64,000 nt of DNA from Verrucomicrobiia bacterium (GTDB lineage: Bacteria; Verrucomicrobiota; Verrucomicrobiia; Verrucomicrobiales; DEV007): the NCBI GenBank assembly GCA_030427505.1, contig JAUICH010000002.1, forward strand, positions 62,001 through 126,000. The letters run 5' to 3'. The notes beneath the pieces were generated by a model, which ran no database searches, was not told the DNA's origin, and worked only from the letters and a program-made list of their open reading frames with translations. Shown piece after piece: positions 1 through 64,000 of this stretch (its first letter is position 1; each line of letters opens with the position of its first letter). Position numbers and translations under genes: made by a program.

Positions 1-1650
1 CCCTGCCCGGCCTGCGAGGGCAAGCGGCTGAAGCCCGCCATCCTGGCTGTCACGCTGCCGCATGGGCCGGGTGAGGCGAAGTCCATCCAGGGCTTCACCG
101 CCCAGTCCATCGAAGCCGCGCTCGGCTGGCTGGACGGTATCACCCTCACAAGGTCGCAACAGACCTTTGCTCCCGAAGTCATCCGCGAGATCCGCAAACG
201 CCTCCAGTTCCTCAACGACGTGGGCCTCGGCTACCTGACCTTGGACCGGGAGAGCGGTACGCTGTCCGGCGGGGAATCCCAGCGCATCCGCCTCGCCACC
301 CAGCTCGGCGCGGGGCTGGCGGGCGTGCTTTACGTGTTGGACGAGCCCAGCATTGGCCTGCACCAGAGCGATAATGAAAAGCTCATCGGTACCCTGAAAG
401 ACCTGCGCGACCTGGGGAACACCGTCATTGTCGTGGAGCATGACGAAGACGCCATCCGCGCGGCGGACCACGTCCTGGATCTCGGCCCCGGCGCGGGCCG
501 GGCAGGGGGCGAAATGCTCGCACAGGGTACACCGGAGGAGATCGCGCGGGACCCGGCCTCCGTGACCGGGGCTTACCTCTCCGGGAAGAAAGCCATTCCC
601 ATCCCCGCGCGCCGCGTCCCGCCCAATGCCGCCGCCGGAAAAGACCTGCTGGACTCCGGCTGGCTGACCGTGAAAGGCGCCGCCGAGCACAACCTGAAAG
701 ACGTCACCGCCGCCTTCCCCCTCGGCTGCCTGGTCGCCGTCACCGGCGTGTCCGGCTCCGGCAAATCAACCCTGGTCGATGACATCTTGCGCCGCGCCGT
801 CTTCCGGAAACTCTACCAGTCCAAGGAACGTCCCGGCGCTCACGCCGCCATCGAAGGACTGGACGGCATCGACAAAGCCATCGTCATCGATCAATCGCCC
901 ATTGGCCGCAGCCCGCGCTCAAACCCTTCCACCTACATCGGCGTGTTCGGGCCCATTCGCGATCTGTTCGCCCAGCTTCCCGCCTCCCGCGCCCGGGGCT
1001 ACGAGCCCGGCCGCTTCAGTTTCAACGTGGCCGGCGGCCGCTGCGAAGCCTGCCAAGGCGACGGCGTCATCAAGATCGACATGCATTTCCTGAGCGATGT
1101 CTACGTCACCTGCGAAACCTGCGGCGGCCGCCGCTACAATCGCGAGACCCTGGACGTCACCTATCGCGGCAAGAACATCGCCGACATTCTGGACATGACC
1201 GTGGCGGAGGCCCTGACTTTCTTCCAGAAAATCCCCGCCATTTACCAGAAGCTTCGCGCCCTGCGCGACGTGGGCCTGGGCTACGTGCAGCTCGGCCAGT
1301 CCGCCACCACCCTCTCCGGCGGGGAAGCCCAGCGCATCAAGCTGGCCGCCGAACTCGGCAAATCCGCTACCGGCAAGACCCTCTACCTCTTGGACGAACC
1401 CACCACCGGCCTGCACTTTGAAGACATTGCCGTGCTCCTGGACGTCTTCTTCCGCCTCCGTGACCAGGGGAACACCCTCGTCGTCATCGAGCACAACCTG
1501 GACGTCATTAAATGCGCCGACTGGGTCCTCGACCTCGGCCCCGGCGGAGGCCAACACGGCGGCCAACTCATCGCCCAAGGCACCCCGGAACAGATCGCCG
1601 CCAACAAGAAAAGCGTGACCGGCCGGTATTTAAAAAGGCTGTTGGCCTGA
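1..1650 (+). CDS. uvrA: UvrABC excinuclease subunit A, C-terminal part (5' truncated by window edge)
   Basis: UvrA is the ATPase that scans DNA for lesions and loads UvrB in nucleotide excision repair. The frame is open from base 1, so the N-terminal third or more is missing. The first residues, [11 protein letters not shown], are half of a CXXC zinc module. They are followed by an ABC signature ([12 protein letters not shown]) with Walker B ([12 protein letters not shown]). A second complete ATPase half has a Walker A at [11 protein letters not shown], the second zinc module (CEACQGDG ... CETCGGRRY), the signature [12 protein letters not shown] and Walker [13 protein letters not shown]. This duplicated ABC plus zinc-finger order is diagnostic of UvrA. 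The gene ends in KRLLA and is followed by 233 bp of non-coding DNA before a tRNA gene. Identification is secure; only the length is incomplete. Confidence 0.98.
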
Positions 1651-1691
1651 GTGGACCGAGCCGTCCGCCCGCCATTCCTCGACGGAACCCG

Positions 1692-1721
1692 TTGACAGCA
1701 GTCGAAGGAGGGGATTACTTT
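1692..1721 (+). promoter_or_regulatory. Possible sigma-70 promoter upstream of tRNA-Cys
   Basis: A perfect TTGACA lies at 1692-1697, followed after 18 bp by TACTTT (1716-1721), a weak match to TATAAT. It sits between uvrA and tRNA-Cys, about 160 bp before the tRNA, so it would give a long leader. No gene is seen in 1651-1883. Weak, based on hexamers only. Confidence 0.25.
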
Positions 1722-1883
1722 ACGCCCTTCCGCCCCGGCGCTCCTGGCTCGCCAGTGGCGGGTTTCTCATCTGGAGAACCCACTACTGAGCCTTCCAGAG
1801 TTTACCACCCCGGGGCCGAAACAAGCGGTTCGCGCAACCAAAACGGTCCGAAAGGATCCAACAAAGGTAACGCGTTCCCATCC

Positions 1884-1954
1884 GGCGAGGTAGCCAAGTG
1901 GTAAGGCCGCGGTCTGCAAAACCGCTATCGCGGGTTCGATTCCCGCCCTCGCCT
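1884..1954 (+). tRNA. tRNA-Cys (anticodon GCA)
   Basis: A 71-nt cloverleaf can be drawn by hand. The acceptor stem GGCGAGG (1884-1890) pairs fully with CCTCGCC (1947-1953). The anticodon stem GCGGT/ACCGC (1909-1913/1921-1925) closes a seven-base loop with GCA at 1916-1918. The T arm GCGGG/CCCGC (1930-1934/1942-1946) encloses TTCGATT. The discriminator base is T (1954); U73 is the known cysteine identity base. CCA is not encoded. The last 20 bases recur at 2099-2118. Confidence 0.97.
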
Positions 1955-1956
1955 CT

Positions 1957-1980
1957 TTACCCTGCCTTCAGGCAGGGTAA
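1957..1980 (+). terminator. Hairpin directly after tRNA-Cys
   Basis: A 10-bp perfect stem (1957-1966 with 1971-1980, arms including ACCCTGCC and GGCAGGGT) closes a TTCA tetraloop three bases after the tRNA. It is not followed by a T tract, so it is either a processing or pausing hairpin or a terminator that needs a factor. The structure is certain on paper; the function is inferred. Confidence 0.5.
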
Positions 1981-2098
1981 CCAGTAGGTGGAATTAAACC
2001 CAATCGATTTATCGCGACTGCCTCGGCGCGGAAGCGCACGCAAAATACCGAAGCGAAGCGAAGGCAAACCGCAGAGAAGGCAGCCCAGCTGCCATCAA

Positions 2099-2118
2099 TT
2101 CGATTCCCGCCCTCGCCT
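2099..2118 (+). repeat. 20-bp direct repeat of the tRNA-Cys 3' end (attachment-site-like)
   Basis: Bases 2099-2118 are identical to 1935-1954, which is the T loop through the discriminator base of tRNA-Cys. Duplicated tRNA 3' ends are the classic footprint of tyrosine-recombinase integration. Only 144 bp separate the copies and no integrase is present, so this may be a scar or a rearranged attachment site. Confidence 0.6.
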
Positions 2119-2172
2119 TTCTTCGGATTCGCTTTTGAGCGCATCGGTCCCAAACACGCAATCTGCTTTCGT

Positions 2173-3438
2173 ATGCATCGTCTCTTCGCTGTTTGTTTGT
2201 TCTCTTACTTGGTCTCTTCGCTCTGCCCGGCTCTTGCGGAAGGCGACTCCACTCCGCTGGAGAAACAAACGGATCAAGCCTGGGACGTCGTCTGGTCCCG
2301 CTTTTATCAGGAGGAAGTCCAGACCTTTGCCGATTACCTTAGCAGTTACGAACCGGGAAAAGAGCTCGCCCATTTGCCCACTGCGGAAGAGGTGAAGCGC
2401 CAATACCCCAATCCTTGCGGTTACAGCACGGGAATGGAAGACGGCGCGATTCTCGGGGGTGCCATGCTGAGCTTGATCGTCGACCGCTACACTGCGACCG
2501 GGGAAGAGGAGATGAAAGCTGCGGCCGAGAAGGTGTTCCGTGGACTCGAACGCTGCTGCACCGTTCACGGCGTCCGGGGTTTCGTGGCGAGAAACGTCTG
2601 CGCCGAAGACGGCAAAAGCACGTATATCAACTCTTCCCGCGATCAGGTTACGCATTGTGTCCACGGTCTCTGGCGCTACTACCACAGCCCTCTTCCCGAC
2701 GAAGGCACCAAAACATCGATCGCTTCCCTGCTCGCCGCGATCGCCGACCGCATGATCGAATACGTGGTCCCCGAAAATGACTACGACTTCTGCCGGGCCG
2801 ACGGGAGCCGCGATCCGCTCGGCATCAGCCGCATGTGGAACGTCCAGGCCCACGAAGCGGCCCGCCTCCCCATGATCTACGCCGCTGCCTGGGACACGAC
2901 CGGCGAGGAAATCTATCGCACCAAATATCGCGAACTCATTGCTGAAGCCGTCGATCAATCCCGAACGCCCAAGGAAAATAAGCCTGCCTATGCTTTGCTG
3001 CAGATGCAGTGTTCCCTTGAGGTTCTTCACGCACTGGAAACGGACACCATGCTGAAGACTGAAATCCACAAAATTATGCTGTATCTCGCTGACCTCGGAA
3101 TTCAGCGTGCCGAGCACACCGCAATACGGTTGTCCGAGATGGACCGCGAGACACTTGCCATGACCGGTCCGGATTGGCGCAAGGTAACCGAGTGGAAAGA
3201 CCAGTCCGGCTACCAGAATCCCCAGTGGGGACCGTATCGGAACGTCTGGCACAGGATCCGTGAAGCGGGCGAAGCCAATCTAATTCCCCTGATGGTCGCC
3301 GAGCCCGATGTCTCTCCTAGGCAGGCCGAACTCCTGCGTGATCTGATCGTGGGCTCCGACTACTTGCACAATTCCAGTTGTGGAATCGTTTACCACCTCG
3401 CAGCCTATTGGAGAGCGCAGGCACTCGGTGTGAAGTGA
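2173..3438 (+). CDS. Secreted protein of unknown function, helical-toroid-like
   Basis: A 421-residue protein begins with a Sec signal peptide (hydrophobic stretch to about residue 20, likely cleavage after ALA). The rest is mostly alpha-helical, with repeated helix pairs and aromatic/acidic patches such as CVHGLWRYYHSP and RMWNVQAHEAARLPMIYA. This is reminiscent of alpha/alpha-toroid glycosidases or lyases, but I do not recognise a named family or assign catalytic residues. It starts at ATG 2173, 54 bp after the duplicated tRNA end, and is followed by an acetylesterase and another esterase on the same strand. The context suggests a role in handling external glycans. Function is not known. 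Confidence 0.75.
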   Translation: MHRLFAVCLFSYLVSSLCPALAEGDSTPLEKQTDQAWDVVWSRFYQEEVQTFADYLSSYEPGKELAHLPTAEEVKRQYPNPCGYSTGMEDGAILGGAMLSLIVDRYTATGEEEMKAAAEKVFRGLERCCTVHGVRGFVARNVCAEDGKSTYINSSRDQVTHCVHGLWRYYHSPLPDEGTKTSIASLLAAIADRMIEYVVPENDYDFCRADGSRDPLGISRMWNVQAHEAARLPMIYAAAWDTTGEEIYRTKYRELIAEAVDQSRTPKENKPAYALLQMQCSLEVLHALETDTMLKTEIHKIMLYLADLGIQRAEHTAIRLSEMDRETLAMTGPDWRKVTEWKDQSGYQNPQWGPYRNVWHRIREAGEANLIPLMVAEPDVSPRQAELLRDLIVGSDYLHNSSCGIVYHLAAYWRAQALGVK

Positions 3439-3606
3439 TGAACTTTCGCAAGCCCCCTCATACTCAGTCCGTCGATCCACTTCGGCAAATCAGGCCGAAT
3501 TACCGGTTCCTTAAGAACTGTAAGGTAGCGGAGTAAACATCCCGCGATCCCGCCGGGAAAAGGTTTTGAGCCGTTTGGGGGTTTGGTGTCAGGATGGAGG
3601 GCTCTT

Positions 3607-5364
3607 ATGAAAACCTTCCTTTCTATTCTGGCGTTCGTGGTTATGGCGCCGCTCGCGGGGCGGGCGGAGTTGGCGTTGCCTCACTTTTTCTCGGACCACA
3701 TGGTGCTCCAGCGGGAGCGCAATGCGGCTGTCTGGGGGACGGCGGATCCGGGCGCGGAGGTTAAGGTGTCTTTCCAGGGCAAATCCGCCACCGCCAAGGC
3801 GGGTGAGGACGGGAAGTGGAGAGTCGAAATTCCGACCGGCGAAGCGAACGCCACGGGCGCGGAGCTGACCGTTTCCTCCGGAGAGCAGAAGATCGCCATT
3901 CAGGACGTGCTGGTCGGCGAAGTGTGGTTCGCGTCCGGCCAGTCGAACATGTATTTCACCATGGACCGGGTCCCGGCCTATGAGGACCTGATCGCGAAGT
4001 CCGACTATCCGGGGCTTCGCATGTTCAACGCCCCGCTCGTCACCGCCGTGGAGCCTCAGGACGATATCGAAGGCGACTGGACCGCCGCGACGCCGGAGAC
4101 CGTGCCGGGCTATTCCGCCGTCGCCTTCTTCTTTGCCCGGAAGCTTTACCTGGATCTGGACATCCCCGTCGGCGTCATCAAGTCCGCCTGGGGCGGGAAA
4201 CCGGTCGAAACCTTCACCAGCCGGAAAGCGCTGAACACGCTCCCTGGCGCGAAGGAAATGGTCGAGGCCACCATCGAAGCCGATAAGGCGTACGATGACG
4301 CGAAGGCGCAGGAGTTCTACGAAAAGCGGCTCGCCCAGTGGGCCGCCGGGCTGGAGGAATGGCGCAAGAAACCGGAAGCCGAGCGCGGCCGCTACGCCAA
4401 GAAACCCCAGCCGCCGAAACGGCCGCTGGATACCGAGGGCAAGCCCGGCGTGCTCTTCAACTCCATGATCAACCCCTTCACCGGGTACACCATGCGCGGT
4501 GCTATCTGGTACCAGGGGGAGGGCAACGCCAAACCCGGCGCGGTGCCCTATGACCAGACCCTGCCCCTCATGATCAATGACTGGCGTCAGCGCTGGGACG
4601 ACGACTTTTCCTTCTATTTCGTCCAGCTCGCAAACTTCCGCGACCCCACCACGGAGCCCGGTGACAACGATCCATGGGAGTTGCTGCAAGACCGCATGCG
4701 TCACGTGTTGGAAACCACGCCGAAGACCGGCATGGCCATCATCAACGACATCGGCGAAGCCAAGGACATCCACCCCAAGAACAAGCAGGACGTCGGCGAG
4801 CGCCTCGCGCTCTGGGCCCTGGCGAAGGACTACGGCCAGGAGGATCTGGTTTATTCCGGTCCCTTGTTCAAATCCTCGAAGAAAGCGGATGGCGCGATTC
4901 GCGTGACCTTCGACCACGTGGGCGAAGGCCTGAAAGTCCGTGACGGCGGGGACCTGAAGCGCTTCGAGATCGCCGGCGAGGACAAAGTCTGGCACTGGGC
5001 CGATGCGCAGATCGAGGGCAAAGACTCCGTCGTCGTCAGCAGCGCGGAAGTGGCCGATCCCGTGGCGGTCCGCTACGCCTGGGCCGCCAACCCGGAGGGT
5101 GCGAACCTCGTTAACAGCGCTGGACTTCCCGCCTCTGTCTTCCGCACGGACGATTGGGACGACGTTATCGTCAAAGTGGACAACACCGTCCAAGAGCTGG
5201 CCGAAGAACGGCGCGTCATGGCCGTGGAAATCAAGGCCCTCAAAGCGGAACGCGATGCCCTGGAAAAGACCGATCCCAAGTATCAAGAGCTGACCGCCAA
5301 AATGCAGGAGATGCTGAAGGTCTATCGCGAGATGACCGAAAAGCAGAAAGCCGCGGCGCAGTGA
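3607..5364 (+). CDS. Sialate O-acetylesterase-like SGNH hydrolase with C-terminal coiled coil
   Basis: Likely removes O-acetyl groups from sialic acid or other glycans outside the cytoplasm. I chose ATG 3607 because GGATGGAGG lies just upstream at 3592-3600 and it gives a clean signal peptide (MKTFLSILAFVVMAPLAGRA); a TTG at 3583 would add eight poor residues. The SGNH blocks are present: GQSN with the nucleophile serine, YQGEGN in the middle, and a DIH motif (AKDIHPKNK) supplying Asp and His. The last ~65 residues form a charged, heptad-like helix (VQELAEERRVMAVEIKALKA onward) not expected in the family. It sits 78 bp before another esterase in the same direction. Substrate is inferred. Confidence 0.9.
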   Translation: MKTFLSILAFVVMAPLAGRAELALPHFFSDHMVLQRERNAAVWGTADPGAEVKVSFQGKSATAKAGEDGKWRVEIPTGEANATGAELTVSSGEQKIAIQDVLVGEVWFASGQSNMYFTMDRVPAYEDLIAKSDYPGLRMFNAPLVTAVEPQDDIEGDWTAATPETVPGYSAVAFFFARKLYLDLDIPVGVIKSAWGGKPVETFTSRKALNTLPGAKEMVEATIEADKAYDDAKAQEFYEKRLAQWAAGLEEWRKKPEAERGRYAKKPQPPKRPLDTEGKPGVLFNSMINPFTGYTMRGAIWYQGEGNAKPGAVPYDQTLPLMINDWRQRWDDDFSFYFVQLANFRDPTTEPGDNDPWELLQDRMRHVLETTPKTGMAIINDIGEAKDIHPKNKQDVGERLALWALAKDYGQEDLVYSGPLFKSSKKADGAIRVTFDHVGEGLKVRDGGDLKRFEIAGEDKVWHWADAQIEGKDSVVVSSAEVADPVAVRYAWAANPEGANLVNSAGLPASVFRTDDWDDVIVKVDNTVQELAEERRVMAVEIKALKAERDALEKTDPKYQELTAKMQEMLKVYREMTEKQKAAAQ

Positions 5365-5442
5365 CCGGTTCTCGCGGGAAGATCCAGTCAGAGCTGGCGA
5401 AGAGTAGGATCAAACACGATTTGGAGGCTTCCTGATCTGAAG

Positions 5443-6345
5443 ATGAGGAATACGCCAACAATCTATTCAACCCTGCGGGTCTCGCTATGGGTGGCCGCTC
5501 TGTGTGCTGGGTGTGGAGGATTCGGGGCGTTCGCGCGGGAGAACACGCCAGAGTCGTCCGGCGCGACGAGGGCCAAGGTTGTTCGAGACCTGTCCTACAA
5601 ACCGGACGCCGCCACGGATTACGAGAAGGAACGTTGCAAGTTAGACGTGTATCTCGCCTCGGGCGACGCGCCCAGCGAGGGACACCCGGCGCTGGTGTGG
5701 TTCCATGGGGGCGGCATCAAGAACGGGGAAAAAGACACCGAAATTGCCCAACTCGTGGCCACCGCTTTGGCGGGTGATGGCATGGTGGTGATGTCCGCGA
5801 ACTATCGCCTGTCTCCAAAGGTGAAGTTTCCCGCCTACCTGGATGACGCGGCAGCCAGCGTGGCCTGGGCCTTGGAACACGCGGCAGACTACGGAGGCGA
5901 CCCGGAACGCGTCTATGTAAGTGGCCACTCCGCCGGAGGGTATTTGACCGCCATGGTGGGTCTGGATCCGCGATACCTTTCGGCATACGGTCAATCATTG
6001 GACAAACTGGCCGGTATAGTTCCCGTGTCGGGTCAGATGATCACCCACTCTACCGTCCGGGAAGAGAGGGGGATTAGCCGGGTCACGCCCCTCATCGACG
6101 AGGCTGCCCCTTGCTTCTACGCTCGCAACGATACGCCGCCAGTGTTGCTCTTGGCCGGAGGTGACGACATGCCGGCGCGAGTGGAAGAGAACGCACTTTG
6201 CGCCGCTTTCATGAAAGCCGCGAAAAACGAGCGTGTCACGCTCCTGGTCGTGCCGGGTCGCAATCACCGTGAAATTGCCGCCCAAATTGGAACACCGGGT
6301 GACCCCGCCCGGGAGGCAATTTTGAAGTTCGTGGGGCTAAAGTAG
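5443..6345 (+). CDS. Exported alpha/beta-hydrolase esterase
   Basis: A 300-residue esterase/lipase of the hormone-sensitive-lipase-like type. It has a signal sequence over about residues 1-33 (cleavage probably after GAFA). The oxyanion-hole motif is HGGG, and the nucleophile elbow is GHSAGG. An acidic residue (GGDDMP) and a histidine (GRNHRE) near the C-terminus complete the triad. Such enzymes are often feruloyl or acetyl-xylan esterases acting on plant or algal polysaccharides. A CAGC near residue 25 is a poor lipobox (Cys at -3), so lipoprotein status is doubtful. It probably forms one transcription unit with the preceding acetylesterase. An antisense small ORF overlaps its 3' end. Confidence 0.92.
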   Translation: MRNTPTIYSTLRVSLWVAALCAGCGGFGAFARENTPESSGATRAKVVRDLSYKPDAATDYEKERCKLDVYLASGDAPSEGHPALVWFHGGGIKNGEKDTEIAQLVATALAGDGMVVMSANYRLSPKVKFPAYLDDAAASVAWALEHAADYGGDPERVYVSGHSAGGYLTAMVGLDPRYLSAYGQSLDKLAGIVPVSGQMITHSTVREERGISRVTPLIDEAAPCFYARNDTPPVLLLAGGDDMPARVEENALCAAFMKAAKNERVTLLVVPGRNHREIAAQIGTPGDPAREAILKFVGLK

Positions 6346-6578
6346 CAGAGGCTGTCGCGAGCTTGTTTGAGGTAGATCGGAGCGTGGTTCTTCTGTTTCA
6401 GAATAGGAACGATAGTCAAAGAGATTTCAGAGTCTCCATTTTTTCTTGACGTTTCTTTAGGATTCTTAAATAGTAATGTTGCTAAAATAAGTGTCAGCCA
6501 AATTGCGCTGAGCACCAATAGGAGCCTTAGATCTGCTCCCGTGTACTCTGAATTCCGCGCTCGGGAGATCAGGTTCAT
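6264..6578 (-). CDS. Possible small single-pass membrane protein
   Basis: A 104-residue ORF antisense to the last 82 bp of the esterase and extending into an AT-rich gap. Residues ~17-37 form a good transmembrane helix (LRLLLVLSAIWLTLILATLL), followed by a basic stretch. No ribosome-binding site lies at normal distance from the ATG; a GGAGGG occurs about 30 bases upstream. It is in a region with low GC like its neighbour at 6811. It may be chance. Reported at low confidence because the helix is clear. Confidence 0.25.
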   Translation of the reverse strand: MNLISRARNSEYTGADLRLLLVLSAIWLTLILATLLFKNPKETSRKNGDSEISLTIVPILKQKNHAPIYLKQARDSLCYFSPTNFKIASRAGSPGVPIWAAISR

Positions 6579-6633
6579 GGCGTTTTAGTGCGCCATCATC
6601 TCAGCGGTTTTAGCCTCCCTCCGCAAGCTTATT

Positions 6634-6645
6634 CGTAAATTTACG
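6634..6645. promoter_or_regulatory. 12-bp palindrome in an AT-rich gap, possible operator
   Basis: CGTAAATTTACG is a perfect palindrome, followed at once by a partial second copy (CGAATTTAC, 6646-6654). It lies about 165 bp upstream of the winged-helix-like gene at 6811. The surrounding gap 6346-6810 is AT-rich with runs of A and T and otherwise holds only the doubtful antisense ORF. Autoregulation by the downstream protein is a guess. Confidence 0.3.
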
Positions 6646-6810
6646 CGAATTTACTGAGAAATTCCCATAATTGGCACAATTTTAACATTTTTTAGAACTA
6701 TTCCAAGTTCCTTTAGGGGAAAATAAAAACTGACTGAGTGGGGGGTCTAAATTTTATTTTTTGGTGGCGTAGCTCAAAAAAATTCACTAAACTTCTCGCG
6801 CTTTTGAGCT

Positions 6811-7359
6811 ATGGAAGATGCATTTGACAAAACTTTGGAGCGAGTGGTCACGCTAGAAGTCGTCGATCTAAAAAGAATGCGTGATTGTATTGACGCTTTG
6901 ATCTTATCCAAAGAACATGAGGTGCGAACAAACAACCTGTTGTCGATCGAGTACGATCAATCACAAGTGGACGCGCACACAACGACGTATTTAGGGAAGG
7001 CCCGAAAACATTTAGCACAATCCGATCTAAAAGCATCAAACCCAGATCGAATCTTGATTGCTGCCTATCTTTTGACCTTCGAGCGCGGATTGGATCTGTT
7101 CAATAGCCGCCGTGCGAACGATCTTCTAGAAGAGTTTCACCAGGACCGAATTGTAAATGTGACCTCGGCCTTTGCTCCTTTGGAAGAAAAGCATATTGTC
7201 AAAGTTCAGAGCCCAGAAACTGGGAATAAACAATATTCTCTTACTTCTCATGGGAAGTCAGCAGCAGAACTGCTGATCGACTTTCTTGAAAAAGAAAGCG
7301 AACTTGAGGGGCTAAACAAAATTTCCCCGTTAAGCGCTCTTCAAGCGACGGCAGGGTAA
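6811..7359 (+). CDS. Hypothetical protein with winged-helix-like C-terminus, AT-rich
   Basis: A 182-residue soluble protein that I do not recognise. The first ~95 residues are helical and charged. Residues ~95-165 look like a winged helix-turn-helix: helices around RANDLLEEF and VTSAFAPLEEKHIV, then a beta wing KVQSPETGNKQYSLTSHGKS and a closing helix. This is the layout of MarR/PadR-like DNA binders. Base composition and codon use are visibly more AT-rich than every neighbour, suggesting recent transfer. Its stop codon overlaps the 3' end of the convergent FAD oxidoreductase by 19 bp. Could be a regulator or part of a lost mobile element. Confidence 0.65.
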   Translation: MEDAFDKTLERVVTLEVVDLKRMRDCIDALILSKEHEVRTNNLLSIEYDQSQVDAHTTTYLGKARKHLAQSDLKASNPDRILIAAYLLTFERGLDLFNSRRANDLLEEFHQDRIVNVTSAFAPLEEKHIVKVQSPETGNKQYSLTSHGKSAAELLIDFLEKESELEGLNKISPLSALQATAG

Positions 7360-8870
7360 GCCCTCCTCAAAGTTCCCAAGCCTTTGGCCACGTCCCCGAA
7401 CGGAACACTGTGAGGCAGCGTGCCATTGGTGGCCGCGAGGGCAGAAGTAACGCCAGCGGCTTCGCCCATGGCGACAGCATTGCCCGTGACGCGGTAGCTG
7501 CTGTGGGCAATGAAATCGCCGCTGATACAGCGTCCCGCCACCATCAGGCCATCCACGTCGCGGGCCAGCAGGGCGCGGAGCGGAATGTCGTAGTGCTGGG
7601 GTTTGAACGGCTTGGACTCGATCTCTTTGGTGGCTTTGGGGTCCGTGGAGTGGACATCGATGCCGAAGGTCACCCGGCAGATGCCGTCATCGAACTTCGT
7701 CCCTTCGCGAAGGTCATCCGAGCTTAGGTAGTATCGGCCCTGAACACGGCGGGCCTCCCGGGTACCGATGTGTTCGGCGGTGCAAACCAACTCCACGTCC
7801 GCCCAGGGACCGCCGAGCTTTTGCAGGGAAGTGACCAGCTTGTGCACCTCCTGCCGGGCTTCCAGGGTGGCGCGGGACACGTCGTCCGCGTTGATGGCCG
7901 AGTTGTTGTACTGGTGGTTGGCCATCATCGCGTAAAGGCCGTCGTGAATTTCGAAAATGGTGGGTCCACCGTAGGAAGGCTCCACCCCGGCACGGCGGAA
8001 TTCGGCCAGGAGATTGGCCTTCGGATGCCCCTCCACCTTGATCCGTGACAAGTGATTCACAAACGGCGCGATGCCCTCCGTGGTCACTCCGGTAAACAGA
8101 GCCATTAGGCTGAACGGCTGAGTGATGCCGTCTTGGGGGCGGCCGAACTCAAACTCACAGCCTGCTTGGGCGGAAAGATCGCCGTCTCCGGTACAATCGA
8201 TGAAGGATTTCGCCGTCCAGACCTCGCGTCCGGACTTGGATTCCGTCAGCACGGCTGCCAACCGGTTGGTATGGTCGCGCGCCGCTCCCACAACGCGGGT
8301 GTGCAGGCGGACGTTGATTCCGGCATCCATCAGCAGCTTCTCCAGCAGGAGCTTCATGTCGTCGGGGTGATACACGTAGTTCCCCCGCGTTACCATGCGA
8401 CCGCCCTTTGCTTTTTCGAGGCCCCGGAAGATCTCCGCCATGATGCCCGGCTTGTTTCCGCCGTCGATGATCCAGGAGAGCATCCCGGCGGTCCACACTC
8501 CGCCCACGCAGCCGTTCACCTCCAGCAGCGCGGTCTTCGCGCCCGTGCGGGCGGCGGCCAGCGCGGCGCTGAACCCGGCGGGACCGCTGCCGCAGACAAT
8601 TACGTCGTAGTCCGCCTTCACCGGGATGGCCCGGCCGTCTTCCTGGAAGGTTTTCCCGTCGGCAGAAAGCTTCCCGGTAGGCCAGTGGTGATTCAGCCCG
8701 GTATCGATGGCCATCTCCCCCCGGTCCCGGGTCGGCATCGGTTTGGGCCGGTTGTCCGGATTGACCCGTTCCTGGGCGTTAGACAGCGAAGCGCCTCCTA
8801 GAAGGCCACCGGCTCCGGCGGCAAGGGTCTTGGCGAACTGACGGCGGTTGAGCGGTGAATTTTCGGGCAT
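7341..8870 (-). CDS. Tat-exported FAD-dependent oxidoreductase
   Basis: A 509-residue flavoprotein of the FAD_oxidored type. The N-terminus has a twin-arginine signal (NRRQFAKTLAAGAGGLLGGA), so it is folded with cofactor before export. The Rossmann FAD site is DVIVCGSGPAGFSAALAAA, followed by a glycine/cysteine-rich GCVGGVWTAGM segment. A second nucleotide contact (DGLMVAGRCIS) and the C-terminal helix are also as expected for the family. Members are common in Verrucomicrobiota and Planctomycetes next to sulfatases and glycoside hydrolases. The substrate is unknown; oxidation of a sugar or polyol is plausible. It converges on the AT-rich winged-helix-like gene. Confidence 0.88.
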   Translation of the reverse strand: MPENSPLNRRQFAKTLAAGAGGLLGGASLSNAQERVNPDNRPKPMPTRDRGEMAIDTGLNHHWPTGKLSADGKTFQEDGRAIPVKADYDVIVCGSGPAGFSAALAAARTGAKTALLEVNGCVGGVWTAGMLSWIIDGGNKPGIMAEIFRGLEKAKGGRMVTRGNYVYHPDDMKLLLEKLLMDAGINVRLHTRVVGAARDHTNRLAAVLTESKSGREVWTAKSFIDCTGDGDLSAQAGCEFEFGRPQDGITQPFSLMALFTGVTTEGIAPFVNHLSRIKVEGHPKANLLAEFRRAGVEPSYGGPTIFEIHDGLYAMMANHQYNNSAINADDVSRATLEARQEVHKLVTSLQKLGGPWADVELVCTAEHIGTREARRVQGRYYLSSDDLREGTKFDDGICRVTFGIDVHSTDPKATKEIESKPFKPQHYDIPLRALLARDVDGLMVAGRCISGDFIAHSSYRVTGNAVAMGEAAGVTSALAATNGTLPHSVPFGDVAKGLGTLRRAYPAVA

Positions 8871-9109
8871 ATTTCGCGAGGGTTGTGAACGAGAGCGCCG
8901 GGTAGAATCACCCCACGCGGGCGGGTCGGCAAGCAGTTCTCGCCTGGGCCGCCGCAGGGCTTTCTTTTTGTTTCCTCCGATTCCAATCCAGACTTTGCTT
9001 CAGAGCAAAGTAAGAGGTTGAGCCAAGAACGGGATTGTCAAAACAGACGAGATTTACCGTCTGGCTGAATGAGCCCATGCTCTTCTCAAGAGCCCTGACA
9101 AGGGCGACG

Positions 9110-9138
9110 GCGCCTAGCCAGGGGCGCAAGCCCCTGGA
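9110..9138 (-). repeat. 29-bp hairpin repeat, copy 1 (REP-like)
   Basis: Exact reverse complement of 9307-9335. Each copy contains a perfect 8-bp stem (CCAGGGGC/GCCCCTGG) with a four-base loop next to CTAGGCG. Two inverted copies 168 bp apart form a REP-doublet-like arrangement between the FAD oxidoreductase and the sulfatase. Confidence 0.75.
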
Positions 9139-9306
9139 AAAGCCAATCCCCAAACCTTTGGAGGACTGAAAGCCCGGCAGCGAAGGTTCGAGAGGCGGGT
9201 AGATCGTCCGCTGGCCCTGGCTCCAGCTTCGGCAAGAAGCGGATGCGTTTCTCGTGGAGGGAACCCGCCGGCGGGCCTTCAGCCCGCGAATTACTTTTGT
9301 GCGTGT

Positions 9307-9335
9307 TCCAGGGGCTTGCGCCCCTGGCTAGGCGC
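9307..9335 (+). repeat. 29-bp hairpin repeat, copy 2 (REP-like)
   Basis: Inverted partner of 9110-9138, identical over all 29 bases. It can fold alone (stem CCAGGGGC/GCCCCTGG, 9308-9327) or pair with copy 1 over a 168-bp spacer. Confidence 0.75.
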
Positions 9336-9469
9336 TGGCGGGCCTTCAGCCCTTTCCTGGGATTATGGTCAGGAAGAGACCACCAGAGACCAGAGACCAA
9401 AAGGGGGGGGCTCTTCGAGAAGCCGAAGAGTGGGCTCGGGCACACCAGGAAAGACCATCCCCAAACCCG

Positions 9470-10843
9470 CTACCGCACCGTTTTCACCTCTTCCTCCCAG
9501 GCCTTCAGCTTGGCCTTCAATTCCTTCACCTCTCCCTGCCGGGTGGCGAAGAAGTCGTTGGTTTCGGTCGGATCTTTAGCCAGGTCGAAATACCATTCCT
9601 CCGCGGCTTCGGCCCCGTCCTTTCTCCGCAAGTATTTGCGGTCTCCGTCGCGGATGGCCCACCAGGTTTCTTCGCCGCGCTTGGCACGCCAGTAGAGAGT
9701 CCTCGCCATGTCTGGTTTCCCGCTCAGGACGTGATTCAGGATGTCGATGCCGTCCAAGGCAGCGAGCGAATCCTCCGGAGCGCCGCCAATGCGCAGGAAG
9801 GAATGCGTCAGGTCCATGAGCGTTCCGATCTGGGTGGAGACCGAACCGGGCTGGACCACCCCGGGCCAGCGCACGATGCAGGGCACCCGCAGGCCGCCCT
9901 CAAAGACCGTGCCCTTGTAGTTTCGCCAGGGGGAATTCACGCCGGGCACCATCGCGCCGTGGTCGCTGGCAAAGACTACTAGCGTATTGTCCGCCTGGCC
10001 GTTTTCCTCCAGCGTTTTGAGGAGGCGGCCCACCTCCGCGTCCAGGAACTCCACCATCTTCACGTAGTCCGAGCGTGGGCCCAGCGTCCATGTGTCCAGC
10101 GGGTGCATTTTGCCGGTGTCAGAGTTCGGCGGCTGAAAGGGAAAGTGTGGCGCCGCGTGGGGCAGGTAGAGGAAGAACGGGTGATCCGGCTTTTCTTTCT
10201 GCCGGTTCAGAAAATCGATGGCGTCGTCCGTGATCAGTTCCGTGGTGTAGCCCTCCCGTTCAATGGGTTCGCGGCCCTTGATATATACGTCCAGCGGCGA
10301 CGTCTCACGATGCCGGTAGTAGTCCACGTTGCCGCCCAGGTAGCCGGTAAATTCGTCGAAGCCCTGGTCCAGAGGATTGAACTTCGGCTCGTAGCCCATG
10401 TGCCATTTGCCGAAGATGGCGTTCGTGTAGCCCTGGGCTTTCAGGCCCGGCGCCAGCGTGGCTTGCTCCGGCGGCAGACCGAGGTCGTTTGTTTTCGCCA
10501 GCCGTATGGCGTCGTCATACCGGCCCACATTGCCGGTGCCAATGGCGCACTCCATTCCCCCGGCGCGTTGGGGGTATTTGCCGGTCAGGATTGACGTGCG
10601 GGAGGGCGTGCACTCAGGTCCCTGGGCATAGAGGTTGGTAAACTTCAGGCCATCGGCGGCCAACTGATCAATGTTCGGTGTCTTGGCGTCCGGGGCTCCG
10701 TAGCAGGAGAGGTCCGCGTAGCCCATGTCATCGGCGAAAATGAAGACGATGTTGGGTTTCTCCGCCCGGACAGAGGCAGGCAGGGAAAGGAAAAACGTGA
10801 GAAAAACCGCGAGGAGGAGGGAGGGGAGGGTCTTCAAAGCCAT
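9470..10843 (-). CDS. Exported sulfatase (arylsulfatase family)
   Basis: A type I sulfatase of 457 residues that removes sulfate esters from glycans. It has a Sec signal peptide (to about residue 27, ending SVRA). The metal-binding motif is FADDMGYADL. The catalytic cysteine motif CTPSR, followed by TSILTGKYPQRAG, is the substrate for formylglycine conversion, and GKWHMG is present downstream. A maturing enzyme (FGE) is not in this window. The gene is divergent from the second sulfatase with only 59 bp between start codons, so the two share a promoter region. The specific sulfated sugar is unknown. Confidence 0.95.
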   Translation of the reverse strand: MALKTLPSLLLAVFLTFFLSLPASVRAEKPNIVFIFADDMGYADLSCYGAPDAKTPNIDQLAADGLKFTNLYAQGPECTPSRTSILTGKYPQRAGGMECAIGTGNVGRYDDAIRLAKTNDLGLPPEQATLAPGLKAQGYTNAIFGKWHMGYEPKFNPLDQGFDEFTGYLGGNVDYYRHRETSPLDVYIKGREPIEREGYTTELITDDAIDFLNRQKEKPDHPFFLYLPHAAPHFPFQPPNSDTGKMHPLDTWTLGPRSDYVKMVEFLDAEVGRLLKTLEENGQADNTLVVFASDHGAMVPGVNSPWRNYKGTVFEGGLRVPCIVRWPGVVQPGSVSTQIGTLMDLTHSFLRIGGAPEDSLAALDGIDILNHVLSGKPDMARTLYWRAKRGEETWWAIRDGDRKYLRRKDGAEAAEEWYFDLAKDPTETNDFFATRQGEVKELKAKLKAWEEEVKTVR

Positions 10844-10902
10844 GGCGTCAACACGGTAGAATTCGAGTAGCGGGGGATCGAGTCTTTTTCTACCATGGCG
10901 GC

Positions 10903-12249
10903 ATGTTGAAAGCTCCCCTTCTGAAAACTTTCCTCGGAGTTCTGTTAGGAACCTTCACGGCTGGCGTGGCGGCGCACGCGGCGGACAAGCCAAACTTCGT
11001 GGTCATCATGGCGGACGACCTCGGCTATGGCGACATCGGTTGCTTTGGCAACGAGCGCATTCCCACGCCGAATATCGACGCCCTGGCCGCGGGCGGGATG
11101 AAGTTCACTGATTTCCATTCCAACGGCGCGGTGTGCAGTCCGACCCGTGCGGCTCTCGTCACTGGCCGTTACCAACAGCGCTCCGGTATCGGGGGAGTGG
11201 TTACCGCGAAGAATCACCGGGAAACCGGGCTGGACCCATCCGAAATCACCTTTGCGGAAGTCCTGAAAGACGCGGGCTATGCCACCGCGATGTTTGGAAA
11301 GTGGCACCTCGGCTACGACGCGGCCTTCGGCCCGCCGGTGCAGGGCTTCGACCAGTTTACCGGCTACGTCAGCGGCAACGTGGACTTCTTCTCCCACATC
11401 GACCAGGAAGGTCACGAAGACTGGTGGCACCAGGAAAAGTTGAAGCCGGAAGAAGGCTACACCACCCACCTCATCACCCAGTATGGCCTCAAGTTCATCG
11501 AGGAACACAAAGACCAGCCCTTCTGCCTCTACCTGCCGCACGAGGCCGTGCATTACCCTTACCAGGGTCCCAACGACTCCGCTTATCGGAAGGCCGGAAT
11601 TCCCGGCGAGACCACCGGCATGCGTGAGGACATTGCCGAAGCCTACAAGGAAATGATCGTGGAAATGGACAAGGGCATCGGTGAGACCGTCGCCTTGCTG
11701 AAAAAGCTGGGCCTCGAAGAAAACACCCTGGTCCTGTTCTTTTCAGACAATGGAGCGAATACCAAGGGCGACAACGGGGTGCTGAAAGGCTTTAAGGGAG
11801 ATCCCTGGGAAGGCGGACACCGCGTGCCTGGCGTTGCCTATTGGCCCGGAAAGATTAAGCCGGGCTCAGAAACGGATGTGACCGCACTGACCATGGACGT
11901 TTTCCCGACCCTCCTGGATGCGGCCGAAGTGGTGGTGCCGCAAGAGGTCAGGCTGGATGGTCAGTCCCTGATGCCCATCCTGACCGGCAAATCCGTTTCC
12001 CTGGGCGAACGGACCCTTTTCTGGGGCGTGGGCAAGGGTGAGGCCGCGCGCCGCGGCGACTGGAAGCTGGTTTCCTACCGGGCCAAGGGCAAGGGCGCCA
12101 AGGAGCCCGTGGTTCAGCTCTTTAACCTCTCGGAAGACCTGGCGGAAGAAAAAGACGTGAGCGAAGCCCACCCGGATATCGTAAAAGAACTGAAAGACGC
12201 GCTGGAGGACTGGAAAGCCTCCTGGGCGGAAGTGGAACAGCGCTCGTGA
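10903..12249 (+). CDS. Exported sulfatase (arylsulfatase family)
   Basis: A second type I sulfatase, 448 residues, only distantly similar to its divergent neighbour. Signal peptide ends around VAAHA. Metal ligands are in IMADDLGYGDIGC. The formylglycine motif is CSPTRAALVTGRYQQRSG, and GKWHLG and FFSDNGAN are also conserved. The start ATG at 10903 is chosen because an ATG 8 bp upstream runs into a stop after four codons. The stop overlaps the GTG start of maf (12246), which suggests the unrelated Maf gene is translated by coupling from this message. Confidence 0.95.
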   Translation: MLKAPLLKTFLGVLLGTFTAGVAAHAADKPNFVVIMADDLGYGDIGCFGNERIPTPNIDALAAGGMKFTDFHSNGAVCSPTRAALVTGRYQQRSGIGGVVTAKNHRETGLDPSEITFAEVLKDAGYATAMFGKWHLGYDAAFGPPVQGFDQFTGYVSGNVDFFSHIDQEGHEDWWHQEKLKPEEGYTTHLITQYGLKFIEEHKDQPFCLYLPHEAVHYPYQGPNDSAYRKAGIPGETTGMREDIAEAYKEMIVEMDKGIGETVALLKKLGLEENTLVLFFSDNGANTKGDNGVLKGFKGDPWEGGHRVPGVAYWPGKIKPGSETDVTALTMDVFPTLLDAAEVVVPQEVRLDGQSLMPILTGKSVSLGERTLFWGVGKGEAARRGDWKLVSYRAKGKGAKEPVVQLFNLSEDLAEEKDVSEAHPDIVKELKDALEDWKASWAEVEQRS

Positions 12250-12824
12250 ACCCGCCGGAAGCACCCCCCATCATTCTCGCCTCGGCCTCGCCCAGGCGAA
12301 AAGAACTGCTGGAAGACGCGGGCTACAGCTTTTCGGTCGTTCCCGCGTCCGTGGAGGAAATTGAGGACCCGTCCCAGTCTGGACTCGAGCTGACTCAGGC
12401 AAATGCCCGCCTGAAAGCAGAGTCCGTGGCGAACCTCCATCCCGGGTCCGTGGTTCTCGGGGCCGATACCCTGGTAGCCCTGGACGGCAAAACACTGGGG
12501 AAACCCGCCAGCGAAGAAGAAGCCTTCGAAATGGTGCGTACCCTGAGCGGCCGCACCCACCAGGTTCACACGGCGGTTTGCCTCATTCGCCATCGCGACG
12601 GACAGCGGGTGGAGTATGTGGAAACCACCAGGGTCACCTTCAAAGCCCTGAGCGATAAAGAGATACAGGACTACCATCTGCTGATGAACCCCCTGGACAA
12701 GGCGGGCGCCTACGCCGCCCAGGAACACGGCGACCTGATCCTTTCGAGTTGGACCGGTTCGTGGACCAATGTGGTGGGTCTGCCGATGGAAAAATTACCC
12801 GAAGCCCTCAGCCGATTTGCCTGA
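12246..12824 (+). CDS. maf: Maf-like nucleoside triphosphate pyrophosphatase
   Basis: House-cleaning pyrophosphatase that hydrolyses non-canonical or excess nucleoside triphosphates; historically called a septum formation inhibitor. The N-terminal signature ASASPRRKELLEDAGY, the acid motif VVLGADTLVALDGKTLGKP and DKAGAYAAQE are typical of the family, and 192 residues is the normal length. The start is a GTG that overlaps the sulfatase stop codon (GTGA), so no separate ribosome-binding site is needed. Cytoplasmic. Confidence 0.95.
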   Translation: MNPPEAPPIILASASPRRKELLEDAGYSFSVVPASVEEIEDPSQSGLELTQANARLKAESVANLHPGSVVLGADTLVALDGKTLGKPASEEEAFEMVRTLSGRTHQVHTAVCLIRHRDGQRVEYVETTRVTFKALSDKEIQDYHLLMNPLDKAGAYAAQEHGDLILSSWTGSWTNVVGLPMEKLPEALSRFA

Positions 12825-12971
12825 TCGCGCGGCACTCTTTGTGCGTCATCCGGGGGCTGTAACCCGTTTCAGATTCAGCCCCAAAGCGCCCATTGACCGA
12901 TGGTAGGCGAGCCCTTATGATGCGCGCCGCGTGTCCTGAGTATCAATGCTGACCACTTCTTTCATATCCTG

Positions 12972-13030
12972 AGAGAGCCCGGCTTCTTCACGGCTCCTCT
13001 GGGTTTCCGAAACGCTCTTTCGGGACACCC
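12972..13030 (+). promoter_or_regulatory. Structured leader upstream of trkA
   Basis: Two adjacent hairpins sit 38 bp before the trkA start. Hairpin 1 pairs 12972-12979 with 12992-13000 (8 bp, one bulged C). Hairpin 2 pairs GGGT/ACCC (13001-13004/13027-13030) around an inner stem CCGAAA/TTTCGG (13007-13012/13018-13023). There is no base between the two hairpins, so they could stack. The rest of 12825-13068 holds no gene. It does not match the c-di-AMP (ydaO) riboswitch consensus as I know it. Confidence 0.4.
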
Positions 13031-13068
13031 GCTCCGGTGATCCCGCCCAGAAGTATCACTATTCGTGC

Positions 13069-14418
13069 ATGAATATCATTATCGTAGGCGCTGGTGAAAT
13101 TGGCCGTCACTTGGCTTTAAGCCTTTCCCGGGAAGCTCATTCCATCGTCGTCATTGAGGCGGAAGAAAAGGTGGCCGGTGAAATGTCCTCGAAGGTCGAC
13201 GCCAGGGTCCTGAACGGGGACGGGGGTTCCATCAACACGCTGCTGGATGCCGGCGCGCCGGAGTGCGACCTCTTCCTGGCCCTGACCAGCGACAACAACT
13301 CGAACCTGGTCGCCTGCTCCATCGCGAAAGGGCTGGGCGCCAAGAAGACCATTTGCCGGGTGCATCCCGGGCTGCAGCGCGAGGAGTGGCTCTTTGATTT
13401 GCGGAGCAACTTCAACATCGACTACATTTTCAGTTCCGAGCGTCTCGCGGCGGTGGAACTTTCCAAGTTCGTGCGCAGCCCGGACTCCATTGCCGTGGAA
13501 GAAATCGCCCGGGGCCACATCGAGCTGCAACAGATTGAAGTCCTTCACCGGAGCGAAGCCGCGGGCAAGACCCTGCGGGACCTTAAGTTTCCGCCCCGCG
13601 TCCGAATCGGCTCCATTCTGCGAGGCAACGAGCAGATCGTTCCCACCGCGGACGAAGTGCTCGAACCCGGCGATCTGGTCACCATGTTTGGCGATCCGAA
13701 GCGGATCCAGGCGGAACTCGGCCGCCTTGGCAAACCGGGCGGAAAAGACGATCCCGTGCGCGTGGTCATCTTTGGAGGCGGCGAGTACGGTTTTTCCTTG
13801 GCTCAAACTTTGGAGGCCTGGAACTGCCGGGTGCGGATTTTTGAAAGCGACCCAGCCATTTGCGAAGACCTGACCGACCGGCTGGCGAATGCCACCATTC
13901 TGAACGCGGACGCTACTTCCCTGGAAGAACTGAAGGAGGAGAACATTGGCGATACCGACTTCTTCATCGCCGCCACCCAGAGTGATGAGGACAACGTGAT
14001 GACCTGCCTCCAGGCCCACACCCTGGGCGCGAAGCACTGCCTGACCCTGATCCACCGGGCGGACTACGCCGAGGCGATCACCCGCTACGGAGACCGCATG
14101 GGCATCATGGCAGCCGTCAGCCCACGGGAATCCGCCCGCCAGGACCTGATGCGTTTTGTTACCTCAGACCGTTACCATGTGGTGAAGCAACTTCAGAGTG
14201 GCGAGCTGATTGAGAGTTCCGTTTCCGAAAGTTCCTCCGTGGTGGGCAAAACCGTACGAGATGTCGAGTGGCCGAGAGGCTGTGTGCTGGTGGCCCATCT
14301 GCATGGCGTCCGGGCCCAGGTGCCGTCTCCGGACGACGTGATTGAGGCTGGCGATCACCTTTACGCGATGACGACGGGCAAGGTGAAGAAACAGTTCCTG
14401 AAGCTTCTCACCAAATAG
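13069..14418 (+). CDS. trkA: Trk potassium uptake system, NAD-binding gating subunit
   Basis: TrkA is the peripheral cytoplasmic subunit that gates the TrkH potassium channel in response to nucleotides. The 449-residue protein is a tandem duplication. It has an N-terminal RCK domain with MNIIIVGAGEIGRHLA and a TrkA-C domain to about residue 220, then a second RCK domain with VVIFGGGEYGFSLA and a final TrkA-C domain ending at the C-terminus. This is the normal full-length double arrangement. It is followed 48 bp later by trkH, so the two form an operon. The leader contains two hairpins. Confidence 0.96.
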   Translation: MNIIIVGAGEIGRHLALSLSREAHSIVVIEAEEKVAGEMSSKVDARVLNGDGGSINTLLDAGAPECDLFLALTSDNNSNLVACSIAKGLGAKKTICRVHPGLQREEWLFDLRSNFNIDYIFSSERLAAVELSKFVRSPDSIAVEEIARGHIELQQIEVLHRSEAAGKTLRDLKFPPRVRIGSILRGNEQIVPTADEVLEPGDLVTMFGDPKRIQAELGRLGKPGGKDDPVRVVIFGGGEYGFSLAQTLEAWNCRVRIFESDPAICEDLTDRLANATILNADATSLEELKEENIGDTDFFIAATQSDEDNVMTCLQAHTLGAKHCLTLIHRADYAEAITRYGDRMGIMAAVSPRESARQDLMRFVTSDRYHVVKQLQSGELIESSVSESSSVVGKTVRDVEWPRGCVLVAHLHGVRAQVPSPDDVIEAGDHLYAMTTGKVKKQFLKLLTK

Positions 14419-14466
14419 GGTCTCCGGTTCCGGATTTGATCAAGGCCACGCGCCGAAAAGAATTCC

Positions 14467-15939
14467 ATGAATTTTCGTCTCTTAAGCAAGGTTCAAGGCA
14501 TCTTGCTGGTACTCATCGGCATCGCCATGGCGGTGTGCCTGATTTACGCCTGGTTCGAAGACCGCCGCGGGGTCGAGAACCCCGCCGTGCGGGCCCTGTC
14601 CATTTCCTGCGCCATCACGCTGGGCCTGGGCGGTTTGCTCTACGTGATTGGGTGGAAAACCCCCAACGAGATCCTCCGCCGGGAAGCCATCGTCACTGTC
14701 GGACTGGGCTGGATTCTTTCCGCCTTGGTGGGCAGCGTCCCCTTTCTGCTCTGTAAGCCGGGGCTTTCCTTTGCTGGCGCATATTTCGAGTCCATGTCGG
14801 GATTTACCACGACCGGATCCACGGTCATTCGGGATCTGAATGAGTTCCCGAAGAGCATCCTCCTCTGGCGCTCGCTCACTCAGTGGCTGGGCGGCGGCGG
14901 CATTCTGGTCATGTTCGTCGCGGTGCTTTCCTTTTTGGGCGTCGGCAGCCGGTCCCTCATGCGGCACGAGTCCAGCCTGAACATTCAGGAGGCCAGCATC
15001 GCCCGCATTCGGGACATCGCGATGAGCCTGTGGAAGATCTACATCGTCATCACCATCATCACCACGGTGGGGCTGCTCTTCCTGGGAATGAATCTGTACG
15101 ACGCCATTTCCCATGCCTTGACGACCGTTTCCACGGGGGGGTTCAGCCCAAAGAACGAGAGCGTCGGGTTCTACAAGAGCCTGGGCATCGAGATTTGGCT
15201 GACGGTTTGCATGCTGTCCTGCGGGATCAGTTTCATGCTGTACCTCTTGATGTTGAATCGAAACTGGAAACGCCTGAAAGCGGAAGAGGAAGCTCGTGAC
15301 TACATCATTTTCCTGCTCCTGGTGTGGCTGGCGATTTCCCTGAATCTGTCCCTTCAAGACAGCCAGACGAGCTTCGTCCAAGGGCTGCGGCGCAGCTTCT
15401 TCACCATTGTCTCCGTCAGTACCACCACGGGTTTCGGCACGGAGAACTTCGATACCTGGCCAGCCTTTTCCAAGATCATGCTCCTGGTTCTGATGGCGGT
15501 CGGAGGCTGCGCCGGCTCCACCGCCGGTGGATTGAAAATGAACCGTTTGATCATCTTCTGGAAAGTCGCGGTTCAGGAACTGGTGAAGTCCTACCGGCCC
15601 AACCGCGTCTTCTCCCTCAGGCTGAATGGCAACCCTCTAGAAGAGTCCGTCCGCTTGCAGACTTCCTACTTTCTGGCTCTTGGGGCTTTCATCTGGCTGG
15701 TGGGGGTGGTGGCGGTCGCGGCATTGGAGCCGCACGAGGACCTGGCTACCACCACCACGGCGGTCACGGCCACCATGTTTAACATTGGCCCCGGTCTTTC
15801 AGACGTGGGTCCCACCCAAAATTTCGCCGACCTCTATCCAGGCACACTCTTCGTGCTCAGCCTCTTGATGGCTCTAGGCCGTCTGGAATTTATGGCTGTT
15901 TTGGTGCTCTTCCTGCCGTCCCTTTGGAAGAGGTACTGA
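14467..15939 (+). CDS. trkH: Trk potassium transporter, channel subunit
   Basis: Integral membrane potassium channel/transporter of the TrkH/KtrB superfamily, 490 residues. The four selectivity-filter loops are visible in order: SMSGFTTTGSTV, TTVSTGGFSP, VSVSTTTGFGTE and TAVTATMFNIGPG. Each follows a pore helix and precedes a transmembrane segment, as in the four M1-P-M2 repeats. The AGSTAGGLKMNR loop is also characteristic. Partner of the upstream TrkA. Confidence 0.96.
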   Translation: MNFRLLSKVQGILLVLIGIAMAVCLIYAWFEDRRGVENPAVRALSISCAITLGLGGLLYVIGWKTPNEILRREAIVTVGLGWILSALVGSVPFLLCKPGLSFAGAYFESMSGFTTTGSTVIRDLNEFPKSILLWRSLTQWLGGGGILVMFVAVLSFLGVGSRSLMRHESSLNIQEASIARIRDIAMSLWKIYIVITIITTVGLLFLGMNLYDAISHALTTVSTGGFSPKNESVGFYKSLGIEIWLTVCMLSCGISFMLYLLMLNRNWKRLKAEEEARDYIIFLLLVWLAISLNLSLQDSQTSFVQGLRRSFFTIVSVSTTTGFGTENFDTWPAFSKIMLLVLMAVGGCAGSTAGGLKMNRLIIFWKVAVQELVKSYRPNRVFSLRLNGNPLEESVRLQTSYFLALGAFIWLVGVVAVAALEPHEDLATTTTAVTATMFNIGPGLSDVGPTQNFADLYPGTLFVLSLLMALGRLEFMAVLVLFLPSLWKRY

Positions 15940-15978
15940 GTTGGCCTTCGTGTAATAGATTTTGGATAAAGGAGTTAT

Positions 15979-16959
15979 GTGAACCGATCCGTGCCTTTGG
16001 GGCGGTTTCGTCGAGTTCTCACATTTTGGCTTGTAAGCCCTCACGGTCGGTCGCAGTTTAGACGCCGTTTGACTAAAAGGATCGTCATCGTGGGAGCAGG
16101 GGGCCGGCTCGGGAGGGCCCTGAAACAACGGTACGCACAGGACTTCGAGATAGCGGCGCTGGGACGCGCGGATCTGGACCTGGCGGCTCCCGCAACCGTG
16201 CGAACGGCGTTGGAAGGTCTGGACTACGACCTGCTGCTGAATTGCGCCGCGCTGACCCAGGTGGATGACTGCGAAACCCATCCGGAGGAGGCCTACAACA
16301 CGAATGCCGAATCGGTCAGAGAGCTGGGCGAAGTCAGCGCCACGAAGAAGGCGCGGGTCATCCATTTCAGCACTGACTTCGTTTTCGACGGCAAAAAGAG
16401 GGAACCCTATGGGGAGGACGATCCCGCGGAGCCCCTGAGCGTTTACGGCAAGTCCAAGCTCAAGGGCGAACAGGAGTTGTTGGCGGCCTGGGAGGCCCAC
16501 CTGGTGGTGCGGCTGTCCTGGCTCTTTGGACCGGAACGGCCCGGATTTCCGGACTGGGTGGCGGAAAAAGCCCGGGAAGTGGAAGGGCTCACGATTGTGG
16601 AGGACCGGATCTCTTCCCCTACTTTCACCACGGATGTAACCGAAGCGCTGGAGCCGCTCCTGTTTGGCGATACGGCAGTGGGAGGGGTGCTTCACCTCTG
16701 CAACGGTGGCGCCTGCAGCCAGAGGGATTGGGCCCAGTACTGCGTGGACGGGCTCACGAAAGCAGGCGTTGCGCTGAAGACCACCACCGTGGGTTCCTGC
16801 AAGATGGCGGACCTGGATTCGTTCGTGGCTCAGAGGCCGGTGTACTCCACGCTTTCCACGGAAAAGTTTAAATCTCTGACGGGCAGGGAATTACCCTCCT
16901 GGAAGGATGCCATGGACCGCTACATTGACGCCACCATTGCTCCCCGATTTAGGAGTTGA
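15979..16959 (+). CDS. rmlD: dTDP-4-dehydrorhamnose reductase
   Basis: Last step of dTDP-L-rhamnose synthesis, reducing dTDP-4-keto-rhamnose with NAD(P)H. An SDR fold: VIVGAGGRLGRAL near the start, CAALTQVDDCE, FSTDFVFDG and the catalytic YGKSKLKGE (YxxxK). The start is uncertain. GTG 15979 has a good AAAGGAG in front but adds ~30 residues with no place in the family. A TTG at 16069 starts directly at LTKRIVIVG but lacks a ribosome-binding site. An ATG at 15977 stops immediately. First gene of rmlD-rmlB-rmlA. Confidence 0.9.
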   Translation: MNRSVPLGRFRRVLTFWLVSPHGRSQFRRRLTKRIVIVGAGGRLGRALKQRYAQDFEIAALGRADLDLAAPATVRTALEGLDYDLLLNCAALTQVDDCETHPEEAYNTNAESVRELGEVSATKKARVIHFSTDFVFDGKKREPYGEDDPAEPLSVYGKSKLKGEQELLAAWEAHLVVRLSWLFGPERPGFPDWVAEKAREVEGLTIVEDRISSPTFTTDVTEALEPLLFGDTAVGGVLHLCNGGACSQRDWAQYCVDGLTKAGVALKTTTVGSCKMADLDSFVAQRPVYSTLSTEKFKSLTGRELPSWKDAMDRYIDATIAPRFRS

Positions 16960-17021
16960 GGGCCTAAAGTGAGGCGCTACATTGGACGCCTTTTTCTTTC
17001 AACCAACCTGAAGGGCTAGAT

Positions 17022-18086
17022 ATGCGGATTCTCGTTACTGGAGGCGCGGGGTTTATTGGCTCCAACCTTGTTCATTACCTGCTGGGACCGGCGGAGCCAG
17101 AATTGGGTCAGGAAATTACCAAGGTGGTAAACCTGGACAAACTCACCTACGCGGGTAACCCGGACAACCTGACAGCCGTGGAGGACGATCCGCGCTACCT
17201 TTTCGTCCAGGGAGACATCTGCGACCCGGAGCTGATTGGTAAACTGCTCGAAGAGCACGACATCGACGCCGTGATGCACTTGGCGGCCGAATCCCATGTG
17301 GATCGATCCATCGACGCGCCGGAGCAGTTCATCCTGACCAACTTCGTCGGCACCTTCCAGATGCTGCACGCGGCCAAGGCGCACCACGCGAAGAAGCCGG
17401 GCTTTCGCTTCCTCCACGTCTCCACGGACGAAGTCTATGGCTCCCTGTCGCCGGAAGATCCGGCCTTCAGCGAGACCACGCCCTATGCGCCGAACAGCCC
17501 CTACAGCGCTTCCAAGGCGGGGAGCGACCATCTGGCCCGTTCCTACTTCCACACCTTCGGCCTTCCGGTGGTGACGACTAATTGTTCCAACAACTACGGC
17601 CCCTTTCAGTTCCCTGAAAAACTGATCCCGCTGATAATCGCCAAAGCCCGGAGGGGCGAGTCCCTGCCGGTCTATGGAGACGGAAGCAATGTGCGCGACT
17701 GGCTCTACGTGGAAGACCACTGCCGCGGGCTCTTCCTGGCCCTGATGAAAGGTAAACCCGGCGAGGTCTACAACATCGGCGGCAAGTGCGAGATGAAGAA
17801 CCTGGACGTGGTGCGGAGCATCATTGAGATCGTCAATGACCTGCTGCCCGAAGGGGAAACGCGTTCCGCCGATGAGTTGATCACTTTCGTCAAGGACCGC
17901 CCCGGACACGACCGCCGCTACGCGATCGACTGTTCGAAGATCGAGAATGAACTGGGATGGGCGCCCCGGGAAAACTTCCAGAGCGGTCTGCGCAAGACGG
18001 TGGAGTGGTATTTCGCGAATGACGATTGGGCCAAGGCGATTGCTGATGGCAGTTACCAAGGGCAACGGCTGGGGACCCTGGGTTAA
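17022..18086 (+). CDS. rmlB: dTDP-glucose 4,6-dehydratase
   Basis: Second step of dTDP-rhamnose synthesis: converts dTDP-glucose to dTDP-4-keto-6-deoxyglucose with bound NAD. The 354-residue extended SDR has [18 protein letters not shown] at the N-terminus, [22 protein letters not shown] with the catalytic Asp-Glu pair, and the YSASKAGSD active site. [16 protein letters not shown] and [13 protein letters not shown] are typical of RmlB. It starts at ATG 17022 behind GAAGGG, 62 bp after rmlD. Confidence 0.97.
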
Positions 18087-18264
18087 TCAATGCCTTCCCG
18101 TTGAGCTTCCCCAGAATCTTTTTCCGCGATGGCAAACAAGAGAGATGTCCCTGGCCGCCGCGATCACCTATCCGTGCTTCTGAAGAACGGAAGCAATTTG
18201 ACGAAGTAACAAGACTCGCTTCCCCCGCGGCCTGACGGCACTTCTGGACCCCAACCCTGATTAC

Positions 18265-19149
18265 ATGGAAAGAAAAGGAATCATTCTCGCTGGCGGAGCT
18301 GGCACCCGGCTATATCCCCTGACCCTGGTGGCGTGCAAACAGTTGCTGCCGGTCTATGACAAGCCGATGATCTACTACCCCCTGTCCACGCTAATGCTGG
18401 GGGGCATCCGGGACGTCCTGATCATCTCCACTCCCAAGGATACACCCGCCTTTGAGGCCCTGCTGGGCGACGGGTCTAAACTGGGACTGAACATCCAGTA
18501 CGCTGTTCAGCCGGAACCAAAGGGCATCGCTCAAGCCTTTTTGATCGGGGAAGAATTCATCGGAGACTCCGGCGTGACGCTGATTTTGGGCGACAACATT
18601 TTCTACGGGAAACTCGATTTCTTCCGCCGTGCCCTGGAACTGGATAAAGGCGCCTGCGTGTTCGGCTATCCCGTGCGCGATCCAGAGCGGTTCGGCGTCG
18701 TGGAATTTTCTCCCGATGGCCGGGTCCTGAGCCTGGAAGAAAAACCGAAGCAGCCAAAGAGCCACTACGCCGTGCCCGGCTTGTATGTCTACGACAACAA
18801 AGTGGTGGAATACACCAAGGCCTTGGCGCCGTCTGCCCGGGGCGAACTGGAAATCACGGATCTGAACTGCGAGTATCTCCGGAAAGGCGAACTCCGCGTG
18901 GAACCGCTGGGCCGGGGCATTGCCTGGCTGGATAGCGGCACGCCTTCCAGCCTTCTGGAAGCCAGTCACTACATCGCCACCATCGAGCATCAGCAGAGCT
19001 ACAAGATCGCCTGCATCGAAGAGATCGCCTTCAACAAAGGCTTCATCGACCGGGCAGGGCTGGAAACCGTAATGCGGGAGATCCGCAATCCTGACTACCG
19101 GGAATACCTGGAAATGGTGCTAAAAGAGAGTGAAACGCCAGCCGCCTGA
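18265..19149 (+). CDS. rmlA: Glucose-1-phosphate thymidylyltransferase
   Basis: First step of dTDP-rhamnose synthesis: glucose-1-phosphate plus dTTP to dTDP-glucose. The nucleotide-binding signature GIILAGGAGTRLYPLT and the sugar-binding VYDKPMIYYPL are both intact, as is ALGDNIFYG-like LILGDNIFYG. At 294 residues it is the short, full-length form. A 178-bp gap separates it from rmlB; the usual fourth gene, rmlC, is not found between or after them. An RmlC-like cupin is encoded at 57365-58105. Confidence 0.96.
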   Translation: MERKGIILAGGAGTRLYPLTLVACKQLLPVYDKPMIYYPLSTLMLGGIRDVLIISTPKDTPAFEALLGDGSKLGLNIQYAVQPEPKGIAQAFLIGEEFIGDSGVTLILGDNIFYGKLDFFRRALELDKGACVFGYPVRDPERFGVVEFSPDGRVLSLEEKPKQPKSHYAVPGLYVYDNKVVEYTKALAPSARGELEITDLNCEYLRKGELRVEPLGRGIAWLDSGTPSSLLEASHYIATIEHQQSYKIACIEEIAFNKGFIDRAGLETVMREIRNPDYREYLEMVLKESETPAA

Positions 19150-19214
19150 AGCGGCTGATGCGGTGAAAAGGGGGGGACAGCCTTGCCGGGAGGATTGAGA
19201 AAAGGGAGGTATCT

Positions 19215-19428
19215 AGTGTGGTGTTTGCGAAATATCTAGACGAGATCAATTAAGTTTTAGAGCCGGAAATTTGCTCGCTTCGCTCGGATATTTTTGTGAT
19301 CGCGGTCTTCTTTCCCAATTTCCGCGTGGCTCGATCAGTCGTTGAGCTTGCTCAACTCCCTCCTCACGCCTTGAATTTGAAAAAGAATCCTCGCGAATTT
19401 CGTCCACCTATTTTGCAAACACCACACT
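19215..19428. mobile_element. MITE-like element C with ~20-bp terminal inverted repeats
   Basis: The left end AGTGTGGTGTTTGCGAAATA (19215-19234) is matched by the reverse complement of 19409-19428 with 19 of 20 bases identical, and similarity continues weakly inward. The 214-bp interior has no coding frame and contains palindromes such as GTTGAGC/GCTCAAC. It abuts element A: only one base lies between the two terminal repeats. Non-autonomous element is the natural reading; no transposase is present. Confidence 0.65.
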
Positions 19429-19429
19429 C

Positions 19430-19642
19430 GGCAGCGTGGACAAATTGGAGAACGGACCGGAAATGAAGAAAGTGAAAGAGACCTCAGCGCCGCAAAGCGG
19501 CGGATTCTTGGAGACGCGGCCCATTTTTCGCCTGGCTTTGTTCCCGCTCACTCTATTGGGGGTAGGCCCAATGCCGTTCACGGCGCCTCGCCAGCCCAAA
19601 AATGGTCTCGCGCCGGTCCGTCCCCAATTTGTCCACACTGCC
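19430..19642 (+). mobile_element. 213-bp MITE-like element, copy A
   Basis: Terminal inverted repeats GGCAGCGTGGACAAATTGG (19430-19448) and CCAATTTGTCCACACTGCC (19624-19642) differ at one base. An inverted copy with exactly the same length lies at 41506-41718. The interior is roughly 80% identical with no length change and contains two hairpins (GCCGC/GCGGC and ATTGGG/CCCAAT). A 69-codon frame from GTG 19436 is open in both copies, but it may only reflect conserved DNA structure. It ends 17 bp before the ATG at 19660. Confidence 0.75.
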
Positions 19643-19659
19643 TAGCGTAACCTCGGAAC

Positions 19660-21747
19660 ATGGAAACCAACGCGGCAGAAACCCAGCTTGGTCGCGTTGC
19701 CGTTCCTCTTTCCTCTCACGAGGATTTGTTCCCGTACGGGCGCGTGCTCCTCGCCTTCATGCTGCTTTCCACGGTGGCGATTGTCGCCATGTCCTTGGAC
19801 TTTCGGCCGCCTCCGGTTTATGAGGAAATGGCTGAGGTCCCGGCTACGGAAGAGGCGGCCGCGGCTTTCTTTGCGGGAGAACCCGTGGAGATGCGTTTTG
19901 ATGCGCCTGGGCCGGACATTCAGGGAATTTACTTTCCGCGACTGTGTTACCATCCGAAGCATCGCGTCCAGGTTCGCTTGTTAACTGGGCAGGGAGAGGA
20001 GATTGGGAAAGACGTTCTTTTTGCCGGCAAAGACGAGGCGCATCTGCCTCCCCGGAATGAAGCCGGGCAGCCCGTCACCTTGGAAATACAATGGCTGAAG
20101 GGAAGAATGCCGGCTCTGGATCTCGCGAAAGGGATTCGTGTCGGTTCCAGTAAGGAAGGGGGTCTGGTTCATTCGGTTCCGGTGGGAGGCGTCTCGCTGC
20201 GGGAGGGCCAGGCGGTGGATCTGGAGTTTACTGCCCCCATGGCGGATCTGGACGGGGTAGACGCCTCGGGCGTCGTACCGGGGGATCTGGCCCATGTCAG
20301 AATCGAGTTGCTAAACCTTGAAACCGGGAAGCTGGTCAAGAAATTCATCGTGGAGGAGGGAGGCAAGCGGGAACGTCTTTTTGAGCCTGCCAATGCCCAG
20401 GGCGACCGGATGGTGCTTCGCCTCACCTGGGTGCCCCTGGCCAGGCCTAATCTCAGGGATGCCACTTCCGAAACTCTCATCCCGTTTCGCGTGGTGTCGG
20501 GAAACCAGGAGCTGGACTTGCGGCCCGTTTTCATCCTGCGCTACGTCTGGCCTACGCGGCACCTGTTTTGGCTATGGCTGACCGTGCCCGTGGCGGTGGG
20601 CTGGTTCTGGCGGAAAGGTACCCACGAATGGGTGGTGATGCTCCTGCTCGGCCTTTGTTGCCTCACCTCCAGCGTCCTTGCCTGGCAGCAGACCTACGAT
20701 CACATGTCCTACCATATCGATCCGGATGGATTCGGCGAGTATGGCGAGCGGCTGGCGGACTACCTGGTGAAACCGGAAACCCGGGAAGAGACCCACCAGT
20801 TCTTCTACGGCTATCGCTACACCTATCTCCCCTTAGTGCCCTTGCTTCTCTCCATTCCGCGTCTCCTGGGGGTGTCTCTGATGGTGAGCTACCCTCTGAT
20901 CACCGGCTGGTGTGGATTCGGAATACTCCTGCTATTACGGCGTCTTATTCGCCGTGGACTGGGGCTGCCGGAAAGAGTCGCGGTTCTTTCTGTTCTACTG
21001 ATGGGCACGCACGATGTGTTTCTCCGCAGCTTCGCGAAACCGGGTACGGATGAACTGGGCATCCTGATCGTGATTTGGATGCTCTACCTTCTCCTGCGGC
21101 GCCTTCATGAAGTCAGCTTGATGCAGACTGTTTGCCTGGCGGCCTCCTGGCTCCTGATCGCCCTGACCCGCCCTCCCGGATTCGTTTTCGGACCCTTCAT
21201 CGTGGGGGCGGCGCTATGGTGCGACTGGATGCGGACAGGTCAACTGAGCCTTTCAAAACGGATACTCACCGGAGTGGCGATGGCTTTGCCACCACTGGCG
21301 GTTGGCTTGGGGCTGTACGCACTCTTTAACTGGTTCCACAATTTCAACCTTTCCCTCCAGACAGCCGCGGATGGGTATCGTTTCTCCACCATCCAAAAGT
21401 TTTCCCTGAGCATGGCCGGCATTTTCCAGTGGATACCGGTCTTCTGGATATTGGGCGCCGGCGCCTTGCGGAAATGGAAAGCCTGGTTGCCACTGGCGGG
21501 CTGGGCTGGTTATTTCACTGCTTTGTTGATTGGAGTGAAAGCCGCCTTCGTTCACCGTCTTTTCCTTCCGGTCTTCCCTTCCATTTTTGGGGTGACTGCG
21601 TTGACTTTGGAACCCGTATTGAACAAGCGCCCCCGGGTTTGCCTTTGTCTGGTCGCGGCTTTTTGCGTAATCAACGTGGCTGCGCTCTGGTACACCGTCA
21701 CGCTACCCTTTCTGCCACCGCAACCATTGACGGAAGTTATTTACTAA
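19660..21747 (+). CDS. GT39-like polytopic membrane protein with N-terminal periplasmic domain
   Basis: A 695-residue membrane protein paralogous to the one at 32823. A first transmembrane helix (~residues 25-45, RVLLAFMLLSTVAIVAMS) is followed by a ~230-residue soluble, beta-rich domain, then about ten membrane helices. The membrane part resembles GT-C transferases that use lipid-linked sugars (PMT/ArnT type). The shared motif with the paralog is LAWQQTYDHM versus LGWQQRYANHM, then RSFAKPGTDELG versus RSFARPTTDQAG. I see no proven catalytic DE pair in the first loop. It starts 17 bp after MITE-like element A. Donor and acceptor are unknown. Confidence 0.7.
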   Translation: METNAAETQLGRVAVPLSSHEDLFPYGRVLLAFMLLSTVAIVAMSLDFRPPPVYEEMAEVPATEEAAAAFFAGEPVEMRFDAPGPDIQGIYFPRLCYHPKHRVQVRLLTGQGEEIGKDVLFAGKDEAHLPPRNEAGQPVTLEIQWLKGRMPALDLAKGIRVGSSKEGGLVHSVPVGGVSLREGQAVDLEFTAPMADLDGVDASGVVPGDLAHVRIELLNLETGKLVKKFIVEEGGKRERLFEPANAQGDRMVLRLTWVPLARPNLRDATSETLIPFRVVSGNQELDLRPVFILRYVWPTRHLFWLWLTVPVAVGWFWRKGTHEWVVMLLLGLCCLTSSVLAWQQTYDHMSYHIDPDGFGEYGERLADYLVKPETREETHQFFYGYRYTYLPLVPLLLSIPRLLGVSLMVSYPLITGWCGFGILLLLRRLIRRGLGLPERVAVLSVLLMGTHDVFLRSFAKPGTDELGILIVIWMLYLLLRRLHEVSLMQTVCLAASWLLIALTRPPGFVFGPFIVGAALWCDWMRTGQLSLSKRILTGVAMALPPLAVGLGLYALFNWFHNFNLSLQTAADGYRFSTIQKFSLSMAGIFQWIPVFWILGAGALRKWKAWLPLAGWAGYFTALLIGVKAAFVHRLFLPVFPSIFGVTALTLEPVLNKRPRVCLCLVAAFCVINVAALWYTVTLPFLPPQPLTEVIY

Positions 21748-21758
21748 ACGGTTTTCGA

Positions 21759-22499
21759 ATGATTGGCTGGCTCAAAAAATTGCTCAACCGGCAACCGGCA
21801 TCCCCTCCGGCGCCGGTGTTGACCCTGATTCTGACCTACTACAATCAGGGGGAGATGTTAAAACGGCAGCTCAAAGTGTGGGAGGGCTATCCCGCTGAGC
21901 TGAGGCGGGAGATGCAGTTTTTGATCGTGGACGACTGTTCGAAGGTTCCAGCCAGAGACGTTATTGGCCCGGCTCCCAAGGGGTTGAACCTGGCGATCTA
22001 TCGAATTCTAGAAGACAAATACTGTAACATCGGAGGAGCCCGGAACCTTGGAACCCAAGTCGCTGAAAGCGAATGGATGGTTCATACAGATGTCGATATC
22101 ATTATCCCGGCCGGGGCCGCTCGTGAAATGCTGAGCCTCGCCCGAAAGAACGAAAGGAAGATCTACAAATTCAACCGCCGGTTCACCGATACCGGTGTGA
22201 TGAAGATTCACCCCGGCACCATGCTGTTGACCCGGACGCTTTATTGGGAAATAGGGGGATGCGACGAAGACTTTGTGGGAAACTACGGTCAGACCGATAT
22301 TCACTTTTTCCACCGCGCCAAAGACGTGGCGGAAACGGAGGTCTGTCAGGACATCATGATGGAACATTATGGTGCCGGAGAAACCGAGGGGATCGACCGC
22401 TCAAAGCTGGAGCCCAATCGTCTTTTGTTTGAAGAAAAGAAAAAGACTGGAGCTTGGTCGAAAGACTTCCTCAGATTCACATGGGAGCGGCAACTCTAG
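21759..22499 (+). CDS. Family 2 glycosyltransferase
   Basis: A 246-residue GT-A fold transferase, cytoplasmic. I chose ATG 21759 because it begins at the GT2 fold (LTLILTYYNQGEMLKRQL); upstream frame continues only as an out-of-phase overlap of the preceding gene. Key features: the first strand and acidic residue in LIVDDCS, the metal-binding DxD as HTDVDIIIP, and an acidic GGCDEDFVG motif expected to hold the catalytic base. It starts 11 bp after the stop of the GT39-like gene, so the two are co-transcribed. Confidence 0.85.
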   Translation: MIGWLKKLLNRQPASPPAPVLTLILTYYNQGEMLKRQLKVWEGYPAELRREMQFLIVDDCSKVPARDVIGPAPKGLNLAIYRILEDKYCNIGGARNLGTQVAESEWMVHTDVDIIIPAGAAREMLSLARKNERKIYKFNRRFTDTGVMKIHPGTMLLTRTLYWEIGGCDEDFVGNYGQTDIHFFHRAKDVAETEVCQDIMMEHYGAGETEGIDRSKLEPNRLLFEEKKKTGAWSKDFLRFTWERQL

Positions 22500-22538
22500 A
22501 TCGGCCAAAGAGCAGAGGCTTTTCCAAAAAATCACTCA

Positions 22539-23288
22539 ATGCCAGTCACCAAAGAGATCACGGTCATCGACGAGCTTCGAACCCTGGAGAAACTCCAGGA
22601 CGGCTATAGCATTGCCCGGTATGGCGATGGCGAGTTGGACTTGGCATTTGGGAAGAGAGACGCCGTATTTGAGAACCAAGGGGCCGACCTGGCTGCCAGA
22701 CTTCGCGAAGTCTTAGTGTCGGGTTTGGAAAAACTCCTCATCGGAGTCCCCAACATCTTTTCCGCCGAAGCCAAAGACCGCCTCTGCAATCCTGCCTTCT
22801 GGAAGAAATACGAAGACAACTTTCTCCACCATCTCGAGCCTGGGAAAATCTACTATTCCGCCTTTATCACCCGGCCAGACAATGTGGCGCACCGCCCTGG
22901 CCAAGTAGAAAGACGGAATCGCTCCGCGCCGGAAGATGTCGAACCGGCATACTGGGATAGGCTGAAAAACCTGTGGGAGGGCAAAGCGGCAACCATTGTT
23001 CATTTCGACGCGAAGACGATGGAGCACCCGCTCTATCAAAATGCGTCCTCCAGAAATTTCGTTCCCTGCGAACAGCGCGACGCATGGGGCGCGAACGGAG
23101 AGAATTACCGGTTACTGTTGGATAGCTGTCTGAAGGCGGAATCAGAGATCATTCTGGCCTCAGTCGGTCCGGTCGCAACCATCTTGGCTCATGATTTGTG
23201 CCAAGAAGGCCGGCAATGCATCGACCTTGGTCAGGCTACCCGTGTCTATCAAATGTGGCGGGGGCTGGAGCATATGCATTTATACTAA
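22539..23288 (+). CDS. GT-D fold glycosyltransferase (DUF1792-like)
   Basis: A 249-residue protein with the signature of GT-D transferases: SIARYGDGELDLA near the N-terminus and a C-terminal nucleotide-binding region with LASVGPVATILAHDLCQEG followed by CIDLGQAT. Proteins of this fold were first seen in streptococcal glycosylation of serine-rich adhesins, where they add glucose to a glycan; the same residues (RYGDGE) bind the donor. It follows the GT2 gene by 39 bp. Sugar specificity cannot be read from the sequence. Confidence 0.82.
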   Translation: MPVTKEITVIDELRTLEKLQDGYSIARYGDGELDLAFGKRDAVFENQGADLAARLREVLVSGLEKLLIGVPNIFSAEAKDRLCNPAFWKKYEDNFLHHLEPGKIYYSAFITRPDNVAHRPGQVERRNRSAPEDVEPAYWDRLKNLWEGKAATIVHFDAKTMEHPLYQNASSRNFVPCEQRDAWGANGENYRLLLDSCLKAESEIILASVGPVATILAHDLCQEGRQCIDLGQATRVYQMWRGLEHMHLY

Positions 23289-23331
23289 TTCGGTTTTCCA
23301 GAAAGAGACTGCAATGGCAGAGGAGAATAAC

Positions 23332-23952
23332 ATGAACGAACCCCCTTTAACTCGAAGCCGGAAGCTGGACGAAAAATTTATTGCCGAGTTGGAAATCGAG
23401 CCGGGAGAGATCGCGATCGATTGCGGCGCCAGTATCGGAGACGTCACGGAGGAATTGGTTAAGAAGGGAGCCGAGGTCTGTTGCTTCGAGGCTAATCCCG
23501 TCACTTTCGAATTCCTGTCCAAGCGCTTTGGCTCAAACCCTTCCGTGCAATGCTTTCAAAAGGCCGTTTCGGATCGTGCCGGGAAAGCCCGCTTTTACCT
23601 GCATGAAGACTTTGACGGATCCGACGAAAAGCTCAGAACCGCCAACGGATCGTCGCTGCTGGAATTCAAGGGCAACGTGAGAAAAGACCAGCCGATCGAG
23701 GTGGAAACGATCGATCTTTGTGCCTTCATCGAATCGCTCGATCGAGAAATAGGGCTCCTCAAGATCGACATCGAAGGGGCCGAAATCGAAGTGATCAACC
23801 GCCTGATCGACACTGGCTTATATAAAAAGGCCCGGGTTATTCTGGCCGAGACTCATGAACGAAAAATCCCCGAACTGCGCGTACCCACTCAAAAACTGAG
23901 AGACCGCATTAAGGAAATGGGCATCTCCAATATCGATCTGGATTGGATCTGA
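23332..23952 (+). CDS. FkbM-family methyltransferase
   Basis: An S-adenosylmethionine-dependent O-methyltransferase of the FkbM type, 206 residues, probably decorating a sugar. The SAM-binding loop is AIDCGASIGDVTEEL, with VCCFEANPVTFEFL as the second motif and the family hallmark LLKIDIEGAEIEV. ATG 23332 is preferred over ATG 23314 because AGAGGAG lies six bases before it. It is the last plus-strand gene of this sub-operon and converges on the GT25 gene. Confidence 0.88.
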   Translation: MNEPPLTRSRKLDEKFIAELEIEPGEIAIDCGASIGDVTEELVKKGAEVCCFEANPVTFEFLSKRFGSNPSVQCFQKAVSDRAGKARFYLHEDFDGSDEKLRTANGSSLLEFKGNVRKDQPIEVETIDLCAFIESLDREIGLLKIDIEGAEIEVINRLIDTGLYKKARVILAETHERKIPELRVPTQKLRDRIKEMGISNIDLDWI

Positions 23953-23984
23953 GGACAGGGCCCGTGAACTGGGCGGCCGGTGCG

Positions 23985-24749
23985 CTAGTTGGCGGGACGA
24001 AACCGGTTGAAGTGATCGATCTGAAACTTCGCGATATCAAAGTTTTCGATGTTCGAGATATCGCTGCTGAACTCCTTTTGCACCACGATAATCGGATCCG
24101 GACAGTAGATCTCCCCTGTCAGAACCCCTTCGTTTTGTAGCCAGACGTCGATCGCATCCACCGGGTAGCGATGAGCTTCGATCCATTCCATGGGGTCTTC
24201 AGGCAACACCCGCAGGAGGTCGTCATAGATGCGCGCATGATAGGCGATTGCCTGGAGTCCGTGAGCCCCCTCTGGGACCTTGAGAAGATTCGGCGTAACC
24301 CGAGTCATGGGACGATTGTGGGTGGCGCCCAAAAAAAAGGCTCGCCAGTCCTGCTTCTCCAAGTCTAAGAGAGCCGGCGCCAGAGCCCCAATATTCTCTT
24401 CCAGAACCCACGCGTCATCTTCGAAGACCAACACCTTTTCCATCCCCGCCTCTTTCGCCATCTTGACGATACCCCGATGGGACAGCATGACGCCGCAGCA
24501 ACTCAAGATGGAGTATTTTCCCTGCTGCAACCGGTCCCTTGGAGCATATTCTCCCGTCTTGAGATAGACCCCGGGAAACCTTTTGACGAAACCCGCAAGA
24601 CCGAGCTTCTTCATCTGCCCCTCAAAAAACGCCCACCGGTCCCCGCGATGATCCAGATTGATACAAAACGCCTCAGGGAAAAAGGCCCGCAATGCCTTGG
24701 CAAACTTCTTAATGCCTCTGGAATGAGGATCTCGGAACAGGGAGAACAT
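23985..24749 (-). CDS. Family 25 (LPS-type) glycosyltransferase
   Basis: A 254-residue protein with the GT25 layout: FCINLDHRGDRWAFFEGQM at residues ~28-46, a cysteine-containing SCCGVMLSHRGIV, the metal-binding FEDDAWV, and a C-terminal ...YPVDAIDVWLQ. Related enzymes add galactose or glucose to lipo-oligosaccharide. It lies on the minus strand between two plus-strand groups and is divergent from the DUF268 gene across a 338-bp gap. Confidence 0.85.
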   Translation of the reverse strand: MFSLFRDPHSRGIKKFAKALRAFFPEAFCINLDHRGDRWAFFEGQMKKLGLAGFVKRFPGVYLKTGEYAPRDRLQQGKYSILSCCGVMLSHRGIVKMAKEAGMEKVLVFEDDAWVLEENIGALAPALLDLEKQDWRAFFLGATHNRPMTRVTPNLLKVPEGAHGLQAIAYHARIYDDLLRVLPEDPMEWIEAHRYPVDAIDVWLQNEGVLTGEIYCPDPIIVVQKEFSSDISNIENFDIAKFQIDHFNRFRPAN

Positions 24750-24866
24750 GAAAAAAGCAAGTATAAAAGGGCTGATCGATTTGTCCAGATCCTCTGGTTC
24801 AAAGGGCTCTCTTTTCTTCGTCGCTCAACGGAAATTAGAATGAAGCGAGATTCCGAGGAGGGGAGA

Positions 24867-25004
24867 ATGAAAAACTCAGAATCAATGAATTCAGGCGGCG
24901 ACGGTTACATCTTAAGGCCGACACCAGAAAACCGGTATCAATTGACGCCAGCTTTCATGCCAGGTAACAGAGATATGATGGGTAATCCCCTACTATCGAT
25001 GTAG
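24867..25004 (+). CDS. Possible 45-residue small protein with strong ribosome-binding site
   Basis: The start ATG 24867 is preceded by GGAGGGGAG, a very strong Shine-Dalgarno match at good spacing, unlike most genes here. The product is MKNSESMNSGG... ending PLLSM, polar with no membrane helix. It lies in the 338-bp gap (24750-25087) between the divergent GT25 and DUF268 genes. Nothing else was found in the gap. It may be a remnant or a leader peptide. Confidence 0.35.
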   Translation: MKNSESMNSGGDGYILRPTPENRYQLTPAFMPGNRDMMGNPLLSM

Positions 25005-25087
25005 AGATGAGATAGGCGCGTAGAAATCTACCCGAACACTTTGGTGGTCATATTGGGAATTGATCCTCACTCTAAAGAAAATAAGCC

Positions 25088-26005
25088 GTGTTTCGTTCAA
25101 AAAAGAAAGAAGAGATATCTCGCCTCAAATCTCAGGTAAAAGATCTAAAGGAGCAGAGAGATAGGGTTCGTTCCGAAAGGGATCGCTTCAAAAGGGAGCG
25201 AAACGAATACCGTCAAGAACTGAACCGGGTCGGTGAGTTGCAACAGAATCCTCCTCCGAATCCCTGTCCGGTTGAAGACGATAAATTGGAAAAGGCGCGA
25301 GCTAAGTTCGAGGATGAATGGAAAAGCTTTAAGGAACAATCCCTGAGTTCTCGGGAAAGGTTTGAGTTTGCAAAGCAGATTCCCTTTTTGAATAGCTTGG
25401 AAGAAGGGGCGGGCAAGAAGATGGATCATTACTTTTTCCAGGATCTTTGGGTTGCCCGCCGCATTTTCGAGAACTCACCTGAGAAACATGTGGACGTTGG
25501 GTCTAGAGTGGATGGTTTCGTTGCGCATGTGGCCTCATTCAGGAGCATTTTGATATTTGATATTCGCAACGTTCCCAGCACGGATTCAAATATTGAATTT
25601 GTGCAAGCGGACTTGATGAATCTCGATCCAAACTACGTCAACTACTGCGATTCTCTCTCCTGCCTGCATGCCATAGAACACTTTGGATTGGGGCGTTATG
25701 GAGACCCAATTGACTATGAAGGGCATCTAAAAGGGATTCGAAACATGGCTCAGATTGTTAGACCGGGGGGGAAGTTCTATTTGAGTACTCCCATCGGGAG
25801 ACAACGGGTGCACTTCAATGCTCACCGGGTATTTTCGGTGGAGTATTTGGTCGAAATTCTGGAACCACTATTTAGAATCGATGAATTTTCTTATGTTGAT
25901 GACCAAAGTGAAATGCACGCACGGGAAAATTTGAATTCAGAACGTATTAAAGATAATTTTGGTTGCCACTATGGATGCGGGATATTTGAGACGACTCGGC
26001 GCTGA
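25088..26005 (+). CDS. DUF268-like putative methyltransferase with N-terminal coiled coil
   Basis: A 305-residue protein starting at GTG 25088. Residues 1-50 are a strongly charged heptad helix (RLKSQVKDLKEQRDRVRSER onward). Residues ~130-300 are a SAM-methyltransferase-like domain matching what I know of DUF268: HVDVGSRVDGFVAHVAS, IFDIRNV, SLSCLHAIEHFGLGRYGD, VRPGGKFYLSTPIG. The coiled coil resembles those at the C-termini of the two GT10-like proteins that follow. Role in glycan modification is inferred from context. Lower GC than the flanking housekeeping genes. Confidence 0.8.
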   Translation: MFRSKKKEEISRLKSQVKDLKEQRDRVRSERDRFKRERNEYRQELNRVGELQQNPPPNPCPVEDDKLEKARAKFEDEWKSFKEQSLSSRERFEFAKQIPFLNSLEEGAGKKMDHYFFQDLWVARRIFENSPEKHVDVGSRVDGFVAHVASFRSILIFDIRNVPSTDSNIEFVQADLMNLDPNYVNYCDSLSCLHAIEHFGLGRYGDPIDYEGHLKGIRNMAQIVRPGGKFYLSTPIGRQRVHFNAHRVFSVEYLVEILEPLFRIDEFSYVDDQSEMHARENLNSERIKDNFGCHYGCGIFETTRR

Positions 26006-26063
26006 GGAGGCTCTTTTTCTTCTTAAGAATTCAGTAGAATAAATTAAACGAATTTTCGATCTT

Positions 26064-27170
26064 GTGAAGGAAGTGAAAATTGTTAGTAGGTCATTCACTG
26101 GATCACCCGGCTCGGCGTTAAATGGGGTGCCGAAATACTATTCCTGGAAAGCTTTACAGCCGGGGGATGGATTTGACCATCCTAATGACCCAATCTTTTT
26201 TACCGACCATGAACTCGATAAGGCGAAATTCTTCTCTTGTTTTAGAAAGATCGCTTGGTTGATTGAACCTCGGGCGGTTATCCGTGATTGGAGCTATCAG
26301 TATGTTAGATCTCACCTAGATGAATTTGATTATGTAATCACTTACGATGATGAGCTGGCGAATTTAGGTAGCCCCAAAATAATATTTGAAATTCATGGAG
26401 GTTGCCGGCTAAAGAGAGAAGATATCGGTCTACATCCTAAGTCGAGGTTTTGTTCGATTGTGGTTTCGCATAAGGGAAGATGTGAGGGGCACCAGCTTCG
26501 GCACAAAATTGTAGAGAAGTGTGGAGATTTGATAGATGCCTTCGGTTCTGGAACTGATCGGCCACTTCCGGAAAAATTTGATGCGCTTAAAGACTATCGG
26601 TTTCATCTTTGCGTCGAAAACTCTAAGCAGGATACCTATTTTTCTGAGATTCCTATCGATGCGATGGCGGCGGGTTGTGTCCCCTTGTACTGGGGTACGG
26701 AAAAGATCGATCAATACTTTCCGAAAGGTGTCATTCCGATTGGCTCGGCTGAAGAGTGTAGAGAAAAGCTTCTCGAATTAAAGGAACGTCCCTACGGCGA
26801 CTTCGATGAAATAGCGCTCCAGAATTTTGAAAGAATCCAGAGTATGCTCTTGCGGGAGGATCTCTTTTTCGAAAAGTACCCTTTCCTCTTTGAAGTGCGG
26901 CCACCTTTGAGAGGGAAGCGTACCCGGTCTTCATGGTGGGCGCGGTTGAAGAAAAACGAGGCCGAAGCAAGGAAAAGTGATGAGTTAGAAGCGAAGCTCG
27001 AACGGGCTCGGTACGCTCTTAAGAGAAAAAAAGCCGAAAGTGAGCGCCTGCGTTTCCAGCGTGATTTGGTAAGAGATCAAAGAAATGAAGCCCGTGCGCA
27101 ACGAGACGAACTTCGGAAGCGTCTTGGTGAGCCGTTATCTGAGGACAAAGGGGACGCTTTGGATTGGTAG
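26064..27170 (+). CDS. GT10 (fucosyltransferase-like) protein with C-terminal coiled coil
   Basis: A 368-residue transferase, start GTG 26064. The GT10 donor-binding region is visible: FHLCVENSKQDTYFSE, then AAGCVPLYWGTEKIDQYFP, equivalent to the alpha-1,3-fucosyltransferase motif in which GDP-fucose is bound. The lysine that follows the conserved glutamate in H. pylori FucT (TEK) is isoleucine here (SEI). The last ~60 residues form a charged coiled coil (KKAESERLRFQRDLVRDQRN onward). It is followed by a paralog. GDP-fucose could come from gmd and fcl at 41.7-43.7 kb. Confidence 0.83.
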   Translation: MKEVKIVSRSFTGSPGSALNGVPKYYSWKALQPGDGFDHPNDPIFFTDHELDKAKFFSCFRKIAWLIEPRAVIRDWSYQYVRSHLDEFDYVITYDDELANLGSPKIIFEIHGGCRLKREDIGLHPKSRFCSIVVSHKGRCEGHQLRHKIVEKCGDLIDAFGSGTDRPLPEKFDALKDYRFHLCVENSKQDTYFSEIPIDAMAAGCVPLYWGTEKIDQYFPKGVIPIGSAEECREKLLELKERPYGDFDEIALQNFERIQSMLLREDLFFEKYPFLFEVRPPLRGKRTRSSWWARLKKNEAEARKSDELEAKLERARYALKRKKAESERLRFQRDLVRDQRNEARAQRDELRKRLGEPLSEDKGDALDW

Positions 27171-27794
27171 AGTGACGCTTTGACGACAGCGAAATATGGT
27201 GATGAGATAACTGTCTGCGTATGAATGAAGCAGAGGCGGCGTCCCGTTCTTTATTACCAAAAAAACCGGGTCCTGAATGTCAAAATTTAGAGGTCCATCG
27301 TTTCGTGAGAGGGGTTGAGAACAAGATTGGTTCGATGGGGTAGGAAAGAACTTATTTTGCTGAGGAGATTAGCACCGTCCATCCAATCCCTAGGTCGTGT
27401 TGTGCAAATTCATCCGCACTTTGGTCGATATGCGAGATGTCAGCGAAATCTGGTTTAGTCATTAGCTTCTTGCTGCCCGTGAATGTATGGGTTTAATTCC
27501 TAACTGTTTGGGAGGTTATTAAGTTTGGTGAAGTTCTTACGGCCTGTCGACTTGCTTCTCTCGGGTGTTCGCAGAGCGCCAGCGATACCTTTGCTAATGT
27601 GGATGATTTTATTGGCACTCGCAGGCTTGGTGTTGCTGGTATTTTGTTCAATGAACACTCCGGCAGCTGGGGGGTATTCGTTGGCTCCTTCGCTTCCACT
27701 TCCAATCCTCTGCTAAGCTGCGGAAATTCTGCTTTTCCTTCAATTCTTTTAGAAAGCAATCCAAAGTAAACGCAAGCAAATCTATAATAGTAAA
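27171..27794. other. 624-bp AT-rich gap between the two GT10-like genes
   Basis: No gene is called. A frame starting TTG 27525 (63 codons) encodes one hydrophobic stretch, and another plus frame across 27490-27760 is open but has no start codon; an antisense frame is open too. These cannot all be real and none is recognised. The gap may hold decayed coding sequence. Confidence 0.5.
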
Positions 27795-28949
27795 ATGAGA
27801 AGATTCAGGATCTTAGATAAAGTGTATAAAAATCAGGCAAGGTCGTCGAATCCAAAGATCCCTCCGAAGCATTTCGAATGGAATTATTGGGAGCCTGAGC
27901 ACGGTTATCACTTTCCTGAAGAAGTGATCTTTTTTACCGATACACACATTCCTACCGCACCTCTATTTTCTTGTCGCCAGAAGGTAGCATGGATTATTGA
28001 ACCCCGGGTTCACTATGATATTGCCTATCTGTGGCTTCCCCACAATTTGCGTGAGTTCGACTATGTGATCACCTATGATCGGGAGCTTGCTCAATTGGAT
28101 GATAAAAAGATTCTTTTTATTCCTCATGGGGGAACGCTTCTTGGCGAAGACGAAATTGGAATTCCAGAGGAGAAAACCGGATTTTGTTCAATGATGGTTT
28201 CACGAAGCCATTCATATGCCGGTCATGTATTTAGGCATCAAGTTCATCATGAATTTATTGATTTGGTCCATGGCTATGGATTGGGTAGCAGTACAAACCC
28301 AGTGTACTTGGAGAATAAGGGGGATGCTTTGAAACCATATAAGTTTCACGTTGTGGTAGAAAATTCGATCCAAGATGACTATTTTGCGGAGGTTCTTACC
28401 GACCCAATGCTGTGCGGAGCAGTACCGATATACTGGGGTACAGATAAAATAAGAGAGTATTTCCCTAAGCTATCACTCACATTTCGTACTATGGTGGAGT
28501 TGCGCCAGATCCTGGAACGAGTCAAAAAGGTCGACTATTCTGAGTTTGAAGAGGAGCGCATTAGCAATTTTGAAATAGCACGAAACAAATACTTCCAGCG
28601 AGAAAATATTTTTTGGGAACAGTATCCTTTTCTGTTTAATCCTGATTCGGGAAAAGAATCGGGTCGAAGTAAATTTTTTCCGTTGACGCTTCGCAGCAGC
28701 AACGAGAAAAAATTGGCCAAGCTCCAACAAAAAATTGAGAAACTAACAACCAAGTCCGATAGATTGCGCGCAGAAAACAAACGCCTTCATTTTGAGCGTA
28801 ATTGGGCACAGAAGTTGCTCCGTCAAGCTCGGGAGGAGCGGGATGCGGCAATGCGGGTTGCAGGTTTAGAGGTATTCCCGGATAAGGAAGTTTCTTGGGA
28901 AAAATGTGTTGGCCAGCTGGAGAGGGAGAAACTGAAACACAAATTTTGA
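27795..28949 (+). CDS. GT10 (fucosyltransferase-like) paralog with C-terminal coiled coil
   Basis: A 384-residue paralog of the preceding GT10-like protein. Shared blocks include WIIEPRVHYD versus WLIEPRAVIRD, FDYVITYDRELAQLDDKKI, and the donor region FHVVVENSIQDDYFAE ... CGAVPIYWGTDKIREYFP. The residue after the conserved glutamate is again not lysine (AEV). Residues ~300-365 form a coiled coil (KLAKLQQKIEKLTTKSDRLR onward). AT-rich compared with the rest of the window. Tandem duplication followed by divergence is the simplest history. Confidence 0.83.
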   Translation: MRRFRILDKVYKNQARSSNPKIPPKHFEWNYWEPEHGYHFPEEVIFFTDTHIPTAPLFSCRQKVAWIIEPRVHYDIAYLWLPHNLREFDYVITYDRELAQLDDKKILFIPHGGTLLGEDEIGIPEEKTGFCSMMVSRSHSYAGHVFRHQVHHEFIDLVHGYGLGSSTNPVYLENKGDALKPYKFHVVVENSIQDDYFAEVLTDPMLCGAVPIYWGTDKIREYFPKLSLTFRTMVELRQILERVKKVDYSEFEEERISNFEIARNKYFQRENIFWEQYPFLFNPDSGKESGRSKFFPLTLRSSNEKKLAKLQQKIEKLTTKSDRLRAENKRLHFERNWAQKLLRQAREERDAAMRVAGLEVFPDKEVSWEKCVGQLEREKLKHKF

Positions 28950-29596
28950 TTTGAATTCTATTTTTCGATTCCAAGGGTAACCGATACAGCGATAGCGAAT
29001 CTCCGCTCAGTGCTGGGAAAGAGCAGGTAAATTCTGGTTTCGATTTGAAGGGGTGATGATAGATATAGTGAAGGTTGCTTTATTGACGCCAAAGAAGTGA
29101 TTAGAATCAGTTAGGATTAGTCGTTTAGGAGACTATTGCTTGGAGGATCTAAAAGGCTTGGCGTTTTCAGTCTGACTAGTATTTGGGGAGAAGGGGGTAT
29201 TGGAGTGGTTCGCAATGTCAGAAGCAAGTGAGCAGAGAACATTCAAATCGGGGAGAGGCCGTGAACGGTCGGTAGTGTGAGTCCGTGAACGTCCAGAAGA
29301 TCATCTACACCAGCGAGGACATTATTGAATCTCCTATAGCCACGAGAGGAAGCGAGGCGGGAAAAGGGTCGCATCGACGATGAGCATGACTCAAAGCGGA
29401 AAGGAGTGTTTCCTTAACCTTGCCGCCTAATAGGCCCTAACGATGCCATGCCTCTAGCGTAGTACGCTCCTATGCAGGTACCTCTGTAGTGGGCACGGAC
29501 TGTAAGTAACTGATGAGACCATCAGCTGCTCAGTAGAAAAACCAAATCAGACACGACCTTGTTGATATCCTATGTTTAAACCAAAGTGTTAAAGAA
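28950..29596. other. 647-bp gap, possible IS256-type transposase debris
   Basis: No intact gene. A fragment read from 29285 gives VQKIIYTSEDIIES, resembling the IS256 motif RKVIYTTNAIES, and another frame from 29394 gives KRKGVFP, resembling the following KTRGAFP motif. The frames differ and stops interrupt both, so this would be a decayed remnant. Weak evidence. Confidence 0.3.
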
Positions 29597-30535
29597 TCAG
29601 GAAACTGCCGCTGGCGAATACCATTTGGCGGTCTCTTCAATGCCTTCTTGTAGAGAGTGTTTCGCTTTCCAGCCGAGTTCGTGGTGGACCAGTGATACGT
29701 CTAGCAGGCGCCGCTTAGCGCCGACGAAGCGGTCGGTGTTGTATCGGATCTCTCCTTTGAAGCCGGTGACGGTTTGAATCGTCTCGGCGATTCGGCGGAT
29801 GGAATAGGACTCGCCGGTGCCGAGATTGAGAACCGGTGACTCAGCTTTCTGGGCGACGGTGAGAATGCCGTGGCAGGCATCTTTCACATAAAGAAATTCG
29901 CGTTCCTGAGTTCCGTCGCCCCAGACCTCCACTTCCGGTGTGCCGGACTGGGCGGCTCGGGCGAATTTTCCAATCAGGGCACCCATAACATGGGAGTCTT
30001 CAGAGAAGCTGTCTCCTGGCCCATACACCGTGGGTAAGACCGCGGAGGTGGCGGAGAGTCCGAATTCTTTGGCATAGGCCTGTTGCCCGATCAGTAACGC
30101 CTTTTTGGTGAATGCATAGGCGAAGAGGTAGGACTCCGGTTCCGTGCCTTGCAGTTCACTCTCAGGATGGGGCCGGTCGTGGTCAGGATACATGCAGTAC
30201 GAGACCACACTGGTGAATCGTGCCCCTGGCAGATAGCGCTTCCACCCGTCCAGGGCGTTCAGGTTCAACAACATGTTTGCGTCGAACTGGGTGGCCGGGT
30301 GATGCATGGGCCAACCCCCGGCCTTGTAGACGGCCGCGAGGTGGATGATGTGGTCCGCGTCAAAAGGCTGAGCCGTTTCGGAGAACCACTTGTCAGAGCT
30401 TACACGATTTTGGAGATCGAAATCACGGCTGCCACAGGCCAGAACTTGTGGCGCGGGATCTATCGATTCCCGGAGGTATTCCGTCAGATTCCGGCCAATG
30501 AAACCGGTTCCTCCAAAGATAATGACGCGCTTCAT
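29597..30535 (-). CDS. NAD-dependent sugar-nucleotide epimerase/reductase (extended SDR)
   Basis: A 312-residue extended SDR, WcaG/GDP-fucose-synthase-like. VIIFGGTGFIGRNLTEYL binds NAD(P); HLAAVYKAGGWPMHHPA, VVSYCMYPDHD and the active-site YAFTKKALLIGQQAY (YxxxK) follow. The C-terminal region VWGDGTQEREFLYVKDAC is substrate binding. It differs from the clear Fcl at 41718, so it may act on another keto-sugar. Transcribed downstream of the C-methyltransferase gene (68 bp gap), with which it may build a branched deoxysugar. Confidence 0.85.
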   Translation of the reverse strand: MKRVIIFGGTGFIGRNLTEYLRESIDPAPQVLACGSRDFDLQNRVSSDKWFSETAQPFDADHIIHLAAVYKAGGWPMHHPATQFDANMLLNLNALDGWKRYLPGARFTSVVSYCMYPDHDRPHPESELQGTEPESYLFAYAFTKKALLIGQQAYAKEFGLSATSAVLPTVYGPGDSFSEDSHVMGALIGKFARAAQSGTPEVEVWGDGTQEREFLYVKDACHGILTVAQKAESPVLNLGTGESYSIRRIAETIQTVTGFKGEIRYNTDRFVGAKRRLLDVSLVHHELGWKAKHSLQEGIEETAKWYSPAAVS

Positions 30536-30603
30536 GGTGTTGAGTTCAGCGGGTGCGAAAGTCCGTCGGGAAGATCTTTTTGGCGGGCCTTTACCGAAAC
30601 AAG

Positions 30604-31851
30604 CTACAGGACCGTCTGCCCCTGAGTGCCCACCATCCGCACCGTGGGGTGGGGAAGAATAAAGCGCCCACCTTTGGAGAGATATTCGCTGTATTTCTTC
30701 ACGAAAAAGTCAGCGAAGTTCCATGAGAGAAGCAGGTAGTAGTCCGGATGTTCGGAAAGTTCCTTTTCATTCACGATCGGGATGTGGGTTCCGGGGGTGA
30801 ACTTTCCGATCTTGAATTCATTCACCTCCGAGGCGCACTCGACCAGGCTGGGGCCGATCTGGCAATAGTTCAACAAGGTGCTTCCTTTCAGGGGCGCACC
30901 CAAGGCGTAGACGCGTTTGCCTTCTTCCTTGAGACGTTTGAGCAGTGCAACCAGGTCGCTTCGGTTCTTTTCCACCTTCCGGGTGAATTCTTTGTAGGTC
31001 TCCAGTGACTGCAGCCCCGCGGCCTTTTCGCTTTCAACCGCCTCTTCGATTCGCGGACTGGTGGGATAAGGGCTGGACTCCAGCCCCACGTAGAGAACGA
31101 AGGATCCACCATGAACGTCGCAAAAGTCCACATCCAGAAGACGCATGCCGTAGCGGGCGAAGAGTTCCTTGAGCGGTGCGATCGCGTGGATCATGGTGTG
31201 TTCATGATAGAAGTGATCGAACTGTAATTTTTCGATCACGTCTTTCAGATAGACACATTGGGCAACAAAGACCGTCTTGCTGTCCATCACCTCCCTGAGC
31301 CCTCGCACGAAGGAGTGAATGTCTTCCACATGATAAAAGACCGCCGTGGCCGTGATGATGCTGGGCCGGACGTTCAGAAGCCGCAGGGCGCGGGCTGATT
31401 CCTCGTTCCAAAAGGTCTCACAGACCGTGATCCCATTCGCGCGGCACAGGCGTCCGGTGCGTTGTCCCGGGTCCACTCCCAGCACTCGCATGCCGCGTTG
31501 TTGGAACGCTTTCAGGAGCGTGCCGTCATTGCAACCAATGTCGATGACCAGGGAATTCTTGGGAGGCTCGAAGCGATCGAGCACCCAGGAGACCAGATTC
31601 TCAAAGTGTTCGACCACCGGCATGTTGACCCCAGTGATGTAGGGGTGGTTCGAAAACATGAAGTCCGGCGAGGGAAACTCCTCGATCTGCACCTGCCAGC
31701 AGTCCTCGCATGCCAGCATGGAAAAAGGGAAGAAGAGTTCCTGGTCTCTCTCGGCGGCAGAGGGAAAGTGGTTTCCGTTCGGTTGATCTCCGAGATCGAT
31801 AAATTGGTAAAGCGACTTGGAGCCGCAGTTCATGCACACTGTGTTCTTCAT
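30604..31851 (-). CDS. Sugar C-methyltransferase family protein
   Basis: A 415-residue protein with the three-part layout of NDP-hexose C-3 methyltransferases (TylC3 type). An N-terminal zinc module has CMNCGS and CEDCWQVQ (four cysteines). A central Rossmann SAM domain has VIDIGCNDGTLLKAF and the catalytic-region FDHFYHEHTMIHA. The C-terminal nucleotide-binding domain has RVYALGAPLKGSTLLNYC. These enzymes methylate keto-deoxysugars. It is upstream of and co-directional with the epimerase at 29597, a sensible pair for making a branched sugar. Confidence 0.88.
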   Translation of the reverse strand: MKNTVCMNCGSKSLYQFIDLGDQPNGNHFPSAAERDQELFFPFSMLACEDCWQVQIEEFPSPDFMFSNHPYITGVNMPVVEHFENLVSWVLDRFEPPKNSLVIDIGCNDGTLLKAFQQRGMRVLGVDPGQRTGRLCRANGITVCETFWNEESARALRLLNVRPSIITATAVFYHVEDIHSFVRGLREVMDSKTVFVAQCVYLKDVIEKLQFDHFYHEHTMIHAIAPLKELFARYGMRLLDVDFCDVHGGSFVLYVGLESSPYPTSPRIEEAVESEKAAGLQSLETYKEFTRKVEKNRSDLVALLKRLKEEGKRVYALGAPLKGSTLLNYCQIGPSLVECASEVNEFKIGKFTPGTHIPIVNEKELSEHPDYYLLLSWNFADFFVKKYSEYLSKGGRFILPHPTVRMVGTQGQTVL

Positions 31852-32044
31852 CCGAGATCTCGTGAGTAGCTTTTCCTGATTCGAGTGGGAAAAGGCGAGA
31901 CTCTATACGCCAGTTGCCCTCGTGGCAAGGCCCAGGCGGATCGGCGGGTCCCGGGTTTTCGTCCCGGAAGACCCGGCGCAAGACCCTTACTCCTTTCCCA
32001 AACGTCCGTTGCCAAAGCAGAGGGACTGTGGTTGAATCCGCGGC

Positions 32045-32788
32045 ATGTTTGGCCTGCGCGATCTGTATCTGATCTACCTTCCCCCTCTCTGGGAAGCCAA
32101 GGCCTTGGTGCGTATCTCAGGCAAAATGGGGATGAGTTCTGGCACTTGGGTGGACGGATCCAGCGAGGAAGAGACCCTGTCGGAAATCCAGTCCCGCGCT
32201 TCAGAGGCGGATCCGTTGGTAGTGGTTTCGAATGCCTTCAAGTATTCGGTCCGCCGGTCGGTCCGCCACGAACGTTTTCATGAGATCGCCTTCATCCAAC
32301 ACCCGGCCGAGACCCTCCGTGAATTTTATTTGATGGTTGCCAACTCTGAGCGCGCCCGAGGGATAGAGCCAGTGCCCTTCCAAGATTGGGCGAGTAAAAT
32401 CACCAATCCCTTGTTTTCATTTTACAGCAAGCGAACCGAGATCCTGCCGCACGGGACCCCGGTGGATCAGCTCGAGCGTTTGAAGCGCCGGCTGGATCGC
32501 TTTTTCTTCGTTGGTTGTATGGAGGGAGTGGAAAGGTGGGCTCCCGTGCTCTGGAAAAGTCTGGGTCTGAAGGCAGAGGCGGGCGAAGCAACGCTGTCCC
32601 GGGAAAGCCTTCGGGAAGTCTTTTCTGCGCGTCTTCCCGAGGTGCCCACTGGTTTGCGGACATGGATCGAACAATCCAGTCACTTGGACATGGAGCTGTA
32701 TCGCCATGAGTTGCACCGGCAGGAGGAACGCATCGCGTGGCTTACGGAACGGGCCGAAGCCATGGAGAGCGGCGTCCTGGCCGCCTGA
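32045..32788 (+). CDS. Hypothetical protein, weakly sulfotransferase-like
   Basis: A 247-residue soluble protein. The order of elements recalls membrane-associated sulfotransferases: a SNAFKYSVRRSVRHERFHEIA segment, IQHPAETLREFYLMVANSE where such enzymes have their RDP...S.Y motif, and LDRFFFVGCMEGVERWAPVL near the end. The usual N-terminal PAPS-binding loop (KTAGTS) is not seen, so it may be inactive or unrelated. The last ~30 residues (ELYRHELHRQEERIAWLTER) are a likely coiled coil. It precedes the GT39-like gene by 34 bp. Confidence 0.6.
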   Translation: MFGLRDLYLIYLPPLWEAKALVRISGKMGMSSGTWVDGSSEEETLSEIQSRASEADPLVVVSNAFKYSVRRSVRHERFHEIAFIQHPAETLREFYLMVANSERARGIEPVPFQDWASKITNPLFSFYSKRTEILPHGTPVDQLERLKRRLDRFFFVGCMEGVERWAPVLWKSLGLKAEAGEATLSRESLREVFSARLPEVPTGLRTWIEQSSHLDMELYRHELHRQEERIAWLTERAEAMESGVLAA

Positions 32789-32822
32789 GTGTGGACCCAA
32801 AAAAGGCCGGGAACTAACGATC

Positions 32823-34763
32823 ATGGACAATCGCCTTCAGGATGCGCCGGATGCTTCGCCTGTCCGGCTCTGGATCATCTTCCTGGCCTTTGTCGTCGGC
32901 CTGGCGGGGGTTCTGGCCTTCTTTTGGCCCAGGCTGGATCCCGAGCCGGTGTATCGCATCCTTTCCGAGGATCCGAAAGATCCGTTCATCGAATTTTCCG
33001 CGGAGACGCCTCTTTCGTTCGAGTTTGACGTTCCTCAGCCGGATGTGGATGGCGTCTATATGCGGGTGCTGTATGGAGACATAAATCACCGGATCCTGGC
33101 CCGGGCGCGGAATCTCTCGACCGGAGAGTGGATCGGTGAGTCGGAGGCAGGCTTTGGCCTGGAGGCCTGGCTGCCTCTTACCCAGATTCCCCAACAAGGG
33201 CAACGGCTGCGCGTGGAGTTGAGCATTTTGGAGTCTCCGGCGGGCCTGCCGGGAATGCTCAAGCGCAGCAAGTATGAGCCGTCGACCCCCTTTGCGATGG
33301 AAGAGGGTTCCGAACACTGGGACGACCGGCCTCTGATGTTGCTCCATTTTCGGAAACCGAGCCGCGATGTGGTGACTTGGCTTTGGCTGGTTCCCATGGC
33401 TGGATTTCTGGCGGCTTTGCGCTGGCCCGCGCTTACCGGTCCCGTGTTGATTGTTACCGGTATGTTAGCGGTTTCCACCAGTCTCCTGGGGTGGCAGCAG
33501 CGTTACGCCAACCACATGATGCACCAGGACCCGGACCGCTACGGTCTGTACGCGGAGACATTGGCCCGCTATGTGACGGAGCCTGCCGCGCGAGAGGAAG
33601 CCACCCAATGGTTTGCGAATTACGAGCACGCTTACGTGGCGCTGGTCCCGGCGGTTCTGAGCCTCTTCATCATGGCGGGCTTTTCCATGAACCTGGCCTA
33701 CGCCGTCCTCTCGGCTTTGTGCACCTTTGGCGCCTTGTTGTTGCTGTACCATCTGGTGCGCCGGCAGCTTGGCCTTTCGCTGGCTTTGGCACTGGGGAGC
33801 TCTCTGCTGCTGGCGTGTCACTTTACCACACTGCGGTCCTTTGCCCGGCCAACCACGGATCAGGCGGGTCTGATTCTGATTGTCTGGTTACTCTCCCTCT
33901 TGGTGGACCGATGCCAGCGCGAGCATCGCGGGCAATACCTCTCTTTGAGTGTGCTCGTGTTCTGCCTGGGCATGGTGCGGCCACCGGGTCCAGCCTATGC
34001 CGGAATGGCGGTGGGACTATTTGTCTTGTGTGACGCTATCCGCCTAGGCTGTATCACGGGGTTCGCTCCCAGCCGGTGGAGAAGTCTTGTCCTCGCCGGT
34101 CTTGCGATCCTGACCGTTGTGGCGTTCGCGCTTTGGGTAGACCGGGAGAAACAACGCCAACATCCCTTCGACGAGGTCATGTTCAGCATCGTCATTCTGG
34201 CTGCTTTGGTGGTCGTGTCGTGGATCCGTCTTCCAAAGGTCCTGGCATACTTCAAACCTCCCAGCAGACTGGTCGCGACCCTGGTGGCGGGGGGCTTGCC
34301 TATCCTGCTGTTGGCCGCGCTGTGGCTCTCCTTTGGCTGGTGGGACAATTTCCTTCTCGCCCAGAAGAAGTCGCTGAACTTCGCCGTTCAGTGGAAACCC
34401 TACTGGTTCATGACGGTTTCCTTCGTGGTTGTCCAGGGGCTCTTTTTACCGTGGCTGGTAATCCCGTGGCGGAAGCAGGCGCGAGGAATCGGTATGATCC
34501 TGGTCGCCTGGATCATCCTTCACACCGCGTTGCTGGTGGCGGTCCGGGCGCCTTTTATCGACCGGCTATTTCTGCCTGTCGTCCCTGCTATCATCATTTT
34601 GGCGGCCATGGGTCTCAGGCGTGTCGAAACTGCCTGGAAACTTCCTTGGCTGGCGAATGCCTTCTTCATCCTCGTCATGGCGGCAAATGTGTTCGCCATG
34701 ATGTACCTGGTCCACTTACCGGGGCCGCCACCGCGTCCCTGGGATCATATCCTATACTACTGA
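32823..34763 (+). CDS. GT39-like polytopic membrane protein with N-terminal periplasmic domain
   Basis: A 646-residue paralog of the 19660 protein. I chose ATG 32823, which starts just before the first membrane helix (RLWIIFLAFVVGLAGVLAFF); the longer frame overlaps the preceding gene. Then a ~170-residue beta-rich domain (SFEFDVPQPDVDGVYMRVLY, similar to the paralog's MRFDAPGPDIQGIYF), then ~10 membrane helices. LGWQQRYANHMMHQDP and RSFARPTTDQAGLILIVW are shared with the paralog. Likely a GT-C transferase or related lipid-linked sugar protein; activity not proven by motif. Confidence 0.7.
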   Translation: MDNRLQDAPDASPVRLWIIFLAFVVGLAGVLAFFWPRLDPEPVYRILSEDPKDPFIEFSAETPLSFEFDVPQPDVDGVYMRVLYGDINHRILARARNLSTGEWIGESEAGFGLEAWLPLTQIPQQGQRLRVELSILESPAGLPGMLKRSKYEPSTPFAMEEGSEHWDDRPLMLLHFRKPSRDVVTWLWLVPMAGFLAALRWPALTGPVLIVTGMLAVSTSLLGWQQRYANHMMHQDPDRYGLYAETLARYVTEPAAREEATQWFANYEHAYVALVPAVLSLFIMAGFSMNLAYAVLSALCTFGALLLLYHLVRRQLGLSLALALGSSLLLACHFTTLRSFARPTTDQAGLILIVWLLSLLVDRCQREHRGQYLSLSVLVFCLGMVRPPGPAYAGMAVGLFVLCDAIRLGCITGFAPSRWRSLVLAGLAILTVVAFALWVDREKQRQHPFDEVMFSIVILAALVVVSWIRLPKVLAYFKPPSRLVATLVAGGLPILLLAALWLSFGWWDNFLLAQKKSLNFAVQWKPYWFMTVSFVVVQGLFLPWLVIPWRKQARGIGMILVAWIILHTALLVAVRAPFIDRLFLPVVPAIIILAAMGLRRVETAWKLPWLANAFFILVMAANVFAMMYLVHLPGPPPRPWDHILYY

Positions 34764-34795
34764 CGCCGATTTTGGCGCGGAGTCCTCCCCGTGGC

Positions 34796-35740
34796 TTACG
34801 ACTTGGCCATTCCGCCTGTCACCTCCGCGATCAGAGCCTCCCAAGCCCCAATAAACCGGTCGATGTGGAAGATCTTCCGGGCGGTTTCCCGCCCGGCCTG
34901 GCCGATTCGTCTGGCCAGCGCGGGGTCCGTTTCCAGTTCTTTCAGGTAGCCAGCCAACTCATCCAGATCATTGGAGCAGTAGCCGTTCACCCCGTTTTCG
35001 ATGTACTCGGATTCGCCATGGGAATTGGTGGTCACGATCGCCAAGCCACAGAGCATGGCCTCCGTCCGGGTGCGCGGATTGGGTGAGGCGTGGCTGGGGT
35101 TAAAGAAGATGCTGGAGCGGCCTAGGAAGTTCCGGTAGTCGTTGAAGCGGGTGAACTTCCGGTCCCGCCCCACCCAGTCGATCTCCAGCCCGGCGGCTTC
35201 CACCTGTTCCACTCCCGCTTTGTTCCGGTAGGCCTGGTGCCGTTCTCCGTGGTAGGACTGCACGACCACGATATTGTGCTGGGCATAGTCCGTTTCCGGC
35301 CATTCTTCCGGACTCATGCCGTGGCGGATGAAGCGGCTATTCGGCAGTTTCCAGAGGTCGTGCGCGGTTTGGCTGTTGCAGACCACCGGCAAGTCTCCCA
35401 CCAGCCCAGCCATGGCCTCGGAGGTGCAGCCATCCACCAGATTGCAGCCGTGGTTGATGATGACCTTGTACCCCGGAAACCGGTCCCGCCAATCAGTGAA
35501 AAGATAGAGTTTTTCCGGCTCTTCCAAGATCCATTGGTCCACATGCAAGATCATGAGATCGTGCTCCGCGGCGCGGTGGGAAGGGACAAACCGCACTTGG
35601 GGCGGAATCGGCCGGTTGGACGAGGCCCAGCTCCGGTTGGTGTCGGAGAGAAAAGAGAACGCGTGGGGCAGCTTGGTCAGTTCGTAGTCATGACCGATGT
35701 GCCAGGGGTATTTCAGGATCTTAAGGGAGTCCGGTGCCAT
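34796..35740 (-). CDS. Family 4-like glycosyltransferase
   Basis: A 314-residue GT-B protein starting at ATG 35740 (MAPDSLKILKYPWHIGHDYE); an upstream in-frame start would overlap the next gene with a low-complexity run. The C-terminal donor domain has FFNPSHASPNPRTRTEAMLC followed by GLAIVTTNSHGESEYIENGVNG, the GT4 pattern of an acidic residue and glycine-rich loop (E..x7..E replaced by RTEAM...GESEY). Shorter than most GT4 enzymes, mainly in the N-terminal acceptor domain. It faces the preceding plus-strand gene tail to tail, 32 bp apart. Confidence 0.8.
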   Translation of the reverse strand: MAPDSLKILKYPWHIGHDYELTKLPHAFSFLSDTNRSWASSNRPIPPQVRFVPSHRAAEHDLMILHVDQWILEEPEKLYLFTDWRDRFPGYKVIINHGCNLVDGCTSEAMAGLVGDLPVVCNSQTAHDLWKLPNSRFIRHGMSPEEWPETDYAQHNIVVVQSYHGERHQAYRNKAGVEQVEAAGLEIDWVGRDRKFTRFNDYRNFLGRSSIFFNPSHASPNPRTRTEAMLCGLAIVTTNSHGESEYIENGVNGYCSNDLDELAGYLKELETDPALARRIGQAGRETARKIFHIDRFIGAWEALIAEVTGGMAKS

Positions 35741-35757
35741 GGTATTTTCTATGCCCT

Positions 35758-36906
35758 TCAACGGCGGACGCCGGTGGCCTGCACCGCCGCCAGGTAGCCC
35801 ACGTGATCCTGGAAATAGTCGAGATTCTCCTGCACCACCCGCACCACCAAGTCGTGATAGACCATGCTCCACTCCCCGGCGGACTCTCGCAGTTCGGGCA
35901 GGAGGTTTGGTTGGTGAACCTGGGCCCAGTCTCGATAGCGGTTACTGAGCTGGTAGTCGTGTGAGTGAAAGGCGAACGCCGGAGTTTCAAGCTGCGTCAC
36001 CCCATGGTCGTCGGTCTGCACCTGCCGCAGAACCATCGACCAGGGCGTCAGGTGCCAGAGGCGCTTGAAGGTTCCGGCCTGGTCCCGCAGGAAGTTCGTC
36101 TTTACCAGGAGGCCTGGCAGCCGCTGGGCTTCGGTAAAGGTCTTGTGCAGCGTGTCGCGATAGACTGCGGGACTGATCTCCCCGGAATCCGCGTCTTCGT
36201 GGCGCAGGAGATAGAGAGCGCTTTCGTTTCCTGAAGAAAGAGCCTCCTGGATGAGCCCGGCGAATCCAGGTTTCAGTGCGGCACCCGATTCCAGCAGCAA
36301 CGTATAGTCGCTCTGGGCCGAGGAGGCAGCTTCCGCCAACTGGTCGAAAAGGCCGAAGTAGCTGGCGCCTTCGGGCAGCGCTCGAGATTCCACTGCCGGC
36401 GGGACTTCCGGCACGGCGTAGGGGCTGATCGCGACCGTGCTTCCAAAGCTATCCCAAGAGAGAGCGGATCGCCGCAAGGTGTGGCTCAAATATTCCGGCC
36501 CACGCAGGTCGTGGATCAAGGCGCTAACCCGCTTCAAATCCGCCCGGGTCCGCGCGCCGGATGGTGAAGTCTCGTTCGTTGGCGAGGAAGGTTTTTCAGA
36601 ACTTCCCGCCGCGGATGCGGCAGAAGCCTTTGCCAAGATGGCTTCCCGTTCGGCTTGCTCTGCCTTCTTTCCCACCCACTTGTGGAAGCTGCGGAATATT
36701 TGCCCGGCTTCCTTGGATTGACCTTGTTTCAAGAGCCGCAGGGCATTCTTGATCCGTTGCGGGCTGAAGCGGGGCAGATCCGCATAGGCTCCAGCCTCGG
36801 CCTCCAGAGCTTGCAGCCAGCCGGCCAGTTTCTGGACGTCGCCGCGCGTGGGCCTGGGCAGAGGGGGAAGGGAAGAGTCGTGGGGGTCTGAAGAGCCCGG
36901 GCTCAT
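35758..36906 (-). CDS. Hypothetical protein with degenerate GT-A-like domain
   Basis: A 382-residue protein. An N-terminal helical segment (~residues 20-90) is followed by a low-complexity Ser/Ala/Pro linker (SAASAAGSSEKPSSPTNE). The C-terminal ~250 residues look like a GT2-type fold with SDYTLLLESGAALKPGFAGL at the place of the DxD strand, but no DxD is present, so catalysis is doubtful. Its ATG overlaps the stop of the upstream GT2-GT4 gene (ATGA at 36903-36906), so the two are coupled. It could be a partner or regulatory subunit; that is inference. Confidence 0.6.
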   Translation of the reverse strand: MSPGSSDPHDSSLPPLPRPTRGDVQKLAGWLQALEAEAGAYADLPRFSPQRIKNALRLLKQGQSKEAGQIFRSFHKWVGKKAEQAEREAILAKASAASAAGSSEKPSSPTNETSPSGARTRADLKRVSALIHDLRGPEYLSHTLRRSALSWDSFGSTVAISPYAVPEVPPAVESRALPEGASYFGLFDQLAEAASSAQSDYTLLLESGAALKPGFAGLIQEALSSGNESALYLLRHEDADSGEISPAVYRDTLHKTFTEAQRLPGLLVKTNFLRDQAGTFKRLWHLTPWSMVLRQVQTDDHGVTQLETPAFAFHSHDYQLSNRYRDWAQVHQPNLLPELRESAGEWSMVYHDLVVRVVQENLDYFQDHVGYLAAVQATGVRR

Positions 36907-39266
36907 GACACGGCGGACTGGCGGCTTTCGAGGGCTCGCTTAAAGAGGTCGCGCTCGGACTTCGAGGCGCGCGTGATGGTAAACTCGTCAGCCGTGTGGA
37001 TGGCGGCGTTTTGCATGCGCTTCAGCGCCTCCCGGTCGCTCAGAAGTTCCAGCACCGTGGCGACAATCCGGTCCTCGTTTGTCGTGTCCACGAAGCGGCA
37101 ATTGCCCGCATCGACACCGTACTCGTCCGTGCCTCCCGCGCGGGGCAGCACTGGCACGCAGCCGCAGGCCATTGCCTCCAGCCCCGTACGTCCGAAGGCC
37201 TGATAGGTAGAGAGATCCAGGAAAAGAGTGGAACTCCGGAGCACCTCCGCCACGCCTTCGCGTTTCAACACCCCTTTGTTGGTGAAGGCAAAGGACTCCC
37301 ATTCGCCCTTTGTTTCCCAGAACGGGTTCGAATCGTCACAACCGAAGACCACGATCTCTAGCTCGTCGCCAAGCTCTTTCTTGAGCCGGGACAGCACGCG
37401 CATGGTCAGCCCGGGCGAGCGGCGCGGAGTGGAGGGCCGGACCATGGCGCACACCACCGCTTTGCCCGTGGGATCGCGTGGCGGATCGGTGGCTTCGTAA
37501 ACTGAGTGATCGATGCTCGGCCACACTTTTTGCACTTCCACCCCGTGGTGCTTGTGAACCGTTTCGCACAACCACCGCGTCTTGGCGAAGCAGAGCATGT
37601 CCGGGATCAGCTCGTAGGACTGCAAGGCCCTCCGGTGGAGAGCGTTCGTCTCTTCGTAAAAAAGCGGTTCGTAATCCTGAATGTAGTAAGCGGGAAGGAT
37701 GTGCGGGTGAATGTCCCGGATCCGTTTCAGGAGACTGACGGAAGTGAACAGCGTGGCCACCACCACGTCGAAACCCGCCGCGTAAGCGACCAACTCCTGA
37801 TCTGACTGGTAAACGTAAAAACGCCGCGCCGGATACCCGGGATAGTGCGTGGTATAGAAGTCCGCGAACCGGTCCGGCACCGCCATTTCCGCATAGACAC
37901 CCAGGCGGCAGAGTCCGTTTGCTTCCTGGACGATGGAATGGGTGCCTCCACCTTCGCCTTTGAAATCCAGCAGGAAGAGCACCTTGAACTCCACCGGCTT
38001 TTGCTGGAGGGATCCGAAGGCCTTCCGGACTTTCTCCAGGTCAGGGTCGTCGCGCAGCACCGCGCAGGCGGCTTCCACTTTCTCTTTGCTGTGCTTGGTG
38101 TGCAGCTTCTCCGTGGCGCCCTTGGAAAGCACCCGCCGCTTCTCGTGCGTGAAGCTCTTGGATTTGGCGTGGAAGATGTAGCAGTTCTCCGCCACCGCCA
38201 GGTCGAAGCCCGCTTCGCCCGCGCGCAGGCAGAAGTCGTTTTCTTCTCCGTAGCCTTTGGGGAAGGTCTCTTCGTCGAAAAAGCCGATGGTGTTGAAGAC
38301 CCGCCGCTTGATCACGAGGCAGAAGCCGTTGATCAGCGGGACGCGCGGGTAGGCGGGTTCGTAGTCCATCAACAGGCGGGAGGCCACCGCGTCCGGAGTG
38401 ACTCCGGCCGGAAGCTCATTCACTTCCCAGTCGCCATCCCCCCCGAACCGCTCCGGGACGGACTGCCAACTGGCGGCGTTCGAAAGTGGCCCGATGATGC
38501 CGATCTTTGGATCGCTTTCGCCACAGGCCATCAGGCTTTCCAGCCAGTGGGGCGTCACGATGGTGTCGCTGTTCAGTAGGACCACGTAGTCCGCGGGAGA
38601 CTTCCGCATGCCCTGATTAGCGGCGATGGTGTAGCCGCGCTGTTCCACGTTGTGAATTAGTTCCACCGGGAAAATCGTGGACTCGGCAAAGGTCTCCAGG
38701 TAGCGGGAGGTCTCTTCGTCCGAGCCATCATTTACCAGAATCAACTGCTGCATCTTGGGAGACCGCTCGATGACGGACTGGAGGCAGAGCTTCAGATCCT
38801 CCAAGGCATTGTGAATGCAAATCACCACATCTACCGTGGGCGTCAGAAAGGGCACCCGCAGGGCTTCGTCCTGGTCCTCCGTCCGTAGCGGCGCGGGCGG
38901 GGAGTCTTCCGTTTCGAATGAGAACGAGGTTTCACCGGCTTCTTCTTTCCGCCAAGCCCGGTAAGCCTCCAGCGGTTCCTTGACCCGGGCAGCGGCGCTT
39001 TCGGACAGCAGCCCTGTCAATTTTCCGCGCCAGCCGGAGGAAAACAGCGTGCTTGCGGCTCCGGACGCTTTCTCCAGCCATCCCGCCATTTTCTTAGTGG
39101 CTTTGCCGTCTTCTTTGAGCTGGCGCCGCAGTTGCTTTTCGCGCTCCTCCGCGTGCCAGGCCCGTTGCCGCTGGACGTTGAACAGGTGGTAGTGCTGCCA
39201 ACGCAGTTCCCGGAGGGCGGCGCGCAGGGCATTGATTTCCTGTTGGGGATCGTGGCCGGAGGGCAT
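36903..39266 (-). CDS. Bifunctional GT2-GT4 glycosyltransferase with N-terminal coiled coil
   Basis: A 787-residue fusion. I chose ATG 39266; a TTG at 39341 would overlap the upstream gene by 19 bp. Residues ~8-55 are a charged helix (INALRAALRELRWQHYHLFN onward). Residues ~145-400 are a GT2 domain: VDVVICIHNALEDLKLCLQS, LILVNDGSDEE, VLLNSDTIVTPHWLESL (DxD), and ...FPKGYGEENDFCLRAGEAGF (catalytic-base region). Residues ~430-780 are GT-B/GT4-like with RTGLEAMACGCVPVLPRAGG. Such fusions polymerise or extend O-antigen-type glycans by adding two residues in turn. Confidence 0.88.
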   Translation of the reverse strand: MPSGHDPQQEINALRAALRELRWQHYHLFNVQRQRAWHAEEREKQLRRQLKEDGKATKKMAGWLEKASGAASTLFSSGWRGKLTGLLSESAAARVKEPLEAYRAWRKEEAGETSFSFETEDSPPAPLRTEDQDEALRVPFLTPTVDVVICIHNALEDLKLCLQSVIERSPKMQQLILVNDGSDEETSRYLETFAESTIFPVELIHNVEQRGYTIAANQGMRKSPADYVVLLNSDTIVTPHWLESLMACGESDPKIGIIGPLSNAASWQSVPERFGGDGDWEVNELPAGVTPDAVASRLLMDYEPAYPRVPLINGFCLVIKRRVFNTIGFFDEETFPKGYGEENDFCLRAGEAGFDLAVAENCYIFHAKSKSFTHEKRRVLSKGATEKLHTKHSKEKVEAACAVLRDDPDLEKVRKAFGSLQQKPVEFKVLFLLDFKGEGGGTHSIVQEANGLCRLGVYAEMAVPDRFADFYTTHYPGYPARRFYVYQSDQELVAYAAGFDVVVATLFTSVSLLKRIRDIHPHILPAYYIQDYEPLFYEETNALHRRALQSYELIPDMLCFAKTRWLCETVHKHHGVEVQKVWPSIDHSVYEATDPPRDPTGKAVVCAMVRPSTPRRSPGLTMRVLSRLKKELGDELEIVVFGCDDSNPFWETKGEWESFAFTNKGVLKREGVAEVLRSSTLFLDLSTYQAFGRTGLEAMACGCVPVLPRAGGTDEYGVDAGNCRFVDTTNEDRIVATVLELLSDREALKRMQNAAIHTADEFTITRASKSERDLFKRALESRQSAVS

Positions 39267-39322
39267 GGATCGAAAATTCAGTGAAACAGTGGGACAACGT
39301 CCCAAGGGAATCGGCGTTCCGC

Positions 39323-41431
39323 TCAGAGGTAAGCTTTCCAAGGCTCAGCGCGCCGTGGGGGAAACGCAAGGTCGCAGTGCTCGGATTCCAGGGTGAGGTT
39401 GGCGTTGTAGTAAGGATCGTCGCTGACCAGTTTTCCCCATTTCGCGTTCAGAGCGGCCATTTCGTCCTTGGCGCGGGTCTTTCCAGCCTCGGTCTTTTCC
39501 GCTTCCCCCCGGCTGGCCGACTCGTGATGAAACAGGCGGGCGTGCGGGGTGTAGAGGTTCCGGTAACCGGCCTCCCTGAGCTTCAGGCAGAAGTCGATGT
39601 CGTTGTAGGCCACGGCAAAGGTGCCTTCGTCCAGCCCGCCAACCTGATCGTACTTCTTCCGGTCAACCACCAGGCAGGCCGCCGTCACGGCGGAGATATT
39701 CTGCGTCATGTTGGCCCGGTTGGCGTGGCCGTAGAAGCTCCAGGGCAGCCCTTTGAAGAGGTGGCCCGCCGCGCCATGGTAACCCAGAAACACCCCGGCA
39801 TGCTGGAGCAGCCCGTCCGGGTAGTGGAGCTTGGCGCCCACCGCGCCGATCTCCGGCCGGACGGCGTGAACAACCATCTCGCGGAGCCATTCGCCATGAA
39901 TGACCTCAATGTCGTTGTTCACCAGGGCCACCAGACTGCCCTTGGCCTGGGCCACGGCGGTGTTGTTCAGCTTGGAGTAGTTGAAGGGGCCCGGCACGCG
40001 CAGCACCTGGATGCCTTCCTGGTTCTCGTAGGACTTGAGAAGTTCCAGGGTCTCAGGTTCCTCCGAATCGTTGTCGACAACAATCACGTCATAGGCCGGG
40101 TATTCCGTGACGCTCTGGATCGTGGCGACCGCCTTTTCCAAGAGGTGACCCAGATTCCTCGTGGGAATGACGATGGTGACATGCGGCGCGGGCTCGGGCA
40201 GCGGCCAAGTCAGGTGAAAGGTCTCTTCCTGGGTAATCTCCACGCGAACTTCCGATTTTCCGATGCGGTCCAGGTGATCCTGCACTGCCTTCTGTCCCGC
40301 GGTCTGAGCGTAGGGCTTTTCGTCCAGCTTCCGGGCCGTGCTGCCGGAAATGGTGCGCCAGTGGTAGAGAATGTGCGGAATGTGCCGGATCCGCTCGTGA
40401 GCGGATTTTTCGATTACCCGCCAGGCCAAGTCCCAGTCCTGGCTGCCTTCCATGCCGACCCGGAACGCGCCGGCTTCCTTGAGCTTCGAGGTGCGATAAA
40501 CGCCCAGATGGGAAATGCAGTTCTGGGAGAGAAACAGGTCGTAGTTGAAGTCCGGCTTGAAGTAGGGATCCAGCCGGTTGCCTTTTTCGTCGATCTTGTC
40601 TTCGTCCGAAAAGATCAGGTCCACGTCCGGGTGTTCGTTGATCTCCAGGGCGGTGAGGTACAGAGCGTGTTCCGGCAACTCGTCATCGTGATCCAACAGT
40701 ACCACGAACTCGCCGGTGACCAGGCCGATGGCACTGTTGGAGGCGGCGGAGATATGGCCGTTCTTCTCCCGGAAGGTGAGCTTGATCCGCGAGTCTTTCG
40801 CGGCGTATTCCTCCAGCACGCGCCGTACATGGGGGGACGGCGAATGGTCGTCCGCGATGCAGAATTCCCAGTTCGTGTAGAGCTGTTTTTGAACCGACTC
40901 GATACAGAGGCGCAAGTACTTCTCCGGAGTGTTGTAAACCGGCATCACGACGGAGAGGAGCGGTTGCTGGGAAAAGGTCGCGATGTGTTCCTCGATGGCC
41001 CTCCGGTCGGTGTCCGAGAGGGTGTCGAAGTCCCGGACCCAAGAGGCGTAATCTTTCTCCACCGCTTTTTTCCACGGGGGAATGAAGATCGGGGTCTGGA
41101 AGGTCCGGCGTACCAGCTCGTGCCACTGTTTGTCCTGGGTTTTGTATTCCAGGACAAGCTCCGAGGACCCTCCCGGCAGGTCGAGGTCCACCGAAAAGCC
41201 GCTGTAGTTGGCGAGCTGAAGGTCCCGGCAGTCCCGGTAAACATGGCCCACCGCGAAGCGGGCGTGCTTCCGTTTGACGGTGAAAGTCTTTTCCCCCACG
41301 CGGGCGCGCATGCCCCGCAGGGGTTGCCCATTGTAGTCGAAGCACCACCCCCTCAGGGTGACCTGCCGGGTATTCAGCTTGGGGCTGACCGGGTATTCGA
41401 TCGCGTGGAGGATGCGTACGTCGTCGGGCAT
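39323..41431 (-). CDS. Tandem GT2-GT2 glycosyltransferase
   Basis: A 702-residue cytoplasmic protein with two GT2 domains. ATG 41431 is chosen because upstream frame runs into MITE-like element B and gives an artefactual N-terminus. After a ~150-residue beta-rich N-terminal region comes GT2-1 (LSVVMPVYNTPEKYLRLCIE, FCIADDHS, VVLLDHDDELPEHAL, QDWDLAWRV) and GT2-2 (VTIVIPTRNLGHLLEKAVAT, VIVVDNDS, LVALVNNDIEVIHGEWL, YNDIDFCLKLREAGY). Both keep their acidic motifs. It is similar to rhamnosyltransferase-type O-antigen enzymes. Upstream neighbour of the GT2-GT4 fusion on the same strand. Confidence 0.9.
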   Translation of the reverse strand: MPDDVRILHAIEYPVSPKLNTRQVTLRGWCFDYNGQPLRGMRARVGEKTFTVKRKHARFAVGHVYRDCRDLQLANYSGFSVDLDLPGGSSELVLEYKTQDKQWHELVRRTFQTPIFIPPWKKAVEKDYASWVRDFDTLSDTDRRAIEEHIATFSQQPLLSVVMPVYNTPEKYLRLCIESVQKQLYTNWEFCIADDHSPSPHVRRVLEEYAAKDSRIKLTFREKNGHISAASNSAIGLVTGEFVVLLDHDDELPEHALYLTALEINEHPDVDLIFSDEDKIDEKGNRLDPYFKPDFNYDLFLSQNCISHLGVYRTSKLKEAGAFRVGMEGSQDWDLAWRVIEKSAHERIRHIPHILYHWRTISGSTARKLDEKPYAQTAGQKAVQDHLDRIGKSEVRVEITQEETFHLTWPLPEPAPHVTIVIPTRNLGHLLEKAVATIQSVTEYPAYDVIVVDNDSEEPETLELLKSYENQEGIQVLRVPGPFNYSKLNNTAVAQAKGSLVALVNNDIEVIHGEWLREMVVHAVRPEIGAVGAKLHYPDGLLQHAGVFLGYHGAAGHLFKGLPWSFYGHANRANMTQNISAVTAACLVVDRKKYDQVGGLDEGTFAVAYNDIDFCLKLREAGYRNLYTPHARLFHHESASRGEAEKTEAGKTRAKDEMAALNAKWGKLVSDDPYYNANLTLESEHCDLAFPPRRAEPWKAYL

Positions 41432-41505
41432 GAGCGCGGCTATCAAACCTTGAGTGGGGAACGGTGTCAAATAGCCTTCCGGCAAGTGTGAAGCCAGATC
41501 TCTTA

Positions 41506-41718
41506 GGCAGTGTGGACAAATTGGGGGCGGAGCGGCGCGAGAGCATTTTTTGTCTGGCAAGGCGCCGCGAATGGCATTGGGCCTACCCCCAATAGAGTGA
41601 GCGGGAACGAAGCCAGGCGAAAAATGGGCCGCGTCTTCAGGTTTTCGCCGCTTCGCGGCGCTGAGTTCACTGTCCTTCTTTTCATTTCCGCTCCGTTCTC
41701 CAATTTGTCCACACTGCC
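41506..41718 (-). mobile_element. 213-bp MITE-like element, copy B (inverted relative to copy A)
   Basis: Terminal repeats GGCAGTGTGGACAAATTGG (41506-41524) and CCAATTTGTCCACACTGCC (41700-41718) are perfect inverted repeats, flanked on both sides by TA (41504-41505 and 41719-41720). It is the same length as copy A and in opposite orientation. TA flanking fits an IS630/Tc1-mariner-type insertion, but no transposase is in the window. The right flank TA and the last base of the repeat form the stop codon of fcl. Confidence 0.8.
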
Positions 41719-42668
41719 TAGACCGAGCGGAGGTCTCCACCCGCCAGAGCCTGTTGAAAATCCGCGTAGACTCCCTGAAGACCGCTCCGAAGCGGGATGC
41801 GGGGACTCCAGCCGAGCCCGTGCATCAGGCTGGAATCCATCAGCTTGCGCATGGTGCCGTCCGGTTTGGAGGAATCGAGTTCCAGCTTCCCTTCAAACCC
41901 CACGACTTCCGCGATCATCTTCGCCAGGTCCAGGATCGGGAGATCGTCGCCCGCGCCGATGTTGATGAGGTTTGGGGGATCTTCCACCTTTAGGAGGTGG
42001 AGACAGGCGTCCGCCAGATCGTCCGTATGAAGGAATTCACGGCGGGGCGTGCCGGTTCCCCAGAGGGTTACGGAACTCTGCCCGGCCTCTTTGGCCTCGT
42101 GAAAGCGCCGGATCAGCGCCGGAATGACGTGGGAATTTTCCGGATGGTAATTGTCTCCCGGGCCGTAAAGATTGCACGGCATGGCCGCGTGAAACAGGCA
42201 GCCGTGCTGGCGCCGGTAAAATTCGCAGAGCTTCAGGCCCGCGATCTTGGCAATGGCGTAGGCCTCGTTGGTCGTTTCCAGGGGGGAAGTGAGCAGCGAA
42301 CTTTCCTGAATGGGAATGGGCGCTTCTTTTGGGTAAATGCACGAGCTGCCCAAGAGCAGCAGCCGGCGGACGCCATGGCGATAACTGGCCTCGATGACGT
42401 TCGCCTCCATGGCCAGGTTGTCGTAGAGGAAATCCGCGGGGTAGGTGCTGTTCGCCAGGATGCCTCCCACCCTGGCGGCGGCCATGACGACGATGTCCGG
42501 CTTTTGAGAAGCGAAAAATGCCTCCACCGGTTCCTGGCGGCGCAGGTCCAGTTCCGCGCTGGTGGCGGAGATCTGGTTCCGGAAACCTTCCGTGTCCAGC
42601 CGCCTGACGATCGCGCTGCCCACCATGCCGCGGTGTCCGGCTACGTAAATCCTGTCTTCGGGCTTCAT
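41718..42668 (-). CDS. fcl: GDP-L-fucose synthase
   Basis: Converts GDP-4-keto-6-deoxymannose to GDP-L-fucose with NADPH. The 316-residue protein starts at ATG 42668, which overlaps the gmd stop (ATGA); a longer frame upstream is the shadow of gmd. [17 protein letters not shown] binds [25 protein letters not shown] contains the catalytic Ser and Cys region, and [20 protein letters not shown] the YxxxK. The stop codon is TAG at 41718-41720, formed by the end of the adjacent MITE-like element, so the last residues may be altered from the ancestral protein. Confidence 0.96.
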
Positions 42669-43717
42669 GAAGCGGCTGCCTGCTCTTTCTCCAAAGCGTC
42701 CAGTTTTTCCTCGGCTTCCCGGTGCGCGCGCTCCTTTCTCGCCAGCGCGAGGTCGCTTTCCACCATGATTTTCACGAGTTCTTTGAAGCCTACTTTGGGC
42801 TCCCAGCCGAGCTGTTTTTTCGCTTTGGCGGGGTCTCCCACCAGCAGGTCGACTTCGGCGGGCCGCTCGTAGCGTTTGTCGTAGTCCACGAACTCCTCCC
42901 AATCGAGGTCGAGAAGGCCGAAAGCTTCTTCGCAAAATTCCCGGACCGTATGGGTCTCACCCGTGGCCACCACGTAGTCGTCCGGCTGGTCCTGCTGGAG
43001 CATGAGCCACATCATCTCCACATATTCCTTGGCATACCCCCAGTCGCGTTTCGCGTCCAGGTTCCCAAGGAAAAGCTTGTTCTGCAGCCCCATTTTGATG
43101 CGGGTGGCGGCCCGGGTGATTTTCCGGGTGACGAAAGTTTCGCCCCGGCGAGGGGACTCGTGGTTGAATAGGATGCCGCTGCTGGCGTGCAGGTTGTAGG
43201 ACTCCCGGTAGTTCACCGTCAGCCAGTGGGCATATACCTTGGCGCATCCGTAGGGCGAGCGGGGCCAGAAGGGGGTCTTCTCTGTTTGGGGTACCTCCTG
43301 GACCTTGCCGAACATCTCGCTGGAGGAGGCTTGGTAAAAGCGCACTTTTTCGACCAGGTCCGCCTCGCGAATCGCTTCCAGGATTCGCAGTGCCCCGAGC
43401 CCGACGATGTCTCCGGTCGATTCCGGAACTTCAAAGGACACCCGCACATGGCTCTGCGCGCCCAGGTTGTAAATTTCGTCCGGTTTCAGCTCGTAAAGCA
43501 GCTTCACCAGGGCCGTGGAGTCCGTCAGATCGCCGTAGTGCAGAAGAAGCCGCGTCTTGTCGAAATGGGGATCGACGTAGAGGTGGTCGATCCGGCCCGT
43601 GTTAAAATTCGAGGCGCGGCGAATGATGCCGTGGACTTCGTAGCCTTTTTCTAGCAGCAATTCGGTCAGGTAGGACCCGTCCTGGCCGGTGATGCCTGTG
43701 ATTAGAGCCTTCTTCAT
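42665..43717 (-). CDS. gmd: GDP-mannose 4,6-dehydratase
   Basis: First step of GDP-fucose synthesis: GDP-mannose to GDP-4-keto-6-deoxymannose. 350 residues from ATG 43717 ([20 protein letters not shown]); upstream in-frame sequence runs into the terminator-like hairpin. [16 protein letters not shown] and the [17 protein letters not shown] active site are intact, with [14 protein letters not shown]. The C-terminus has an added charged helix ([20 protein letters not shown]) beyond the usual end. It is translationally coupled to fcl. Confidence 0.97.
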
Positions 43718-43779
43718 CAGGAAATTGTCAAAGTCGCCACCATAGCGCAGCTCTCCAGATTCGCTACCCGTGAGACGAG

Positions 43780-43814
43780 TTGAGCCGCGGCGGGAATTAC
43801 CCACCGCGGCTCAA
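43780..43814. terminator. Bidirectional hairpin between clpC and gmd
   Basis: An 11-bp perfect stem (43780-43790 with 43804-43814, arms TTGAGCCGCGG and CCGCGGCTCAA), plus an inner GGG/CCC, lies 26 bp after the clpC stop and before gmd. No long T run follows on either strand, so strength is uncertain. Confidence 0.6.
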
Positions 43815-43840
43815 TCGAAATCAGGTTAGAATTCCGCGAA

Positions 43841-46348
43841 TCAGCTGTTCGTCTCGGCGGGTTCCGTCTGCTCGGTGCCGCTCTTGCGGTCGTTGGTCCG
43901 GAAGGTCAGCTCCTTGGCTTCGTCTTCGTGGAGCACTTCCACCACGTCGCCCTCGCGAACGTCTCCGCGGAGGAGTTGCTCGGCGAGCGGGTCCTCGAGG
44001 TATTTTTCCACGGCGCGGCGCATCGGCCGGGCACCGTAGTTTGGATCGTAACCCTTCTCGATGAGGAAGTCCTTGGCGGAATCCGTCAGTTCGAGGGTGA
44101 TATCCTTGTTCTTGAGGCGTTTCATCACCACGGCGATTTCCAGGTCCACGATGCGCACCAAGTCCGGTTTTTCCAGCATGTGGAAAACGATCTTCTCGTC
44201 CAGACGATTGAGGAATTCCGGCTTGAAGGCGGTTTTGGCGCGTTCCAGGATCTTCTCGCGCATGCCTTCGTAGTCGTGCTTCTCGTCCGCCATGGCGCCG
44301 AAGCCGAGCGAACTCTGCTTTTTGATCAACTCAGCCCCCACGTTGGAGGTCAGGATGATGATGGTGTTGCGGAAGTCGATCTTCCGGCCCAGAGAATCGG
44401 TAATGGTGCCTTCTTCCAGGATCTGGAGTAGCAGGTGCATCACGTCCGGGTGAGCTTTTTCGACTTCGTCGAAGAGCACCACGGAATACGGACGGCGGCG
44501 CACTGCTTCGGAAAGCTGACCGCCTTCTTCATAACCGACGTAGCCAGGAGGCGAACCGATCAGGCGGCTGGAGGTGAATTTCTCCATGTATTCCGACATG
44601 TCGATCTGGATGAGGGCATCCGCGTCGCCAAACATGAACTCCGCCAGGTTACGGGCCAGGAAGGTTTTACCCACCCCGGTCGGGCCGAGGAAGATGAAGG
44701 AACCGATCGGGCGGCGCGGGTCTTTCAAGTCCGCGCGAGAGCGGCGCAGGGCCTTGGAGATGGCGATGACCGCCTCGTCCTGGCCGATGACCCGCTCTTT
44801 GAGCTCGTCTTCCATCTTGAGAAGCTTCTGAGCTTCCTTCTCCTCCATGCGCTGGAGCGGAACGCCGGTCCACTTGGAGACCACCGCCATGATATCGTCT
44901 TGATCGACGGTGACGATTTTCTCCTCGTTGTTGGCGCGCCATTCTTCGAGCAGATTTTCCAAGTTCTGGCGGGTCTGCTTTTCCTTGTCGCGTAGGGAAG
45001 CGGCACGCTCGAAGTCCTGATCTTTAATCGCGGCTTCTTTCTCCGCCACGATCGTTTCGATGTCGGCTTCGATGTCCTTGACCTCTGGCGGGCGGGTCAG
45101 CGCGGAAATACGGGCGCGAGCCCCGGCTTCGTCGAGAATGTCGATGGCTTTGTCCGGAAGGAAACGGCCCGTCAGGTAGCGCTCGGAAAGCTTCACGCAG
45201 TTTTCGATCGCTTCTTCGGTGTATTTCGCCTTGTGGTGCACCTCGTACTTATTCCGCAGACCCTGCAGAATGAGGATGGCGTCTTCCACGCTGGGTTCGT
45301 CCACCTTCACGGTTTGGAAGCGGCGTTCCAGAGCGGCGTCTTTCTCGATGTATTTCCGGTATTCATTCAGCGTGGTGGCGCCGATGCACTGCAACTCACC
45401 GCGGCTCAGGGCCGGTTTGATGATGTTGGAGGCGTCCATGGCGCCTTCCGCCGAACCGGCTCCCACGATGGTGTGAAGCTCGTCGATGAAAAGGATGATG
45501 TTCTTGGCGCGGCGGATCTCGTCCATCACGGCCTTGATGCGCTCTTCAAACTGACCGCGGTATTTCGTGCCCGCGACCATCAGGGCGAGGTCCAGCGTGA
45601 TGACGCGCTTTTCGCGCAGCAGCTCGGGCACGTTGCCCGCCGCGATCTCCTGGGCCAGGCCTTCCACGATGGCGGTCTTGCCCACGCCCGCTTCCCCGAT
45701 CAGCACCGGGTTGTTCTTGGTGCGGCGGCACAGGATCTGGATGACCCGCTCGATTTCTCCCTGGCGTCCGATGACGGGGTCCAGATCGCTCTGTTGGGCC
45801 AGTTCCGTCAGGTCGCGGCCAAAGGCGCGCAGGGCCGGCGTTTTGGAATCTTTCTTCGTGCCGGCGGGGATGCCTTCGTCGAAATCGGCGTCCTCGATGT
45901 CTTCGGGACTGAAGTTCGGGTCGAGTTCTTTGAGGATCTCGTTGCGGGTGCGCTCGATGTCCACGTTCAGGTTCTTGAGCACCCGGGCGGCGACGCCTTC
46001 ACCCTCGCGCAGCAGGCCCAGCAGGATGTGTTCCGTGCCCACGTAGGAGTGGTTCAGCGCCTTGGCTTCTTTGCCCGCCAGAGCGAGCACTTTTTTCACC
46101 CGGGGCGTGTAGGGAATGTTCCCGACCATCTTGGTTTCGGGACCATTGCCAACCTGCTTTTCGACCTCCATGCGGACGGTCTCCAAGTCCAGGCTCATCT
46201 TTTGTAAGACGTTGACCGCCACCCCCTGGCCTAACTTGATGAGGCCCAGCAAAAGATGCTCCGTTCCCACGTAATTGTGGTTGAAACGGTCCGCTTCTTT
46301 TCGCGCCAGGGCGAGAACTTGCTGAGCTCGGGGGGTAAAATTATTCAT
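43841..46348 (-). CDS. clpC: ATP-dependent Clp protease ATPase subunit ClpC
   Basis: AAA+ unfoldase that feeds ClpP, 835 residues. Starts at ATG 46348 ([20 protein letters not shown]). Two ClpN repeats ([11 protein letters not shown] and [11 protein letters not shown]), AAA1 with Walker [16 protein letters not shown] and Walker B ILFIDELH, a UVR linker motif ([20 protein letters not shown]), AAA2 with [15 protein letters not shown] and [11 protein letters not shown], and the C-terminal ClpB-D2-small domain. The UVR region and the gene order mcsA-mcsB-clpC identify ClpC rather than ClpA or ClpB. Its start overlaps mcsB by 8 nt. Confidence 0.97.
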
Positions 46349-47444
46349 GATCTCGATCCTCGGAGAGTATATCACTGAAGTCGGGACGAGTCAGGCTTTT
46401 TAGCTTGTGCCTCAGGATTTCAGCACGCAGCACGTCCCGTTCTTCAACTGTTAATTTTCGCTTGGCTTCCACTTGTAAATGAGCTGGCTGAACCTCCGTC
46501 AGCAGCACATTGATGAGTTCCCGGTCCTCGTTCGGAAAGACCCCCAGGTCAATTCCCAGCCGCGTCATGGAGAGCAGGTTCAGTGCCTCCTTAGACGGAA
46601 TGATATGCGCGTTCCTTAAAATGGCATGGGCCCGGCACACCTGATCCTGAAGCATGGTGGGCTTTTCCTCGAGAAGCTTGTAGCGGGCGTTCTCTTCATT
46701 CTCGATAATCTGGAGGATCACCTTTTCGAGGTGATCGATGATTTCGGTCTCCGACTTGCCCAGGGTGGTCTGGTTGGAGACCTGGAAAAGATTGGCCAGG
46801 GCTTCCGTGCCCTCTCCATAGAGACCGCGCACGGCCAGGCCGATCTTGTTGGCGGCCTGGATGGTCTGGTTGATTTGCTCGCTGAGCACCAGGCCCGGCA
46901 AGTGCAGCATGGCGGAGGCCCGAAGGCCGGTACCCAGGTTCGTGGGACAGGCCGTCAGATAGCCGTAGGTGGTGTCAAAAGCGTAGGGCAGCTCGGATTC
47001 CAGCTCGGTGTCGATCTTGTCCAGGTTCTCGAAGGCGGACTGCAGTTGCAGGCCGGGACGGATCGCCTGCATGCGCAGGTGATCTTCCTCATTGATCATG
47101 ATGCTCACGGTCTGCTTCCGGTTCATGACCGTGGCGCAGCCGGGGCCTTTCGCCGCGTGTTCGCGGCTGATGAGGTGGCGCTCCACCAGGACTTGCTTCT
47201 CGATGGCGGAAAGGCCGGTCATCTCCTCGGAGAAAGCTTCTTTCATCTCGCTCAGTTCGTTGACCTGAGGCTGAACCTTTTCGAGCAATTTGATGCGGCT
47301 GTCCTTTTTCGCCCAGCCGGGGAAGGGAAAATCCTCCAGGTTGCGCGCCAGCCGGACGCGGCTGGTCATCACAATATCGTTGTGGGGCCCGGCGGTGCGC
47401 ATCCACTCCGCCGGTTTCCGCAGTAATGTCGAAAACCTCATCAT
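46341..47444 (-). CDS. mcsB: Protein arginine kinase McsB
   Basis: Phosphorylates arginine residues of proteins, marking them for ClpCP. The 367-residue phosphagen-kinase-like protein has HNDIVMTSRVRLARNLEDFP, the active-site region with INEEDHLRMQ, and the nucleotide-binding NLGTGLRASAMLHLP followed by GLAVRGLYGEGTEA. All key arginines and the acidic catalytic glutamate region look intact. It follows mcsA by 45 bp and overlaps clpC by 8 nt. No ctsR gene precedes the set, unlike in Bacillus. Confidence 0.96.
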   Translation of the reverse strand: MMRFSTLLRKPAEWMRTAGPHNDIVMTSRVRLARNLEDFPFPGWAKKDSRIKLLEKVQPQVNELSEMKEAFSEEMTGLSAIEKQVLVERHLISREHAAKGPGCATVMNRKQTVSIMINEEDHLRMQAIRPGLQLQSAFENLDKIDTELESELPYAFDTTYGYLTACPTNLGTGLRASAMLHLPGLVLSEQINQTIQAANKIGLAVRGLYGEGTEALANLFQVSNQTTLGKSETEIIDHLEKVILQIIENEENARYKLLEEKPTMLQDQVCRAHAILRNAHIIPSKEALNLLSMTRLGIDLGVFPNEDRELINVLLTEVQPAHLQVEAKRKLTVEERDVLRAEILRHKLKSLTRPDFSDILSEDRDHE

Positions 47445-47489
47445 GATCTCTCTGCCTCTCTTTTCCGGATTACGGCGCTCGAGGGGGAT

Positions 47490-48014
47490 CTAGTCCGAGG
47501 AGGAGGACAGGTTTTTCTTAGAGCTGTACTCGTCCTTTAACTCAGAAATAGCGTCGCGGAGACGGGCGGCTTCTTCATAATTTTCCGCGTCCACGGAATC
47601 CTGAAGGTGGGTCTGGAGGTCCGCCAGCCGGTCGCGGTACTCTTTGTTCGCCCGGTAGCGCATCGGAACCTTGCCTTTGTGCACCGTGGAACGGTGCATG
47701 GCTTCCAGCAGGTTATCGAGACCCTCGCTCAGCACTTCGTAGCATTGGCTGCAGCCCAGCCTTCCCGTTTTCTTAAATTCCGTTTCCGTGAATCCGCAGT
47801 TATGACATTTCAATTCACCTTTAACAGTGGGCTTGGGAGAGACGGTCTCCGTGCCCACACCTTTCAATAGATCGGCCAAGGCGAAACCGGTCGGATCGGT
47901 AACACCCTTTTCTTTGGCGCAGGATTCGCAGAGATTCACTTTCTGCATCTTCCCATCCACGATTTGGGTCAGGAAGATAGAAGCGCTGTCTTTCTGGCAG
48001 ACATCACAATTCAT
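47490..48014 (-). CDS. mcsA: McsA, zinc-binding activator of McsB
   Basis: Activator of the arginine kinase, 174 residues. Two pairs of CXXC at the N-terminus (CDVCQKDS and CESCAKEKG) and two more after a linker (CHNCGF and CSQCYEVL) bind zinc. A C-terminal UVR domain (LADLQTHLQDSVDAENYEEA) is the interaction module. Same strand as mcsB and clpC, 25 bp after ilvE. Confidence 0.94.
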   Translation of the reverse strand: MNCDVCQKDSASIFLTQIVDGKMQKVNLCESCAKEKGVTDPTGFALADLLKGVGTETVSPKPTVKGELKCHNCGFTETEFKKTGRLGCSQCYEVLSEGLDNLLEAMHRSTVHKGKVPMRYRANKEYRDRLADLQTHLQDSVDAENYEEAARLRDAISELKDEYSSKKNLSSSSD

Positions 48015-48039
48015 GAAGCTTTAGAACGGACTCTAAACA

Positions 48040-48939
48040 CTATACGGCAGCCGTGGTCATGTAAATCGGCGTGCCGCTGTTTTTTGTCAGTTCCCGGTAA
48101 CGCTCCACGAGTTTGCGGGTGACGGGGCCGGGCGTACCGTCTCCGATCGCGCGTTGATCGTAGGTAATGGCCGGGACCACCTCCGCGGCGGTGCCGGTCA
48201 GGAAGCATTCGTCCGCCGTGTAGACATCGTAGCGGGTCAGGTCCATTTCGCGGAGTTCGTGGCCCAGTTCGTCCAGGAGGTCGATCACCACCGCGCGGGT
48301 GATGCCATTCAGGGAACCAGCGGAAACCGGGGGCGTGAGGACCTTCCCATGCTTGACGATGAACAGGTTATCGCCCGTGCATTCCGCGATGTAGCCCTGC
48401 TCGTTGAGCATGACGCCTTCCTCGCAACCCGCCGCGATGGCCTCGATCTTGGCCATCACGTTGTTCAGGTAGTTGAGAGACTTCACCGCTGGGCTCAGGG
48501 CGGCCGGCGCGGGCCGGCGGGAAGAGCAGGTCACCAGTTTCAGGCCGTTGACGTAGGTTTCCGGCGAGTAGAGGGAAATCTTGGAAGCGATGACGATGAG
48601 GGAGGCCTTCTTGCAGAGGTAGGGGTTCAGGCCCAGGCCTCCCGCTCCACGGGTCACCACCAGGCGGACGTACCCGTCTTTCAAGTCATTGGCGCGGATG
48701 GTATCCAATACTGCTTCCGACACTTCCGCCGGGCTGCCGGGAATGGTCAGGAGGATGGCTTTCGCGGAGTCGAACAGGCGCTCGATGTGTTCTTCCAGTT
48801 TGAAGACACGTCCATTGTAGAAGCGGATCCCCTCAAATACCCCGTCGCCGTAAAGCAGGCCATGATCGAAGACGGAGATCTTGGCGGCGGCTTCGTCGAT
48901 CAATTCGCCATCGATGTAAACTTTCTGAGGTGTATTCAT
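48040..48939 (-). CDS. ilvE: Branched-chain amino acid aminotransferase (fold-type IV)
   Basis: PLP-dependent transaminase for leucine, isoleucine and valine, 299 residues. The catalytic lysine lies in AVKSLNYLNNVMAKIEA, followed by GCEEGVMLNEQGYIAECTGDN, the class-IV signature. D-amino-acid transaminases share this fold, so the exact substrate class is slightly less certain. It heads the mcsA-mcsB-clpC run on the same strand and probably drives their transcription, an unusual pairing. Confidence 0.9.
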   Translation of the reverse strand: MNTPQKVYIDGELIDEAAAKISVFDHGLLYGDGVFEGIRFYNGRVFKLEEHIERLFDSAKAILLTIPGSPAEVSEAVLDTIRANDLKDGYVRLVVTRGAGGLGLNPYLCKKASLIVIASKISLYSPETYVNGLKLVTCSSRRPAPAALSPAVKSLNYLNNVMAKIEAIAAGCEEGVMLNEQGYIAECTGDNLFIVKHGKVLTPPVSAGSLNGITRAVVIDLLDELGHELREMDLTRYDVYTADECFLTGTAAEVVPAITYDQRAIGDGTPGPVTRKLVERYRELTKNSGTPIYMTTAAV

Positions 48940-49003
48940 GGAACGGGTGGGAGATCCGAAAAAAACGGACGTAGTTTCGCCCGCGACGCGGGGAAAAGCA
49001 ATC

Positions 49004-49690
49004 TTAGGCCACGAGCCTGCCGTCGAAAAGCTCCAGCTTGCGGTCGCCAGACTCGGCGAGGCTGGGATCGTGAGTGACGACCATGAGGGTTTTGTGCTGT
49101 TCGTCCACCAGGTTCATGAGCAGGTCCATGACCGAGGCGCCGGTCTTGGAATCCAGGTTTCCGGTGGGTTCGTCGGCGAATATGATATCCGGATCGTTGA
49201 TCAGCGCCCGGGCAATGGCCACCCGCTGTTGTTCTCCGCCCGAAAGCTCGGTGGGAAGGTGAGTGGCGCGGTCCCGCAGGCCTACCTTTTCCAGGAGCTC
49301 TTCGGCGCGGTTACCGGTGTTTTTACCGCGCATCATCGCGGGCAGCATGACGTTCTCCGCCGCGGTGAGTTCCGGCAGGAGAAAGTAGTTCTGAAATACA
49401 TAGCCCATCTGGCTGGACCGGCACCGCGCCAGAGCGTGCCGGGGGAGATCGTAGATGGAATTTTCCTCCACAAAGACTTTTCCTTCGTTAGGCGCTTCCA
49501 AACCCGCCAGGGTATAGAGGAGCGAAGTCTTGCCCGCGCCTGAAGCCCCGCTCAGAAACAGCTTTTCCCCACGCTTCACGCTTAGGGTCACGCCGCGCAG
49601 GACTTCAATCCGGTTCTGGCCGATCTTGAAGGTCCGGACGACATTGTCCGCGCGAATGATGGGGATATCGGTGGCTGCGTCTCCGGTCAT
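49004..49690 (-). CDS. ABC transporter ATPase, LolD/MacB-like
   Basis: A 228-residue ATP-binding cassette. ATG 49690 is preferred; a GTG at 49717 would add nine residues. Walker A is LSGASGAGKTSLLYTLAGLE, Q loop FQNYFLLPELTAAENVMLP, signature LSGGEQQRVAIARALINDP, Walker B IIFADEPTGNLDSKTG, the exact pattern of LolD/MacB ATPases that energise lipoprotein or peptide extrusion. Its permease is not in the window; it lies on the same strand upstream of ilvE. Confidence 0.9.
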   Translation of the reverse strand: MTGDAATDIPIIRADNVVRTFKIGQNRIEVLRGVTLSVKRGEKLFLSGASGAGKTSLLYTLAGLEAPNEGKVFVEENSIYDLPRHALARCRSSQMGYVFQNYFLLPELTAAENVMLPAMMRGKNTGNRAEELLEKVGLRDRATHLPTELSGGEQQRVAIARALINDPDIIFADEPTGNLDSKTGASVMDLLMNLVDEQHKTLMVVTHDPSLAESGDRKLELFDGRLVA

Positions 49691-49762
49691 GTTCGAGGCC
49701 GGAAACCGATACGCCACTTCGCAAAAAGAAGCGACTGCTTTCTGACCCGCCGCGGGGTACCT

Positions 49763-50254
49763 CTACTTCTTCTTCCGCGTGGTTTTCCGGGCCGCCTTGG
49801 TTTTTGGAGTGGCGCTTTTCTTCTGACCGCGCAGAGCCTTGCGCCGGGCTTTTATGGCCCGTCCCAAGGCATCATCGCTTCCATATCGGCTGATGGAAAA
49901 CTTCGCCGTGCGGCGCTTGCCTTCGCCATCTACCCAAGCTGCCTGCCAGTACTCGTAGGTCTTATTGTCGCCGGAACGGGACACCACGTGGGTTACCCCG
50001 GTAACGCCGCTTTTAAGCACGTTTCGCCGCTTCCGCGATGCCTGCTCCTGTTTGTACTTCGGCAGCTTCGCGAGCAGCTTGTCCCGGTAGGCTCTGGCCG
50101 CGGACAAAGACTTGGACTTTCCGCCTAACGACTTGTCGGGAAAGTACTTCTGATTGGTTTGGCCGCGGTGCGTGATCCTAACATAGTAGCCGTGATTTTT
50201 CTTCTCCGGCTGATCGATTCGCGTAATACCGTAGGTCGCTCTCGGTTGACTCAT
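49763..50254 (-). CDS. Double AP2-domain DNA-binding protein with lysine-rich tail
   Basis: A 163-residue basic protein. Residues ~8-60 (YGITRIDQPEKKNHGYYVRI, then YFPDKSLGGKSKSLSAARAY) and ~80-140 (GVTGVTHVVSRSGDNKTYEY, then FSISRYGSDDALGRAIKARR) both fit the bacterial AP2 fold: three strands then a helix with alternating Ala/aromatic residues. The last ~25 residues are almost all Lys, Arg, Thr and Ala, like a histone tail. AP2 domains bind DNA in plant regulators and in homing endonucleases; here there is no nuclease. A nucleoid-associated or regulatory role is inferred. Confidence 0.75.
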   Translation of the reverse strand: MSQPRATYGITRIDQPEKKNHGYYVRITHRGQTNQKYFPDKSLGGKSKSLSAARAYRDKLLAKLPKYKQEQASRKRRNVLKSGVTGVTHVVSRSGDNKTYEYWQAAWVDGEGKRRTAKFSISRYGSDDALGRAIKARRKALRGQKKSATPKTKAARKTTRKKK

Positions 50255-50362
50255 GACGCTCCTTTGGGCTCTTCCCTATCCTACCCATCAGGACTGGGGG
50301 TGAGCCGTTCCTATCGAAATTGCCAACCTTTGGCAAGAGCATTCCTGCTGATCGGTTCGTTG

Positions 50363-50818
50363 CTAACCCTTGAAATTGAGCTGCCGCAGCGCTTCGTAGA
50401 GCCCAATTCCCACGGCAGTGGCCAAGTTCAGGCTGCGTGCCTGGCGCATGGGAATCCTCAAACATTGCTCGCGATGAAGCTCCAGCAGGCTCTCTGGAAG
50501 CCCCTTGGTTTCGCGGCCGAAAACCAGGTAGTCTTCGTCCTGAAAACGTTCGTCCCAGTAGGGCTTGTTGGCCTTCGTGGTAAAAAAGAAGAACCGGGCT
50601 TTCGCGTCCGCGGCCGCCGTCAGCTTGTCCAGGGAAGGCCACTCTAGCACTTCCACTTCCTGCCAGTAGTCCAGGCCGGCTCGCTTCAGCGTCTTATCAT
50701 CCAGGGAAAATCCGAGAGGATGCACCAGGTGAAGGCGTGTGCCGGTGGCCAGGCACAGGCGGCCGATGTTTCCCGTGTTGGGCGGGATTTCGGGTTCCAC
50801 CAGGACGATGTTCAACAT
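50363..50818 (-). CDS. trmL: tRNA (cytidine(34)-2'-O)-methyltransferase
   Basis: SPOUT methyltransferase that modifies the wobble base of leucine tRNAs. The 151-residue protein has the family motifs NTGNIGRLCLATG, VFGRETKGLP and RIPMRQARSLNLATAVGIGL with the C-terminal knot. Length is standard. It lies 24 bp after the rpmA terminator on the same strand. Confidence 0.96.
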   Translation of the reverse strand: MLNIVLVEPEIPPNTGNIGRLCLATGTRLHLVHPLGFSLDDKTLKRAGLDYWQEVEVLEWPSLDKLTAAADAKARFFFFTTKANKPYWDERFQDEDYLVFGRETKGLPESLLELHREQCLRIPMRQARSLNLATAVGIGLYEALRQLNFKG

Positions 50819-50842
50819 GGAGGTCTAACAGAAAAACGAAAA

Positions 50843-50871
50843 AACCGGAGACCGTCAGGACGGCTCCGGTT
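50843..50871 (-). terminator. Intrinsic terminator of the rplU-rpmA operon
   Basis: Stem AACCGGAG/CTCCGGTT (50843-50850/50864-50871) extended by an inner stem, followed on the minus strand by T6, CG and T5 (complement of 50831-50844). Strong hairpin plus T tract directly after rpmA. Confidence 0.9.
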
Positions 50872-50902
50872 TCGGAAAAAGAATGCTGAAGCTTTCAGCG
50901 AA

Positions 50903-51154
50903 TCAGGCTTCCACCGGATCCACATTCACGCGGCGTCCGCCACGGTCGAAACGCACCGTTCCGTCCACCAGCGAGTAAATCGTGTAATCGCGGCCCAGGC
51001 CGACGTTCTTGCCGGGGTGCCACTTGGTGCCGCACTGGCGCAGGATGATGTTGCCCGCCACCACGGCTTCACCGCCGAAGCATTTCACGCCCCGGCGCTT
51101 GGACTTGCTGTCGCGTCCGTTCTTAACACTTCCCTGACCTTTCTTGTGAGCCAT
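50903..51154 (-). CDS. rpmA: 50S ribosomal protein L27
   Basis: Large-subunit protein near the peptidyl-transferase centre. 83 residues beginning [20 protein letters not shown], the conserved N-terminus that reaches the active site; there is no cleavable leader. [10 protein letters not shown] near the end is typical. Second gene of the rplU-rpmA operon, followed by a clear terminator. Confidence 0.98.
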
Positions 51155-51225
51155 GGTTCAGTCCTCCTTTGTCTGAGAAATTGCGGTTCCCTTGAAAATT
51201 GTTCGATCTAACAAGAGTCCCACGC

Positions 51226-51540
51226 TCAGGCGGTGATGCTCTTGATGGCCAGTTTCGTCAACTGACGGCGATGACCTTTGCGGCGATGGTACCCCTTCCG
51301 GCGTTTGTATTTGAAGGCGATGACCTTCTTGTCGCGGAACTGGTCCACCACTTCCGCCACCACTTTGGCGCCATCCACAAAGGGGCTGCCCACCGTGGTG
51401 GTGTCTCCGTCACTCAAAAACAGTACGTCAGAAAACGTGGTCTCGTCGCCGACACTTGCGTCGAGACGTTCGACTGCAATTTTGTCGCCTTCTGAAACCC
51501 GGTACTGCTTACCGCCAGTTTTGAAAATCGCGTAGGCCAT
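51226..51540 (-). CDS. rplU: 50S ribosomal protein L21
   Basis: Large-subunit protein, 104 residues: MAYAIFKTGGKQYRVSEGDK at the start and KVIAFKYKRRKGYHRRKGHR near the end are hallmark L21 segments. First gene of rplU-rpmA; the usual obgE is not next to them. Confidence 0.98.
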   Translation of the reverse strand: MAYAIFKTGGKQYRVSEGDKIAVERLDASVGDETTFSDVLFLSDGDTTTVGSPFVDGAKVVAEVVDQFRDKKVIAFKYKRRKGYHRRKGHRRQLTKLAIKSITA

Positions 51541-51644
51541 AGATACCTCTTCCTTTTCCCCGGAAATGGGGAGCGGAACCTGTCACACCTCCCCGAGGCG
51601 ATCAAGCGAATTATTGTGCGAGATCCGGCTGGAAAGGAGAAATT

Positions 51645-54600
51645 TTATACTTTTTCCAGAAAGAGAAACCCTTCCGCGTCGAAAAGAGCGGTTCTTCCGG
51701 TATCCGTCCAGGAAGTTTTCCCTTCGGCTTGCGGCAGGCAGGCGCCCCGCAAGGATAGCTTCCCGGTTTCGGTGAGCGACTTCTGGCCGCCGTCGATCCG
51801 GGCGGAAATACCGGGCAGCAACCGTCCCACGGAACCCTCTTTCCGGCCGGTTTGCGGTTCGTGATCGGGGACCAGGGCATTGGGATCGGGAATGCTGAGG
51901 GAAATCACGATTCCCAGATCGTCCGGGGCCCAGCCGCGGCCGATGGAAACACCGGTTTGCTGTTCCAGTTTTTCCAGGGCTTCGGCGTCCGCGTTTTCGT
52001 CGAAGCAAAACGCCCAGCGGAAGGGCGCGGGCAGATCCAGCGGTTCGCCGTGGGCTTCCAGGGCCTTCTGGGAGGTCTTCGTCAGGATCCAGAGGGAAGC
52101 GTCTTCTTCCGTCAGCACGTCCCAGGGGTCGCCTGAATGGGCCGAAAGAGACCGGCTGACAGCCACGCCTTTTCTGAGAACCGGGTACCAGAGGGAGAAA
52201 CAGGCGCCCTCTGCGGTGTTCAGAGGGGCTTCAGTCAGAATGGTCTCTCCCTGCCACACGAAGTGGGCTCCAGAAGCCTGGTACACGTTCGCCAGCACTT
52301 GGCGATGACTGAGTTCCACCAAAGGGCCGCTTTCACCGGACAGAATGGCAAAAGCGGGCGCGTCCGGGTTTCGTTCCGGCAGGGCCAGCCGGCGGCGTTT
52401 GAAAAAGGTGGGCTCCAGGTAGTTCAGAATCCGCTCCAGCAGGACCCGGGGGCTTCCGGCCGCGTTCATTTCCTCCCGGAAATCCAGGAGCGAAAATCCT
52501 TCCGCCAGCCCGGTCAACTGGGGCGCCAGGGCGCGGGAAGTCACGATGGACCCGATGCCGTATTCCTTGAGCGTGTCCGCCAGGCGGTATGCCGGGGAAG
52601 TATTTTCCGTGGGGAAGACCGGCAGATTGACCGGGCGTTTTCCGGCGAGGACCAGGGCCAGGTTGACGAAGGCGGCGGGAATGCCCTGGGGCAGCAGGAC
52701 GCCGACCCGGTCTCCGGCCCCGTTGAGGGTGTGTTTCCACCGGGCGCTCAGGGCGATGGAGGCCGCCAGCAGCGAACCGCGCTTCAGGACATGGCGGCGG
52801 TTTTTCCCGTGCTCCACCAGGCAGGGCTTCCAGGGTTGGTGCGAAAGCGTGCCCAGGATTTCCCGGTCCAGCGTGCGCTTCAAGACCGGGCGGGCCGCGA
52901 ACGCCTCCTCCGAAAGGTCCAGGATAAGGGTGCGGGCCCGGGCGGCATCGATCTCCCGGGCGGCGACGGGCTCCCCGAAATTCACAATGGCGGAGAAGGG
53001 GAAGTGCCGCGGCCTTTTGTAGATGTATTTCTCGCGTTCGTAGGAAAAGATGGAGTCCCAGAGCGAGTCCATGTAGATGGGCAGTACCGTGGCGTCCGCC
53101 TTACGGGCGATGAGTTCGAAGCCTTTGCGCAATTCGTTGACCACGCCCGTGCGGGTGAGTTGCCCCTCCGGAAAGATGCAGACGACGTCTCCGTCTTTGA
53201 CTGCCTCGGCGGTCAGCTTGATGGCTTCCTTGGCCTTGCCCGGTGTGATGGGGATGGCGCCAAACAAGCGGAGGAACCAGGCCATCCACCTCACACTCAT
53301 GAAGTGGTTCAGAATGACGAAACGCACCGGCCGGGGACAGGCCGCCGAAATGATGAAGGCATCCACATAGGTGACGTGGTTGCTGATCATCAGAACGCCG
53401 CCCTTTTCCGGCACGCGGTCGATGTTCAGCGTTTTGATCCGGTAAATCGAGCGGACCAGGATCAGGAAGAGAAAACGGAAGGAGTTCCGAGGCAGCAGAG
53501 CCAAAGAGCCGAGGGCGACCGCGGCCGTGGGAATGGTCAGGAACAAGACGGATTGATTGGCGGTGAATCCGGCGTGATCCAGCAAAAAGCCCAGACCGAT
53601 GGCGATGATGGCCACCACGTTCACGATCAAGTTCGTGGCCGAAAGGACCCGGCCGCGGTGGGCTTCCTCGGACGCGTCCTGGAGGAAGCTGGAGAGGGGA
53701 ATGAGGTAAAAGCTCCCGAAGACTCCGATGGACAGAAGGCTGCCGTAGAAAAGGTGAGAACCGGGGGGTGTCAGCGCCACGCCCAGCAGGCTGCCCAGCA
53801 GTCCCACGCTGCCGATGGGAATCATGCCCAACTCGATGCGGTTGCTGCTCAGCACGGACACCAGCACGCTGCCGACAATCATCCCGAGGCCGATCATCAG
53901 GGTCAGGCGGGCGGAAGCGCCGATGGCGCCGCCCTCGTCCAAGTCGGGGAAGAGTTCCTTGCCGAAGCTGATCAGGGTCAGCCCGATGAACGAGGCCGCG
54001 AACCAGTAGTAGCCGATCCCCAAGGCCGTGAGGCGCAGCTCTTTCAATTTCAGCAAATAGAGAAGATCCAGGATGTGGGCATAAAAGACCTTTGGGGTGA
54101 AAGAGACCTTCTTATGCGAGGGCGTGGTCTGGATGGCGAAAGAAAGCGCCAGCGGCACCAGGGCCGCCAGTCCGATGTAAAAGACTGGGACGAAAGCCGC
54201 GCGCCAGCCGTTGTTGGATTCATTGAGCAGCGCGTCATACCAGGTGCCGCCCAGGAACATGCCCACCAGGATGGCGAGCATGGTGGAGGTCTGCATGATG
54301 CCGTTGACCATGGTGAGCCGTTTTGACCCCGCCAGTTCCTTCAGGATGCCCGTCTTGGCTGGGCTAAAAAGCGTCGATTGAATGCTGAGCAGGAGAAAGC
54401 CGGCCACGGCCACCTCCACATTCTTGTTCATGATGAAAAAGGCCAGCCAGGCAAAGATGAAGAGCTGAAAGATGCAGCACCACAGGATGACGTTCCGTTT
54501 GGAAAAACGGTCCGAGAGGAAGCCGGAAATGGGCGCCAGCACGATGAATGGCAGGGGCAACAGCGCGGACATCAGGTACTGGATGTTCTGCCCGATGGGC

Positions 54601-54764
54601 CGGTCGTGCGCCACGGCCAGGGCCATGCCGATGAGGACGAATTTGACCAGGTTGTCGTTGAAGGCGTTCTGCGCCTGAACGACCAAGACCCCCCAGAGCG
54701 AGACCCAGTTCCGCTGGCTGATCTTTCCGTTCTGGGGTGGGGACGCGGTTTCAGGGGCGGACAT
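51645..54764 (-). CDS. LplT/Aas-like fusion: MFS flippase, acyltransferase and degenerate acyl-AMP ligase
   Basis: A 1039-residue three-part protein for lysophospholipid uptake and re-acylation at the inner membrane. Residues ~20-430 form a 12-helix MFS transporter (LSDRFSKRNVILWCCIFQLF). Residues ~440-620 are a PlsC acyltransferase with NHVTYVDAFIIS (HX4D) and FPEGQLTRTG. Residues ~690-1039 resemble the AMP-binding domain of Aas, but the phosphate-binding loop T-S-G-T-T-G is replaced by AILSGESGPLVELSHRQ and the late Y/D-G motif is eroded, so ligase activity is doubtful. Acyl groups may come from acyl-ACP made elsewhere. Confidence 0.87.
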   Translation of the reverse strand: MSAPETASPPQNGKISQRNWVSLWGVLVVQAQNAFNDNLVKFVLIGMALAVAHDRPIGQNIQYLMSALLPLPFIVLAPISGFLSDRFSKRNVILWCCIFQLFIFAWLAFFIMNKNVEVAVAGFLLLSIQSTLFSPAKTGILKELAGSKRLTMVNGIMQTSTMLAILVGMFLGGTWYDALLNESNNGWRAAFVPVFYIGLAALVPLALSFAIQTTPSHKKVSFTPKVFYAHILDLLYLLKLKELRLTALGIGYYWFAASFIGLTLISFGKELFPDLDEGGAIGASARLTLMIGLGMIVGSVLVSVLSSNRIELGMIPIGSVGLLGSLLGVALTPPGSHLFYGSLLSIGVFGSFYLIPLSSFLQDASEEAHRGRVLSATNLIVNVVAIIAIGLGFLLDHAGFTANQSVLFLTIPTAAVALGSLALLPRNSFRFLFLILVRSIYRIKTLNIDRVPEKGGVLMISNHVTYVDAFIISAACPRPVRFVILNHFMSVRWMAWFLRLFGAIPITPGKAKEAIKLTAEAVKDGDVVCIFPEGQLTRTGVVNELRKGFELIARKADATVLPIYMDSLWDSIFSYEREKYIYKRPRHFPFSAIVNFGEPVAAREIDAARARTLILDLSEEAFAARPVLKRTLDREILGTLSHQPWKPCLVEHGKNRRHVLKRGSLLAASIALSARWKHTLNGAGDRVGVLLPQGIPAAFVNLALVLAGKRPVNLPVFPTENTSPAYRLADTLKEYGIGSIVTSRALAPQLTGLAEGFSLLDFREEMNAAGSPRVLLERILNYLEPTFFKRRRLALPERNPDAPAFAILSGESGPLVELSHRQVLANVYQASGAHFVWQGETILTEAPLNTAEGACFSLWYPVLRKGVAVSRSLSAHSGDPWDVLTEEDASLWILTKTSQKALEAHGEPLDLPAPFRWAFCFDENADAEALEKLEQQTGVSIGRGWAPDDLGIVISLSIPDPNALVPDHEPQTGRKEGSVGRLLPGISARIDGGQKSLTETGKLSLRGACLPQAEGKTSWTDTGRTALFDAEGFLFLEKV

Positions 54765-54876
54765 ACCGGGTAGGCAGCAATGGTAGAGGGAGGAGCAATA
54801 TCAAAAGCCCTCCCGGTCTAATACGGTTGGGAGAGCGCGGTCACGGCCAAATTTCCAGGAATACCCCCGCAGCTTC

Positions 54877-55275
54877 TCAGAGGAGCTTGCGCGTGTTTCT
54901 CAGCCCATCGGCCGTGATGCGGCTTTGGGTCATGGCGGCCACCTGGTCCAGGTAGTTCTGCCACTGCATGGGGCGCAGGGCCATTAGGCCCATGTTTCCC
55001 CGGCCCAGGCTTACATCGCAAATTTCCCAGCCGAATTCGGACTGGCGTTTGCCGTAGTTCAGCCGGTTGATCCAGGCGCCGAACTCGTCCTTCCGCCACA
55101 GGTCGGGATCGTTGCCCGCCACGGTGTCGGCAAAGCGCCAGACGCTCTGGACGATGGCCCGGTCGTAGTCGGCGGAGGGCCACTCGCTGACGGCCCGCCG
55201 GTCCAGGATCCGCGGCGTCAGGGTCTCCAGTTCGTCACTGAAGTCTAGCGGGTCGAAGAAAGACTCACCGCTCAT
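54877..55275 (-). CDS. Hypothetical protein, degenerate HNH-nuclease-like fold
   Basis: A 132-residue protein. The region DLWRKDEFGAWINRLNYGKR, then FGWEICDVSLGRG and LRPMQWQNYLDQ lines up with small bacterial HNH proteins of the pattern W-R-K-D..G.WI..YG...YGWEIDH....L.PLQW.NN. Here the catalytic histidine of the D-H pair is replaced (CDV), as is the second Asn. It is therefore predicted to be non-catalytic, perhaps still nucleic-acid binding. It lies 40 bp downstream of the msbA-like gene on the same strand. The family match is from memory of the pattern. Confidence 0.6.
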   Translation of the reverse strand: MSGESFFDPLDFSDELETLTPRILDRRAVSEWPSADYDRAIVQSVWRFADTVAGNDPDLWRKDEFGAWINRLNYGKRQSEFGWEICDVSLGRGNMGLMALRPMQWQNYLDQVAAMTQSRITADGLRNTRKLL

Positions 55276-55315
55276 GGTCCGGACAAAGGGAAAGCATGAA
55301 CCCTATAAGCTTAAT

Positions 55316-57232
55316 TCATACCGCGGCAGCGGCCTCCATGGAATCTTCGTGAGCCGCGAACTGCAGGTGGTAGAGGTTCTGGTACTCAGGGCAGGTTTCG
55401 AGCAGTTGGGAATGGGGCCCCATGGCCTCTACCTGGCCGTCTTTCATGACCACCAGTTCGTCAGCGTTCAGAACCGTGGAAAGGCGGTGGGCAATGGCGA
55501 TGACCGTCTTGCCTTGAGCCAGGGTTTCCATGGCCTCGTGGATCTTCTTCTCCGCTTCGGAATCCAGGGCGGAATAGGCTTCGTCCAGCAGCAGAATGGG
55601 CGCGTTGCGCAGGATGGCCCGGGCGATGGAAATGCGCTGCTGCTGGCCGCCGGACAGGTTGCAGCCCTTGTCGCCAATGACCGTTTCGTATCCGTTGGCT
55701 TGTTCCAGGATAAAGTCGTGAGCGTGCGCCTGGCGCGCGGCGGCTTCCACTTCTTTCCGGGTGGCGTCCAGTCTGCCGTAAAGGATGTTATTGTAGATGG
55801 AGTCGTGGAACAGGAACACTTCCTGGTTCACAATGCCGATGTTGTCGCGCAGCGAACGCTGGGCGATGTCACGAATGTCGTGACCATCTACTCTCACCGT
55901 GCCTTCGGTGGGATCGTAGAAACGCATGATGAGAGACATGATGGTGGACTTCCCGGCGCCACTCTGCCCCACCAAGGCGTAGTTCTTGCCCGCCTCAAAG
56001 TTGAGATCCACGTTCCGGATGGCGGGTTTGTCCTTCACGTAGCTGAAGGTCGCGTTTTCGAAGGAGATGTTTCCTTTGCAATCTTTCAGGGTGATGGCCT
56101 TCGGGGAATCCTGAATTTCCGGAACATCGTCCATGATGGAAAAGATCTTGGACGTAGCCATCAGGCACTTTTGCAGCTGGATCTGGATCCGGCTGAGAGC
56201 CTTGGCGTTGGGGTACATGCCCATCAGCGCCATGTTGAGCAGCACAAACTGGCCGGCGCTCATTTGCGTGGCCCAAGCATAGACCAGACCCGCGGCCATC
56301 CCGACGGAGGCCACGGACTCCACCAAGGGGCCGACGATCTCCATCGCCTTTCGCCAGCGCATGATGTATTTAAACATCTTCTCATTACCGTCGTTGAAGC
56401 GCTTGCGCTCGTAATCCTCCCGGGCATGCGCTTTCACCACGCGAATGCCGGCGAAGCTTTCCTGCATGGTGACCATGATCTGGCTGGCCTCTTCCTCTTC
56501 CTTGCCGCCGGCGGCGCGAACCTTCTTACTTACGTACAAGACGGGCAACAGACACAGCGGGAAAATCACCAACGCGGCAAAGGTGTACATGGCGTTCTGC
56601 ATCAGCAGGAAGATCACGATCGAAAGGATCGAGATCGGGTGTTTGATCATGTCGGAGGTCAACTGCGTGCCCGCCATCTGGGCGATCCGCGTCTGGTTGA
56701 ACACGACCTGAATAAGGTCTCCCTGCTTGGCCTTGTTGTAGAACCGCTGGGACTGACCCAGCAGGCTGGAGAACACATCGTCCCGCAATTGGAACAGCAC
56801 CCGGTTACCCACCCAGATCATGTAGTACTGGCTCAGGAAGTCCAGTAAGCCCCGAATCAGAATCAGGAGCGGGATGATCATGCAAATGCCGATCACCAGG
56901 GGAAGCTGACCTTCCTGACCGATCTCCGGATAGGGAATGACGACGTGCTTCTGGATGAACGGAATGTCGAACTGGTTGAAGGGTTTTTCGCCCGGCGCGG
57001 GCTGGTCGTGAAGCACCATGGCGAACACGAACTTGAGGCCAAAGAGCAGCACGAAGTTGAACAGGCCCGCCGCAATCCCCAGGAGCACCCCGGAGAAGAA
57101 TCGCCCCTTGTAGGGCAGCACATACCCCATCAGGCGCCGGTAGGGCATTTTGGCTTCATCCAGGAAGTCCATGGCCGACATTTCGGCGATGTCCTTCTTG
57201 GTGATTTTGGAAATTTTTTGGTCCTTGGCCAT
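55316..57232 (-). CDS. MsbA-like lipid A / polysaccharide ABC exporter
   Basis: A 638-residue half-transporter: six-helix ABC exporter domain (~residues 30-330), then an ATPase with Walker A VGQSGAGKSTIMSLIMRFYD, signature NLSGGQQQRISIARAIL and H loop VIAIAHRLST. The family is MsbA/LptB-adjacent exporters that flip lipid-linked glycans. The Walker B segment reads LLLDEAYSALD where DEATSALD is nearly universal, with Tyr for Thr. A long loop (~residues 75-110) before the second helix is unusual. Near the glycan cluster, but transcribed separately. Confidence 0.85.
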   Translation of the reverse strand: MAKDQKISKITKKDIAEMSAMDFLDEAKMPYRRLMGYVLPYKGRFFSGVLLGIAAGLFNFVLLFGLKFVFAMVLHDQPAPGEKPFNQFDIPFIQKHVVIPYPEIGQEGQLPLVIGICMIIPLLILIRGLLDFLSQYYMIWVGNRVLFQLRDDVFSSLLGQSQRFYNKAKQGDLIQVVFNQTRIAQMAGTQLTSDMIKHPISILSIVIFLLMQNAMYTFAALVIFPLCLLPVLYVSKKVRAAGGKEEEEASQIMVTMQESFAGIRVVKAHAREDYERKRFNDGNEKMFKYIMRWRKAMEIVGPLVESVASVGMAAGLVYAWATQMSAGQFVLLNMALMGMYPNAKALSRIQIQLQKCLMATSKIFSIMDDVPEIQDSPKAITLKDCKGNISFENATFSYVKDKPAIRNVDLNFEAGKNYALVGQSGAGKSTIMSLIMRFYDPTEGTVRVDGHDIRDIAQRSLRDNIGIVNQEVFLFHDSIYNNILYGRLDATRKEVEAAARQAHAHDFILEQANGYETVIGDKGCNLSGGQQQRISIARAILRNAPILLLDEAYSALDSEAEKKIHEAMETLAQGKTVIAIAHRLSTVLNADELVVMKDGQVEAMGPHSQLLETCPEYQNLYHLQFAAHEDSMEAAAAV

Positions 57233-57364
57233 CTGGAAGAAGGGCTGAAAGAGGAAAAGGGGAGAGCAGTTTAAGGGAGCAGTTCCGGGAGCGCAAATTC
57301 CCAGGTGCGGGCTGAAGCCTACGGAAATTCAGAGAGGGTCGGGTAGACCAGGGAGAAACTAAAA

Positions 57365-58105
57365 TTAAGCCAGGTAGCCGGCCCAGTCTTCGGGCAACGG
57401 CATTTGCTCCACGCCGCTGGCGATACGGCCTTCGAACGTGGGCTCGAAGGAGGTGCTGGTGCCGTAAACCATGATCACGTCTTGGGAGCTGGCGCAGCGC
57501 AGGGCGTGGGCCACTCCGGACGGGATGACAAGGCCCACGTTGTTCGGGCCGGGAATATTGTCGCCTTCAATGATGAAGCGCATTTTCTTGCGGGGCATCC
57601 CGGCGCGTTCGTCCACTAGAAAGAACTCGATCATTCCTTGGACGAAGAACATGGCGTCCCACTGTTCCTTATCGTAGGGGCGCAGGCCGTAGCTTTCCGG
57701 TTCCTCCACGAACAGTTTCCGGAACCAGGCTTCCGGAGCTTCGCCTTCTGGAATAAAGGGTGGGTGAATGTGGAAACCTTTCGCCGTGCCGGCGAACATG
57801 GTGGCGGTGGCCCACTGGCGCGGCCAAAGCCCGATGTCGTGCAGTTTCCCTTCGTTCATCCGGGAAAACTCGCCGAACCAACCGCGGTGGCGCTGTTGCC
57901 AGACCCGGCGGGGAAAGATTTCCACTCCCGGAATCCAGACGTCGTCCAGTTCCGCGCGGTGCTCCACGAGTTCGCGTGATTCCACGCCGCTGCCGCTGAG
58001 GCGTTCCGCCAACCCGGCCTTGGAATAGTCCCGGGTTTCCAGCGCTGCCCGGGCGCCTTCGGAAAGGCCCTGCCACAGATCGCCATTGCCGCTGCCATTT
58101 GTCAT
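57365..58105 (-). CDS. RmlC-like cupin, possible dTDP-sugar epimerase
   Basis: A 246-residue protein, ATG 58105; ATG 58141 would add 12 residues and neither has a good ribosome-binding site. The cupin core resembles dTDP-4-dehydrorhamnose 3,5-epimerase: AGTAKGFHIHPPFIPEGEAP (FRG.H in RmlC), DAMFFVQGMIEFFLVDER, GLVIPSGVAHALRCASSQD, and VYGTSTSFEPTFEGRI near the end. It is longer than RmlC by ~60 residues. It may supply the epimerase missing from the rml genes at 16-19 kb, or act on another sugar. No rml gene is adjacent. Confidence 0.72.
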   Translation of the reverse strand: MTNGSGNGDLWQGLSEGARAALETRDYSKAGLAERLSGSGVESRELVEHRAELDDVWIPGVEIFPRRVWQQRHRGWFGEFSRMNEGKLHDIGLWPRQWATATMFAGTAKGFHIHPPFIPEGEAPEAWFRKLFVEEPESYGLRPYDKEQWDAMFFVQGMIEFFLVDERAGMPRKKMRFIIEGDNIPGPNNVGLVIPSGVAHALRCASSQDVIMVYGTSTSFEPTFEGRIASGVEQMPLPEDWAGYLA

Positions 58106-58168
58106 GGGCGGACTATTACGGGGTGTCTTCGTTGGATGCAAGTGCTGCTCTGCGCCAATCCATGGGCC

Positions 58169-58495
58169 CTATCCGATGGTGCTCTCGGAGATCCAGGCCA
58201 GATAAGGGTGCGCTCCCCGGTCGATTTTCAAGGCTACCACTTCAGGCACCTCGTAGGGATGCAGTTCGCCAATGCGCATCTCGATTTCCGGGTAGTTCGT
58301 CTCGGTCGTCTTGATTAGCGCCATTACTTCGGATTGGCGTTCTATCTTCCCTTCCCAGCGGTAAATCGACTCGCCTTGGGGTAACAAATTGACGCAGGCA
58401 GCCAGTTGCCTTTCCACCAGTTCTGTGCCAATTTGACGCGCTATGTCAGTGTCCGGAAAGGTGGTGACGACGAGGAGGTATTGATCCAGGGGCAT
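58169..58495 (-). CDS. cutA: Divalent-cation tolerance protein CutA
   Basis: A 108-residue trimeric cytoplasmic protein linked to copper and other metal tolerance; its exact role is unclear. LLVVTTFPDTDIARQIGTEL, VERQLAACVNLLPQGESIYR and the conserved HPYEVPEVVALKI are all present. It is divergent from the histidine-kinase gene with only 14 bp between starts. Confidence 0.95.
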   Translation of the reverse strand: MPLDQYLLVVTTFPDTDIARQIGTELVERQLAACVNLLPQGESIYRWEGKIERQSEVMALIKTTETNYPEIEMRIGELHPYEVPEVVALKIDRGAHPYLAWISESTIG

Positions 58496-58509
58496 AGGGT
58501 CCCGAACTT

Positions 58510-59841
58510 ATGAAATCCAGCTTTGTTGACAAGTTTATAGACCGGATGGATCGCGTGGACCCCCAGGCGGTCCAGAGCTATGTCCTCCGGCTGGTTCAGG
58601 AAAAAGGTTTCCTGGAAAAAGTCTTCGATGCCCTGCGGGAAGGCGTCATCGTGGCGGACCCGGAGGGCCGGATCATCTACATCAACCGGGCGGCCTGCGA
58701 CCTGTTCGGAATCGACCGGGACGATTCCGTGGGCGCAAGTGTCGAGTCGCGGATTCGCGGGCTGGAGTGGTCCAGTCTGGTGGGCCAGGGAAAAGGCCGC
58801 GTCGTCAGCCGGGACCTGGAAATCTTTTATCCCGAAAACCGCTACCTCAATTTCTACCTCGCGCCCCTGGAGTCCGGCGCGGACGCCATCGGCAACGGGG
58901 CGTCCGGCCCGGCCCAAAATGGCGAAGACGAACTCGGCTATGTCCTGCTGCTCCGGGACATCACCCAGAGCCGGCAGGTGCAGATGGAAAAGATCGAGTC
59001 CGAGCGGATGAACGCGCTGACCCTGCTCGCGGCAGGCGTGGCCCACGAGATCGGGAATCCGCTGAACTCTCTCAACATCCACCTCCAACTCGTGGAGAGG
59101 AAGCTGAAGAAGGCAGACCCGGAACTGGCCAAGGAACTTGGCGATCTGCTGGAAATCTCACGGGCGGAGATCAAGCGGCTGGATTTCATCGTGGAGAAAT
59201 TCCTCAGCGCCATCCGGCCCACGCAGTTGCAGACGGAGTTGTCGAATCTGAACGGCCTGCTGCAGGAGTCCGTCCGCTTTCTGGCCCCGGAGATTGAAGA
59301 TCGCGGGGTGGAGGTGTGCATGGAACTGAATTCCCAGATGCCGATGATTCCCCTGGACCGCGACCAGATGCGGCAGGCCTTCTACAACCTGATCCGCAAC
59401 GGCATCCAGGCCATAGGCCAGAACGGCCGGCTCACCATGCGGACGGACCTGGACGACTACAACATTATCGTCAGCTTCACGGACACGGGGGGCGGTATTT
59501 CCGCTGAAGCCATGGGCAACCTCTTTCAGCCCTACTTCACCACCAAGAAGGCGGGCTCGGGTCTGGGGCTGCTGATCGTGCGCCGCATCGTCCGCGAACA
59601 CGGAGGGGAGATCGAATTCGAAAGCGCGGAAGGGCAGGGCACCAAGGTCACCATCTATCTGCCCCGCGTGGAAAAGCGGCTCCGCTTCCTGCCTGAAACC
59701 TCCAGCGCCTCCACGACCCAGGGACCGTCCGCGGTGGCGGAGACGGGAACGGGTAAACGCCCAGTCATTGAGGTGGAATTCACCGAGGCAGACCAGCCCA
59801 ATAAGAAAAGCCGCGGACGCGGCAGAGGACGGAAGAAATGA
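58510..59841 (+). CDS. Soluble NtrB-like sensor histidine kinase
   Basis: A 443-residue cytoplasmic kinase with no membrane helix. A PAS domain (~residues 35-150; FDALREGVIVADPEGRIIYI) contains a loop with an Ala/Gly stretch. HisKA has the phosphorylated histidine in AAGVAHEIGNPLNSLNIHLQ. The ATPase has N, G1 and G2 boxes (FYNLIRNGIQAIG, SFTDTGGGI, KKAGSGLGLLIVRRIV). The C-terminus ends in a basic RGRGRGRKK-type tail, which is unusual. It overlaps the response-regulator gene by 4 bp (ATGA). Signal unknown; nitrogen or cell-surface stress are guesses. Confidence 0.92.
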   Translation: MKSSFVDKFIDRMDRVDPQAVQSYVLRLVQEKGFLEKVFDALREGVIVADPEGRIIYINRAACDLFGIDRDDSVGASVESRIRGLEWSSLVGQGKGRVVSRDLEIFYPENRYLNFYLAPLESGADAIGNGASGPAQNGEDELGYVLLLRDITQSRQVQMEKIESERMNALTLLAAGVAHEIGNPLNSLNIHLQLVERKLKKADPELAKELGDLLEISRAEIKRLDFIVEKFLSAIRPTQLQTELSNLNGLLQESVRFLAPEIEDRGVEVCMELNSQMPMIPLDRDQMRQAFYNLIRNGIQAIGQNGRLTMRTDLDDYNIIVSFTDTGGGISAEAMGNLFQPYFTTKKAGSGLGLLIVRRIVREHGGEIEFESAEGQGTKVTIYLPRVEKRLRFLPETSSASTTQGPSAVAETGTGKRPVIEVEFTEADQPNKKSRGRGRGRKK

Positions 59842-61274
59842 ACCCATTCGCCGAACACACCCTGCTGATTGTCGACGACGAAAAGCATACCCGTGACGGG
59901 TTGCGGATGTCCTTCGAGGACGAGTTCGACGTCTACGTGGCGGGCAGCATCAGCGAGGCGCTGGAAATCCTGCGCAACGATGGGGTCGAAGTCATGGTCA
60001 CAGACCTTCGCCTGGGCGGAGAGGACGGGATGGAATTGATCGAAAAGGCCCTGGCTCTGCCGTCACCGCCCATGTGCATCATGATGACCGCTTACGGCTC
60101 GGTGGAAACCGCCGTGGAAGCGATGAAGCGCGGCGCGTACGACTACGTCAGCAAGCCCCTGAACATCGATGAGTTGGAACTCATCATCAAACGGGCCATC
60201 CGCGACAAGGCCGCGGACAAGGAAATCCGCTCCCTGAAACAGCAGGTGGATCAGAAGTATGGCCTGGACCGGGTCATTGGAAACTCCGCCGCCATGCAGC
60301 CCATTTTCGAAACGGTGCGCCAGGTGGCCCCTACCCGCGCCACGGTTTTGATTGAAGGAGAAAGTGGCACGGGGAAGGAGATGATCGCCCACGCCATCCA
60401 TAATCTGAGCGGCCGGCCGAAGAGCAAGCTGGTCAAGGTGCACTGCGCGGCTTTGACCACCCAATTGCTGGAAAGCGAGCTTTTCGGGCATGAAAGAGGT
60501 TCCTTCACGGGGGCGAATCAGCGGCGGATCGGCCGGTTTGAAGAAGCCAGCGGAGGCACCCTGTTCCTCGATGAAATTGGGGAGATCGACGGCAACACCC
60601 AGGTCAAGCTGCTGCGGGCCCTGGGCGAGCGCACCATCGAGCGCGTCGGCGGCAACCAGGAGATCAAGGTGGACGTCCGCGTTATCGCCGCCACCAACCG
60701 CAACCTGGAGGAGATGGTGGCCGGGGGCGAGTTCAGGGAAGACCTCTACTTCCGGCTGAATGTCGTGAAAATCACCATGCCGCCGCTGCGGCAGCGGCGG
60801 GAAGACGTCGTGCTGATGGTGCGGTCTTTTCTGAAGGAGTTTGCCGAGGAAAATGGAAAGCCGGTGCGCGAACTGACCTCCGACGCCATGGAGCGTCTGG
60901 TCAGCTACGACTGGCCGGGAAATGTCCGCGAACTCCGCACCGCCATCGAGCACGGGGTAGTGATGAGCAACGGCCCCAAGATTTCCCTGAGGCATTTGCC
61001 AGGTTTTTTGCAGCAGTCCGGGGAAGGCCTTCGCGGAGCTTTCACAAAGAACCAGGCGGTTTCCAACGGCGGCGGTGCGGCAAAAGGGAAGGAGTTTGTC
61101 CTGGGCGCGGACTCCCTGAATTTGGGAGCCATGGAGCGGCAGTTCATTCTCAGGGCCCTGGAAGAGTCGAACCACAACCGCACCGAAGCGGCCCGGTTGC
61201 TCGGCATCAGCCGCCGGACCCTGCAGCGGAAGCTGAAAGAGATGGAAGAGGAAGGGGTGAGCGTTCCGGGATAG
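59838..61274 (+). CDS. NtrC-family sigma-54-dependent response regulator
   Basis: A 478-residue activator. Receiver domain: [16 protein letters not shown], phospho-acceptor in [42 protein letters not shown]+ domain: [16 protein letters not shown] (Walker A), the sigma-54 contact loop as GSFTGA in place of GAFTGA, and [12 protein letters not shown] (Walker B). C-terminal Fis-type helix-turn-helix: [20 protein letters not shown]. Paired with the upstream kinase. Target promoters would need sigma-54 and bear -24/-12 elements; none is firmly seen in the window. Confidence 0.95.
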
Positions 61275-61300
61275 CGCCGGTCGAACAAACCTCGGGTGGA

Positions 61301-61342
61301 AAGGTGGAACGCGATCTCCGAGGTCCGAGCCGGACAGGCAGA
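61301..61342 (+). repeat. 42-bp direct repeat, copy 1
   Basis: Matches 61543-61584 at 40 of 42 positions, with 30 contiguous identical bases. Contains the palindrome-rich TCCGAGGTCCGAGCCGGA. Likely a dispersed repeat unit. Confidence 0.75.
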
Positions 61343-61542
61343 ATCGCGGACGCAGGGAACTGTTACTTCGTGCCCTTTTCAGGACCTTGCCCGCTCCTGG
61401 CAAGATTTCATTTACCCCTAGAGACCCCTCCGTCCCTCAACGTTCGCCCGGAGGTCGAGGACCACCTCCAGCCGCGAACCTCTCTATTAAAAATCTCTGT
61501 GTCTTCTGTGCTCTCTGTGGTTCAACTTCTTTCGTCCTCGCC

Positions 61543-61584
61543 AAGGTGGAAAGTGATCTCCGAGGTCCGAGCCGGACAGGCAGA
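61543..61584 (+). repeat. 42-bp direct repeat, copy 2
   Basis: Second copy of 61301-61342 in the same orientation, 200 bp downstream, 40 of 42 identical. Lies about 160 bp before the third GT39-like gene. Confidence 0.75.
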
Positions 61585-61741
61585 TCTACGGAAGCAGAAC
61601 CAAACGGCGGATAGTCCCTGCTTGAAAATGAGGCCGGGAATCATGGTTCCCTGGGGAACGAGAGAGGCCGAATCAATTCTTTAGATGTCTTGACATTCAA
61701 GGAATGAAAGCGAGACAATTTGAAGGGTTTGAAACATTTTC

Positions 61742-63541
61742 GTGAGGCCATCTGAGGATCAGGACGTTTGCGCGCCGGAAAAACCACGGCCGCTGGGGCG
61801 GTGGATGGGCTGGCTGTTGCTGCTGCTCATGGCTTCCGGATTGGTGGCCTACTACCTGTTTGTCGATTTCCGGGGCCTTTCGCACCCGGAAGGCATGGAG
61901 CAGGCCCAGATTGCGCGGGAACTGAAGCGGGGTCACGGGTTTACGACCCAGACACTGGTGCCCCTGGCGCTGGCGGCCGCCTCGGAAAGCCGCGGGCAGG
62001 CCCGGGCCGCCGCCTTTCCGGATACCTATTTCGCGCCGCTGAATCCGGCCCTGAATGCTGCCTTGATCAAGATGGCGGGAGAAGACTATCCGGTTGGTTT
62101 CAAACAGCGGATCTACTTTCTGGACCGTGTCATCGCCGCGGGCGCCATGCTGCTCCTTTTTGTCAGCGCCGGGCTAACGTATTTGCTGGGGACCCGGCTT
62201 TTTGACGAAAAGATCGGCTTCGTTTCCACCCTGGTGGTGCTGCTGTGCGATCTGTTGTGGCGTTTCAGCCAGAGCGGCTTGTCCCAAATGCTTTTGCTGA
62301 CGCTGTTCCTGGCGGGACTGCTCGCTTTGGAGGCCGCCATGCGGGGTTGGGAAGGGGGGAGGCTGCCCTGGCTGTCCCTTCTGGCGGCGGGCATTTGTTT
62401 TGCCGCGTTACCGTTGACGCATCCCCTGGCGATTTGTCTGAGCCTGGGCGCTATTGCCGTGGTGGTGGTCTATTTCTGGAGGGCGTTCCTGATTCCGTCG
62501 GTCTTCATTTTGATGGTGCTGACTCCCGTGACGGCTTGGCTGTTGAGAAACGCCCTGGTTTCCGGCCAGCCCTTTGGCACCTATGCCTGTCAGCTGTTTG
62601 GAGGCGCGGACGAGACTGGCGCCAGTGCCCTGCTACGGCGCTTCGCCTCTACCTCCGAGGTGATGAAAGGACCCATCGACCCGCGCGCCGCGGTGAAAAG
62701 CATTCTGGAGCAGTTTCAGTCTCTGTTTGGGCATTTGGGTTCCGTGGTGGTGGCGCCGTTGTTTTTCCTCTCCTTGTTGCATCCGTTTCGCCGGAGAGTT
62801 ACGGCGCATTTCCGTTGGGGCATTCTCTTCATGTGGGGGGGCGCCGTGCTCGCCATGGGCCTGGTGGGGGTGGCGGGGAATCCGGACAGCGCGAACCAGT
62901 TGCACGTGGTTTTCGTTCCAGTCATGTCCATCTACGGGTTGGCCTACCTGGCCGTGCAGTGGCACCGCCTGGGATTTGGCGGAAACCGCTTTTCTCCCTG
63001 GCGGCATGCCCATTTCGCGGGAGCGCTGCTGGTTTCGGCCATGCCCTTGCTCCTACCCCTGCCTTCCCGGGTCATTCACGGGCTGCAATTCCGGGGGCTG
63101 CTCATGCAATGGCCCCCGTACGACCCGGCGGCCATTCACCAGTTGGCCAAGTGGACCTCCCGGAGTGAGGTCATCTATACTGACATTCCCTGGGCCGTGG
63201 CCTGGTACGCGGACCGGCGCAGTGTCTGGCTGCCGGTTACGCCGGAAGAATTTCAAAAAGTGGCCGACCTCTGTGACGCCGAAGGCCTGTCCACCGCGGG
63301 CATCTACCTGACGCCGGAGAGCTTGGATTCCCGGCTCGCCACGGACATCATGGACGGGGAGTACAGCGCCTGGTCGAAGTTGATGCTGCGCGGCCAAGTG
63401 GGGCGTTTCGGGGTGGATCTGCTGGCCAAGGGCAGTCCCTTTCCGCACTGGGTCAGCCTGTCCCCCTCCAGCCGGCATCAGGCCTGGTTCATGAGCGACC
63501 GCCCCCGGTGGGAGGAAGCTTCTTCCGCTTCGGTCCCTTGA
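61742..63541 (+). CDS. GT39-like polytopic membrane glycosyltransferase
   Basis: A 599-residue membrane protein, start GTG 61742 with a weak ribosome-binding site (ATG 61805 is an alternative). The first helix (WMGWLLLLLMASGLVAYYLF) is followed by a loop with the acidic-rich SHPEGMEQAQIARELKRGHG, equivalent to the first periplasmic loop of ArnT/PMT enzymes, where D/E residues bind the acceptor. About ten more helices and a ~130-residue C-terminal soluble domain follow. Unlike the 19660 and 32823 proteins it lacks the large domain after helix 1. Substrates unknown. xseB follows 83 bp later. Confidence 0.72.
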   Translation: MRPSEDQDVCAPEKPRPLGRWMGWLLLLLMASGLVAYYLFVDFRGLSHPEGMEQAQIARELKRGHGFTTQTLVPLALAAASESRGQARAAAFPDTYFAPLNPALNAALIKMAGEDYPVGFKQRIYFLDRVIAAGAMLLLFVSAGLTYLLGTRLFDEKIGFVSTLVVLLCDLLWRFSQSGLSQMLLLTLFLAGLLALEAAMRGWEGGRLPWLSLLAAGICFAALPLTHPLAICLSLGAIAVVVVYFWRAFLIPSVFILMVLTPVTAWLLRNALVSGQPFGTYACQLFGGADETGASALLRRFASTSEVMKGPIDPRAAVKSILEQFQSLFGHLGSVVVAPLFFLSLLHPFRRRVTAHFRWGILFMWGGAVLAMGLVGVAGNPDSANQLHVVFVPVMSIYGLAYLAVQWHRLGFGGNRFSPWRHAHFAGALLVSAMPLLLPLPSRVIHGLQFRGLLMQWPPYDPAAIHQLAKWTSRSEVIYTDIPWAVAWYADRRSVWLPVTPEEFQKVADLCDAEGLSTAGIYLTPESLDSRLATDIMDGEYSAWSKLMLRGQVGRFGVDLLAKGSPFPHWVSLSPSSRHQAWFMSDRPRWEEASSASVP

Positions 63542-63624
63542 ATCCCCTGGTAGGTCCCGAAATTGCTTGAATCCGGCCGCCTGCGGCTAGACTTGTTCCT
63601 TCGGGCTTTTAGAATCAGTGTTTA

Positions 63625-63930
63625 ATGGCTAAAAAGGCAGCAGCAACGGAATCCGAACCCACCTTTGAGGAAGCTCTGGAGAAGCTGGAGACCCTGGTGC
63701 GGGCCATGGAGACCGAAAAAATGCCGCTGGACGAAGCCATTTCAAGCTACGAAGAGAGCACGCGCCTATACCAACTTTGCCAAAAGAGGCTGGAAGAGGC
63801 GCAGGGCCGTATCGAACTTATAAGGAAGAAAGCCAGCGGAGAAACCGAAACCGTGGCCTTCGAGGCGGATTCCCCCCAAACTGGAAACGACAAGGATCAA
63901 TCAGCGAGAAGTGATGGAGAGCTCTTCTAA
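63625..63930 (+). CDS. xseB: Exodeoxyribonuclease VII small subunit
   Basis: Small accessory subunit of ExoVII, 101 residues, binding several copies to the large subunit. TFEEALEKLETLVRAMETEK then PLDEAISSYEESTRLYQLCQ is the standard family region; the ~30 residue C-terminal tail is variable. The large subunit gene is not in the window. It overlaps the dxs start. Confidence 0.95.
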   Translation: MAKKAAATESEPTFEEALEKLETLVRAMETEKMPLDEAISSYEESTRLYQLCQKRLEEAQGRIELIRKKASGETETVAFEADSPQTGNDKDQSARSDGELF

Positions 63931-64000
63931 CAGCGAGGCGATGGATTTGCCTAAAATTCATGGCCCGGCCGACCTCAAGGCTCTGCCTGAAAGCCAGTTG
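63914..64000 (+). CDS. dxs: 1-deoxy-D-xylulose-5-phosphate synthase, N-terminal fragment (window edge)
   Basis: Only 29 codons are visible. PKIHGPADLKALPESQL matches the conserved DXS N-terminus (I..P.DLK.L...QL), and xseB-dxs adjacency is common. ATG 63914 overlaps xseB by 17 bp; ATG 63941 nine codons later is an alternative start. First committed step of the MEP isoprenoid pathway. Confidence 0.75.
   Translation, partial: MESSSNSEAMDLPKIHGPADLKALPESQL

Follow-up and report, generated by a model that had tools for sequence, protein, structure and literature searches.

A conserved twin-AP2 basic protein of Verrucomicrobiales as a candidate nucleoid-associated protein or global regulator

AP2 domains are familiar from the transcription factors of plants and Apicomplexa and from phage nucleases, of which they form a part. 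The gene at 49763..50254 on the (-) strand of the DNA analyzed here (the whole stretch of 64,000 nucleotides is referred to as the window) encodes a protein of 163 residues, with start and end as in a preliminary description of this DNA. That description saw two AP2-like repeats and a Lys/Arg-rich C-terminus in a stand-alone protein without a nuclease or integrase part, and suggested either a nucleoid or packaging factor or a regulator of adjacent genes. What, then, does a protein of this kind do in a bacterium? We give a roughly even chance to the reading that it is a chromosomal DNA-binder, i.e., a nucleoid-associated (AP2-headed, H1-like) protein or a wide-ranging global regulator of Verrucomicrobiales. 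The argument builds on its family, predicted fold, conservation, synteny, tails, and codon usage, all of which were computed.

A ribosome-binding-site-like AAAGGAG lies 5′ of the ATG (50259..50265, (-) strand); no sigma-70-like promoter was found in 49600-50500 and no Rfam family across 49000-51700. The encoded protein has a pI of 10.9, with 44 Lys/Arg vs 11 Asp/Glu. AlphaFold (mean pLDDT 77.9) predicts strand-strand-strand-helix in each half with a basic helix between them, and the features, all on the (-) strand, are arranged as follows. The N-terminal AP2 domain (residues 7-64; 50063..50236) is modeled with strands 10-14, 22-29, and 32-39 and helix 46-62. The predicted basic linker helix (residues 66-82; 50009..50059), with six Lys/Arg and one Asp/Glu in residues 67-82, connects it to the C-terminal AP2 domain (residues 83-143; 49826..50008), for which strands 84-94, 98-108, and 114-120 and helix 126-147 are predicted. 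The short Lys/Arg/Thr/Ala tail (residues 144-163; 49766..49825) bears out the Lys/Arg-rich C-terminus, as its 20 residues include 10 Lys/Arg and no Asp/Glu; beyond residue 147 it has no predicted structure, and its confidence is low (mean pLDDT 58, 46, and 47 over the final three blocks). The AP2 arrangement, i.e., a three-stranded sheet followed by a helix, is predicted for each domain in the whole-protein model and also when the N-terminal domain is modeled separately (mean pLDDT 73.9). With its size, its pI, and a predicted twin-AP2 fold, the protein displays the trait "small, basic, with a DNA-binding fold" of nucleoid-associated proteins.

At the sequence level, Pfam AP2 (PF00847) matches the C-terminal half at residues 101-140 with an E-value of 1.1e-4 and 22.8 bits in the whole protein, or 25.6 bits with the half alone, which falls short of the Pfam gathering score of 33.3 bits. 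AP2 is matched in 39 of 40 aligned close orthologs at E-values up to 1, and three of the eight family members scanned full length exceed the Pfam cut-off: the paralog on contig C9 of the same genome (37.9 bits), the protein of locus L104 (36.9 bits), and a Desulfocapsa plasmid protein (41.3 bits). In this respect the family is like Pfam AP2 and the bacterial "AP2 domain-containing proteins". The preliminary description, which was to be abandoned if AP2 was found in neither half, survives this comparison.

The N-terminal half of the protein has no Pfam AP2 match. Among the N-terminal halves of ten relatives, L119 is matched with an E-value of 1.8e-4, L118 with 0.07, and the other eight are not matched. 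When the two halves were compared as profiles built from 100 diverse double-domain relatives (omitting single-domain rows and the multi-domain rows L102 and L189), hhalign returned a probability of 94.3 and an E-value of 9.7e-8, and 90.3 and 1.5e-6 in the reverse direction; with the 40 close orthologs alone there was no significant match. Likewise, a C-half HMM scored up to 20.1 bits on N-halves vs 4.6 for shuffled sequences, and an N-half HMM up to 15.6 bits on C-halves vs 9.0. A sequence search of the PDB with the 40-ortholog profile was discarded: designed alphaRep repeats came first, apparently owing to helix composition, and 6sy0 reached an E-value of 0.075.

The predicted structures lead to a known tandem. 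Foldseek places the DNA-bound tandem AP2 of Plasmodium SIP2 (6sy0) first for the full-length model (E 1.5e-3, probability 0.99), at 17% identity and a global TM of 0.27-0.32. In VIA-align, SIP2 comes eighth with the full-length model (Z 4.0), behind mitoribosomal and hibernation-factor chains; the ribosome hibernation factors (Z up to 4.5) were set aside, as they may reflect a common beta-alpha arrangement. With the N-terminal domain alone, the SIP2 AP2 chain 6sy0_A is first in VIA-align (Z 7.4, rmsd 2.7, 60 residues), followed by four Toxoplasma mitoribosome chains (Z 6.3 to 4.9), and unrelated folds begin at Z 4.6. Foldseek E-values for this domain are weak (best 0.31), and an arm-binding domain, that of the HPI integrase (3jtz, Z 3.7), is among the weaker matches. 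The N/C profile match, the likeness of the AlphaFold fold to SIP2, and the Pfam match of the L119 N-half together settle for us that the N-terminal half is an AP2 domain despite the missing Pfam match, so that both repeats of the preliminary description hold, the C-terminal one by a Pfam match under the cut-off and by predicted structure, the N-terminal one by profile match and predicted structure. SIP2 thus shares two AP2 domains in tandem with the window protein, and its structure, according to the entry title, holds two SPE2 half-sites. Unlike the eukaryotic SIP2, the window protein adds a basic linker helix and a basic tail. The best viral structural match of the twin-AP2 model is an uncharacterized protein of 183 residues from Pseudomonas phage PaBG (BFVD S5VVH9; E 1.6e-5).

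AP2-HNH homing endonucleases and integrase arm-binding domains use the same DNA-binding fold. Unlike these endonucleases and integrases, the window protein has no Pfam match to a nuclease or recombinase family: the HNH domain of a homing endonuclease is absent, no tyrosine-integrase catalytic domain is matched, and the modeled protein consists of two AP2 domains, linker, and tail only. Searches of NCBIfam, PHROGs, and PADLOC gave nothing meaningful for it, and no nuclease or recombinase Pfam family is listed for the 40 aligned orthologs or was found in the two tailed forms scanned. The window protein is therefore rightly called stand-alone. The nuclease-free picture fails for one relative, i.e., L104:1003-1926 (= L189:5482-6408), which combines AP2-like domains with an HNH nuclease domain that also exceeds its cut-off (25.7 bits); among the eight relatives scanned full length, HNH is present in L104 alone. 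Through this fusion, the family is connected to the AP2-HNH nucleases. In another relative (L102:760-1992), a double AP2 is followed by some 245 residues for which Pfam gives no match at an E-value of 0.1.

The L104 fusion, together with relatives on 16 plasmid records (Agrobacterium 11, Rhizobium 3, Allorhizobium 1, and Desulfocapsa 1), raises the possibility that the protein descends from an AP2-HNH homing endonuclease or a mobile element and was domesticated with only the DNA-binding part retained. We consider this origin very improbable: the window family stays at one locus and is strongly conserved, and relatives were found neither among 50,697 phage records nor, by a narrow pattern search, on viral contigs. 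The remnant scenario concerns where the protein came from, and it is compatible with a present role as nucleoid protein or global regulator.

How widespread and how constrained is the protein? The preliminary description implied that it was unique, which proved incorrect: it is one member of a large family with two further paralogs in the same genome (contigs C9, 34%, and C15, 33%) and with relatives in the phylum and on plasmids. The gene is matched in 69 of 74 genomes of the window's taxonomic family, the window genome included (40 of 41 good genomes), and a near full-length ortholog with at least 54% identity occurs in 55 genomes of that family (counted from match rows). Beyond the family, an N-domain match in 155 of 288 genomes of the order sample indicates that not every member of the order carries the gene, and the window protein matches 35 of 387 genomes of a phylum sample at an E-value of 1e-4. 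In a named collection, the titles of all 57 loci refer to Verrucomicrobia or to taxa within this group; four name Akkermansia muciniphila. The 40-ortholog alignment has 48 invariant columns, among them the motif RIDQPEKKNHG (residues 12-22; 40 of 40), which varies in L035 and L133, both outside that set. Over 46 loci the median identity to the window protein is 69.2%, in comparison with 66.7% for L21 (39 loci), 86.2% for L27 (40), 61.6% for TrmL (38), and 63.8% for LolD (40); the twin-AP2 protein is thus conserved about as L21 is. Within one bacterial family, it belongs to the conserved core proteins.

The neighborhood of the gene provides the next clue. Upstream are a SpoU/TrmL-type methyltransferase gene (50363..50818, (-) strand; Pfam SpoU_methylase), behind it rpmA (50903-51154), and behind that rplU (51226-51540), the latter two named from their translations; downstream are a LolD-like ABC ATPase gene (49004..49717, (-) strand; Pfam ABC_tran) and, beyond it, a class IV aminotransferase gene and then mcsA-mcsB-clpC. 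Relatives keep all or part of this order, rplU-rpmA-trmL-gene-lolD-aminotransferase-mcsA-mcsB-clpC, and neither flank is always kept (flanks of up to 6 kb were compared, and the contigs of many loci stop before that). In the 46 double-domain loci, L21 is seen in 39, L27 in 40, TrmL in 38, and LolD in 40 (37 at more than 50% identity).

This proximity to rplU, rpmA, and trmL would fit a ribosome- or RNA-associated protein in which the AP2 fold was recruited to bind structured RNA. Codon usage that approaches that of ribosomal proteins (see below) is consistent with such a role, as is the finding that Toxoplasma mitoribosome chains are the nearest solved folds beside SIP2. That mitoribosome is described as containing four proteins with AP2-like domains (PMC11742926, in part), although the chains matched here are chains as ranked and are not paired with its named AP2-like proteins. 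Against an RNA role, the same source, in the part that bears on this, describes the AP2-like folds mainly as scaffolds, with extensions grown from them contacting the rRNA (PMC11742926). Moreover, in ten loci whose protein has a single AP2 domain, L21, L27, and TrmL are in view in none and LolD is kept in nine, and the 16 loci of genus g22 (L154-L169) have none of the window's neighbor genes, L21, L27, and TrmL included, within ~1.5 kb. Collectively, these data make a ribosomal function improbable.

The same g22 loci bear on a third alternative, that the protein is a sequence-specific transcription factor with a limited regulon whose AP2 pair reads a bipartite operator, the basic tail merely adding affinity. 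In plants and Apicomplexa, AP2 domains recognize specific sequences, and two of the 16 plasmid relatives (one Rhizobium, one Desulfocapsa) are annotated as "AP2 domain-containing protein" with the term regulation of transcription. Such a factor might act on its own cluster, e.g., as a CtsR stand-in for mcsA-mcsB-clpC. The CtsR family was not matched in the window genome, a weak negative since the same search gave a match in only one of the 14 genomes used as controls and failed to detect the CtsR that Bacillus subtilis possesses. A local role is hard to reconcile with the variable surroundings: the g22 neighbors differ, the ORFs around the paralogs in the window genome differ from the window's neighbors (compared by eye), and just 11 of the 46 double-domain loci show McsA, McsB, and ClpC, the flanks being limited to 6 kb and some of them cut by contig ends. 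The idea of a regulator of adjacent genes hence finds little support here, apart from one recurrence: an aminotransferase-like ORF that shares 28-32% identity with that of the window accompanies the gene in 10 of the 12 other f3 loci (L170-L181). In the ten loci L170-L179, this class-IV-aminotransferase-like ORF stands near a double-AP2 gene whose subfamily differs from the lolD-linked one. Given the variable surroundings and the C-terminal tails and codon usage discussed below, we regard a transcription factor of limited regulon as unlikely.

The most telling evidence on function comes from the C-termini of relatives and thus from outside the window. An H1-like tail was defined as at least 70% Ala+Lys+Pro over at least the last 30 residues, counted from the C-terminus; since the counted stretch runs into the AP2 domain, the lengths obtained in this way (up to 125) overstate the longest tails, and tail length is therefore quoted as protein length minus ~157 residues. 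Of 112 distinct family members, 24 have an H1-like tail; of 297 neighboring-gene ORFs from the same loci, some of them cut by contig ends, none does. Two forms can be distinguished. In family f82, only the N-terminal AP2 domain is present, and a tail such as KKAAKKAAKKAAKKAAK stands where the second AP2 would be. In 10 of 11 loci, the f82 gene has lolD and the aminotransferase gene beside it, just as the window gene does, which makes it the positional ortholog of the latter, and nine of the 11 loci carry an H1-like tail (these counts take in 11 of the 12 f82 genomes with an N-domain match; G483 is left out). Genus g22 has another subfamily, apart from the lolD locus: 15 of its 16 loci encode both AP2 domains followed by an H1-like tail, and with lengths of 203 to 257 residues these proteins have a variable ~45 to 100 residues behind the second AP2. 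The g22-type head is patchy in its own family (a match in 28 of 59 genomes). The window protein itself, with a tail of ~20 residues, stays below 70% Ala+Lys+Pro, and its tail is not H1-like by this definition.

In a quick tree (113 proteins less one under 85 residues; tails cut off beforehand), the tailed proteins fall in two separate clades, f82 and g22, with four changes, at least three of which are forced by the starred branches; the tree has 145 columns, 45 of 106 inner branches open, and some long branches. By parsimony, the simplest reading of these sequences is that the tail was gained twice. Alternatively, a single old gain may have been followed by losses. Tails in two clades argue against a transcription factor with a limited regulon. 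That relatives, positional orthologs included, end in H1-like tails makes the twin-AP2 protein a good candidate for a chromosome-organizing protein, and to this extent the proposal of a nucleoid or packaging factor gains ground, the role itself staying that of a candidate.

Low-complexity Ala/Lys/Pro tails of variable length are shared with chlamydial Hc1 and Hc2 and with Pseudomonas AlgP. Hc1 and Hc2 are described as H1-like bacterial proteins (PMC2848022, in part), and AlgP as having a folded N-terminal domain and an H1-like tail that binds DNA, the protein placing polyphosphate granules (PMC9239181, in part). An H1-like tail can accordingly serve granule placement and not packing alone. The AP2 head of the relatives differs from the head of AlgP, which is predicted to be helical, and the window protein lacks the long tail. 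Neither the Pfam AP2 model, outside which the window's N-terminal domain lies, nor its description covers the present family in full: H1-like tails in relatives and the status of a lolD-linked core gene are absent from that description. In the titles and abstracts of the open-licence papers listed, no treatment of a stand-alone bacterial twin-AP2 protein or of AP2 with an H1-like tail was found.

If the protein organizes the chromosome, is it abundant? As a proxy we used a codon-usage score on which 0 is the local background and 1 is the level of ribosomal proteins. Over 21 genomes the twin-AP2 family has a median of 0.70 and exceeds 0.5 in 15 (for G474 an upstream start codon was used, and ribosomal proteins number only 7 in G474, 10 in G019, and 16 in G466), in comparison with medians of 0.89 for L21 (12 genomes), 0.98 for L27 (12), 0.14 for TrmL (12), and 0.05 for LolD (15). 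When Lys and Arg codons are left out, the median is 0.52 (11 of 21 above 0.5) vs 0.33 for TrmL and 0.15 for LolD; when Ala codons are left out as well, it is 0.49 (9 of 21) vs 0.24 and 0.16. Codon usage typical of abundant proteins in 15 of 21 genomes is a further point against a limited regulon. Besides the window genome, five genomes are below 0.5 (G003, G019, G466, G316, and G392). Ordinary usage in the window genome (score -0.08, the 33rd percentile of 39 window ORFs) and in two of these five, the f2 genomes G316 and G392, counts in favor of the transcription-factor alternative. To call the protein abundant from the window genome alone thus failed on codon usage, and the 21-genome result is mixed. 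With high scores in many genomes and an ordinary one here, high abundance is likely for many relatives and is not indicated in the window genome. HU was found in all 19 genomes tested, and the two HU genes of the window genome, named by their N-termini, are at codon percentiles 100 and 95. Since HU is present, a further packing protein is not required. The Hc1 family has no match in the window genome.

How might the twin-AP2 protein act as a nucleoid-associated protein or global regulator? We infer DNA binding, its specificity, and a packing role from the features above. Most likely, each AP2 domain would lay its three-stranded sheet onto DNA, and the two domains could jointly occupy two neighboring half-sites, as SIP2 does with its AP2 pair according to the title of its structure. 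The linker and the tail, both basic, would grip the DNA backbone without sequence preference, and the outcome might be DNA that is coated, bridged, or bent. Relatives whose H1-like tail replaces or follows the second AP2 would be proteins of this kind that condense DNA more strongly. Broad binding by bacterial proteins of other types is described in Waddlia, which is chlamydia-related: Wcw_0377 (SWIB), Wcw_1456, and Wcw_1460 are DNA-associated with genome-wide or wide ChIP-seq binding (PMC6426960, in part). These have SWIB/MDM2 domains or conserved domains of unknown function, and AP2 is not mentioned in the relevant portion of that paper (PMC6426960).

A bolder proposal, which we advance tentatively, is that the family constitutes an undescribed class of bacterial chromatin proteins, AP2-headed analogs of linker histones that help to form the condensed nucleoids of Verrucomicrobia. 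In this scenario, the head would dock specifically or semi-specifically, and the condensing tail would have been gained (by parsimony twice, once replacing the second AP2 at the same locus). Condensed nucleoids are described in Verrucomicrobium, Prosthecobacter, and Chthoniobacter (PMC2647929, in part); the link between them and the twin-AP2 protein is ours. The family is a concrete candidate behind these nucleoids, and it would show how the AP2 fold, used for DNA binding, can be turned into a chromatin protein in organisms other than eukaryotes.

Two further features of the surrounding DNA are of interest. The mcsA-mcsB-clpC cluster at 43841-48014 encodes, by Pfam, an McsB-type ATP:guanido phosphotransferase and a UVR-motif protein. 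With CtsR unmatched in the genome (the weak negative given above), protein-arginine phosphorylation perhaps operates here without its usual repressor, and a Lys/Arg-rich putative DNA-binder encoded only a few genes from the cluster would be a natural candidate substrate for this modification. On the other side of rplU, 51645-54764 encodes a fusion of 1039 residues that unites an MFS transporter, an acyltransferase, and an AMP-binding enzyme (Pfam), which we take to be of the lysophospholipid transporter plus Aas type.
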